DNA of 38,965 nt from Pseudomonadota bacterium (GTDB lineage Bacteria > Pseudomonadota > Gammaproteobacteria > Steroidobacterales > Woeseiaceae), in the NCBI GenBank assembly GCA_022564475.1, contig JADFLJ010000003.1:1-38965 (forward strand), given 5' to 3'. Shown one piece after another: positions 1-38,965 of this stretch. Within the stretch, counting starts at the first letter, position 1. Every line of letters begins with the position of its first letter. Under the pieces are notes generated by a model. It saw nothing but the letters and a program-made list of their open reading frames with translations. It did no database searches and was not told the DNA's origin. A program made the translations under genes and the position numbers.

Positions 1-1
1 C

Positions 2-664
2 GGCCGCTTGATTGAGCTTTGGGGCTTGCATGACATGGCGAACCCGCTGACCCGCATTCCGAATGCCGACGAACTCGCGGCCCTGCACCAGACGGCACCC
101 GGCCTGCATTCGCTGAGCTGGCAGGGCTTCGAACTTTCAAGTAGCAACCCTGAGCTAATGATTGACCTCGGCGGCATCGCCAAAGGCGCGATCCTCGAAG
201 AGAGCCAAATCCTGTTGCGCGCCATTGGGATAGACAACGCAATCGTCAACATCGGCGGCGACCTCATTGTAATCGGACGGGCCCGTGGTCGCGCAGTTCG
301 CATCGGAATACGATCCCCACTGAGCGACACTCCGCTGGCACGCATCGTAATTAACGATGGCGAGTCCGTCATAACCTCGGGAAGCTACGAGCGCTTTGTC
401 GAAATTGATGGCACGCGTTACACGCACATCCTGAACCCGATCAGCGGGCTGCCGGTCGCGCACACAGTATCGGTTACAGTTGTCGACGACGATCCGGTTC
501 TCGCCGATGCTGCGGCGACGGCACTCATGGTCGGCGGTGCCGGTGAATTCGACATGCTCGTCGAGGCACTGAATCTCGAATACGCACTCCTGATAGAGGC
601 CGGCGGTGACACACGTCTCACTCCCGGCATGCGTGAGCGGCTACAATGGATTGATCAACCTTGA
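2..664 (+). CDS. apbE: FAD:protein FMN transferase ApbE, 5'-truncated by window edge
   Basis: ApbE proteins transfer FMN from FAD onto Thr/Ser of exported redox proteins such as RNF and NQR subunits. Seen: family motifs in order, DLGGIAKG, NIGGDL, ITSGSYERF, the THILNPISG block and a final V-DDDPVLADAAATALMV-type metal-binding segment. The frame is open to the left edge and the residues GRLIELWG before the first possible start also fit the family, so the gene begins outside the window and about a third of the protein is missing. The codon at 8 (TTG) is therefore probably internal. No signal peptide can be judged. The TonB-like gene follows after 58 bp; in Pseudomonas that upstream position is held by gshB, so this neighbour is different. 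Confidence 0.9.
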   Translation, partial: GRLIELWGLHDMANPLTRIPNADELAALHQTAPGLHSLSWQGFELSSSNPELMIDLGGIAKGAILEESQILLRAIGIDNAIVNIGGDLIVIGRARGRAVRIGIRSPLSDTPLARIVINDGESVITSGSYERFVEIDGTRYTHILNPISGLPVAHTVSVTVVDDDPVLADAAATALMVGGAGEFDMLVEALNLEYALLIEAGGDTRLTPGMRERLQWIDQP

Positions 665-722
665 GCGCCGCAAGCGCTTGTTTGCAGCGTAAAATAGACG
701 GATGATGCGCGGGATCCCAACT

Positions 723-1658
723 ATGGCCGACATCGCAATAAATCTGGATCCACTCGACGAATTTAGGCTCGTCGCAACACCGGCAAGTGATCGATTGCCG
801 GGTATGCTGTTTCTTGCGGCGCTCGTTCACGGCATTCTTATTATCGGCATTACGTTTAACGCCGCGTTGAGCGATCAGTTCGCCGAAGCCATCTCCCTGG
901 AAGTCACGATCGTCGCCAATCCCGATCAACGCATCGATCGACCCGATCGCGCCGAGTATCTTGCACAAGTCAGTCAGTTGGGCGGCGGCAATACGAGCGA
1001 CCAGGTTCGTCCCTCGGCCCCCGAAGAAAGCCAGTCCGCGATCGACAATCTTGGCCAGGAACAGGGCGACGCATTTGTGGATTCGACCGACCACGTTATC
1101 GCGGCCGACGAAGTTCTCGCCACGCAGCAGCCACAGGACCTGAAACTGGCTGACAGCCCACGCGATGATCCGCAACCGGATAGCAGCACAGCGCTCGCAC
1201 TGCAATCGGGCACTGACTTCACTCTACCGCTGCCACAGGAGGACCAGGCAACGCTGTTGATTCACGACGATGACCCGCGCCAGCTGATCGTCAGCGCCGA
1301 TACCCGCGAGTCCAAAATCGCCGGCTACCTGGATTCCTGGAAACGCCGTATTGAAGCCGTTGGCGACGAGTACTTTCCGGAACTCGGTGACCTGGAGGGC
1401 CTGACCGGCAGCCCAACGCTCGAAGTCAGTATCTACGCAACAGGCGAGCTCGCCGAAGTGATCATTCGCAAATCCAGTGGCTCGGCCGTTCTCGATCAGG
1501 CGGCGCTAGACATCCTGCGGCGCGCCTCGCCGTTTGACCCCTTCCCGACCGCGGTCCGCGAGGACTACGACAGCCTGCGCTTCGCGTATAAGTGGCTGTT
1601 CGTCGAGAACCCTGTACCCGCAACTGCAAGCGTCAATCAATCATCGCCGACCAGTTAG
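723..1658 (+). CDS. TonB-family energy transducer
   Basis: Probable TonB-like protein linking proton motive force to outer-membrane transporters. Seen: a short cytoplasmic N-terminus, one hydrophobic segment at about residues 21-40 (LFLAALVHGILIIGI), a long acidic and Gln/Asp-rich periplasmic spacer, and a C-terminal TonB domain with the features SPTLEVSIYATGELAEVII, a SGSAVLDQAAL helix and a final FAYKWLF strand. The spacer lacks the usual Pro-Glu/Pro-Lys repeats. ATG codons at 702 and 705 would add seven or six residues; 723 is preferred because GGGAT lies 8 bp upstream. It precedes yqgE-ruvX-pyrB, the same order as the tonB homologue of P. aeruginosa. No exbB/exbD is in view. Confidence 0.85.
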   Translation: MADIAINLDPLDEFRLVATPASDRLPGMLFLAALVHGILIIGITFNAALSDQFAEAISLEVTIVANPDQRIDRPDRAEYLAQVSQLGGGNTSDQVRPSAPEESQSAIDNLGQEQGDAFVDSTDHVIAADEVLATQQPQDLKLADSPRDDPQPDSSTALALQSGTDFTLPLPQEDQATLLIHDDDPRQLIVSADTRESKIAGYLDSWKRRIEAVGDEYFPELGDLEGLTGSPTLEVSIYATGELAEVIIRKSSGSAVLDQAALDILRRASPFDPFPTAVREDYDSLRFAYKWLFVENPVPATASVNQSSPTS

Positions 1659-1739
1659 TGGTCCAACAAGGCAGGTTCGATGGACTATCTAGTCTCCTGA
1701 GCAGTTGTGCCGCAACAGGTCTCGGCGGATACTGTCTCC

Positions 1740-2303
1740 ATGGACGCGACCAATATGCTGACAAACCAGCTGTTAATCGCCATGCCGGGGATGGCAGACC
1801 CGAACTTCAGCAGCACCGTAACGCTGATCTGCGAGCACAACACGGATGGTGCGCTCGGCATTGTCATTAACCGCCCGCTGACACTGAAACTCGGCTCCCT
1901 GTTCGAGCAACTGAACGTTGACGGCAGCAACTCAAGCGCGGCCAACGGCCCGGTTCTGATGGGAGGACCCATAGGACCCGAGCGCGGCTTCGTACTCCAT
2001 GACTCGACACACTCTTACGAAAATTCTCTGGCCGTCTCCAACTCGATCAATCTGACGCTGTCGCGTGATGTTCTCGACGCTATGGCAGCCGGAGAGGGCC
2101 CAAAAAAATCGCTCGTCGCACTGGGATATGCAGGCTGGGAAGCAGGGCAACTTGAGGGCGAGATACTCGCCAATTCCTGGCTGAACGTGACCGCAACTCC
2201 GGACATCGTGTTCGACTTGCCATTTTCCGACCGCTGGAAAGCGGCTGCGAAAATCCTCGGCGTCGACATAAGTCGCCTTGCGCCCGATGCAGGACATGCC
2301 TGA
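1740..2303 (+). CDS. yqgE: YqgE/AlgH family protein (DUF179)
   Basis: Conserved gammaproteobacterial protein of unclear biochemical role; AlgH was reported as a regulator of alginate in Pseudomonas. Seen: the family opening NQLLIAMPGMADPNF, then CEHNTDGALGIVINRP, GGPIGPERGFVLH and LGYAGWEAGQLEGE, covering the full usual length of about 187 residues. The frame opens at GTG 1707, but family similarity only begins near NMLTNQ, so I prefer ATG 1740 with GGCGGA about 9 bp upstream; ATG 1755 is also possible. The end overlaps the start of ruvX, which suggests translational coupling. Confidence 0.93.
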   Translation: MDATNMLTNQLLIAMPGMADPNFSSTVTLICEHNTDGALGIVINRPLTLKLGSLFEQLNVDGSNSSAANGPVLMGGPIGPERGFVLHDSTHSYENSLAVSNSINLTLSRDVLDAMAAGEGPKKSLVALGYAGWEAGQLEGEILANSWLNVTATPDIVFDLPFSDRWKAAAKILGVDISRLAPDAGHA

Positions 2304-2733
2304 CTCCCAGGCTCCCGAGACGATTGTCGCATTCGATTTCGGGCTTCGCCGTATCGGCGTTGCCGTGGGCCAGAACATTACGGGCTCAGCCAGCCCGCTC
2401 GGTATCGTTGGCAACGGCGAGAACGGCGCTGATTTCGGGCGCATTGCCGAACTCATTAAAAGCTGGCGGCCCGGCCGGCTGATTGTCGGCATGCCGATGC
2501 ACGTGGATGGCAGTCCCGGTGATATCGAACCCGATATTCAGGAATTCATCGCGGAACTGACACGCTTCAATCTGCCAATTGATCGCGTCGACGAACGATA
2601 CAGCTCTCAGGAAGCCAAACAGACACTCAAGAAAGCCCGCCAGGCCGGCAACCGCGGGCGCATCAAAAAAGAACACATCGACTCCGCAGCAGCCGTCCTG
2701 ATCGCCGAGAGATATCTTCTCAAAACTCTGTAG
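2287..2733 (+). CDS. ruvX: RuvX/YqgF putative pre-16S rRNA nuclease (Holliday junction resolvase-like)
   Basis: RNase H-fold protein. In E. coli YqgF is implicated in 16S rRNA 5'-end processing, and homologues have been assayed as Holliday junction resolvases. Seen: strand-1 motif VAFDFGLRRIGVAVGQ carrying the first catalytic Asp, LIVGMPMHVDGSPG, DERYSSQEAK and a C-terminal KKEHIDSAAAVLIAERYL with the last acidic residue. Length is close to the 138-residue E. coli protein. Starts at 2287 and 2296 are both plausible; both overlap the yqgE end. pyrB starts 12 bp after the stop, with no pyrR between them as in Pseudomonas. Confidence 0.95.
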   Translation: MQDMPDSQAPETIVAFDFGLRRIGVAVGQNITGSASPLGIVGNGENGADFGRIAELIKSWRPGRLIVGMPMHVDGSPGDIEPDIQEFIAELTRFNLPIDRVDERYSSQEAKQTLKKARQAGNRGRIKKEHIDSAAAVLIAERYLLKTL

Positions 2734-2745
2734 AATGGCGCCGCG

Positions 2746-3744
2746 ATGAGCTCAAGCACCTTCAATCCGGACCTCAAGGACGATGCCGACGTTCAATTGA
2801 ACGCAGACGGTTCTCTGCGTCATCTGCTGACATTGAAGGGTCTGAGCAAGGATATCCTCATCGAACTACTCGACAGCGCGGAGGCATTCCTGAGCCCGGA
2901 AGGAGCCCTGCCTGTTCGCAGCAAGGCATTAAACGGCCGCACGATCGCCAACCTGTTTTTCGAACCCAGTACGCGCACACGTGCGTCATTTGATCTGGCC
3001 GGCAAGCGACTCGGCGCCGACGTACTCAATCTCGACGTCAACACCTCGTCTCGTAAGAAAGGCGAAAGCATCCTCGACACGATTTATACGCTCGAGGCAA
3101 TGCAGGTCGACATCATGGTTGTGCGCGACGCGGGCGCCGGCGTTCCGGCCTATATCGCTCGCAACGCCAAGGACTTCGTCAGCGTCCTGAATGCCGGCGA
3201 ATCCGATGTTTCCCATCCGACACAGGGCTTGCTGGATATTCTTACGATGCGGCAGTACCGCCAGGATTTCGAAAATATGACGGTCGCCATTGTCGGCGAC
3301 ATTCAACATTCGCGCGTTGCGCGTTCGGCTGCACACGGGTTGGAAACCTTGGGTATTGGCGAATTGCGGCTGGTGTCGCCGCCGGCAATGGCACCTGCAG
3401 CGGACGACATGCCATTCGCTAAACTGGTTGACAATCTTGACGACGGTTTGCGCGACGCGGACGTGGTCATGGCGTTGCGAATTCAGCGTGAGCGTATCGG
3501 CAATCTCGATGGCATCCCGGGCATTGATGAATACTTCGCGAATTTCGGCATCAGCCGGGAGCGCATGAAGCTCGCGAAGCCGACCGCAATCGTCATGCAC
3601 CCGGGACCCATGAATCGCGGCATCGAAATCGAAGGTATTGTTGCTGATAGTCCGCAATCGGTCATCACCAAACAGGTCACCAACGGCGTTGCAGTTCGCA
3701 TGGCCGTTCTCGAGCGAGTCATGCGCACCCTGGACGCGCGGTGA
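2746..3744 (+). CDS. pyrB: Aspartate carbamoyltransferase catalytic subunit
   Basis: Cytosolic enzyme joining carbamoyl phosphate and aspartate, the first committed step of pyrimidine synthesis. Seen: carbamoyl-phosphate loop EPSTRTR at residues 73-79, the lysine loop SSRKKGESILDT at 101-112, HPTQ at 157-160, the aspartate-domain VGDIQHSRVARS and MHPGPMNRGIEI near the C-terminus. At 332 residues with an N-terminal extension of about 20, it resembles the Pseudomonas-type enzyme (about 334), which pairs with an inactive PyrC-like partner; no such partner is present here. Its end overlaps the next gene in GTGA. There is no visible leader attenuator because the gap after ruvX is only 12 bp. Confidence 0.97.
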   Translation: MSSSTFNPDLKDDADVQLNADGSLRHLLTLKGLSKDILIELLDSAEAFLSPEGALPVRSKALNGRTIANLFFEPSTRTRASFDLAGKRLGADVLNLDVNTSSRKKGESILDTIYTLEAMQVDIMVVRDAGAGVPAYIARNAKDFVSVLNAGESDVSHPTQGLLDILTMRQYRQDFENMTVAIVGDIQHSRVARSAAHGLETLGIGELRLVSPPAMAPAADDMPFAKLVDNLDDGLRDADVVMALRIQRERIGNLDGIPGIDEYFANFGISRERMKLAKPTAIVMHPGPMNRGIEIEGIVADSPQSVITKQVTNGVAVRMAVLERVMRTLDAR

Positions 3745-4628
3745 CGTCAGCAACTCAAGAATTGGCCCGGAAAAACCGCAACAGCCTGTTCGTCGAAGAC
3801 GGCGAGATCATCAGCGTCGCGTGTTATCCCGGCGAGCAGTTTATTCAACGCATTCTCGCTCCCAAATGTGCGGTCGCGGCACGCGCGGGGAGCTTCGTCC
3901 ACATCAGCTGTGACGAGTCGCTGGCCATGCGACGACCACTGTCGATCATGCGAGTGGGCGACGACTGGATCGACGTGCTTTATAAAATTCACGGCGAAGG
4001 CCTGCGCTTGCTGGCGCAAAAGCAAATCGGCGATGTCGTCAGTGTCCTTGGCCCGATCGGCACGGCTTTCAGTACCAACCCGGATCGGCCGAATATCCTG
4101 CTGCTCGGCGGTGGCGTGGGAATTCCGCCGATGGTGTTCCTGGCAGACACGCTGCGAAAGGACCCGGCCTGGAACATCTTCGCCATTCTCGGCTCGGAAA
4201 TCCCGTTCCCGTTCGAGCTACAGAACTCCTCGATTCCGGTTGCCGGCATCGCCACTGATATTTCGAGCGCCATGCCGCTGCTGGAAGACTGGAAAATCCC
4301 ATCGCGACTGACGAGCCTGCAGGGCTACGCAGGCTGCTTCGATGGCTACGTAACCGAGCTGGCGAAGCACTGGCTCGCCAGCCTCGAGCAATCGGAACGG
4401 AACAAAGTTGCCATCTACGCCTGCGGCCCGACCCCCATGCTTAAAGCCGTCGCTGACCTCGCCGCTCGCTATGACCTCGCGTGTCAGGTGTCGCTGGAGG
4501 AATTCATGGCCTGCGCAGTCGGTGGCTGTGCCGGTTGCACGGTGCTCGTCGAAACGCCCGATGGTCAGGCGATGAAGCGTGTGTGCGTGGATGGTCCAGT
4601 GTTCGATGCCGCGAGCATCGTCTGGTAG
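3741..4628 (+). CDS. pyrK: PyrK-like dihydroorotate dehydrogenase electron-transfer subunit
   Basis: Ferredoxin-reductase-fold protein with FAD, NAD and [2Fe-2S] sites. In class 1B systems PyrK passes electrons from PyrD to NAD+. Seen: FAD motif RRPLSIM (64-70), NAD-loop GGGVGIPP (123-130), ACGPTPML (227-234), and a C-terminal cluster motif with Cys258, Cys263, Cys266 and Cys282 ending CVDGPVF. Start is GTG at 3741, overlapping pyrB by 4 bp, so the two are probably translated together. No pyrD lies nearby. Most gammaproteobacteria use quinone-linked PyrD, so this is unusual. Another ferredoxin-reductase-type role cannot be excluded. It meets the pilT-like gene tail to tail with 4 bp between. 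Confidence 0.85.
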   Translation: MTSATQELARKNRNSLFVEDGEIISVACYPGEQFIQRILAPKCAVAARAGSFVHISCDESLAMRRPLSIMRVGDDWIDVLYKIHGEGLRLLAQKQIGDVVSVLGPIGTAFSTNPDRPNILLLGGGVGIPPMVFLADTLRKDPAWNIFAILGSEIPFPFELQNSSIPVAGIATDISSAMPLLEDWKIPSRLTSLQGYAGCFDGYVTELAKHWLASLEQSERNKVAIYACGPTPMLKAVADLAARYDLACQVSLEEFMACAVGGCAGCTVLVETPDGQAMKRVCVDGPVFDAASIVW

Positions 4629-4632
4629 AACG

Positions 4633-5691
4633 CTAGCCGCCGAAATTGACCTTGGCTTCGAGATTTGAGCGCGAGTCGGCATGCGACATGGCTTCATCCA
4701 GCGTAATCGTGCCAGCCTTGTAAAGATTCAGCAACGCGTCATCGAAGTTCTGCATGCCCTGCTCGCCCGATTCCTTGTGCGCTTCCTTCACACCCGAAAT
4801 ATCGCCCTTGAGGATAAGATCCTTGATGTGCGGCGTATTCAGCAGCAGCTCGACAGCTGCAACTCGTTTGCCGTTGCGAGCACGAACAAGACGTTGTGAC
4901 AGAATCGCTCGCAGGTAGTGCGCGAGATCCATGAACACTTGTGCGTGTTGGTCGTGGGGAAACAGATTGATGATTCGATCCAGCGTCTCAGCCGCGTTGT
5001 TCGAGTGCACCGTTGCGAGTACGAGGTGACCCGTACCGGCCATGTTCAGCGCCGATTGCATCGATTCGCGATCACGAATCTCGCCAATTAGAATTACGTC
5101 AGGTGCCGCGCGCACAGCACTCTTCAGGGCAGCCTCGTAAGACTTTGTATCGATGCCGATTTCACGCTGGTTGATGATTGACTGCTTGTTCGGATGCAGA
5201 AATTCGATCGGGTCTTCGATCGTAATGATGTGCGATGACGTTTTTTCATTTCGATAGTTAACCATCGCCGCGAGAGTCGTCGACTTGCCCGCGCCGCTTG
5301 CGCCGACCATCAATATCAATCCACGGCGCAGCATGACCAGATCCTTGAGCTGCTCGGGCATGCCGAGGTCGTCAAGGTTGGGTAATTCGCTGGTGATGTA
5401 ACGCAAGACCATCGCGACATTGCCGCGTTGATGAAATACGTTGACGCGAAATCGTCCAAGTCCAGGCTCGGAAATCGCGAAATCGATTTCGAGTTCCCGT
5501 GTAAATTCCTCAAGCTGATCGTCGGTCATAAGCTCAATGGCCGCCTGCTTGACCATTTTCGGCGTCATTTCAAGCTTGTTGACTGGCATGATCTTGCCTT
5601 CGATCTTGATCTTGGCCGGGGCGAACGGCGCAAAGAATAAATCCGATGCGTTTTTCTCGACCATTAACTTGAATAGCGGCTTGACGTTCAT
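4633..5691 (-). CDS. PilT/PilU-family pilus ATPase, third paralogue
   Basis: Cytoplasmic hexameric secretion ATPase of the Type IV pilus retraction family. Seen: PAS-like N-terminal domain, arginine-rich GLGRFRVNVFHQRG, Walker A GASGAGKST (130-138), Asp box ITIEDPIEF, Walker B DVILIGEIRDRE and His box ending GHLVLATVHS. It differs from its two neighbours: Walker A has Ala instead of the usual GPTGSGKS form, and AETGH is AGTGH. It looks more like PilU than PilT in its N-terminal part. It lies 27 bp downstream of pilU on the same strand and is probably co-transcribed. Whether it retracts pili, helps PilT, or serves another pilus is not visible. No pilus structural gene is in the window. Confidence 0.92.
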   Translation of the reverse strand: MNVKPLFKLMVEKNASDLFFAPFAPAKIKIEGKIMPVNKLEMTPKMVKQAAIELMTDDQLEEFTRELEIDFAISEPGLGRFRVNVFHQRGNVAMVLRYITSELPNLDDLGMPEQLKDLVMLRRGLILMVGASGAGKSTTLAAMVNYRNEKTSSHIITIEDPIEFLHPNKQSIINQREIGIDTKSYEAALKSAVRAAPDVILIGEIRDRESMQSALNMAGTGHLVLATVHSNNAAETLDRIINLFPHDQHAQVFMDLAHYLRAILSQRLVRARNGKRVAAVELLLNTPHIKDLILKGDISGVKEAHKESGEQGMQNFDDALLNLYKAGTITLDEAMSHADSRSNLEAKVNFGG

Positions 5692-5718
5692 ACTTGCTTA
5701 CGTTCCTTGATGGCCGGC

Positions 5719-6876
5719 TCAGAAAGTCTGCGCCGTATCCTCTTCCACGATTTTGAGTGTCTCTGACTGCTGATCTGCTATCGCAGAGTCGCGCTTGCTT
5801 TCCAGCTTGACCCGCAATCTGAGCTCGTTTTTCGAATCCGAGTTACGCATCGCTTCTTCATAGGAGATCGTGGAGTCCTCATAAAGCTCGAACAGCGCCT
5901 GATCGAAGGTCTGCATCCCGAGACGCGTCGACTTGGCCATGATCTCCTTGATCTGCCCAACCGCACCTTTGAAGATCAGGTCCGCAATAAGCGGTGTATT
6001 CAGCAAAATCTCCATCGCGGCGACACGTCCGATGCCACCTTCGCGTGGGATCAGGCGTTGGGACACAATGGCTTTCGCGTTCAATGACAAGTCCATGAGC
6101 AACTGCTGACGTCGCTCCTCAGGGAAAAAGTTGATGATGCGATCAAGCGCCTGATTGGCGCTGTTGGCATGCAGTGTCGCGAGACAAAGGTGACCGGTTT
6201 CGGCGAATTGAATGCCGTATTCCATGGTTTCACGGTCGCGAATTTCGCCGATCAGAATTACGTCGGGCGCTTGTCGCAGCGTGTTCTTGAGCGCCGCATG
6301 CCATGTTTCCGTATCGACGCCGACTTCGCGCTGAGTAATGACGCAGCCCTTATGCGGATGAACAAATTCGATCGGGTCCTCGATCGAAATAATGTGGCCG
6401 CGAGAATTTTCATTGCGATGGCCGATCATCGCTGCAAGCGTGGTCGACTTACCGGAGCCTGTACCGCCCACCACGATAACGAGGCCACGCTTGTTCATCA
6501 CGATATCTTTCAGAATTGGCGGCAGGTCGAGATCTTCCAGCCTCGGAATCTCGGTTGAAATCGTACGCAAAACGGCGCCGACATTGCCCTGCTGGATAAA
6601 CGCGCTTACGCGAAAACGACCAATACCCTGCGGGGCAATCGCAAAGTTACATTCTTTCGTCGCATCGAACTCCTTTATCTGCTTGTCGTTCATGATGGCC
6701 CGCACCATGATCGCAGCCTGGTCTGACGACAGCGGCGTATCGGTTGCTTTGTGAATAGTGCCGTCAACCTTGATCGCCGGTGGAAAGCCACAGGTGAGAA
6801 ACAGATCAGATCCGTTGCGCTCAACCATCTTCCGTAGCAGGTTCTGTGTCAGTCGTACGGCTTGCTCACGCTCCAT
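5719..6876 (-). CDS. pilU: Twitching motility ATPase PilU
   Basis: PilT-dependent accessory retraction ATPase of Type IV pili. Seen: ERNGSDLFLTCGFPPAIKVDG at the N-terminus, ECNFAI followed by GIGRFRVSAF, Walker A GGTGSGKST (137-145), IISIEDPIEFVH, Walker B DVILIGEIRDRE, AETGHLCLATLHAN and the C-terminal GMQTFDQALFELY. The match to P. aeruginosa PilU (about 382 residues) is close by eye over the whole length. The last 30 residues are a charged, Lys/Glu/Gln-rich tail. Only 11 bp separate it from pilT upstream, and the third paralogue follows 27 bp downstream, so a three-gene operon is likely. Confidence 0.95.
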   Translation of the reverse strand: MEREQAVRLTQNLLRKMVERNGSDLFLTCGFPPAIKVDGTIHKATDTPLSSDQAAIMVRAIMNDKQIKEFDATKECNFAIAPQGIGRFRVSAFIQQGNVGAVLRTISTEIPRLEDLDLPPILKDIVMNKRGLVIVVGGTGSGKSTTLAAMIGHRNENSRGHIISIEDPIEFVHPHKGCVITQREVGVDTETWHAALKNTLRQAPDVILIGEIRDRETMEYGIQFAETGHLCLATLHANSANQALDRIINFFPEERRQQLLMDLSLNAKAIVSQRLIPREGGIGRVAAMEILLNTPLIADLIFKGAVGQIKEIMAKSTRLGMQTFDQALFELYEDSTISYEEAMRNSDSKNELRLRVKLESKRDSAIADQQSETLKIVEEDTAQTF

Positions 6877-6887
6877 CGTTACAGCTC

Positions 6888-7928
6888 CTAGAAATTCTCT
6901 TTGTTAACGGCACGGAATCGGGCTTCTTCCTTGTTGATCATGCCCTTCGCCATCAGCTCAGCGAGATTTTGATCGAGTGTTTGCATGCCTGACGCGTGCC
7001 CGGTCTGAATCGACGAATACATCTGAGCGATCTTGCCTTCACGGATGAGGTTTCGAATAGCGGGCGTACCCACCATGATTTCATGTGCGGCGATGCGGCC
7101 ACCGCCTATCTTTTTCAACAGCGTTTGCGAAATAACAGCTCGCAATGACTCTGACAACATCGCCCGAACCATTTCTTTTTCCGCGGCAGGGAAAACATCG
7201 ACAATACGATCGACGGTTTTCGCCGCAGAACTTGTATGCAAGGTGCCGAAAACAAGGTGACCTGTTTCAGCAGCCGTCAACGCCAGTCGAATGGTTTCGA
7301 GATCACGCAACTCGCCGATGAGGATGACATCGGGATCTTCACGCAGCGCCGATCGCAGCGCCTCGTTGAATCCCAGCGTGTCACGATGCACTTCTCGCTG
7401 GTTGATCAGCGATTTCTTGCATTCATGCACGAATTCGATCGGATCTTCGATCGTGAGAATATGATCGGGTTTGTTTTCATTGATGTAGTCAACCATCGCC
7501 GCCAGCGTGGTCGACTTGCCCGAACCCGTCGGCCCCGTGACCAGGATCATGCCGCGCGGTTGCATGCACATGTCTTTGAAAATAGCGGGCGCGCCCAAAT
7601 CGTCGAGAGACAGTATTTCGGATGGAATGATCCGGAACACAGCGGCCGAACCGCGATTCTGGTTGAAGGCATTTACACGAAACCGCGCCAGCTTCGGAAT
7701 CTCGAACGAGAAATCAGTCTCGAGAAATTCTTCATAGTCCTTACGCTGCTTGTCATTCATGATGTCGTACACCATGCTATTGACGTCCTTATGGGTCAGC
7801 GCCGGCATATTGATTCGCTTGATGTCACCATCAACGCGAATCATAGGCGGCACCCCACCGGATAAGTGCAGGTCGGAGGCGTTGTTCTTTACCGTGAACG
7901 ATAATAGCTGTGCAACGTCGACGGCCAT
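6888..7928 (-). CDS. pilT: Type IV pilus retraction ATPase PilT
   Basis: Hexameric ATPase that drives pilus retraction and twitching. Seen: NASDLHLSGGVPPMIRVDGD, Walker A GPTGSGKST (132-140), Asp box LTIEDPIEF with the catalytic Glu, Walker B DPDVILIGELRD, His box AETGHLVFGTLHT and the PilT-specific C-terminal AIRNLIREGK (290-299). Length 346 is typical. A good ribosome site GAGGG lies 8 bp before ATG 7928. It is divergent from yggS across an 86-bp gap, the same arrangement as in Pseudomonas. A TATACT hexamer on the minus strand in that gap could be its -10 box, but no convincing -35 is visible. Confidence 0.97.
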   Translation of the reverse strand: MAVDVAQLLSFTVKNNASDLHLSGGVPPMIRVDGDIKRINMPALTHKDVNSMVYDIMNDKQRKDYEEFLETDFSFEIPKLARFRVNAFNQNRGSAAVFRIIPSEILSLDDLGAPAIFKDMCMQPRGMILVTGPTGSGKSTTLAAMVDYINENKPDHILTIEDPIEFVHECKKSLINQREVHRDTLGFNEALRSALREDPDVILIGELRDLETIRLALTAAETGHLVFGTLHTSSAAKTVDRIVDVFPAAEKEMVRAMLSESLRAVISQTLLKKIGGGRIAAHEIMVGTPAIRNLIREGKIAQMYSSIQTGHASGMQTLDQNLAELMAKGMINKEEARFRAVNKENF

Positions 7929-8014
7929 ATTTTTTCCCTCATCAAGCGGGTCCCGGACTTACCATAACCCGGAACGGATCGGGGCCTAGTATAGCGAAGC
8001 ACCCGGAGCAAAAC

Positions 8015-8713
8015 GTGATTGGAGTCACGGAAAACTTGCGAAAAATCCGAGATTTGGTGGCTAAATCGGCTGTAGATGCTCAGCGCGAACCCGAGACCGT
8101 CAAATTGCTCGCCGTTAGCAAGAAACAACCTGTGGATAAGGTCCTCGAGGCCGCTCGCTGTGGTCAACGGGATTTTGGCGAAAATTTCGTTCAGGAAGGC
8201 CTGCTCAAGATAACAGCGACCTCGTCGGAGGATCTGATCTGGCACTTCATCGGCCATTTACAGAGCAACAAGACGCAAGCTGTCGCCGAACACTTCGACT
8301 GGGTACATACGATCGACCAACTAAAAACGGCCGAACGCCTGAGCCGGCAGCGTCCCGCGAATTTGTCGCCCCTCAACATTTGCTTGCAAGTTAATATCGA
8401 TGATGAGGTCGCCAAGTCGGGGGTCGATGCCGCTGCCCTGCCCGAGCTGGCGCAAGCCATTGCGGAACTGCCGAACCTTCGCTTTCGTGGCCTGATGTGC
8501 CTGCCGGAATACAAAGACACTTTTGACGCCCAACGCCCGGCCTTCGCGAAGTTGCGCACGCTGGCAAAATCCCTGTCGGCAGACGGCATCGACACAGATA
8601 CACTCTCAATGGGCATGAGCGGCGACTATGCGGCCGCGATCGCTGAAGGCGCAACGATCATTCGCGTGGGTACAGCAATATTTGGACCAAGAATTGTCGA
8701 TCAAAGAACGTGA
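8015..8713 (+). CDS. yggS: YggS/PROSC-family PLP homeostasis protein
   Basis: Non-catalytic pyridoxal-phosphate-binding protein that helps keep PLP and amino/keto-acid pools balanced. Seen: LLAVSKKQP with the PLP lysine at about residue 36, FGENFVQE, WHFIGHLQSNK, LQVNIDDEVAKSG, FRGLMCLP and the C-terminal LSMGMSGDYAAAIAEGATIIRVGTAIFG pattern. I chose GTG 8015: it has CGGAG 6 bp upstream and gives the usual 232 residues. The frame stays open to 7910, but that extension runs into pilT and looks unlike the family. proC follows 10 bp later, the usual yggS-proC pairing. Confidence 0.96.
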   Translation: MIGVTENLRKIRDLVAKSAVDAQREPETVKLLAVSKKQPVDKVLEAARCGQRDFGENFVQEGLLKITATSSEDLIWHFIGHLQSNKTQAVAEHFDWVHTIDQLKTAERLSRQRPANLSPLNICLQVNIDDEVAKSGVDAAALPELAQAIAELPNLRFRGLMCLPEYKDTFDAQRPAFAKLRTLAKSLSADGIDTDTLSMGMSGDYAAAIAEGATIIRVGTAIFGPRIVDQRT

Positions 8714-8723
8714 GCCAGCAAAC

Positions 8724-9560
8724 ATGAGCAACAACAATCTTGCATTTATAGGCGGCGGCAATATGACGCGAGCCATTGTCGGCGGACTGCTGGAAAGCGG
8801 TTTCGGCGCGTCCAGGGTTTTCGTATCGGAACCTGTTGCCGAGGCACGCGACTCGCTGGCCAAAGATCTGCCGGGAATTACCAGCTCGGGTGACAATAAG
8901 GCAATAGCCGCTGCTGCAAGCGCCGTGATGTTGTCGGTGAAACCGCAAATCCTGCCCGCAGTCTGTCGCGAACTTCGGCAAACCCTGCAAGACACGCAGC
9001 CGCTGATCATGTCGATTGCAGCCGGGATCCGTGGTGCGGATATCGATGAGTGGCTGGGAGGCGGTTTGTCCGTCGTGCGAATCATGCCGAACCAACCCGC
9101 CCTGGTACGACTGGGCGTGTCCGGATTGTTTGCGAATCAACAAACCAGCGAGACAGAAAAAGCACGCGCCGCAGAGATCATGGGTGCTGTGGGATCTGTT
9201 GTGTGGGTGGACAGCGAAGCGGATATCGATGCTGTGACCGCCGTTTCGGGTAGCGGACCCGCTTACTTTTTCCTGCTTATCGACATGCTGAAGAAAACAG
9301 CCGTTCAAATGGGTTTAAAGGAAGACGTTGCAAGAACACTGGCCATCGAAACAGCGAGCGGAGCAGCCGCGCTTGCCGCCGCAGAAACCGACGACATGGA
9401 AGTGCTTATCGAGAGAGTGCGATCACCGGGCGGTACGACCGCCGCGGCTCTGGACAGCCTCGACAACGCAAACATTCGTGATATCTTTTCAACGGCAATC
9501 ACATCGGCGCGCGACCGTGCCAATGTACTCGCCGACGAAGCTCACAACAGCGAGGACTAA
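8724..9560 (+). CDS. proC: Pyrroline-5-carboxylate reductase
   Basis: Last enzyme of proline synthesis, reducing pyrroline-5-carboxylate with NAD(P)H in the cytosol. Seen: N-terminal Rossmann motif FIGGGNMTRAIVGGLL, the substrate-domain signature VSGSGPAYFFLLIDML and the C-terminal RVRSPGGTTAAALDSL. ATG 8724 gives 278 residues, a normal length; the longer frame from 8628 overlaps yggS and is unsupported. The upstream ribosome site is weak. It sits between yggS (10 bp) and yggT (5 bp). Ornithine aminotransferase further right makes the same pathway's intermediate, so the two could interact metabolically, though they are in separate transcription units. Confidence 0.97.
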   Translation: MSNNNLAFIGGGNMTRAIVGGLLESGFGASRVFVSEPVAEARDSLAKDLPGITSSGDNKAIAAAASAVMLSVKPQILPAVCRELRQTLQDTQPLIMSIAAGIRGADIDEWLGGGLSVVRIMPNQPALVRLGVSGLFANQQTSETEKARAAEIMGAVGSVVWVDSEADIDAVTAVSGSGPAYFFLLIDMLKKTAVQMGLKEDVARTLAIETASGAAALAAAETDDMEVLIERVRSPGGTTAAALDSLDNANIRDIFSTAITSARDRANVLADEAHNSED

Positions 9561-9565
9561 AAACC

Positions 9566-10126
9566 ATGACCGGCAGCGCAACAAATGCCCTGATTTTCAT
9601 CATTCAATCATTCGCGCAGTTGTATATTTTAATACTGTTGTTGCGACTGCTATTGCCCTTGCTGCGCGCGAACTTCAACAACCCGCTCGCACAGGTCATC
9701 CTGCGTGCGACATCGCCGCTCGTCGTGCCATTGCGACGCATTATTCCGGCCATCGGTCGTCTCGACACGGCCACATTCATCATCGCATTCGGCATTCAAT
9801 ACCTGACCATTCTGATCATCGCCGCTTTGCGCAGCTGGCCACTGGATGTAATGCCGATTGCCGTTACTGCGATCGTCAATCTTGTGTCGATGACGGTCTG
9901 GTTATTCATCATTGCAATCATAATCCGCATCATCATGAGCTGGATGGGCGGTGGCGCATACAATCCGGCGATGGGGCTCATTGACTCAATTACCGAGCCG
10001 GCGCTGCGACCTGCGCGCCGCCTTATTCGCCCGGCCGGCGGCATCGATCTGTCCCCCTACGTGACGATCATTATGCTGATCGCCCTGACGATGCTGCTAC
10101 GGGGCCTCAAGATGCTGCCGATCTGA
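9566..10126 (+). CDS. yggT: YggT family integral membrane protein
   Basis: Inner-membrane protein with two YGGT repeats. The family is often linked to osmotic or potassium stress and, in Gram-positives and plastids, to division or cytochrome assembly, but its function in gammaproteobacteria is unclear. Seen: four hydrophobic segments at about residues 8-30, 64-87, 93-125 and 162-182, with each repeat ending in a conserved region (NPLAQVILRATSPLVVPLRRIIP and NPAMGLIDSITEPALRPARRLIRP, both shortened here in sense). It starts 5 bp after proC, so it is certainly part of that operon. Confidence 0.93.
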   Translation: MTGSATNALIFIIQSFAQLYILILLLRLLLPLLRANFNNPLAQVILRATSPLVVPLRRIIPAIGRLDTATFIIAFGIQYLTILIIAALRSWPLDVMPIAVTAIVNLVSMTVWLFIIAIIIRIIMSWMGGGAYNPAMGLIDSITEPALRPARRLIRPAGGIDLSPYVTIIMLIALTMLLRGLKMLPI

Positions 10127-10218
10127 ACGCGCGCAAGGCCTCGCGGGCTGATCGTCGTCGGCGAATAGTTTATAGTGGATACCGTTGGCAACACCTCGCA
10201 CAGGCGGAGACAAGTATC

Positions 10219-10710
10219 ATGACCAAAACAAGAATACTCATCGCTTTGTCACTATTCGGATTTCTTTCAGCGTGCGGTGGCCCCGGCGAAAACGCCGAAA
10301 TTCCCGAGGCACAACCGGCCAGCGCAAGTTCCGCTGATATTGGTGACTACACAGTGCACTTCAGTGCCCAGTCCACCGATCAGTTGCCACCGCAGATTGC
10401 GAGCGCTTACAACATTGTGCGCAGCAAGAATCGAGCAATGCTGACGGTGTCAATCATCCGTATGTCTGACAATCTCTCGGTTCACGCCGATGTCACGGTC
10501 AAGACAGTCAACATGACCGAGCAACTCAAGAATGTCACCTTGCGGCTCATCGAAGAGCCCGGCACGGACGGCGCACCCGGTGCGATTTATTACATCGGTG
10601 TAACCCCGGTCGCGAATCGCGAAATGTTGAAGTTCGATATCAGCGTGACACCCGAAGGCGTCGACAAGGAATCCAGGGTGCGTTTCATTCGTCAGTTCTT
10701 TACCGACTAG
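10219..10710 (+). CDS. DUF4426 domain lipoprotein
   Basis: Conserved gammaproteobacterial protein of unknown function, usually found after yggT and before metX. Seen: a signal sequence of about 18 residues ending in a lipobox LSAC with Cys at about 19, an acidic/Ala-Ser linker, then a DUF4426 body with YTVHFSAQSTDQLPPQIASAY, RSKNRAMLTVSI, and the C-terminal FIRQFFTD. Start ATG 10219 has GGCGGAGA about 8 bp upstream. A 92-bp gap separates it from yggT and contains TATAGT near 10162, so it may have its own promoter. metX and metW do not follow; an HU gene is there instead. Confidence 0.85.
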   Translation: MTKTRILIALSLFGFLSACGGPGENAEIPEAQPASASSADIGDYTVHFSAQSTDQLPPQIASAYNIVRSKNRAMLTVSIIRMSDNLSVHADVTVKTVNMTEQLKNVTLRLIEEPGTDGAPGAIYYIGVTPVANREMLKFDISVTPEGVDKESRVRFIRQFFTD

Positions 10711-10741
10711 TCCCCGTTTGCGGTGCCGCCCCTGCCTGCTG

Positions 10742-10766
10742 AAAACCACTGGTTTTATGGTTTTTT
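10742..10766 (+). terminator. Possible intrinsic terminator of the yggS-proC-yggT-DUF4426 unit
   Basis: AAAACC (10742-10747) and GGTTTT (10751-10756) form a six-pair stem with a three-base loop, followed by ATGG and six Ts at 10761-10766. It lies 32 bp after the DUF4426 stop. The stem is AT-rich, so the call is weak. Confidence 0.35.
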
Positions 10767-10770
10767 CCGG

Positions 10771-10798
10771 TTACCAAGGCCTTAATGTGTGCTATCGT
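10771..10798 (+). promoter_or_regulatory. Candidate sigma-70 promoter for the HU-type gene
   Basis: TTACCA (10771-10776) and TATCGT (10793-10798) are 16 bp apart, and TGC directly before the second hexamer gives an extended -10. Transcription would start near 10805, just ahead of the leader hairpin and about 70 bp before the HU start codon. Confidence 0.4.
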
Positions 10799-10813
10799 CG
10801 CGCTGATTTTGAC

Positions 10814-10836
10814 GCGGGCTCACGCCCGTTTTTTTT
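10814..10836 (+). terminator. Intrinsic terminator or leader attenuator before the HU-type gene
   Basis: CGGGC (10815-10819) pairs with GCCCG (10824-10828) around a TCAC loop, extended by a G-T pair, and is followed by eight Ts (10829-10836). This is a textbook rho-independent shape. It ends 41 bp before the HU start. It could close the upstream operon or, if the promoter at 10771-10798 is real, act as an attenuator in the HU leader. Confidence 0.65.
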
Positions 10837-10877
10837 GTTATCTGAGTATTAAACTTTTACCAGGGAGTTAGTTTTTC

Positions 10878-11198
10878 ATGGCAGCAAACACGAAGAAGCC
10901 ACCAACCAAGACAGAAATCTACGCAAAAATCGTGGATGACACCGGCTTGACGCGCAAAGACGTCGCAGCAGTTTTCGAATCGCTGAGCGGTCAAATCCAG
11001 AAGAACCTTGGCGGTCGTGGCGCGCCGGGCATGTTCTCAATCCCGGGCCTGTTGAAATTGCGCGTTGTGAAAAAGCCCGCAAGAAAAGCTCGTAAGGGCA
11101 TTAACCCGTTCACGGGCGAAGAAATGATGTTCAAAGCCAAGCCGGCTTCGAAGGTTGTCAAAGCAACAATCCTCAAGGGCCTCAAAGACATGGTTTGA
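10878..11198 (+). CDS. HU/IHF-family DNA-binding protein
   Basis: Small basic nucleoid-type protein. Seen: a Lys-rich N-terminus, helix region TKTEIYAKIVDDTGLTRKDV, a central PGMFSIPGLLKL strand, a beta-arm with RKGINPFTGEEMMFKAKPASK including the conserved intercalating Pro (NPFTGE) and a C-terminal helix. At 106 residues it is about 15 longer than HupA/HupB, with the extra length at the N-terminus and a variant around GRGAPGMFSIPGLLKLR. This variant type is a separate HU clade common in aquatic bacteria. The ribosome site AGGGAG is 11 bp upstream of ATG 10878. It appears to be monocistronic. Confidence 0.9.
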   Translation: MAANTKKPPTKTEIYAKIVDDTGLTRKDVAAVFESLSGQIQKNLGGRGAPGMFSIPGLLKLRVVKKPARKARKGINPFTGEEMMFKAKPASKVVKATILKGLKDMV

Positions 11199-11220
11199 TT
11201 TGTCTCGCTGAATTAAACCG

Positions 11221-11256
11221 GGGTCGAACCGCACACATTTAATTGCGGTTCGACCC
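11221..11256. terminator. Long hairpin between convergent HU gene and hydrolase gene
   Basis: The 13 bases at 11221-11233 are perfectly complementary to 11244-11256 around a 10-base loop. It starts 22 bp after the HU stop. The hydrolase stop codon (11239-11241 on the minus strand) lies in the loop, so the last codons of that gene form one arm. There is an A/T-rich tract, not a clean T-run, on the plus-strand side (ATATTTATT). Likely a bidirectional terminator or 3'-end stabiliser. Confidence 0.6.
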
Positions 11257-11889
11257 ATATTTATTCAGGAAATCAGTAACGACGTCTCGCAAATCAACCA
11301 GACGACCGTGAAAAAAGTGCTCGGCCCCGGACATCACCAATAACTCCGGACCCGGATCAAGTTTGTTAACCCACTCGATCGTATCCTCTACATCTACCAG
11401 TTCATCTTCGTCGCCCTGAAGAATCAGCCAGGGACACTCAGGCTGTTTATCGAGCCCGTCTGCAAGCCGATGCAATGCCGGCGCGACTGTAATCAGGCCT
11501 GTCGGCGATACAGTGACGGCAGCATGAACCGCGACCGCCGCACCGAACGAAAACCCCATTAGCCAGAACGGCAGATCAGGATAGCGGCTGCGCATCCAGT
11601 CAATGGCCGCAAGCGCATCGTCCAGTTCGCCAACGCCCGCATCGAATTCGCCCTCGCTGGACTCGGTTCCGCGAAAATTAAAGCGCAGCGCCGCAAACCC
11701 AGTGCGAACACAGGACCGCGCCAGCATGTGAGCGACCTTGTTGTGCATCGTGCCTCCGTGTTGCGGATGCGGGTGCAAAACCACGGCAACCCCTGCTACA
11801 GAAGCATCTGAGGGTGCCTCGAGGATGGCTTCGAGACGCCCCCCAGGGCCATCGAGGAATAATTTTTCGACGAACGGCGATTTTGACAT
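11239..11889 (-). CDS. Alpha/beta hydrolase (COG2945-type)
   Basis: Serine hydrolase of unknown substrate. Seen: oxyanion-region LHPHPQHGGTMHNKV at 39-52, RFNFRGTESSEG, nucleophile elbow GFSFG (112-116) with Ser114, then QGDEDELVD carrying the probable catalytic acid, and SGAEHFFHGRL with the probable catalytic His. The 216-residue length fits this family, often annotated as CocE/NonD-like or YpfH-related. I chose ATG 11889 because AGGAG lies 7 bp upstream; the frame is open to 11919 without support. It is divergent from rocD across 112 bp and convergent with the HU gene. Confidence 0.88.
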   Translation of the reverse strand: MSKSPFVEKLFLDGPGGRLEAILEAPSDASVAGVAVVLHPHPQHGGTMHNKVAHMLARSCVRTGFAALRFNFRGTESSEGEFDAGVGELDDALAAIDWMRSRYPDLPFWLMGFSFGAAVAVHAAVTVSPTGLITVAPALHRLADGLDKQPECPWLILQGDEDELVDVEDTIEWVNKLDPGPELLVMSGAEHFFHGRLVDLRDVVTDFLNKYGSNRN

Positions 11890-12001
11890 GCTTTGCTCCT
11901 GACGGGTGGCCCACACCACTGTTATTACTGTAAAATTATGACCTTATAAAGCTTTCGGTGGAAATGGCAGGGTTTCGTTGCCGGCCCAATCCAGGTGATT
12001 T

Positions 12002-13219
12002 ATGAACGACCGTATTGATCTCGAATCGCGCTACTGCGCACATAATTATGATCCCTTGCCCGTCGTGCTGACGCGTGGCGCGGGTGTTTTCGTCTGGGAC
12101 GAATCCGGCAATAAATACCTCGACATGATGAGCGCATATTCTGCTGTAAGCCATGGCCACGCACACCCGCGCCTGGTTGAACTCGTGCGGCAACAGGTGG
12201 GCAAACTCAATATTGTGTCGCGCGCATTTCACACGGACAAGCTGGGGCCGTTCCTGCAGCGTGCCTGTGAGTTGACGGGCCAGGAAATGGCCCTGCCCAT
12301 GAACACGGGCGCCGAAGCTGTGGAAACAGCCATCAAAGCGGCGCGCAAATGGGCCTATACAGTCAAGGGCGTGGCACATAACAAGGCAGAGATCATCGCC
12401 TGCAGCGGCAACTTCCACGGCCGCACGATTGCGATCGTGGCGATGTCCGACGAAGCCCGGTACCAGGAAGGATTCGGGCCATTCCCGGGCGGTTTCAAGA
12501 TAGTCGAGTACGGCAACATCGACGCGCTCGAAGCGGCGATCAATGAAAACACGGCTGCATTCCTGATTGAACCCATACAGGGCGAAGCCGGCATCGTGTT
12601 GCCGCCGAAGGGCTACCTCAAAGCCGCAGAAGAACTCTGCCGCCAGCACAATGTGCTGCTGATTGCAGACGAGATTCAGACTGGCCTTGGCCGCACCGGC
12701 AAGTTTCTTGCCTGTGAACACGAGGACGTGAAACCCGATGGACTGATCCTGGGCAAAGCTCTGGGCGGCGGTATCCTGCCCGTATCAATGTTCCTCTCCA
12801 GCCGCGAAGTCATGGACGTATTCACGCCCGGTGACCACGGCAGCACTTTTGGCGGCAACCCGCTGGCCGCGGCTATTGGCCTTGAGGCTCTCAATATTCT
12901 GGTCGAAGACGGTCTGAGCGCGAAGAGTGCTGAGTTGGGCGCCTACATGCTCGACGCCTTGCGCGCCATTAACAGCCCCTTGATCACAGAAGTTCGTGGC
13001 AGCGGACTCTTTATCGGCGCCGAGATCGATCCGGCGCTGGGAAGTGCGCGTACTATATGCGAGAGGCTCATGGAACGCGGGCTGCTGTGTAAAGAGACAC
13101 ACGAAACCGTGGTTCGCTTTGCGCCGCCGTTGACGATCACTAAAGCTGAGATCGACTGGGCGATGGAACACATTCGAGACGTTGTCGGCGAGATGGACCA
13201 GGTCCGCCTCGCTTCCTGA
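12002..13219 (+). CDS. rocD: Ornithine aminotransferase
   Basis: PLP-dependent class III aminotransferase converting ornithine and 2-oxoglutarate to glutamate-5-semialdehyde and glutamate, linking arginine breakdown to proline. Seen: N-terminal YDPLPVVLTRGAGVFVWD, NTGAEAVETAIKAARKW (101-117), GNFHGRT, the IADEIQTGLGRTGK block with the PLP-ring Asp223 and Gln226, and the Schiff-base Lys252 in LILGKALGGG. The N-terminal part is diagnostic for ornithine rather than acetylornithine transaminases. AGGTG lies about 6 bp upstream of ATG 12002. The HhH protein gene follows 24 bp later and could be co-transcribed. Confidence 0.93.
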   Translation: MNDRIDLESRYCAHNYDPLPVVLTRGAGVFVWDESGNKYLDMMSAYSAVSHGHAHPRLVELVRQQVGKLNIVSRAFHTDKLGPFLQRACELTGQEMALPMNTGAEAVETAIKAARKWAYTVKGVAHNKAEIIACSGNFHGRTIAIVAMSDEARYQEGFGPFPGGFKIVEYGNIDALEAAINENTAAFLIEPIQGEAGIVLPPKGYLKAAEELCRQHNVLLIADEIQTGLGRTGKFLACEHEDVKPDGLILGKALGGGILPVSMFLSSREVMDVFTPGDHGSTFGGNPLAAAIGLEALNILVEDGLSAKSAELGAYMLDALRAINSPLITEVRGSGLFIGAEIDPALGSARTICERLMERGLLCKETHETVVRFAPPLTITKAEIDWAMEHIRDVVGEMDQVRLAS

Positions 13220-13243
13220 GTAACATTGCTAACGGGATAAAAG

Positions 13244-14239
13244 ATGCCTGATATCACTGTGGTCCAAATAGGTTTGCTTACGCTGGCGGCCGTCGTCGGC
13301 ATCATTGCGGGCTGGGTCATGCGCGGCAATCGCTGCGCTCAGGAGAAGCTTGCAGTTAACGCCGGGTGGCAGGAACAGCTCGAGGCTCAGCGATCGGAGC
13401 ATGATCGTCTCCTGGGTCAAAACAAAAACCTCATGGAGCAGGTCAGTCAGTATCAGGCATCGCAGAAAGATGCTACGAATCGAGCGAAAGAGTTGTCCAG
13501 CGCCCTGAAAGAAGCATTCGGCAAGCGTGACGAACTGCAGCGCGAGATCAAAGATGTACGCAACACGCTCGAGGCCGCTGTCGGTGAACGCGACAAGTTG
13601 CAGGCCGATATGCAATCACAGGGCTCCGGCGCTGACTCGACGGACACGATATTGCAGGAGAAAGACGACAAGATCCTGAAATTGACCCGCGAACTCGAAA
13701 ACTGGCAGGACCGGCTGCCCCCGCTGATGGAGCGCTACAAGATTCGCGATGAAGAAGCCGAAAAACTCGAGGCCGATCTCAAGGTAGCACGAGCCCGTAT
13801 CCAGGAACTTGAATCACCGTTCGACCCCAGCGAGACCCTCGTGGAAACCGTTGACGCCGCGCCCGTCTCGGCGGCCATGGACGCATCGAACGACGACGTC
13901 GAGGATTCCGTCGAAGAAGGCGCCGCCGAGAAAGACCTCGCCGAAGAAGAGCTCGTTGAGGAAAGCGCCATCGAGGCGGGCGTCGACAGGGAGCTGCACG
14001 ATCACGATACGATCAACTCACGCGACGACCTGCAACAGATCAAGGGTATCGGACCTGCCATCGAGAAGACGCTGCATGAGATCGGCATATTTCGTTTCGA
14101 CCAGATCGCGGAGATGAATGAATACGACATCGATCGCATCGCGCAGCGACTGAAAGGTTTTCGCTCGCGAATTTACCGCGAAGACTGGATTGGCCAAGCC
14201 AGAACCCTGCACGACCGGCTTGGCGGCGAACCGGCCTGA
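13244..14239 (+). CDS. Membrane-anchored coiled-coil protein with C-terminal helix-hairpin-helix domain
   Basis: Function unknown. Seen in order: one N-terminal transmembrane segment (about residues 5-25), a long coiled coil (about 40-200) rich in Glu, Lys, Gln and Leu heptads, an acidic low-complexity region (about 205-250, many Glu/Asp), and a C-terminal domain of about 65 residues with QQIKGIGPAIEKTLHEIG, FDQIAEMNEYDIDRIA and RIYREDWIGQA. The last domain resembles the helix-hairpin-helix type often described as predicted flap-endonuclease-like or fused to ribosomal-protein L21-like regions, and usually binds nucleic acid. An envelope-tethered protein with a DNA-binding-type tail is odd. 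An OmpA-type gene follows 18 bp later. Confidence 0.8.
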   Translation: MPDITVVQIGLLTLAAVVGIIAGWVMRGNRCAQEKLAVNAGWQEQLEAQRSEHDRLLGQNKNLMEQVSQYQASQKDATNRAKELSSALKEAFGKRDELQREIKDVRNTLEAAVGERDKLQADMQSQGSGADSTDTILQEKDDKILKLTRELENWQDRLPPLMERYKIRDEEAEKLEADLKVARARIQELESPFDPSETLVETVDAAPVSAAMDASNDDVEDSVEEGAAEKDLAEEELVEESAIEAGVDRELHDHDTINSRDDLQQIKGIGPAIEKTLHEIGIFRFDQIAEMNEYDIDRIAQRLKGFRSRIYREDWIGQARTLHDRLGGEPA

Positions 14240-14257
14240 GCCTGCCCGCACTGAGCG

Positions 14258-14923
14258 ATGCAACTCAGGTTCCAGATTGGGCTGATCACGACGTTGCTCG
14301 TCGTGGGTCTGGCATTTACAACACTTCTGGCCACCGGCACCGCGAAGCCAGGCCAAACCCCCTATTCAACGCCCGGATTGAATGCATTACTCGAATCAAT
14401 GCTCGACGCGCAAGTTGACACGGCTGCTTCGCGAATCACTCTTCGCGGCGTCGCATCATCGGGCCATGAATGGACGCGCCTGCTCTCGCAATTCCGCGCG
14501 AGTCTTGCTGACGACGTCGAATTTTCGGTGGCCGTATTTGTCGTCGACACCAGTCTGTCGCTGCTCGATATGTGCACACAGATGTTTTCGAGGATTACTG
14601 CAGTACGCGTCAACTTCCGGCTATCCGGCACGACGCTCAGTACAGCTTCGTATCCAACGTTGGACCGCTTGGCCGATTTTGCCAGAGACTGCTCACATTC
14701 GACCATTCTTATCACAGGCCACAGTGATGAGTCGGGCAACGAATCAAGTAACAAGCGACTTAGCCGGGCGCGAGCGCAAGTCGTCGCGGACTACCTGAGC
14801 GCGCGCGGCGTTAACCCGGACTCATTATCGGTTGCGGGTGCGGGCTCTGAATTTCCGATCGCCGATAACGCGACCCCTCAGGGTCGCGAACGGAATCGGC
14901 GGATCGTGTTTGAGCTACTTTAG
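14258..14923 (+). CDS. OmpA C-terminal domain protein, peptidoglycan-associated
   Basis: Envelope protein predicted to bind peptidoglycan. Seen: an uncleaved N-terminal hydrophobic anchor or signal at about 5-27, a variable middle part of about 110 residues without recognised domain, and an OmpA-like C-terminus from about 125, with ILITGHSDESGNESSNKRLS, RARAQVVADYLSARG, and NRRIVFELL carrying the conserved Asp and Arg that contact diaminopimelate. Start is ATG 14258; ribosome site is weak. The stop is one base away from the stop of the convergent FKBP gene. The adjacency to the HhH/coiled-coil protein suggests they work together, but no function can be assigned. Confidence 0.8.
   Translation: MQLRFQIGLITTLLVVGLAFTTLLATGTAKPGQTPYSTPGLNALLESMLDAQVDTAASRITLRGVASSGHEWTRLLSQFRASLADDVEFSVAVFVVDTSLSLLDMCTQMFSRITAVRVNFRLSGTTLSTASYPTLDRLADFARDCSHSTILITGHSDESGNESSNKRLSRARAQVVADYLSARGVNPDSLSVAGAGSEFPIADNATPQGRERNRRIVFELL
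14869..14888. other. Strong hairpin in the 3' end of the OmpA-type gene
   Basis: CGCGACCC (14869-14876) and GGGTCGCG (14881-14888) form an eight-pair GC-rich stem with a four-base loop. It is coding sequence on the plus strand. On the minus strand it lies 37 bp beyond the FKBP stop and may help end that transcript, though no T-run follows. Confidence 0.4.
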
Positions 14924-14924
14924 C

Positions 14925-15419
14925 CTAGTCGCCACCCGGCGCATCTGCGCCAAATAACTCGACTTCGAAAATCAATGTAGCGCCCGGCGGAATTGACGCA
15001 CCCGCGCCGCGCTCACCGTAAGCCATATCCGGCGGAATCGTCAGGAGTCGCTTTTCCCCGATCAACATGCCTGCAACACCTTCGTCCCAACCCTTGATAA
15101 CCCGGCCGGCGCCCAGCGGAAACTGAAACCTGTCACCGCGATCAACCGAGCTGTCAAACTTCTCACCGCGATTATCGGCGGCCGTATCGTCATACAACCA
15201 ACCCGTGTAATGAACAGTCACGAGATCGCCGACTTCAGCAGCACGGCCATAGCCGTTTTTGATAATTTCGATTTGCAATGTAGCCTCCTCGGCCATGTCT
15301 GGTGCCGCCGTTGTGGCCACGTCGGGCTCATCTGCCGCTGTGCTTTCTTCAGCCTGCTGGCCACATGCGGCAAGCAGGAACAACGACAAACAGGTGAAAA
15401 AAAGTGTACGCGATTTCAT
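14925..15419 (-). CDS. FKBP-type peptidyl-prolyl cis-trans isomerase lipoprotein
   Basis: Prolyl isomerase helping envelope proteins fold, predicted to be anchored as a lipoprotein. Seen: signal sequence with lipobox LAAC at about residues 16-19, an acidic Ala/Thr-rich linker, then a single FKBP domain with [58 protein letters not shown] and [14 protein letters not shown]. The rotamase pocket residues are present. No N-terminal FKBP dimerisation domain, so it is not FkpA or Mip. It is 36 bp after msrB and on the same strand, so it may belong to the htpG-msrB unit. Confidence 0.92.
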
Positions 15420-15455
15420 AAATTTGCGTCCTGTGTGGGTTAGTTAATCAGTGGT

Positions 15456-15857
15456 TTATTTATTGTCGTCGTCATGAAAATCCAAAGACGCCGAATTGAT
15501 ACAGTATCGAAGCCCCGTGGGCTGCGGACCATCTTCAAAAACGTGACCCAGATGTGCGCCGCACTGGCTGCACGTCACTTCCTGGCGCATCATTCCATGA
15601 CCGCTGTCGGCGACGATGGTGACAGCCTCACCCGCCAGCGGTAACCAGAAGCTCGGCCAGCCGGAGCCTGAATCGTACTTGTGCTCTGAGCTGAAAAGCG
15701 ACGCATCACAACAGGCGCAGGCGTAGCTGCCGTCTGCCTTATGATCCACGTACTTGCCCGAAAAAGCACGCTCTGTGCCTTTTTCCTGGGTCACAAAGTA
15801 CTGCTCGTCGTCGAGTTTTTCGCGAAGTTCGCTCTCGATTACTTTGTCGTTAGTCAC
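15456..15857 (-). CDS. msrB: Peptide-methionine (R)-S-oxide reductase
   Basis: Repairs R-methionine sulfoxide in proteins, in the cytosol. Seen: zinc ligands in CACC (Cys47, Cys50) and CSQC (Cys96, Cys99), GSGWPSFW, the catalytic Cys119 in RYCINSASL. Length 133 is normal for a single-domain MsrB. Start is GTG 15857, overlapping the htpG stop by 8 bp (GTGACTAA), which implies coupled translation with the chaperone. A likely logic is joint repair and refolding after heat or oxidative stress. Confidence 0.95.
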
Positions 15858-17724
15858 TGCCGATCTCCAGCAACAGTTGATTCATGCGACGCACATACGC
15901 CGCCGGATTCTCCAGCTGCGATCCTTCGGCGAGCAGCGCATGGTCAAGAAGAATATTCGACACTTCGTTGAAACGCGTGTCGTCTTTCTCTCCCGACAGC
16001 CTTTCGACAAGTGGGTGGCCAATATTGATCTCGAGAATTGGCTTCGTCGCAGGAACGCTTTGTCCGCTGGCCTCAAGCATGCGCCGGATTTGCGGTGCCA
16101 GTTCATCCGCTGCCGACACCACACAGGCCGGCGAATCGACCAGTCGCCGGCTCACATTGACTGCCTCTACACGATCCTTCAACACTTTCTTTATCTTCTT
16201 GAGCAGTGGTTTGTGCTCTTCATTGCTGGCATCGCGTGTTATCTCGCCGTCACTGTCCGGCAGGCTGAGCTGCTCGCGCGCAATATCCGCGAAGGCTTTG
16301 CCGTCAAACTCCATCAGATGCTCGACAACCCAGCTATCGATCGGATCCGTGAGCAGCAGCACTTCGATGCCCTTGTCTCGCAATTGCTCGAGATGCGGGC
16401 TGGCGGCCGCCGTCGCGTAGTTGTCCGCCAGCAGGTAGTAGATTTTCTCCTGGCCATCGGTCATGCGCGACAGGTAATCGTCGAGTGTCTGCGTCTGTTT
16501 GCCGCTGGAATCCTGCGTCGAAGCAAAACGCAGTAATTTGGCAATCTTGTCTTTATTGGAATGATCTTCAACAAGACCTTCTTTAAAGACAGTTCCGAAA
16601 TTTTCCCAGAACGCCGCGTAGTCCGCACTCTCTTTCTTCGCAAGCTTCTTCAGCATGTCGAGCGTACGCCGCGTTAGCGCGCTGCGCATCGCAGTCAATT
16701 CAGCGTTTTGTTGCAACATTTCGCGCGATATATTCAGAGGCAAGTCGGATGAGTCAATGACGCCCTTGACGAATCTCAAATACAACGGCAGGAATTGTTC
16801 CGCATCATCCATGATGAACACGCGCTTCACATAGAACTTGAGGCCGCGTGGTGCCTCCCGATTCCACAGATCGAAGGGCTGCGTGGACGGGATATAGAGC
16901 AGGCTCGTGTAATCGCGTTTTCCCTCGACATGATTATGGCTCCAGCACAATGGATCGGAGAAATCGTGCGACACCTGCTTGTAGAATTCTTTGTATTCGT
17001 CATCGGACACATCGCTGCGTGAACGGGTCCAGAGCGCAGTCGCCGAGTTGACGACCTTGTCATCATCACTCGCTCCGGCCGCCGCGACCGTCACCGGGAA
17101 GCCGATGTGGTCTGAATACTTGCGTATCAGTGATTCGATACGAAACGCCTCGGCAAATTCTGTCTCGCCTTCTTTCAGGTGCAACGTGACTCGCGTACCG
17201 CGTTCGGATCGCTCGATCGTCTCGATTGTAAATTCGCCCTGACCATCCGATTCCCATCGAACCGCCTCGCCGTCCTTAAGCCCCGCACGACGCGTCTCCA
17301 CAATCACGCGATCAGCGACGATAAAGGACGAATAAAACCCGACACCGAACTGACCGATGAGCTGTGCGTCTTTTTGCTCATCGCCCGTCATGTGCTGCAG
17401 GAAATCGGCCGTCCCGGAGCGCGCGATCGTGCCGAGATTGTCGATCAGTTCGTCACGCGACATGCCGATGCCGTTGTCCATCACCGTGATCGTCTTGTCG
17501 TCGCCGCTGTACTCGATACGAATGCCCAAATCCGGGTCATCACCCAGTAATTCGGGAGACTCGATTGCCTCAAAGCGCAGCCTGTCGGCCGCGTCCGACG
17601 CGTTCGAGATCAATTCACGAAGGAAGATTTCCTTGTTGCTGTAGAGAGAATGAATCATCAGCTTCAATAGCTGACGCACCTCGGTCTGAAAGCCGAGTGT
17701 CTCCGGGCCTTTGGATTTGGTCAC
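15850..17724 (-). CDS. htpG: Molecular chaperone HtpG (Hsp90)
   Basis: Cytosolic ATP-dependent chaperone. Seen: N-terminal [19 protein letters not shown], the ATP site [15 protein letters not shown] with the catalytic Glu and Asn, [19 protein letters not shown], and the [15 protein letters not shown] lid; the middle domain has [29 protein letters not shown] and the C-terminal dimer region is complete. I chose GTG 17724, which begins just before family similarity, has AGGAG about 11 bp upstream and gives 624 residues, the usual length. The frame is open to 17898 without support. A heat-shock type promoter lies at 17761-17787. Confidence 0.97.
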
Positions 17725-17760
17725 GCCTTGAACTCCTGGAACGGGAAAGCAGGCCAACAC

Positions 17761-17787
17761 GATAGGGCCTCGGCGAACTATTTCAAG
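17761..17787 (-). promoter_or_regulatory. Sigma-32 (RpoH) type promoter of htpG
   Basis: On the minus strand CTTGAAA (17787-17781) is followed by a 13-bp spacer and CCCTATC (17767-17761). The known sigma-32 consensus is CTTGAAA, 11-15 bp, CCCCATnT, and E. coli htpG has a closely similar site. The -35 box lies in the last codons of the upstream small gene. Predicted start of transcription is near 17754, about 30 bp ahead of the GTG. Confidence 0.7.
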
Positions 17788-18011
17788 GGCTTTGTGGCCG
17801 TACTGTACAACAGAGTCACCAATAGAATCGTAACAATCGCCATGGCGAGCGGTGGTTTTGCCAGAGCGATGAGGATACCGCCCAGTTGCAACAAACAAAT
17901 TGCCGCCGTCGCCAGCGCGAACAATGCGAGGCTGCGCATGTAATCCGCTTTGAGGTATAGCACGCCGACGATATCGTCGAGGTCATCCCAGTATTGAAGA
18001 ACCCGTTCCAT
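17778..18011 (-). CDS. Small two-segment membrane protein, unknown
   Basis: Not recognised. A 77-residue protein with an acidic N-terminus (YWDDLDD) followed by two hydrophobic segments at about residues 26-47 and 52-70 and a short basic end (TKPLK). The segments are separated by a tight turn AKPP. The start ATG 18011 has only AGGCG at a long distance. It lies 53 bp upstream of htpG on the same strand, and its last codons form part of the htpG heat-shock promoter, so the downstream gene can also be transcribed independently. Coding potential is plausible but not certain. Confidence 0.5.
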   Translation of the reverse strand: MERVLQYWDDLDDIVGVLYLKADYMRSLALFALATAAICLLQLGGILIALAKPPLAMAIVTILLVTLLYSTATKPLK

Positions 18012-18028
18012 GGTGCAGGCTGATTCGC

Positions 18029-18214
18029 CTAACGCACTATTGTCAGCATCGGTCGGCCGCTCTTGCTAGCGCTCGTGTCGGCGTCGAGCATCGCTGCGTC
18101 GTTCGATTGCTTCGCGTGTGCGATGGCCCTGTGGAACAGATCCCATCGCTGCCGAGCTGATTCGTTTTTGAGTACAGCAGTCGGCGTTTCGTTTTTTGTG
18201 TATTTTGTAGACAT
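18029..18214 (-). CDS. Small basic protein, unknown
   Basis: Not recognised. From ATG 18214 it is 61 residues: a Lys/Thr/Asn-rich start (STKYTKNET), a central helix with RQRWDLFHRAIAHAKQS and a Ser/Lys-rich end with GRPMLTIVR. The frame is open to an earlier ATG at 18271 (80 residues), but GGACA lies 5 bp before 18214 and the internal start begins a more hydrophilic, better-behaved protein. It lies 17 bp upstream of the membrane protein gene. A TATAGT at about 18260 on the minus strand may be its -10. Confidence is limited by its small size. Confidence 0.4.
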   Translation of the reverse strand: MSTKYTKNETPTAVLKNESARQRWDLFHRAIAHAKQSNDAAMLDADTSASKSGRPMLTIVR

Positions 18215-18297
18215 ACAGTGTCCGTAAAAATCCGTTTTCAATAGACAGTCAGTAAACGTGACTATAGGCACGTCACCTGACAGGCTCCGTGAGGCAG

Positions 18298-18311
18298 ATC
18301 ACAAATGTGAT
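18298..18311. promoter_or_regulatory. Perfect palindrome ATCACA-AA-TGTGAT
   Basis: A 14-bp perfect dyad about 85 bp upstream of the 61-residue gene's start. It is shaped like a repressor or activator operator. It is not a CRP site, because the half-sites point the opposite way to TGTGA-N6-TCACA. Confidence 0.3.
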
Positions 18312-18428
18312 TTGATGTTGCTTATGCAGGGGATCAATAGCGAAAAACCAGACACAGTACCGCTTTCAAGCGTGTTTCGTTAGACAATTTCTGTCTTCCC
18401 GGGCAGTGACGGCAGCCCGAATGCAACA

Positions 18429-18446
18429 CGCCGACAAATGTCGGCG
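18429..18446. other. Hairpin downstream of the 91-residue protein gene
   Basis: CGCCGAC and GTCGGCG pair perfectly around AAAT. It lies 31 bp past the minus-strand stop at 18478. No T-run follows on either strand, so a classical intrinsic terminator is unlikely; it may mark the 3' end of that transcript. The rest of 18272-18477 shows no gene. Confidence 0.35.
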
Positions 18447-18477
18447 AGCAACGAAATAAAGGAGTGTCGCGGTTTAA

Positions 18478-18753
18478 CTAAAAGTCTGAGTCGTCGCTCT
18501 GATCGTCCGACCAGTTGCGTTTAACCTGCTCAGTCCAGTTCCGATATCCATTCCACGTATACAACGATGGGTCTATGCCGCTGCGGCGACCGCGCGGTGC
18601 GGGCGCCTTCGAAATCCATCGACGATATTGTTGCCAGCCGTCGGCATCGTTTGCAGCCGATTGTTCCGGCACCACTTTGTTACTGGAGCTGGCGGGCAAC
18701 GAACTATCTTCCTTGTAGTCGTCTACCCATTTGATGGTCTTTGTATCAGCCAT
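18478..18753 (-). CDS. Conserved-looking small hydrophilic protein, unknown
   Basis: Not recognised. 91 residues, rich in Trp (six), Asp, Ser and Arg, without hydrophobic segment. Trp/Tyr-Arg motifs recur: WQQYRRWISKAP, RSGIDPSLYTWNGYRNW, and EQVKRNWSDDQ, followed by an acidic tail DDQSDDSDF. The Trp-rich spaced pattern is typical of a real folded or binding protein rather than a random frame. ATG 18753 starts after a weak purine stretch. The 129 bp between this gene and ppnN hold AT-rich sequence with TATAAC and TATAAA-like hexamers, which could be its promoter. Confidence 0.55.
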   Translation of the reverse strand: MADTKTIKWVDDYKEDSSLPASSSNKVVPEQSAANDADGWQQYRRWISKAPAPRGRRSGIDPSLYTWNGYRNWTEQVKRNWSDDQSDDSDF

Positions 18754-18882
18754 TGATCTTGCTCGGTCAATCCTTTGAGCAAATGTTAAGTTCCCTGCGG
18801 GCTAAAGCACAGGAACTGCATCACAATGCCGAACGGTCTTTTTACCTTTTATATCAATATGTTATACGGGTATTTTACTTAA

Positions 18883-20274
18883 TCAGTCGCCGCCGTCCAC
18901 TCGATAGCAGGGAATGTACTCGTCACTTGCCAGTTTCATGCGCCGCTGCTTTACGAATGCTGCGAGCAAATCATCCAACAGCGTCATGATTCGCCCGGAC
19001 CCCGTGATCCGGAATGGGCCGTCTTTCTCGATCAGCGCCAGCGTGTCCTCACGCACGTTTCCCGACACGATGCCCGAAAATACGCGCCGCAAATTGGCCG
19101 CGAGTTCATGCTTCGGCAAATCCTCACTGACATCGAGCGCAGCCATTGATGCATGGGTCGCCTTGAACGGTAGCTGAAAGTCACGATCGATCTTAAGCCG
19201 CCAGTTGAAATAATAGGCGTCACCATTCTGCCTGCGATGTTCGCGCACGCGATCCAGCAAGCCGTTCATTTTGTTCGCAACCGCCGGAGCGTCTCCGATG
19301 ATTATTTCGTAACGACGTTGTGCTTCTTTGCCGAGCGTCGCGCCGACGAATTCGTCGATCTGTCGAAAATAGGGCTCCGCTGACGGCGGGCCCGTCATGA
19401 TCATCGGCATCGGTATGTTCGCGTTGTCCGGGTGCAGCAGCACGCCGAGCAAATACAGGATTTCCTCGGTTGTTCCGGCGCCACCGGGAAGAACAATGAT
19501 GCCGTGGCCGACGCGAACAAATGCTTCGAGCCGTTTTTCCATATCCGGCATGATTACCAGCGAATTGACAATCGGGTTCGGTGACTCCGCGGCAATGATG
19601 CCCGGCTCCGTAATTCCAACGTAGCGACCATTGCGAACCCGTTGTTTCGCATGCCCTATGGTCGCGCCCTTCATGGGCCCTTTCATCGCACCTGGGCCAC
19701 AGCCTGTGCATATATTCAGTTCGCGCAGGCCAAGCTCATAGCCGATCAGCTTGCTGTAGTCGTACTCGTTGCGGCTGATCGCATGACCGCCCCAACAAAC
19801 GACGAGACCCACCTCAGCGGGCAACACGAGCAGACGCGCGTTACGCACGATGTGGAATACGGCATTCGTCGTGCCTTGAGTCGTTTCAAGATCGAAACGC
19901 TCGTCGCCGTGGATCTCATTGCGTGCGAAGACAAGGTCGCGCAGCACGGCAAACAACAGCTCACGCGTGCCACGAATCATTTTGCCGTCCACAAACGCGT
20001 GCGCCGGGGCCGAGGTCAGCGACATTTTCAGACCACGATCTTTTTGCAGGAAGGTGACGTCGAAATTGCTATAGCGGGCAAGAACAGCACGCGCGTCATC
20101 ATTTTCCACGCCCGAATTCAGCACTGCCAGAAGACAGCGCCTCAGCAAGGGGTACAGACCACCCTCACCACTGGATCGCAACAGGTCAACCTCGAACTGC
20201 GAAAGAACTTCCAGGCTGCCCTCCGGCCAAACTTCGGCATCGACGGTGGCAACATCACCCGATGTTTGTGTCAT
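18883..20274 (-). CDS. ppnN: Pyrimidine/purine nucleotide 5'-monophosphate nucleosidase (YgdH)
   Basis: Cytosolic enzyme that splits nucleoside monophosphates into base and ribose-5-phosphate; E. coli PpnN is stimulated by (p)ppGpp. Seen: an N-terminal extension of about 140 residues, the LOG/Rossmann core with VVCWGGHAI, GCGPGAMKGPMKGA, and the active-site motif PGGAGTTEE with the Glu ligands, then a C-terminal domain ending in DEYIPCYRVDGGD. At 463 residues it is full length. AAGGA lies 7 bp before ATG 20274. The L,D-transpeptidase gene ends 14 bp upstream, so the two are probably one operon with mltD. Confidence 0.94.
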   Translation of the reverse strand: MTQTSGDVATVDAEVWPEGSLEVLSQFEVDLLRSSGEGGLYPLLRRCLLAVLNSGVENDDARAVLARYSNFDVTFLQKDRGLKMSLTSAPAHAFVDGKMIRGTRELLFAVLRDLVFARNEIHGDERFDLETTQGTTNAVFHIVRNARLLVLPAEVGLVVCWGGHAISRNEYDYSKLIGYELGLRELNICTGCGPGAMKGPMKGATIGHAKQRVRNGRYVGITEPGIIAAESPNPIVNSLVIMPDMEKRLEAFVRVGHGIIVLPGGAGTTEEILYLLGVLLHPDNANIPMPMIMTGPPSAEPYFRQIDEFVGATLGKEAQRRYEIIIGDAPAVANKMNGLLDRVREHRRQNGDAYYFNWRLKIDRDFQLPFKATHASMAALDVSEDLPKHELAANLRRVFSGIVSGNVREDTLALIEKDGPFRITGSGRIMTLLDDLLAAFVKQRRMKLASDEYIPCYRVDGGD

Positions 20275-20288
20275 CGTTCGATCCTTGG

Positions 20289-20807
20289 TCAGGGACGAAT
20301 TTCGATCGGCGTATTTTCGCCCGTCATCAGCCAGATATCGATCATGTCTGAGTTCGAAACCGCGATACAGCCATTGGTCCAGTCCTGGGTGTGATAATAG
20401 GTCTCCGATTTGGTCGGGACGTTGGGCTGCCCGTGGATCATGATCGCACCACCGGGCTCGACGCCTTTTTGGCGTGCCTTACGACGATCCTGCTGGTTCG
20501 GATAGGAGACATGAATGGACAGGAAAAACTCGCTGTTCGGATTTCGCCGGTCGAGACGGTAGCGGCCCTCCGGTGTCCTGAAATCCCCTTCCCGCGTCTT
20601 GTCGCCGTCTGGCTGAATTCCGAGCGCAATGTCGAACGTGCGAAAAATTTCTCCATCCTGTAGCAGGTAAAGTTTGCGCGCGGCCTTTTCGATGATGACG
20701 CTATCGGCCACGGGAAATTCATCAGCACTGACCGGGCTTAGCCAGCCGATACCAAGCAAGCCTGCCAGAACAATGGCTCGGTTAATCTTTTGTCTGCATA
20801 AGCTCAT
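20289..20807 (-). CDS. L,D-transpeptidase (YkuD domain), exported
   Basis: Periplasmic enzyme family that makes 3-3 peptidoglycan cross-links or attaches lipoproteins. Seen: signal sequence at about residues 8-27 ending VSADEF, then IEKAARKLYLLQDGE, GIQPDGDKTREGDFRTPEG, IMIHGQP with the catalytic His and NGCIAVSNSDM with the catalytic Cys. The product is short (172 residues) and has no LysM. I chose ATG 20807, which precedes the signal peptide; the open frame to 21074 overlaps the next gene and lacks support. GGGAG is about 13 bp upstream. It may be a divergent YkuD member such as the YafK/Ycfs-like type. Confidence 0.88.
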   Translation of the reverse strand: MSLCRQKINRAIVLAGLLGIGWLSPVSADEFPVADSVIIEKAARKLYLLQDGEIFRTFDIALGIQPDGDKTREGDFRTPEGRYRLDRRNPNSEFFLSIHVSYPNQQDRRKARQKGVEPGGAIMIHGQPNVPTKSETYYHTQDWTNGCIAVSNSDMIDIWLMTGENTPIEIRP

Positions 20808-20850
20808 GGATTTCGCGTAACTCCCGAAACTAAAAAAGACCTCAGCCGTA

Positions 20851-21249
20851 TCAAACGCTGCGGCCGACGATCCAGCCAATGGCGAAGCCGACAAGACCGG
20901 CCCCGAACGTATAATAAGGTAGATAATGAAATAACTGGCCACCTCCCTCGTCAAACATACCGTCGAGATTGACAGAATACGCGTAGTGCAGGTAGGCAGA
21001 AAGCCCGATCGCCGGAATCGCAAATCCCAGCGTGCCAAGCGGCATCTGCCAGCCCCTCGCGGACCAATGACCACGACCGCGCCACAACGTCAATGCAGAT
21101 AGAAACACAATCATCAGTGGTGGCACGAGGTTGCGCATCACATAAGTGCCACCCTCTTGCACGTCATGTATCCAATAGGCCAGAGCCAGAACCAGGGCCA
21201 GGACAGGCAACAGGCTCGCAAGGCCGCGCTTCACGTTAGCGCCGATCAT
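20851..21249 (-). CDS. Small integral membrane protein, unknown
   Basis: Not recognised. 132 residues with four probable membrane segments, about 11-27, 39-57, 70-92 and 112-130, with loops holding YWIHDVQEGG and HYAYSVNLDGMFDEGG. Its start overlaps the mltD stop in ATGA, which implies coupled translation. The L,D-transpeptidase start is 43 bp downstream. Lying between a lytic transglycosylase and a transpeptidase suggests an envelope role. No close family comes to mind. Confidence 0.72.
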   Translation of the reverse strand: MIGANVKRGLASLLPVLALVLALAYWIHDVQEGGTYVMRNLVPPLMIVFLSALTLWRGRGHWSARGWQMPLGTLGFAIPAIGLSAYLHYAYSVNLDGMFDEGGGQLFHYLPYYTFGAGLVGFAIGWIVGRSV

Positions 21250-23189
21250 GAGCTGCTGCTGTCCGCCAATATCGGGAACCGCACGGTGACGCCAGGGCGA
21301 ATCCTGTGCAGATCAAGGCCCGGATTGTATTGTCGAAACAACCAGATCGGCACGTCGTACTGACGCAACGACAAGATCCAGACCGACTCACCACTCTTGA
21401 TCACGTGTTCAGCGACACCCGTAATAATGTGTTCGCGAAAAAATCCGTCCTGTTCGACACGATGGTAGGCAATCCGCCGGCTTTCGAAAGTGCTGATGTC
21501 GATATCCGCTATTTCCAATTCGATACGCTGACCGACGGCCAGCGGCGTACGAAAAGCCAAACCATTGATATCGCGCAGACGCTGCGTGCGAATGCCAAGC
21601 CAGTCTGCAAAGTGTCCCAGTGTTTCCAGTGATTGAACCTCGATCGTCAGATCGTTAGCAACACTGTAGTCGCTGGGATCGGCAAGCAACGGGTTCTCAA
21701 GCACGGTCGTCGAGACGCTCGTTTCGAACGCGACAGCAACTGTACCTGGGTCAGTGTCAGTGTCCGCAACAACGACAGGACTCTCAACAGCAACAGGACT
21801 CTCAACAACGATGGCATCCGTAACTGTGGGCGCGACTGTTGCCGTCGCTGCTATCACCGCGGGCGCGGGCCCGGCTGCCGGCAATCGCAGCTGTTGACCT
21901 GCGCGAATTCGATGCCGGCTTCCGAGATTATTCAATGCTGACAGAGTCGACACGCGCGTCTTGTAAGTCTCTGCGATCTGCGACAAGGTGTCGCCGCGTA
22001 CGACAGTATGAAAAAGATCCGGCAACTGTTCCGACGACCATTGCTGCGCCGGAATCTGTGCCAGCAATTCGTCAATGGGCGAATCAAGCGTCGCCGTCGG
22101 CATGCGCACATCGAATCCCTTCGGCAGATTCTTGCTGCCTTGCCAAATCGTCGCCTGCAAAGATGGATTGTGACGCGCAAGCTGGGATGGCGTCACACCC
22201 AGCGCGGCGCTCAGGTCATTGACGGCTATGTAGCCACTAAGCGCCGCCTGCGCGTATTGGGTTGGCTGCTCACGCGTAACGCCCGGGAAGTATTTTTCCG
22301 GATCCTGGTCCACAGCCATCGCGGCGAGAAACGCAACATAAAAATTTCGCGACGCAAAACCAAATGTTCGACCGTTGTAATTGCGCAGGATTTCGACATA
22401 GCTCGTATCCCCGTACTGCCGCATCGCGCGCCGCACTCCGGCGAGCCCGTGGTTGTAAGCCGTAATCGCCATTGGCCAGTTGCCGGTTATTGAATAGTTG
22501 TGCGCAAGCAGCTTGCCGGCACCGCTTGTTGCGGCGAAAGGATCGTTACGCTCATCGATAACATGATCGACACGCATATAGCGTCGCGCCGTACTGCGTG
22601 TGAATTGCCAGATACCTGAAGCGCCAACATGCGAGCGTGCATTCGGGTTATAGGAAGACTCCACGTGCGGCAATGCCGCAAGCTCTATCGGCACGCCGAG
22701 AGCAGTAAACTCTTCGTTGATATAGTCGCGCCAACGTCCCGAGCGCGCGAGTCCATCTCTAAAGCGATCCGACAGTCCCTGCTGATACCGAACCCGGCCC
22801 ACGGCCGCCTGCAAGCTTTCATTGCTCACGTCATCGGGCCACAAGGCGAGCACGCGTGCCTCCTCGGCGTCCAGGTTTTCGCGCTTGCCACTCGCCAGAG
22901 ATCGCAGCACAAGCTGCAATTTCTTGCGCCGATCACCGGTCCGTCGTTGCCGCTCACGCCGCGACAATGTTGCAGGCATGGCCAGGGTCTCGTAAACAAC
23001 GCCTAAATGACGACTGTCATGCAAGACACCCATATCACTGTCATAGCGCGTAAAAATCGACTTCCAGAATTCGACATCCGCATCGAGTTCCTGTGGCTGT
23101 GGAAAGGTTTCATCGATCGCCTGCGCGAATGCGGGCAATGCAAATAAAAGGACAAGGATCAGTAATAAAACGGGGCGTATTATTGTCAT
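21246..23189 (-). CDS. mltD: Membrane-bound lytic murein transglycosylase D
   Basis: Cleaves glycan strands of peptidoglycan with formation of 1,6-anhydro ends. Seen: signal sequence ending ALPAFAQA (23 residues), SLT domain with catalytic Glu177 in PHVESSYNP, GASGIWQF and ITAYNHGLAGVRRAM; LysM at about 394-437 (HTVVRGDTLSQIAETYKTR) and a second LysM at about 595-640. A Val/Thr-rich linker sits between, containing a short duplicated ESPV repeat, and a degenerate LysM-like region (about 540-580). No lipobox Cys is visible, so it may be soluble periplasmic or membrane-associated differently. The gene is divergent from the aspartoacylase-like gene. Confidence 0.94.
   Translation of the reverse strand: MTIIRPVLLLILVLLFALPAFAQAIDETFPQPQELDADVEFWKSIFTRYDSDMGVLHDSRHLGVVYETLAMPATLSRRERQRRTGDRRKKLQLVLRSLASGKRENLDAEEARVLALWPDDVSNESLQAAVGRVRYQQGLSDRFRDGLARSGRWRDYINEEFTALGVPIELAALPHVESSYNPNARSHVGASGIWQFTRSTARRYMRVDHVIDERNDPFAATSGAGKLLAHNYSITGNWPMAITAYNHGLAGVRRAMRQYGDTSYVEILRNYNGRTFGFASRNFYVAFLAAMAVDQDPEKYFPGVTREQPTQYAQAALSGYIAVNDLSAALGVTPSQLARHNPSLQATIWQGSKNLPKGFDVRMPTATLDSPIDELLAQIPAQQWSSEQLPDLFHTVVRGDTLSQIAETYKTRVSTLSALNNLGSRHRIRAGQQLRLPAAGPAPAVIAATATVAPTVTDAIVVESPVAVESPVVVADTDTDPGTVAVAFETSVSTTVLENPLLADPSDYSVANDLTIEVQSLETLGHFADWLGIRTQRLRDINGLAFRTPLAVGQRIELEIADIDISTFESRRIAYHRVEQDGFFREHIITGVAEHVIKSGESVWILSLRQYDVPIWLFRQYNPGLDLHRIRPGVTVRFPILADSSSS
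21775..21810. repeat. Two-copy 18-bp tandem repeat inside mltD
   Basis: ACAGGACTCTCAACA occurs at 21775 and 21793 with 18-bp spacing. It encodes the ESPV...ESPV duplication in the Val-rich linker and looks like a slippage product. Confidence 0.75.
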
Positions 23190-23328
23190 TTAGATTAATT
23201 CAAGTTCCAATCGTAAATTCTTGACTAGCATCACAGAAAAATTCGCGAAATTGCCGTACTTTTAACGATGCTAAAGGGCTTTGCTGGCCTCGGCAAATTG
23301 TCGCAATTGGGCCCGCAACACCAAATCA

Positions 23329-24525
23329 ATGACTATTGATCCTCAAAAAGCTGTTTTTGGCCGAATTCTGTTCGGATTTTTTCTGACTTTCGCCGTTGGA
23401 ATCACCGCAGCAGACGACAAATTGGCAGCTACGCAGTCCGACGACACCTCACCCGCCGAGGCAATTGAGACTGTAAACGAGGCTGATAATTCACTGCGAA
23501 TACTCGGCACGGACATCGCAGCGGGTACATCGCAGCGCCTAAGCTGGACTGCGACCCAATTATTCGAGGGTGTCTCGGTAGCAACACCGGTCCTCGTCAT
23601 CAATGGTGCCAAACCCGGCCCGACCTTGTGCCTGACGGCAGCAATACACGGCGACGAACTGAACGGAATCGAGATGGTGCGCAGAATCATGCACGACATC
23701 TCGCCCGACGATCGCTCCGGGGCCATCGTGGGCGTGCCCATTGTCAACGTGCAGGGCTTTCGGCGCGGATCCCGGTATCTCCCCGATCGACGCGACTTGA
23801 ATCGCGCCTTCCCCGGTAATCCCAAGGGCAGCGCGGCGGCACGAATTGCCGACTCATTCTTCAAGAACGTTGTTACACATTGCGATGCACTGGTTGACCT
23901 GCACACAGGTTCGTTCGAGCGTACAAATCTGCCACAGATTCGCGCCGACCTCAGGGATCCCGATATCGTTGAGCTGGCTCAGGGTTTTGGTGGCACCGTC
24001 ATTCTGCACAGCAAGCCCCGCGTCGGCACGCTGCGTTACGCCGCGACGAAAGCAGGCATCCCGACACTCACGCTCGAGGCCGGGGGTCCCATGCAGCTTG
24101 AGCTGAACGAGGTCAAACAGGGAGTGAAAGGTATCGAGTCCTTGCTTGGCTACCTGGGCATGACGCGCAGAGCGCGCTTCTGGGGCAATCCTGAGCCGGT
24201 TTACTACCGCTCAACCTGGGTGCGGGCCGACTCCGGAGGCATCCTGTTTGCCGACGTTAGTCTGGGCGCGACCGTGCGCAAAGGGGATTTACTCGGCACG
24301 ATCACAGACCCGATGAGTAACAAGCACGCCAGTTTGTACGCACCTTACACGGGACGAATTATTGGCATGGCACGTAACCAGGTCGTCATGCCAGGATTCG
24401 CGGCCTTTCATGTTGGCATCCAGACCGACGAAGCGCCGACGGATGAAGCCGAAAACGCTGTCACCAAAGATGCAGAAGCGACGGCCAGCGATGAAGCCTA
24501 TATCGACGGAATTTCCGAAGAATAG
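23329..24525 (+). CDS. Exported succinylglutamate desuccinylase/aspartoacylase-family protein
   Basis: Zinc-dependent M14-like amidohydrolase family (AstE/AspA). Seen: N-terminal signal at about residues 10-28 (LFGFFLTFAVGITAADD), zinc motif HGDELNGIE, RDLNRAFPG, DLHTG with the third zinc ligand, and TLEAGGP. The C-terminal part (about 280-370) has FADVSLGATVRKGDLLGTI followed by YAPYTGRIIG, a lipoyl-like barrel typical of these proteins. The last 30 residues are acidic. An upstream TTG (23281) adds 16 residues without support; ATG 23329 starts the signal. Substrate is unknown; export suggests an external N-acyl amino acid or peptide, not the AST arginine pathway. Confidence 0.88.
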   Translation: MTIDPQKAVFGRILFGFFLTFAVGITAADDKLAATQSDDTSPAEAIETVNEADNSLRILGTDIAAGTSQRLSWTATQLFEGVSVATPVLVINGAKPGPTLCLTAAIHGDELNGIEMVRRIMHDISPDDRSGAIVGVPIVNVQGFRRGSRYLPDRRDLNRAFPGNPKGSAAARIADSFFKNVVTHCDALVDLHTGSFERTNLPQIRADLRDPDIVELAQGFGGTVILHSKPRVGTLRYAATKAGIPTLTLEAGGPMQLELNEVKQGVKGIESLLGYLGMTRRARFWGNPEPVYYRSTWVRADSGGILFADVSLGATVRKGDLLGTITDPMSNKHASLYAPYTGRIIGMARNQVVMPGFAAFHVGIQTDEAPTDEAENAVTKDAEATASDEAYIDGISEE

Positions 24526-24571
24526 ATCGCCACTGGACTACAGCTCCGACACTTCATAAGCTGCCACCATC

Positions 24572-25510
24572 GTGAGCAGTGACCGCCAACCTCTTAGCAG
24601 TTTTTGGGCACCACGCTACTGGCCGACCTGGTTCGGTATGGGCGTGCTGCGACTCATCTGCCTGTTGCCACATGCTCTGTCGATGGGCATTGGGAGCCTC
24701 ATCGGCCGCGCCGCACATGCCGTCGGCGGCACACGCCGCGCGATCGTACGGCGCAACATCGAGCTTTGTTTTCCGCATCTGACCGCAGGCGAACGTGACG
24801 CGCTGACCAAGCGGCATTTTCTTGCGCTCGGCATGTCGATCATCGAGATGGGGCTCGGGCGCTGGGGCTCCGATCGATTGCATATGCGGCTTGGCCATAT
24901 CGAGGGAATGCAACACATTGACGCAGCGATGAAGGCGGGCAAGGGCATCATCCTGCTGAGCGCACACTTCACAACACTGGAAATCATGGGTCGTGTTCTC
25001 GAGCAGGAAGGCCCGACTTTTTCTGCCGTCTATCGCAAAAATCGCAGCGCGTTCATCACCGAACTGCAGCGCACGGGACGCGAGCGTTCGGCCGACGAAA
25101 CAATCGAAAAACGCGACATCAAGAAAATGATTCGAAGACTTCGCCAGGGAGGGGTCGTCTGGTACGCGCCGGATCAGAGTTATGACCGCAAGGGTGCAGA
25201 GGTCATTGAATTTTTTGGCGTCCCCTCAATGCACACAACCGCAACGTCGGTACTCGCGCGTCTCGGCAAGGCCGTCACACTGCCCTTTTTCCCGCAACGC
25301 CTCGCGGATGGTCGCTATAAATTCCGGATTCTGCCGCCGCTGGAAGATTTTCCAAGTGGGGACAACGCCGAGGATACGCGCAAATATGTGAGCGTTCTCG
25401 AGGAGCATATTCGCTCTTGCCCGGAGCAGTACCTGTGGGTACATCGCAAGTTCAAGAATCTGCCGGACGGCTATCCTGAGCTTTACTCGGATCTCGACGC
25501 ACTGAAATAG
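24572..25510 (+). CDS. lpxL: Lipid A biosynthesis acyltransferase (LpxL/HtrB family)
   Basis: Inner-membrane enzyme adding a secondary acyl chain to Kdo-lipid A. Seen: N-terminal hydrophobic segment, RRNIELCFPHLT, the catalytic His-x4-Glu motif in AHFTTLEIMGR, VYRKN, WYAPDQSYDRKG and the C-terminal YLWVHRKFK. Length 312 is usual. Start is GTG 24572; ribosome site is weak. Whether it is lauroyl, myristoyl or palmitoleoyl type cannot be read from the sequence. Its last 28 bases overlap the end of convergent kdkA. It fits an LPS role together with kdkA and the heptosyltransferases. Confidence 0.93.
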   Translation: MSSDRQPLSSFWAPRYWPTWFGMGVLRLICLLPHALSMGIGSLIGRAAHAVGGTRRAIVRRNIELCFPHLTAGERDALTKRHFLALGMSIIEMGLGRWGSDRLHMRLGHIEGMQHIDAAMKAGKGIILLSAHFTTLEIMGRVLEQEGPTFSAVYRKNRSAFITELQRTGRERSADETIEKRDIKKMIRRLRQGGVVWYAPDQSYDRKGAEVIEFFGVPSMHTTATSVLARLGKAVTLPFFPQRLADGRYKFRILPPLEDFPSGDNAEDTRKYVSVLEEHIRSCPEQYLWVHRKFKNLPDGYPELYSDLDALK

Positions 25511-26214
25511 CCCTCAAGCAAGGCTTCCCACTGCGCCGTATGAAAATCTATGGTCGGATCCAGCAGGCTGATTTTCTGCAGCGATCGATGCAATCTCTGC
25601 AGCGTCTTTTGCTGCCACGGGCCCGGCTGCAGTAGCCGGCCACGATCGAAATCGAGCATCCACAAATGCCCGTCGGTATCGATCTGCAGGTTGTAGGCAT
25701 TCATGTCCGCATGAAATACGCCCACGTCATGAAAGTGGTGGATAGCCGCACCCAGGTCGGCCCAGAAATCAGCATCTTGCGGGGCCTCGGCGATAATGTC
25801 CGACAATGGCCGAACACCTGGAATTCGAACCGTGATGATGTCGGCCGTGTAAAACGTACCCTGTTGTGTATACATCGCTGCTGCCGGACGCGGGACACGC
25901 AGGTCATGCTCGGCCATCTTCGCGAGCATGCGCCACTCCGCGAAAGAGCGCGTGTTTACCTCACCACGCCAGAAGTACTGGTCGTGAACGAGCTTGCTAA
26001 TCAGTCCGCCACGTCTGAAATGCCGCAGCACAAACTGTCTCGGCACATGGCCGACAAAATAGGTATTGCCACGCCCACCCGAACCCAGGTTTCCGCTCAG
26101 AAGCTCCGAATGCGCCCAGCCTTGCGCCGCAAAGAGATCGGCTGAGATCTGGTTGATAATGGATTTATCGTATAGGATGGCGCCGGTCGCGGTCTTCTCG
26201 ACGGATTCGGTCAA
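25483..26214 (-). CDS. kdkA: 3-deoxy-D-manno-octulosonic acid (Kdo) kinase
   Basis: Phosphorylates position 4 of Kdo in lipid A precursors, found where only one Kdo is added. Seen: ILYDKS start, GRGNTYFV nucleotide loop, VLRHFRRGGLISKLV, the kinase loop FHADMNAYNLQID with the catalytic Asp, and the metal-binding DFDRGRLLQPG. The kinase fold is complete at 243 residues. The start appears to be TTG at 26214; no ATG is suitable nearby. The divergent OpsX-type glycosyltransferase starts 23 bp away, so its promoter must lie inside that gene or overlap it. Confidence 0.93.
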   Translation of the reverse strand: MTESVEKTATGAILYDKSIINQISADLFAAQGWAHSELLSGNLGSGGRGNTYFVGHVPRQFVLRHFRRGGLISKLVHDQYFWRGEVNTRSFAEWRMLAKMAEHDLRVPRPAAAMYTQQGTFYTADIITVRIPGVRPLSDIIAEAPQDADFWADLGAAIHHFHDVGVFHADMNAYNLQIDTDGHLWMLDFDRGRLLQPGPWQQKTLQRLHRSLQKISLLDPTIDFHTAQWEALLEGYFSASRSE

Positions 26215-26237
26215 CGGTTCCGTCCCCCTGTATCGAC

Positions 26238-27287
26238 TTGACTCATTTTCAATCTCCGCCCGAAGACATATGTATCGTCCGCCTCTCGGCGCTTGGCGAT
26301 ACCTGCCATGCGCTTGCCGTTGTTCGTAATCTGCAGGATAACTGGCCCGCGGCCCGTATCACCTGGATTATCGCCAAAGTCGAAGCGCTGTTGCTTGCGG
26401 ATATCCCGGACGTCGAGTTTATCATCTTCGATAAATCCAAAGGACGGGCTGCCTACAACGATGTCAAAAAAGCGCTGGCAGGAAGAAATTTTGACGTCGC
26501 ATTGTGCATGCACGCCTCCATGCGCGCCAATCGCCTGTGCAGGCTAATACCGGCACCTGTTCGCATCGGTTTCGACTGGCGCAGGGCGCGGGATTTTCAA
26601 TGGCTTTTCACCAATCGGCGAATTCCCTATAAAGCAAATGAACACGCGCTTGACGCAATGATGGGTTTCGCGCGCGCCATTGGCGCAGAGCCGAAAACCA
26701 TGCGTTGGGACATCCCGCTAAGCGAGGCAGACCGGGCTTTCGCGAAACAATATTGCAATTATCCGACGCTGGTCATCAGCCCGTGTACGAGTCAACGCAG
26801 CCGGAATTTTCGTAACTGGCCCGTCGAAAACTACGTGGAAATCGCACGCTATGCCCAGCAGCGCTATGGCTGTCGCATCCTGCTGACCGGCGGGGCTTCC
26901 GAACTCGAACGAGAATTCGGTGAGGTGATTGCCGCGCAAGGTGGTCCGAACGTCATCAACCTGATCGGCAAGACAACACTGAAACAATCGGTCGCAATCT
27001 TCGCGGCCGCCGATTTACTGTTGTCGCCTGATTCCGGACCCGCTCATATGGCGACGGCGGCAGGGACTCCGGTGCTGGGCATTTACGCCACCTCAAACCC
27101 CGACCGAACCGGACCCTATGTGTCTCGACGCCTGACCGTTAATCGCTACCCCGACGCATTGCTCAAATTCATGGGGAAGCGCGTGGAACAGGTCCGATGG
27201 GGCCAGAGAGTGCGCTCGGCCGAGGCAATGGAGCTTATTCTAATTTCTGACGTTACTGACAAGATCGACGATTTTTTTACTAAATAG
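26238..27287 (+). CDS. opsX: Glycosyltransferase family 9, OpsX-like heptosyltransferase
   Basis: Probable ADP-heptose:LPS heptosyltransferase I. Seen: N-terminal IVRLSALGDTCHALAVV, central variable part, LVISPCTSQRSRNFRNWP, LTGGASELEREF, IGKTTLKQSVAIFAAADLLLSPDSGPAHMA and GIYATSNPDRTGPY, the GT9 donor site. In Haemophilus influenzae opsX is next to kdkA and needs phosphorylated Kdo; here the same two genes are adjacent and divergent. The start at TTG 26238 is uncertain because no good ribosome site is visible, but homology begins very soon after. Another GT9 acceptor specificity is possible. Confidence 0.82.
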   Translation: MTHFQSPPEDICIVRLSALGDTCHALAVVRNLQDNWPAARITWIIAKVEALLLADIPDVEFIIFDKSKGRAAYNDVKKALAGRNFDVALCMHASMRANRLCRLIPAPVRIGFDWRRARDFQWLFTNRRIPYKANEHALDAMMGFARAIGAEPKTMRWDIPLSEADRAFAKQYCNYPTLVISPCTSQRSRNFRNWPVENYVEIARYAQQRYGCRILLTGGASELEREFGEVIAAQGGPNVINLIGKTTLKQSVAIFAAADLLLSPDSGPAHMATAAGTPVLGIYATSNPDRTGPYVSRRLTVNRYPDALLKFMGKRVEQVRWGQRVRSAEAMELILISDVTDKIDDFFTK

Positions 27288-27307
27288 ACTTTATTCAGCC
27301 GATTTTT

Positions 27308-28321
27308 CTAGATCTTCGGCGAAAATTCCTTGCGGATGCCCGCCTGAACAGTCTGCACCTCAATCTCGCGCAAGCAGCGCAGGTGACCCAGTGGACACTC
27401 ACGCTCGAAGCAGGGACTGCAATCCAGGTTGAGATAATGAATTTCGCGGTCATCCGTTAGCGGCGGTGTGAACGCCGGCGACGATGAACCGTAAATAGCG
27501 TGCGTGCGCGTACCCACGGCCGCTGCAATATGCATCAGACCCGAATCGTTGCTGACCGCGTGCGCGGCCAAACCCAGCAGATCAATAACGTCTGCCAGCG
27601 AGGTCTTGCCGCACAAATTGATTGCCGGGCTCGCCGCTGAGATCGTCTGCCCGGCAACGTCGTCTTTATCAGAACCAAGCACCCAGACAGCGAATCCATC
27701 GGCTGCAAGAAGTCTCGCAAGTTCCGCAAATTTCTCCAGCGGCCAGCACTTCGCCGGCCCATATTCGGCACCGGGCATCAGCGCAACAACGGGCTTGTCG
27801 GCATTCAGATCCAGTGCCTGCAACGCGGCGCGTTGATTGCTCCCGGAGATTTCGAGGCGCGGCTGCGGTGCTGTCGGCAGCGAGTCGCCGGATTTGAGGC
27901 CAAGCGCAAGAAAGCGTTTGACGGTTTGATCGAGCACCTCGGGATCGAACGGACGCCGATCATTGATCAGCAGATAACGGGCTTCGCCGCGAAAACCCGT
28001 GCGCGTTGCGATGCCGGCGAACCAGGGTACCAGGGCAGCCTTTAGCGACCTCGGTAAAACAATCGCGCGATCGTATTGACCACTGAGTTCATGGCCAATT
28101 TGTCGACGCTTGCCAATGCCAAGCTCACCGTGGCCGGTTCGCGCCGCGATGCCCTTGCGCACTTCGGGCATGCGTGCAACCAGCGGCAAGGACCATCCGG
28201 GTGCGAGTACATCGATTGCCCGGTCAGGTTCATGACGCTTGAGAAATCTGAACAGGGACTGCGCCATGACCATGTCGCCGATCCAGGACGGACCGACAAT
28301 CAGTGTCGCAGCCTCGGCCAC
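27308..28321 (-). CDS. waaF: LPS heptosyltransferase II
   Basis: Adds the second heptose to the LPS inner core from ADP-heptose. Seen: N-terminal LIVGPSWIGDMVMAQSLF, the diagnostic MPGAEYGPAKCWP, VLGSDKD, CGKTSLADVIDLL, SNDSGLMHIAAA and the C-terminal cysteine block CSPCFERECPLGHLRCL. Length 337 is normal. Start GTG 28321 is one base after the hldD stop, so the two are coupled. It ends 20 bp from the convergent opsX; the region between is AT-rich with no clear terminator. Confidence 0.95.
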   Translation of the reverse strand: MAEAATLIVGPSWIGDMVMAQSLFRFLKRHEPDRAIDVLAPGWSLPLVARMPEVRKGIAARTGHGELGIGKRRQIGHELSGQYDRAIVLPRSLKAALVPWFAGIATRTGFRGEARYLLINDRRPFDPEVLDQTVKRFLALGLKSGDSLPTAPQPRLEISGSNQRAALQALDLNADKPVVALMPGAEYGPAKCWPLEKFAELARLLAADGFAVWVLGSDKDDVAGQTISAASPAINLCGKTSLADVIDLLGLAAHAVSNDSGLMHIAAAVGTRTHAIYGSSSPAFTPPLTDDREIHYLNLDCSPCFERECPLGHLRCLREIEVQTVQAGIRKEFSPKI

Positions 28322-28322
28322 G

Positions 28323-29267
28323 CTATTTGCCGGCGAGTGCGTTGAAATAATGTTTTACACCGGCTTCCACCGATCGGAATTCTACGTCGCAGCCACTGGC
28401 GCGCAGTTTCGTCAGGTCTGCCTGCGTATAACTTTGGTAGGCGCCCTTAAGTGTGTCGGGAAAGGGAATGTAACGGATCCTGCCTTTGCCACGAAACTCG
28501 ATAACAGCGTTGGCAACGTCGTTAAACGACTGCGCTTTGCCCGTGCCCGTGTTGAATATGCCCGATGCATCCGGATGCTCGAGAAACCACAGATTTACAG
28601 CGCAAACGTCATCGACGTAGACAAAATCGCGCAACTGCTCACCATCACCATAAGCAGCAGAACCCTCGAACAAACGCGCCTCGCCATCCTCACGCAACTG
28701 ATTGTTGAAATGAAATGCGACACTCGCCATCGATCCTTTGTGCTGCTCTCTCGGTCCATAGACATTGAAATAGCGCAGGCCCACTACCTGACTCGCGGGG
28801 GATGCGGCGATACGATTGACATAGCGATCAAACTGCAGCTTCGAGTAGCCGTACACGTTTAGCGGCTTCTCCTGATCGGGCTGTTCAACGAAGTTTTCTG
28901 ACGCACCGTAAACGGCCGCCGATGATGCATAGATAAAAGGCACACCCGCATCCAGGCAATGATGCAGCAGCACCTGCGAGTAGCTGTAGTTGTTCTTCAT
29001 CATGAAGCGCCCATCCCACTCGGTTGTTTCCGAGCACGCGCCCTGGTGCAAGACGGCCTTGATTGACGACCTGAATCCGGGATCCTGCAGTCGCTCCACG
29101 AAGTCGTCTTTGTCGATGTAATCCGCTATCGCGAGGTCGGCAATATTGACAAACTTGTGGCCGTCGCTCAGGTCATCAACGACGACAACGTCGTCATGAC
29201 CGCGATCGAGTAAATCACGTACGAGGTTACTGCCAATAAAGCCGGCACCGCCGGTAACGATATGCAT
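28323..29267 (-). CDS. hldD: ADP-L-glycero-D-manno-heptose 6-epimerase
   Basis: NADP-dependent epimerase making the heptose donor used by WaaF and OpsX. Seen: N-terminal [21 protein letters not shown], catalytic [24 protein letters not shown], which is typical of HldD, and DFVYVDDV. Length 314 is normal. ATG 29267; the zf-CHCC gene ends 6 bp upstream. It supplies the sugar for the two transferases immediately beside it. Confidence 0.96.
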
Positions 29268-29273
29268 GCCTGC

Positions 29274-29498
29274 CTAGTCGTCGCTTAAAAAATACTGCGC
29301 CCCGCAGTAGGGACACTTCGCCTCACCGGTTTCCTCGATCGGAAGAAAAACCTTCGGATGCGAATTCCACAAATACATTTCGGGCATTGGGCAGGACAAC
29401 GGAAGATCCGATTTCCCTACCTGGTATTTGTGCTGTGCGTTGGCCGGTATCAAATTCTGATCGACCGTTCCTGTTCTGGCTGTCACACCATTCCCCAT
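29274..29498 (-). CDS. Zinc-finger CHCC-domain protein
   Basis: Small protein of the zf-CHCC family, related to the zinc-binding subunit of mitochondrial complex I (NDUFS6). Seen: LPLSCPMPEMYLWNSHPKVFLP and KCPYCGAQYFL, holding Cys-x8-His-x(n)-Cys-x2-Cys. 74 residues is standard. Its cellular role in bacteria is unclear; in Pseudomonas a homologue also lies between glnE/ilvE and waaF. ATG 29498 follows a perfect TATAAT, so the leader would be short. It heads the hldD-waaF unit. Confidence 0.88.
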   Translation of the reverse strand: MGNGVTARTGTVDQNLIPANAQHKYQVGKSDLPLSCPMPEMYLWNSHPKVFLPIEETGEAKCPYCGAQYFLSDD

Positions 29499-29516
29499 TG
29501 CTTGTGTCCAGCGCGA

Positions 29517-29522
29517 ATTATA
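29517..29522 (-). promoter_or_regulatory. Perfect TATAAT -10 box of the zf-CHCC-hldD-waaF unit
   Basis: The minus strand reads TATAAT at 29522-29517, about 18 bp upstream of ATG 29498. No TTGACA lies 17 bp away (AGGCAC is there), so the promoter may need an activator or be weak. Confidence 0.45.
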
Positions 29523-29523
29523 C

Positions 29524-29543
29524 GCACAGGCCGCAGCCTGTGC
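29524..29543. terminator. Hairpin at the end of glnE
   Basis: GCACAGGC (29524-29531) and GCCTGTGC (29536-29543) form an eight-pair stem with a four-base loop, starting 3 bp after the glnE stop. There is no T-run, and the following TATAAT is a promoter motif. It may slow or stop glnE transcripts and separate them from the next unit. Confidence 0.45.
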
Positions 29544-29546
29544 CTC

Positions 29547-32438
29547 TTAAGTCTCTGCCTCGAAGTACTCGTCCCAGAGCCGTGAAATACGTTCCCGCTC
29601 AGCAAGAAACAGCTCCGCATCCACAAGTGGCGCCTCATCATTGAGAACCAGATGGTGCTGCCGCAGCCTGTATTTTCGATAGATCTCCTGCAATTCGGCC
29701 GCCGTATCTGCTGCCACAGCGCCGCAATTCACGAGTGCATCCAGTTGCCGGATGTTGTCCGAGAACTCGATGACGGATGCATGCTCGCGCGCCTGCTGCA
29801 GCACGAGAAACTGCACGAGGAATTCGATGTCGCCGATACCGCCAAGGCCCTGTTTGAGATCGAACACCGTCGAGTTGCTGCGATCCAGCTCGCTGCGCAT
29901 TCGCGCGCGCATCTCCAGCACATCATCGCGCAGGCTCTCGATTCGCACTCTTCCCCTCAGTGTTGCGGCACGAATTCGATCGAATTCCCTGCCCACTGCT
30001 GCGCTTCCGGCCACGGGCCGCGCCCGCAGCAGTGCTTGTTGCTCCCACGTCCAGGCATTCTCTGCCTGATAACGTTCAAACGCGTCGGTGCTCGTCACCA
30101 GCAAGCCCTTGCGGCCGCTGGGTCGCAGTCGCGTATCGATCTCATACAGGACACCCGAACTCGTGTGGGTTGTCAGAAAATGGACCAGGCGGCGTATGAG
30201 TCGCGAGAAAAATACCGCGTTGTCGAGCGGCTTGTCTCCCGTCGTCGTTTGCTCGCTGCCTTTCGAGTCGTGCAGAAATATGATGTCCAGATCGGAACCG
30301 TAGGAGAGCTCGAGTCCACCCAGCTTGCCATAGGCAATAATTCCGAATCCGGCGGTTTTTGTGTTGCCATCGAACACATAGCTTGGCTCGCCGTGTTTCG
30401 CGACCAAGTCCCGCCAAGCCGTGGCAAGCGCTTCCTCCAGCACCGCCTCCGCGAGAAATGTCAGGCTATCGCTGACCTTCATGATCGGCAACTCACCGTT
30501 AAAATCAGCAACAGCGACACGAAACATCGTGGCTCGCTGAAACTGCGCCAGAGAATTCATGCGTGCTTCACTATCATCAGAATCGATGTTTTTCGAACGC
30601 TCGGCGAATTCGCTTTGCAGTTGCAGCTTGCCCAGCGGTCCCGTCAATGGCCTTGGATCGAGCAGCTCGTCCAGCAACATGGGATAGCGCGCGATCTCGC
30701 CGCTAATGTACGAACTGCGCTCACAGAGACCAACAAGACGTTCTGCCGCCAGCCGATTTTCGTTTAGCAAGGCGAGATAGGCACTTCGCCGCAAGACCTT
30801 TTCAATAACAGACAGGCTGCGGCTGACGGCTGTCGCCGGTCGTCGTTTTTCTCCGGCAAGCAATAATAATCGCGGGATGAACTGCTGCAGTCGCTCTGCG
30901 GCTTTCGAATCCAGCTTGCGCGTCGCCGATGCGCTCCGGAAAGCAACTACGATATCGGCGATATTTTGCGCTTCGGAAAAACTCGCAGCGCTCAGTTCTT
31001 GTCGCCACTCATCGACCGTTGCCTGCGCTTTCCAGAGATCGCCAAGGCGCTGCCGCAGTGAACCGTCGTCGTCGCGCGTGCCGCGAAAAGCAATTTCTTC
31101 AAACTGCCGCGAAACTACGGCGCGGTGTTCATCAAGCGACTGTCGCAACGCATCCCAGTCGTCGAATCCCATGGCCAGGCAGAGTCGGCTACGATCGAGC
31201 ACATCGACAGGTAACTCGTGTGTCTGTTTGTCGCCTATTGCCTGCATGAAGTTCTCGAGGCGACGCAGAAACCGGTAAGCCAAAGCCAGTGATTCTGCGA
31301 CCTCATCACTGAGTCCGCGAATGCCGGCAAGCAAGGGCAGGACAGTGAGCAACGACGGGTTCTGCAACTCGTTCCGGCTCCCGCCGCGAAGCAGTTGCAG
31401 CGACTGCACAATGAATTCGATCTCCCTGATGCCACCGGGACCCAGCTTGATGTTGTCCACAAGCTCCTTGCGCACCACCTCTGCTGCAATCATCGCGTGC
31501 ATCTCACGCAGGGATTCGAACACCCCATAGTCGAGGTAGCGTCGATAAACGAATGGAAAAATCAGCTCGCTGAACAGCTCAGTCGATATTTCGATCGCTG
31601 GCCGCGACCCGACGATGCGTGCCTTCACATAAGCATAGCGCTCCCAGTCACGGCCATGACGCAGCAGGTAAGATTCCAGCGCTGCAAAACTCACCACCGG
31701 GGGTCCGCTTTCGCCGAAGGGCCGCAATCGCGTATCGGTTCGAAATACGAAGCCGTCGGCCGTCGACTCATCAATCAATTGCACAACCTGTCTGGATAGC
31801 CGGCCGAAATATTCCTGTGCATGCAGCCGCTTTCGACCATCGCTCTCCCCGCTCGCTGAATAGCAGAAAATCAGGTCAATATCCGAGGAAAAATTAAGTT
31901 CACGCCCACCCAGCTTGCCCATCGCAAGAATGACCATCGGGATTTCCTTGCCATCGACGTCCCACACACGCCCGAAGCGTTCGCTCATGTCGCGCTGGGC
32001 AAAGGCTGTTGCGGCTCGCAACAGATGGTCTGCTGTGTCCGACAAAGCCGCCATTGATTCGTCAACAGTGGCGGCGCCGGAAAGCTCGCGCCAGAGAACG
32101 TTAAGCAGGCGGAGGTTGCGCTGCCTGCGAAGTGCAGTCTTGACACTGTCAGTCGAGTCCTCTGCGTCGCCTGCGCTATCTGCGAAACGCCGCAGGGCGT
32201 CCATGTCGACGGGTTCATCAAGATCTTGCAGGCGGTGCGCAAGCTCCGACCAGTATCGCAATAGCGTATTGCCTGCGAACTCGCTGCACGCCACGACGCG
32301 CACCAAATGGGGAAGAATGTCATCTGCCGGATGCTTACCTCCCTGTTCTGCAAGACGCCCGAACCACCGTTCGACCGGGGCTTGCAGGATTTCGGGCAGG
32401 TGCGAAATCGCGTTGCGGGTAGCGGCTGACAATTCCAT
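29547..32438 (-). CDS. glnE: Bifunctional glutamine synthetase adenylyltransferase/deadenylase
   Basis: Adds or removes AMP on glutamine synthetase in response to PII and glutamine. Seen: two nucleotidyltransferase domains; the N-terminal removase with GKLGGRELNFSSDIDLIF (174-191) and TDTRLRPFGESGPPVVSF, and the C-terminal transferase with YGKLGGLELSYGSDLDIIF and DTRLRPSGRKGLLVTS, each with the Asp-x-Asp metal site. A linker carries the signalling region. At 963 residues it is full length (E. coli 946). It follows a GGDEF/EAL gene by 28 bp. In Pseudomonas glnE is followed by ilvE then waaF; here ilvE is absent and the zf-CHCC and hldD genes follow. Confidence 0.97.
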   Translation of the reverse strand: MELSAATRNAISHLPEILQAPVERWFGRLAEQGGKHPADDILPHLVRVVACSEFAGNTLLRYWSELAHRLQDLDEPVDMDALRRFADSAGDAEDSTDSVKTALRRQRNLRLLNVLWRELSGAATVDESMAALSDTADHLLRAATAFAQRDMSERFGRVWDVDGKEIPMVILAMGKLGGRELNFSSDIDLIFCYSASGESDGRKRLHAQEYFGRLSRQVVQLIDESTADGFVFRTDTRLRPFGESGPPVVSFAALESYLLRHGRDWERYAYVKARIVGSRPAIEISTELFSELIFPFVYRRYLDYGVFESLREMHAMIAAEVVRKELVDNIKLGPGGIREIEFIVQSLQLLRGGSRNELQNPSLLTVLPLLAGIRGLSDEVAESLALAYRFLRRLENFMQAIGDKQTHELPVDVLDRSRLCLAMGFDDWDALRQSLDEHRAVVSRQFEEIAFRGTRDDDGSLRQRLGDLWKAQATVDEWRQELSAASFSEAQNIADIVVAFRSASATRKLDSKAAERLQQFIPRLLLLAGEKRRPATAVSRSLSVIEKVLRRSAYLALLNENRLAAERLVGLCERSSYISGEIARYPMLLDELLDPRPLTGPLGKLQLQSEFAERSKNIDSDDSEARMNSLAQFQRATMFRVAVADFNGELPIMKVSDSLTFLAEAVLEEALATAWRDLVAKHGEPSYVFDGNTKTAGFGIIAYGKLGGLELSYGSDLDIIFLHDSKGSEQTTTGDKPLDNAVFFSRLIRRLVHFLTTHTSSGVLYEIDTRLRPSGRKGLLVTSTDAFERYQAENAWTWEQQALLRARPVAGSAAVGREFDRIRAATLRGRVRIESLRDDVLEMRARMRSELDRSNSTVFDLKQGLGGIGDIEFLVQFLVLQQAREHASVIEFSDNIRQLDALVNCGAVAADTAAELQEIYRKYRLRQHHLVLNDEAPLVDAELFLAERERISRLWDEYFEAET

Positions 32439-32466
32439 GGTCGCCAGTCTAGCTAAAAATCAGGTA

Positions 32467-34713
32467 TCAGCCAGCCGACGCCTCAAGATTCTCGAGCGCG
32501 GCGAGTACCTCCGCAAGCGGTTGTGGCTTGCCAATCGCATCGCCCTGAGCGAAGTCGACGCCAATTTTCCGGATCAGCTCCCGGGTCTTGTCGTGCTCGA
32601 CATACTCCGCGACCGTGTCCAACTCCATGACTTTTGCGACCTGCGTAATAGCGGCTACCATCGATTCGGAGATCCGGTTCGTAGTAATATCACGAATGAA
32701 GCTGCCATCGATTTTGAGCGTATCGACCTTGAAGTTCTTTAAGTAGGCGAAGGAACTCAGCCCGGCGCCGAAGTCATCAAGCGCAATATGGCAACCGCGC
32801 TTATGCAATGCGTCGATGAAGGCTTGCGCCTTCGCGAGGTTTGACACTGCAGCGGATTCGGTCACTTCGAAGCCGATGCACTCGTGTGGCAAACCGGATT
32901 CCCGAATCTCGTCCTCGATGAAGGAAAGAATATCGTCATCGCCCATTGACTGACCTGACAGATTGATTGAAAACAACGCGTGGCGACCAACGACTGCCAC
33001 TGCGTGTTCACGCAAGCTCGCCAAGGTTGCACTGACGACCCAACGGTCGATCTGCGGCATCATTTGATAGCGCTCGGCAGCCGAGAAAAATGCGCTCGTC
33101 GGGATCGAGCTGCCAGCGTCATCCGGCATTCGCAACAGCACTTCGAAACGTGGCCGATCATCGGCAGAATTTATTGCGCTGATCGGCTGAGCAAGCAACT
33201 CAAAACGATCACCATCGAGTGCCTGCTGAATTTGTGCGGCCAGGTGCATGTCATCGTGACGCTTGACAATACTCGTGTTCGTTCGATCATAAACCTCAAT
33301 GCGATCGCGGCCGTGATCCTTGGCTGTTTCACAAGCCATGCGCGCCGATGTCAGCGCCTGGCTTTCATCGCCAGAGTCTTTGCTAAATCGCGTAATGCCG
33401 ATGCTGATCGTGACTTGCAGGGTTTTCGTGCCTTCCAGATAACGCAAGGCCTCGCCTTTTTTGCGTATCGCCCTGGCATGCTCCATCGCCTGCTCGTCGT
33501 CAGCATAGGTGAGCAAAATGCAGAAATCGTCGCCCGTAAGCCGCGATACGACCGCGCTCTTGGGCAGGTCTTCCTCGAGCATTCGAGCGAATCGCATGAT
33601 GACCTCGTCACCGGCTTTACGTCCAAATGTATCGTTGACGAGTTGCAGGTTATCCAGATCAAAATAAATGAGTTGGTGATACTCATCACTCGACTCCAGC
33701 GAACGCCAGGATTCCTGCAGTTGTGCCTCGAAGCCGCCGCGATTCATAAGTCCCGTCATGGCATCGAAGGATCGTTCAATGACGTACTCAACCTTACGCA
33801 CAATGTTCGACATGAATCGACGATGCGAATCGTCGAATGGCAGCCCATTGACGCGACCGAGTTGCGCGAGAAGGCCTTCCAGATTGCCCGCATGGTCCAT
33901 CAATGGGCTCACCAGCGTCTGATAGCCCCGATTGTCCACCGTAGATCCGTCTATGGCCGGCATTTCAAAGATTACGGGTGAGCGCTTACCTTCGATTTTG
34001 GGCAATAACTGCTCGATCAGATAACGGTCGAGAACTTTTCGGTTGACGTTCTTCCAGCTGGAGTGCGTCGCGCTTACGCGTATGCGTTTCGAGGGAATCA
34101 GCAGAACGCTGTACGCAATATTGAGGAAGCGACTACTCTGCCCGACGAGTTGCGCCAGGCCCGCGTGACTCTGCGACATGCCGTGGATTTTTTCGTCGAT
34201 TTCGTAGACAAGTTGCAATTCTTTCTCGACGGCCGACGTCATTTCGGTATTGCGCCGACCCTCGAGTTGCAAATGCAATGCCTCGCCAATCACATCGACG
34301 GCCGGCGCCAAAACAGTGTGGAGCATGTTCGGATTAAACCAGGACGATTTGCCGGCGTTGCGGGAAAATACGACGGCCAACACACCCAGGTCCTGACCTT
34401 CGTCGCCTGTCACCGGCAATACAAGCAACGTTCGTCCGGATTTTAGAGTCCTGCGTACATACTGGGAATCTTCGTCGCAAGCCGCCAGGAAATCCGCGGG
34501 AAGATCGGCGACAAAATCATCGGTCTCGTAGTCATCGGCCCCATCACTCGACCAGATGCAAGCACGCGCTGTGTCATAAAAACAAAAGCACTGCGCCCGC
34601 GGCACGAGCGAATGCAGCAGGCCCTTCGCCTTGCCGATTTTGTTGCGTGTTTTTAGGCTGTGCACATCTGCAGACACGGCCTGCCCCGGGTTGTGTCGAT
34701 AATGCACAACCAT
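32467..34713 (-). CDS. GAF-GGDEF-EAL protein, probable c-di-GMP phosphodiesterase
   Basis: Seen in order: an N-terminal sensory part (about 1-300, two GAF-like halves, no membrane segment), a GGDEF domain (about 310-475) and an EAL domain (about 490-735). The GGDEF signature is TGDDF at 393-397, with first Gly and Glu replaced, and FDLDNLQLVND lacks the usual FK, so cyclase activity is doubtful. The EAL domain has EVL at 524-526, NLSGQS, FEVTES, the loop DDFGAG, KIDG, VAEYVE and FAQGD, so all expected metal and catalytic residues appear present (EVL is known in active RocR). Likely a soluble c-di-GMP hydrolase regulated by its GAF and cyclase-like parts. It may be linked to pilus or envelope state. 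Confidence 0.9.
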   Translation of the reverse strand: MVVHYRHNPGQAVSADVHSLKTRNKIGKAKGLLHSLVPRAQCFCFYDTARACIWSSDGADDYETDDFVADLPADFLAACDEDSQYVRRTLKSGRTLLVLPVTGDEGQDLGVLAVVFSRNAGKSSWFNPNMLHTVLAPAVDVIGEALHLQLEGRRNTEMTSAVEKELQLVYEIDEKIHGMSQSHAGLAQLVGQSSRFLNIAYSVLLIPSKRIRVSATHSSWKNVNRKVLDRYLIEQLLPKIEGKRSPVIFEMPAIDGSTVDNRGYQTLVSPLMDHAGNLEGLLAQLGRVNGLPFDDSHRRFMSNIVRKVEYVIERSFDAMTGLMNRGGFEAQLQESWRSLESSDEYHQLIYFDLDNLQLVNDTFGRKAGDEVIMRFARMLEEDLPKSAVVSRLTGDDFCILLTYADDEQAMEHARAIRKKGEALRYLEGTKTLQVTISIGITRFSKDSGDESQALTSARMACETAKDHGRDRIEVYDRTNTSIVKRHDDMHLAAQIQQALDGDRFELLAQPISAINSADDRPRFEVLLRMPDDAGSSIPTSAFFSAAERYQMMPQIDRWVVSATLASLREHAVAVVGRHALFSINLSGQSMGDDDILSFIEDEIRESGLPHECIGFEVTESAAVSNLAKAQAFIDALHKRGCHIALDDFGAGLSSFAYLKNFKVDTLKIDGSFIRDITTNRISESMVAAITQVAKVMELDTVAEYVEHDKTRELIRKIGVDFAQGDAIGKPQPLAEVLAALENLEASAG

Positions 34714-34715
34714 GC

Positions 34716-34737
34716 CAGCGCCCGTTTCCGGGTGCTG
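34716..34737. promoter_or_regulatory. Hairpin directly before the GGDEF/EAL start codon
   Basis: On the minus strand CAGC-A-CCCG and CGGG-C-GCTG can pair with one A-C mismatch around a GAAA tetraloop. The arm ends 2 bp before ATG 34713. It would cover the ribosome-binding region and there is no strong Shine-Dalgarno sequence, so it may lower translation. It also lies between the cysK stop and this gene. Confidence 0.35.
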
Positions 34738-34773
34738 TGATGGAGGTCTCAGCTGAACCTAAATATCAATGGC

Positions 34774-35727
34774 TTACAACGAGTCCAGCCAGTCGTCGTC
34801 GGAGCCCTCATTGACGCCCTCGAACAGTGGCGTCGAGAGATATCGCTCGCCCGTATCGGGCAGCATCGCAAGAATCACTGCGCCATCCTTAGCCGATTCA
34901 GCAACGTCCAGTGCCGTCGCAAGCGTCGCACCTGACGAGATGCCCGCGAAAATACCCTCTTTCTCGGCCAATTCCCGGGCAACCGCGATCGCCCGATCAT
35001 CGCTGACACTGCGCAGGTCGTCGTAAATATCTCGATCGAGAACCGTCGGCAGGAAATCGGGCGTCCAGCCCTGTATTTTGTGCGGGCTCCATTCGGCACC
35101 CGTCAGCAAGGCCGCAGCCTCAGGTTCGGTCGCAACAATTTTCACACTCGGCCGTGCAGCCTTAATCGTTCGGCCTGCGCCCGTCATCGTGCCACCTGTT
35201 CCGTAACCCGTAACCCAGTAATCCAGTCGGCGGTCCGCAAAGTCTTGCAGAATTTCCGGTCCCGTTGTGTTTGCGTGATAGTCCGGATTCGCCGGGTTAT
35301 CGAACTGTTGCGTCAGAAACCAGCCGTGTTTTTTTGCGAGCTCTTCGGCTTTCCTGACCATACCCGTGCCGCGCTCGGCCGCCGGAGTCAAAATTACCTT
35401 AGCGCCCATTCCACGCATGATTTTGCGTCGCTCGATTGAAAACGAGTCCGCCATAACGGCGACAAACGGATAGCCTTTCGCCGCACAAACCATTGCCAGC
35501 GAAATTCCAGTGTTACCGGAAGTAGCCTCGACTACGGTTTGGCCGGGTTTCAGAGTGCCCTTTTCCTCGGCGTCAATGATGATGGCATAAGCCAGGCGAT
35601 CTTTGACCGAGGCGAGTGGGTTGAATGACTCAACCTTGACGTACAGCTCTATGTTTTTTGGACCCATGCGATTTAAGCGCACGACCGGCGTATTGCCAAT
35701 GGTCTGCAGAATATTATCGTAGATCAT
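34774..35727 (-). CDS. cysK: Cysteine synthase A (O-acetylserine sulfhydrylase)
   Basis: PLP enzyme making cysteine from O-acetylserine and sulfide. Seen: IYDNILQTIGNTPVVRLNRM start, PLP Lys in NPLASVKDR, TSGNTGISLAMV, GTGGTMTGAGR, GISSGATLATAL and the C-terminal ILAMLPDTGERYLSTPLF. Length 317 is normal. I chose ATG 35727, with AAGGAC about 9 bp upstream; the longer frame to 35835 runs into the promoter dyad and a cysB remnant. CysK genes are usually activated by CysB; the neighbouring cysB is destroyed here, so control must come from elsewhere if it survives. A dyad at 35774-35795 may be an operator. Confidence 0.96.
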   Translation of the reverse strand: MIYDNILQTIGNTPVVRLNRMGPKNIELYVKVESFNPLASVKDRLAYAIIIDAEEKGTLKPGQTVVEATSGNTGISLAMVCAAKGYPFVAVMADSFSIERRKIMRGMGAKVILTPAAERGTGMVRKAEELAKKHGWFLTQQFDNPANPDYHANTTGPEILQDFADRRLDYWVTGYGTGGTMTGAGRTIKAARPSVKIVATEPEAAALLTGAEWSPHKIQGWTPDFLPTVLDRDIYDDLRSVSDDRAIAVARELAEKEGIFAGISSGATLATALDVAESAKDGAVILAMLPDTGERYLSTPLFEGVNEGSDDDWLDSL

Positions 35728-35773
35728 CGAATTGTCCTTAGAGAGGGAGGAGTATTTTTGCTCATATAACTCA

Positions 35774-35795
35774 GTGCTATATAGGCCAATAGCAC
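35774..35795. promoter_or_regulatory. Dyad in the cysK promoter region
   Basis: GTGCTAT (35774-35780) and ATAGCAC (35789-35795) are perfect inverted repeats with an 8-bp spacer, about 50 bp upstream of cysK. AT-rich hexamers such as TATATA overlap it. It looks like an operator for a dimeric regulator; the regulator is not identified. Confidence 0.4.
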
Positions 35796-35816
35796 AAAGC
35801 AGATTATGCGCCAAAG

Positions 35817-36137
35817 GCAACAACAGCGCACGCATAAGAGCTTATTCCATACCGATGAGTTATTTGCAGGAATTCCGGAAACGCTATCCGAAGGTCAGTT
35901 TGAACTTGCATCAAGGCACGTCGGAACAAATCGCCGACATGGATTGGCTTTCGCAAAGAGGCAGTTATGCGACGTTACATGCTGGACTTCGTGCAACTGT
36001 TCGCGCCCCATATTACCGACAGTCAAATCGAACAGACGCGCCATGCTCGCAGTCAGGATGACATTGATATCTTGTTCGAGAACACGCAGCTACCGCTCCG
36101 TAGCGCTTGTTCGGGCAAGATCACCGAAACCGCCTGA
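35817..36137 (+). pseudogene. cysB: Decayed cysB (LysR-family cysteine regulon activator)
   Basis: Two CysB-like fragments in different frames. The left piece reads roughly ATTAHA, then stop TAA (35835-35837), then, one base out of step, RAYSIP and LQEFRKRYPKVSLNLHQG followed by EQIADM; this matches the CysB segment THTQARYALP...RYPRVSLHMHQG...QIAD. The right piece, in another frame from about 35940, reads IGFRKEAVMRRYMLDFVQ, LFAPHIT and DDIDILFENTQLPLR, matching the CysB C-terminus ([25 protein letters not shown]...). The DNA-binding N-terminus (about 95 residues) and about 140 central residues are missing. Only about 320 of about 975 bp remain. It is divergent from cysK, where an intact cysB would make sense. 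Confidence 0.8.
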
Positions 36138-36147
36138 GCGCCGCGCT

Positions 36148-36735
36148 TTAGTAAATTCGTATTCCGCCGTGCCGTTTGCGGCTTTCGCGATCAACCCACC
36201 ACAAACCAAGCAGGAAGCCCGCGATCAGGCACACAATGATCGCACCGCTAACCCAGGAGTAAGGCAAGCTGTACTGATACGTGGCAGCGCGCTTGATATG
36301 CGCCTGGTTCTCTTCGTCGAGCTCCAGCATACGCGCAGCATTCGAATCAATCCTTGCCTGTAGATCGGCAGATTCCTGCTGCAGCCTTTCAACCAGCGCC
36401 GCAGGTTCGGCGAATGATTGCCGCATGTTCGCCAGCTCCTGCGTCAGGCGATCGTTTTCCGCCTGCGTCTCGGCCACAATCAGCCTCGCGGGCTTGTCGA
36501 AAACCATGTACGCAGCACTCACATAGCCTTGCGTGCCATCCTCCAGTTCCACCAGCGCGGTCTGCGCATTGCGCGACAACACCTCAAATGCCTGGCCACT
36601 AACCAATGTGTCGACACGCGTACCGCTCAGGTCCGCGTTCTGATACATGTTGAGCCGCAAGTTGTCGGTGACGTAAGCGGTCTCAGCAGCCGCCAAAAGG
36701 GGAAGTAGCGTCAAGACCCCAATAAAAAGACGCAT
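36148..36735 (-). CDS. TIGR04211-family SH3 domain protein
   Basis: Gammaproteobacterial envelope protein of unknown function. Seen: signal sequence ending LLAAAETA, a bacterial SH3 domain at about 20-80 (YVTDNLRLNMYQNADLSG, TQGYVSAAYM), a coiled coil at about 85-150, one membrane segment at about 162-181 and a basic C-terminal tail (RESRKRHGG). The order SH3-coil-membrane anchor is the family pattern, giving an anchored periplasmic protein. ATG 36735 with AGA-type upstream site. It lies 60 bp after dacB, on the same strand, so it may share its transcript. Confidence 0.9.
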   Translation of the reverse strand: MRLFIGVLTLLPLLAAAETAYVTDNLRLNMYQNADLSGTRVDTLVSGQAFEVLSRNAQTALVELEDGTQGYVSAAYMVFDKPARLIVAETQAENDRLTQELANMRQSFAEPAALVERLQQESADLQARIDSNAARMLELDEENQAHIKRAATYQYSLPYSWVSGAIIVCLIAGFLLGLWWVDRESRKRHGGIRIY

Positions 36736-36795
36736 GATTAATCTCCGTTGCCCGCAGGGAGTCTACTACAGCCGCGCGCGGATTCGAGTTGACAG

Positions 36796-38205
36796 TTACT
36801 GCTCGTAAAGCCACCGCAGCAACGCCGTCTGTACTTCTTCGCCGGGACCCCGATGGATATCCTTGTAATTTTGCAGCGCGACAACTGCGAATCGACGCCC
36901 TGATTGCGACTGCATATATCCGGCGATCGCCGAAACATGATCGAGTGAGCCCGTTTTCAAATGCGCCTGACCCGTCAGCTCCGGGTCATCGAAACGCCTG
37001 CTCAAAGTACCGTCATGTCCGGACAAGGCCATCGATGACGAGAATTCAGGCATATAGGGTTGCCGCCATGCATAACTTAAAATAGTCGCAAAATCTTTCG
37101 CACTGATGCGCGCGTCGCGCGACAGGCCCGCGCCATTATCAAGCCGCAGGCTTTCAACGTCGGGTATCCTCTCGGCCAGCCAGTCAGCAATCACATCCCT
37201 GCCACCTTGTTCAGTTCCAGGCGCACCGCGAACCTCGGCTGACAAGGTGTAAAGCAATTGCCGCGCCATGACGTTGTTGCTGTACTTGTTTACACGAGCA
37301 ATTACTTCGGACAACGGTAAGGAGCTGAACGAAACAATCGCATCCTCATCCGCAGGCGCCAGCGCATTCCGCCAACTTCCTTCCAGCACGCCACCCGACT
37401 CTTTCCAGAGTGACGCAACAAGTCCATAGGCAAACGCATTGTGATCGAGCGCTGTTCTATCCATCGCGTACTGATGACAGCGACTTGGAAAGCGACCGTC
37501 GAGAATCATCGTGTCGTTATTTTCGTTCGACGTAATCGTTATGCCGCGCTGATAACCTCTGCAGCTGCTGTCCGAGAGTGACAAGCGATTCTCAACTCGC
37601 AAGTTCTCAAGCTCTGGATCCAAAATGACGCGTACACGATTGGCGGCGAGATCCGGCTCGAACCAGTAACGCACGACTTTGAAATTCATCAGCAAGGCAT
37701 TTGGTGAGACGTTATATGCACGCAACGGCTGACGGTCGAACTCCGCCGGATCGTGCGGGGAGACGTCGAAGTAGCTGTCATCCAGCAACAGGTCGCCGCC
37801 TATTTCGTATATGCCAGCCTGGTTGATGGCCCGGAGCATCTTCCATACACGCTCGGTGACGAGAAAGGGGTCGCCATAACCTTTCAGCAATAAATCGCCA
37901 TCGAGTCGACCATCAACAACCTCGCCGAGAGCGTAGACCTCGGTTCGCCAACGATAGCTGGGGCCAAGAACGTCAAGCGCTACCAGCGTTGTGACGAGTT
38001 TCATCGTCGACGCGGGATTTCGCGACACAGCGTCATTCCAGCTCAGCAATACGTCGCCGCTATCGAGATCGATAACGTGCACGCTCAGCGTGTCGTCCGG
38101 AAGCTGACGTAATTTCAGGACACTGCGGACCAACAGCGGCAACTCCGGCTCAGCCGCGGCCACCACCATCGTGAATAGCAAAAGGAATATTGGCAGTCTC
38201 TTCAC
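36796..38205 (-). CDS. dacB: D-alanyl-D-alanine carboxypeptidase/endopeptidase (PBP4)
   Basis: Periplasmic peptidase of type M15/S13 (PBP4, family S13) that trims peptidoglycan stem peptides and cuts cross-links. Seen: signal sequence (about 20 residues), Ser-x-x-Lys in STMK (66-69), KYSNN as the SxN motif, and LKTGSLDHV as KTG near the end, with the extra domain between the first two motifs. 469 residues is normal. GTG 38205 overlaps the upstream gene by 4 bp in GTGA and precedes the signal peptide directly; the open frame to 38313 is inside that gene. It forms a coupled pair with the TVP38-type gene. Confidence 0.93.
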   Translation of the reverse strand: MKRLPIFLLLFTMVVAAAEPELPLLVRSVLKLRQLPDDTLSVHVIDLDSGDVLLSWNDAVSRNPASTMKLVTTLVALDVLGPSYRWRTEVYALGEVVDGRLDGDLLLKGYGDPFLVTERVWKMLRAINQAGIYEIGGDLLLDDSYFDVSPHDPAEFDRQPLRAYNVSPNALLMNFKVVRYWFEPDLAANRVRVILDPELENLRVENRLSLSDSSCRGYQRGITITSNENNDTMILDGRFPSRCHQYAMDRTALDHNAFAYGLVASLWKESGGVLEGSWRNALAPADEDAIVSFSSLPLSEVIARVNKYSNNVMARQLLYTLSAEVRGAPGTEQGGRDVIADWLAERIPDVESLRLDNGAGLSRDARISAKDFATILSYAWRQPYMPEFSSSMALSGHDGTLSRRFDDPELTGQAHLKTGSLDHVSAIAGYMQSQSGRRFAVVALQNYKDIHRGPGEEVQTALLRWLYEQ

Positions 38206-38840
38206 AGCGTGTTCGATTCTCGTAATTGCCTTCTCAGTGCACGATTCAGCGCGCGCCTGACTGTCAGGACCACTGCAACGATCGCGACCAATGCGACTGC
38301 AGCAGCCCACCATACATTGCTACCGATATTGGCACCCTCATTCAGAATCTGACTCATATCATTCGCAAGCGTACCCAGGTAAACGTAAAATCCTGCAATC
38401 GGCAGCATGCCAACTGCAGTTCCAGCCACATAAACACCGATATTCACACCTGTGATGCCGTACGCGTAATTCAGGAAGTTGAATGGGAGCACCAGCGCGA
38501 TGCGTGTGAGCACGACGATCGTAAATGCCTGTTCTTCGAGGGCGTCATCCAGCGCCAGCAGCTTCGCATTGCCCGCAATACGGCGCTCAACCCAGGGGCG
38601 CGCCAACGTCCGGCCAACCAGGAACGCCGCCGCAGCGCCACCAACGATGCCCAGCATTGCATACACAAGGCCCATCGTCAGACCAAAAACCAGACCACCC
38701 AACATCATCGAAATCCAACCTGGCAACATTGCCGCAGTTGCGAGTATCGTCAGTAAAATATAGGCGACGGCACCGAGAAGCGGATGTTGGCCGGCCCAGG
38801 CTTCCAGCCAGATGAGCCAGTCGGCGATCGGCAGTGTCAC
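38202..38840 (-). CDS. TVP38/TMEM64-family (DedA-like, SNARE-associated) membrane protein
   Basis: Inner-membrane protein of the VTT/DedA superfamily, members of which are implicated in lipid carrier or phospholipid flipping. Seen: about five hydrophobic segments, the conserved core PGWISMMLGGLVFG, GIVGGAAAAFLVGRTLARPWV, the Arg motif TRIALVLPFNFLNYAYG with the Pro-Phe signature and GMLPIAGFYVYLG. 212 residues, with a basic C-terminus. Start is GTG 38840, the only start after an upstream in-frame stop, with GGA about 9 bp before. Its end overlaps dacB in GTGA, which suggests a link to cell-wall or carrier recycling. Confidence 0.88.
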   Translation of the reverse strand: MTLPIADWLIWLEAWAGQHPLLGAVAYILLTILATAAMLPGWISMMLGGLVFGLTMGLVYAMLGIVGGAAAAFLVGRTLARPWVERRIAGNAKLLALDDALEEQAFTIVVLTRIALVLPFNFLNYAYGITGVNIGVYVAGTAVGMLPIAGFYVYLGTLANDMSQILNEGANIGSNVWWAAAVALVAIVAVVLTVRRALNRALRRQLRESNTL

Positions 38841-38877
38841 TAGTGGTCCAACAAGCTTGTATTGATGGGTTCAGAGC

Positions 38878-38965
38878 TACCCGGATGATCCAAGACAAGG
38901 CACAGTCCGCAGGGAATGGCGAGTCCTTTCCAAGGGCTCTAACGCCGTATGGGATCATCCGGGTA
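38878..38965. repeat. 14-bp perfect inverted repeat at the window end
   Basis: TACCCGGATGATCC (38878-38891) and GGATCATCCGGGTA (38952-38965) are exact inverted repeats separated by 60 bp. The second arm ends at the last base of the window and may continue. The 125 bp after the TVP38 start hold no gene. This could be the edge of a dispersed repeat, a small non-autonomous element or an RNA structure; the unit cannot be classified from here. Confidence 0.65.

Follow-up and report, generated by a model that had tools for sequence, protein, structure and literature searches.

A PyrK-type electron-transfer protein encoded behind pyrB and apart from class 1B PyrD in a Woeseiaceae bacterium

Main finding

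The pyrK gene that directly follows pyrB in a Woeseiaceae bacterium (Gammaproteobacteria) very probably supplies a class 1B dihydroorotate dehydrogenase with its electron-transfer subunit, the gene for the catalytic subunit, PyrD type B, being unlinked; we put the probability of this reading at roughly 86%. The window, by which we mean the whole stretch of DNA that was analysed, comprises 38,965 nucleotides (contig JADFLJ010000003.1 of assembly GCA_022564475.1, contig C2 hereafter). In the proposed mechanism, electrons would pass from dihydroorotate to the FMN in PyrD, from there to the [2Fe-2S] cluster and the FAD of PyrK in a putative PyrK-PyrD complex, and finally to NAD+. NAD+ is proposed as acceptor on the basis of what class 1B enzymes are known to do (PMC8097209), and with it pyrimidine synthesis would be independent of quinones; the literature searched contained no biochemistry for this group. 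pyrB and pyrK are probably transcribed together and coupled in translation, and the pair is likely to derive from an older ruvX-pyrR-pyrB-pyrC'-pyrK locus by losing pyrR and the inactive dihydroorotase gene pyrC'. We regard the pyrB-pyrK arrangement as a variant of an enzyme already known.

The pyrB-pyrK gene pair

The genes and protein motifs considered here are as follows.

1707 to 2303, plus strand: algH (yqgE), conserved upstream neighbour
2278 to 2733, plus strand: ruvX (yqgF), conserved upstream neighbour
2746 to 3744, plus strand: pyrB, aspartate carbamoyltransferase (ATCase) catalytic chain, ATG start, 332 aa
3741 to 3744, plus strand: GTGA overlap of the pyrB stop and the pyrK start, putative translational coupling
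3741 to 4628, plus strand: pyrK, PyrK-type FAD/[2Fe-2S] electron-transfer subunit, GTG start, 295 aa
3930 to 3947, plus strand: RRPLSI, residues 64-69 of PyrK, which we take to be the FAD-binding motif; its counterpart is RRPISI in Lactococcus lactis PyrK and GERIPLT in Nfn
4107 to 4130, plus strand: GGGVGIPP, residues 123-130, presumably the nucleotide-binding motif of the NAD domain
4215 to 4295, plus strand: segment 159-185 (ELQNSSIPVAGIATDISSAMPLLEDWK), whose counterpart is retained in cofactor-less PyrK relatives
4512 to 4586, plus strand: CX4CX2CX15C (Cys 258, 263, 266 and 282), the [2Fe-2S] site in the DHODB_Fe-S_bind domain
4633 to 5691, minus strand: PilT/PilU-type ATPase gene, named by eye, convergent with pyrK

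The ATPase gene also served as a marker of the same locus in relatives.

The preliminary description of this DNA had reported a long pyrB that overlaps its PyrK-like neighbour by 4 bp, and both points held: the two open reading frames have GTGA in common, and the window PyrB (NF002032, 345.6 bits for a cut-off of 263) matches its HMM only from residue 25 and therefore has an N-terminal extension of about 24 residues. The genome contains a single PyrK match. Counting this genome, PyrK is present in 58 of 60 genomes of the order, and an intact pyrB lies directly 5' of pyrK in 42 of the 50 loci of the order that we examined. The spacing is tight: where pyrC' is missing, pyrB and pyrK are at most 15 nt apart in 93 of 97 pairs and overlap by 4 nt in 71 of the 97, a set in which some loci represent one genome from two collections and for which start codons were picked near the start used in the window, a choice that favours such values. 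Together, these three frequencies indicate that the pairing of pyrB and pyrK is beyond chance.

Identity of the PyrK-type protein

The overlapping neighbour had been described as a PyrK-like [2Fe-2S] flavoprotein, and profile searches agree: the protein matches the Pfam domain DHODB_Fe-S_bind with 52 bits (cut-off 23.9), has the FAD, NAD and Cys motifs, and its top three matches in NCBIfam are to PyrK models. The scores stay below all curated cut-offs of the NCBIfam PyrK models (128.6 bits for a cut-off of 314, 117.4 for 219, 108.1 for 270 and 82.8 for 224), and we therefore call the protein PyrK-type and do not file it under those models.

The known system that it most resembles is the class 1B PyrDB-PyrK enzyme of L. 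lactis (PDB 1EP3/5KSW), with which it has in common the FAD motif (RRPxS), the NAD motif (GGGxGxPP), the four-Cys [2Fe-2S] tail and the fold. Across 26 proteins of the order the key residues of the three motifs show little or no variation, and none of the four Cys varies among 47 proteins that come mostly from outside the order (alignment A3). The predicted structure (mean pLDDT 89.5, pTM 0.88) aligns with L. lactis PyrK over 247 residues with a Z score of 28.5 and an rmsd of 2.2; the window protein, at 295 aa, is longer than its L. lactis counterpart of 262 aa, and part of it between residues 153 and 225 has no match there.

The same fold and domain order are found in NfnA/SudB of the NADH-dependent ferredoxin:NADP oxidoreductase (PDB 4YLF, 5JCA), and the protein could accordingly be of Nfn type, or another ferredoxin/NAD(P) reductase subunit with a different partner, that lies beside pyrB by accident. 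Global scores are compatible with this: the predicted fold matches Pyrococcus Nfn with a Z score of 28.1, so that fold scores do not split PyrK from Nfn, the PDB-profile scores for Nfn and PyrK are close (111 and 102 bits), and an Nfn chain ranks first in Foldseek. The FAD and Fe-S signature residues, however, differ from those of Nfn. In PDB alignments the Fe-S signature reads EEFMACAVGGCAGC in the window protein, ESRMACGIGACYAC in L. lactis PyrK and NPIMVDGTGMCGAC in Nfn, which together with RRPLSI makes the window protein L. lactis PyrK-like; the Nfn/SudB signatures GERIPLT and DGTGMCG(A/G)C are both missing from it, and four genomes of the same genus (L389-L392) encode a separate Nfn-type protein with GERIPLTI and DGTGMCGGC. 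Moreover, in a tree of 25 rows the Nfn proteins form one clade (100/99) with the window group outside. A tree of reductases had been proposed as a check of the grouping with PyrK; in this one, built with stretches of the PDB chains, with an unsettled bootstrap and with a very long Fpr outgroup branch, support for the position of L. lactis PyrK, and with it for PyrK as a single clade, is low (75/37). Nor would the exclusion of the protein from genomes with class 2 PyrD (0 of 97, see below) be expected of Nfn. On signature residues and clade we rejected membership of Nfn, and we judge an Nfn-type or other reductase subunit that lies beside pyrB by accident very improbable.

The partner PyrD

Consistent with the earlier remark that no pyrD is seen nearby, pyrD is absent from the window, and the genome's PF01180 matches, two in all, are on contigs C29 and C38. 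The match on C29 (8005-8910) is a class 1B PyrD (NF005574, PRK07259; 360.2 bits, cut-off 269) of 315 aa whose HMM match starts at residue 12, without a long N-terminal extension, and which like the L. lactis enzyme has a Cys in NISCPNVKEGG. The match on C38, a candidate second PyrD, was rejected as PreA (NF006183, 692 bits, cut-off 335). No class 2 PyrD was detected in this genome of 2.44 Mb (PF01180; TIGR01036 at E 1e-50), which at 83% completeness is no proof of its absence. The proposal that a class 1B PyrD is encoded elsewhere is thereby supported, and the opposite outcome, a genome with quinone-type PyrD only, did not occur. On the other proposal, a different electron acceptor, the one pointer is the NAD+ that class 1B implies. 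What sets the window apart from the L. lactis system is that pyrK and pyrD are unlinked and that pyrK is part of the ATCase locus.

Next, we surveyed 229 genomes of the class, GTDB's Gammaproteobacteria, which takes in Burkholderiales, scoring PyrK as present from 230 bits upwards with profile A1. The genomes divide as follows.

PyrK and class 1B PyrD: 95
PyrK only: 2
Class 1B PyrD only: 9
Class 1B and class 2 PyrD: 1
Class 2 PyrD only: 96
PyrK and class 2 PyrD: 0
None of these: 26

PyrK thus occurs with class 1B PyrD in 95 of 97 genomes (the exceptions are G217 and G244) and with class 2 PyrD in none, and for this reason PyrK most likely hands the electrons of the unlinked PyrD to NAD+. This co-occurrence is the best evidence that the two proteins act together. 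Their genes are on one contig in 13 of the 95 genomes, at distances of 13.7 to 659 kb. The statement that Gammaproteobacteria mostly use quinone-linked PyrD did not hold for this sample, with class 1B PyrD in 105 and class 2 PyrD in 97 of the 229 genomes.

The order of the window gives a similar picture. A PyrD of the NISCPN type is present in all 36 genomes checked for the motif (this genome and 35 others), taken from the 54 in the order whose PF01180 match is strong, family f8 aside. The two genomes of the order that have no PyrK (G043 and G056, both of one family) have a PyrD with NISSPN, in which Ser replaces Cys, and NCBIfam assigns the G056 protein to class 2 (NF003645, 425 bits, cut-off 366). 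Four of the 60 genomes (G011, G017, G023 and G026) have PyrK, yet only a PreA-level PF01180 match, and one of them, G023, is 98% complete.

The nine genomes with class 1B PyrD only, and the one with both classes, are of several kinds. Four (G097, G105, G148 and G245) show no PyrK match at E 0.001; G111 and G250, as well as G116, which also has class 2 PyrD, have only a cofactor-less relative of PyrK; G072 has a divergent PyrK (154 bits), in G125 fragments of PyrK lie at the ends of contigs, and the completeness of G222 is 87%. A class 1B PyrD may therefore work without this PyrK where a true PyrK is missing.

According to a 2009 paper (PMC3224940), class 1B PyrD belongs to Archaea and Firmicutes, and the class 2 enzyme is spread across Gram-negatives and Actinobacteria. 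Here, nearly half of the sampled Gammaproteobacteria have class 1B PyrD, nearly always together with PyrK and, G116 excepted, without class 2. In Pseudomonas putida, according to one study, class 2 PyrD ties pyrimidine synthesis indirectly to oxygen, and the same study engineered this species with pyrK-pyrDB of L. lactis (PMC6805499); a further paper, judged by its listing, concerns P. putida engineering as well (PMC7789669). NAD-linked dihydroorotate oxidation would uncouple pyrimidine synthesis from respiration. Among the literature matches listed, judged by titles and abstract starts and with subscription papers mostly outside the scope, none dealt with PyrK or class 1B PyrD as proteins native to Gammaproteobacteria, or with PyrK in an ATCase operon.

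Probable loss of pyrC' and pyrR from the locus

Comparison with the wider class, where pyrC' lies between pyrB and pyrK, reveals that the usual locus is ruvX-pyrR-pyrB-pyrC'-pyrK, and that pyrC' is the inactive dihydroorotase of the Pseudomonas-type ATCase. In 70 of 77 measurable genomes 1282-1385 nt separate pyrB from PyrK, compared with 30 nt between HMM edges in the window; the 77 are those measured, among the matches listed, out of 105 whose PyrK match was either strong or weak, and four of the 77 hold a cofactor-less protein. The order algH-ruvX-pyrR-pyrB-pyrC'-pyrK is found, for instance, in Ectothiorhodospira haloalkaliphila (L280), Sedimenticola selenatireducens (L287) and Candidatus Thiodiazotropha (L271). 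Of the 130 loci scanned, 25 have the full series AlgH-RuvX-PyrR-PyrB-PyrC'-PyrK, with the last gene cofactor-less in at least 5 of them (L292-L295, L302), and 47 have AlgH-RuvX-PyrB-PyrK; the remaining loci are cut by their ends or are without a part.

The middle gene encodes a dihydroorotase relative, which we judged inactive by the rule, assumed here, that an active enzyme has HxH at the metal site. The metal site was located in 53 of 58 frames (and not in the other 5); HxH is present in none of the 53, which typically read DLxARLREPG. In this it resembles the PyrC' of Pseudomonas, inactive according to two papers (PMC2770081, PMC7053772). The same sources describe the Pseudomonas-type class A2 ATCase as PyrB with an inactive PyrC', and the window resembles this enzyme in its N-terminally extended PyrB and in the order algH-ruvX-(pyrR)-pyrB of the relatives' locus. 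It differs in that pyrC' and pyrR are missing between ruvX and pyrK and pyrK stands directly behind pyrB; no pyrC' adjoins pyrB in the window, and the 97 pyrC'-less pairs leave no room for one. As pyrR and pyrC' fill this place in the relatives' locus, the order of the window would have lost both from it.

The preliminary description had pyrB coupled to PyrK in place of pyrC. This stands insofar as no pyrC lies between or next to the pair, and the 18 amidohydrolase (PF01979) matches of the genome include none on C2. The replacement of a catalytic PyrC does not stand: the gene missing here is the inactive pyrC', and a stand-alone protein above the dihydroorotase cut-off is kept on contig C60 (NF006688, 670.7 bits, cut-off 535).

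We also considered whether, in the order of the window, PyrK took over the job of pyrC' and keeps PyrB active. The PyrB of P. aeruginosa is monomeric and inactive without the pseudo-dihydroorotase, as stated in one study (PMC7053772), and the window pyrK occupies the position of pyrC', with a 4-nt overlap. However, in the order of the window 8 of the 50 loci retain pyrK without an intact pyrB, ruvX-pyrB persists in family f8 where pyrC' and pyrK are both absent (L299, L300), and the suspected contact segment (see below) is eroded in the window PyrK. Given family f8, PyrB of this order can manage without PyrK, which dismisses PyrK as an indispensable partner, and the takeover itself we regard as very improbable.

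Cofactor-less relatives and a possible structural role of PyrK

By following weak PyrK matches in class 2 PyrD genomes, we came upon proteins encoded behind pyrB-pyrC' that are without RRPLS, GGGVGIPP and the Cys tail. With a profile (A2) built from the first seven of them (149-256 aa), we found cofactor-less relatives, without RRPLS and the Cys tail and with no intact GGGVGIPP, in 18 of the 229 genomes: 14 from the 96 that have class 2 PyrD alone, G116 with both classes, G111 and G250 with class 1B, and G173 with neither. We excluded a G108 match of 27.5 bits that lies in a frame of 1169 aa, and classed G072 as a divergent full-length PyrK. None of the five relatives scanned reaches a Pfam cut-off, and such proteins are therefore probably annotated as hypothetical.

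These proteins bear on a further reading, in which PyrK is also, or was ancestrally, a structural subunit on the PyrB-PyrC' ATCase complex, attached through segment 159-185 or thereabouts. On a switch to class 2 PyrD the cofactors would be lost and the protein could stay for its structural role; such a role would also be the reason why pyrK is found in the ATCase locus and not with pyrD. This reading is compatible with the electron-transfer explanation and extends it. We hold it as possible, at less than even odds.

Several observations point in this direction. In the genomes measured, pyrK lies by pyrB-pyrC' and away from pyrD, and the cofactor-less gene lies directly behind pyrC' in 13 of the 18 genomes (G110, G111, G116, G130, G133, G135, G147, G204, G250, G260, G261, G262 and G280). 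Estimates of dN/dS for three cofactor-less pairs are 0.18, 0.12 and 0.21 by NG86 (0.20/1.10, 0.29/2.47 and 0.08/0.36) and 0.15, 0.17 and 0.31 by YN00; with dS close to saturation above 1 the ratios are approximate, and all of them point to purifying selection on these sequences. The cofactor-less relatives also retain a stretch like FPF..xPSR..VxGxP..xIAxxPLLEDWxIPxR, corresponding to window residues 155-189. Segment 159-185 within it is conserved in PyrK proteins encoded beside pyrC' and eroded in the window PyrK and in most PyrK without a pyrC' neighbour. Between 44 proteins with pyrC' and 82 without, sequence-weighted, residues 161-185 differ by 1.02 bits, where all 25-residue windows average 0.31 (s.d. 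0.21); unweighted, residues 151-188 differ by 0.62 bits and the other named regions by 0.07 to 0.30. The motif of the segment is present in 43 of 48 proteins with pyrC' and in 10 of 107 without (5 more could not be scored), in counts where one genome can appear twice. We infer from these patterns that PyrK may dock on PyrC' or PyrB via segment 159-185.

Other observations weigh against a structural role. The pyrC'-less group belongs mostly to one order and thus represents few independent events, and the association has exceptions both ways, with 10 pyrC'-less proteins that have the motif and 5 proteins with pyrC' that do not. Five of the 18 cofactor-less genes are not directly behind pyrC': the one in G186 is about 1 kb beyond, and in G079, G227, G278 and G173 no pyrC' was seen before the gene. 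The G079 and G227 proteins have a partial NAD motif, GEGMGIPS. Moreover, the cofactor-less protein is absent from 29 other class 2 loci (L360-L388), which were chosen because A2 had found none there.

In its broadest form, which is tentative, the PyrK of Gammaproteobacteria would be a third subunit of the PyrB-PyrC' complex that physically joins the second and fourth steps of pyrimidine synthesis and can outlive a switch to quinone-linked PyrD as a cofactor-less pseudoenzyme, as PyrC' did earlier, the order of the window being a relaxed form after the loss of PyrC'. PyrC' is already a known case of an enzyme subunit retained for assembly after catalysis was lost, and alongside it the cofactor-less PyrK relatives provide a testable one. 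The possible structural role of PyrK may matter more than the gene arrangement itself. In the predicted structure of the window PyrK, segment 159-185 is mostly loop and is modelled with high confidence (block pLDDT 93-98).

PyrK relatives lacking cofactor motifs

We found 18 relatives of PyrK, the electron-transfer subunit of class 1B dihydroorotate dehydrogenase (PyrD), that lack the FAD and Fe-S motifs and in which the NAD motif is not intact. These lie at loci L292, L293, L294, L295, L301, L302, L309, L349-L357, L296 and L297, in genomes G133, G261, G110, G186, G250, G116, G111, G135, G262, G130, G260, G147, G204, G280, G173, G278, G079 and G227. Thirteen of the 18 are encoded immediately 3′ of pyrB-pyrC', and dN/dS is low for three pairs of them. 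A Pfam scan of five returned no domain at or above a cut-off (0/5).

Three genomes (G111, G250 and G116) combine class 1B PyrD with a cofactor-less relative only, and G116 carries class 2 PyrD in addition. Separately, PyrK found no match at E 0.001 in G097, G105, G148 (76% complete) and G245 (86% complete), all of which have class 1B PyrD.

Loss of pyrB from the locus

Four loci (L018, L026, L217 and L239) have lost pyrB. The gap sequences revealed that the remnant 5′ of pyrK amounts to only a few codons in L026 and L239; in L018 a 5′-terminal pyrB fragment of about 190 nt survives, and the gap in L217 is equal in length to that of L018. No aspartate transcarbamoylase over the cut-off was found elsewhere in the genome in G029 (84% complete) or G036 (83% complete).

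Other genes of the window and its genome

In the window's own genome, the stand-alone pyrC (L012, contig C60) has the metal site DDQVHFREPG, with the full HxH absent, and an ORF on the same strand nearby resembles, by eye, a GltD-like FAD/NAD(P) oxidoreductase. On contig C38 (L002), an oxidoreductase judged PreT-like by eye is followed by PreA, and together they would form a reductive pyrimidine degradation pair.

The window also carries, at 4633-7928 on the minus strand, three consecutive PilT/PilU-type ATPase genes, named by eye:

4633-5691, minus strand, PilT/PilU-type ATPase gene 1 (named by eye)
5719-6876, minus strand, PilT/PilU-type ATPase gene 2 (named by eye)
6888-7928, minus strand, PilT/PilU-type ATPase gene 3 (named by eye)

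Pseudomonas, in contrast, has two such genes.
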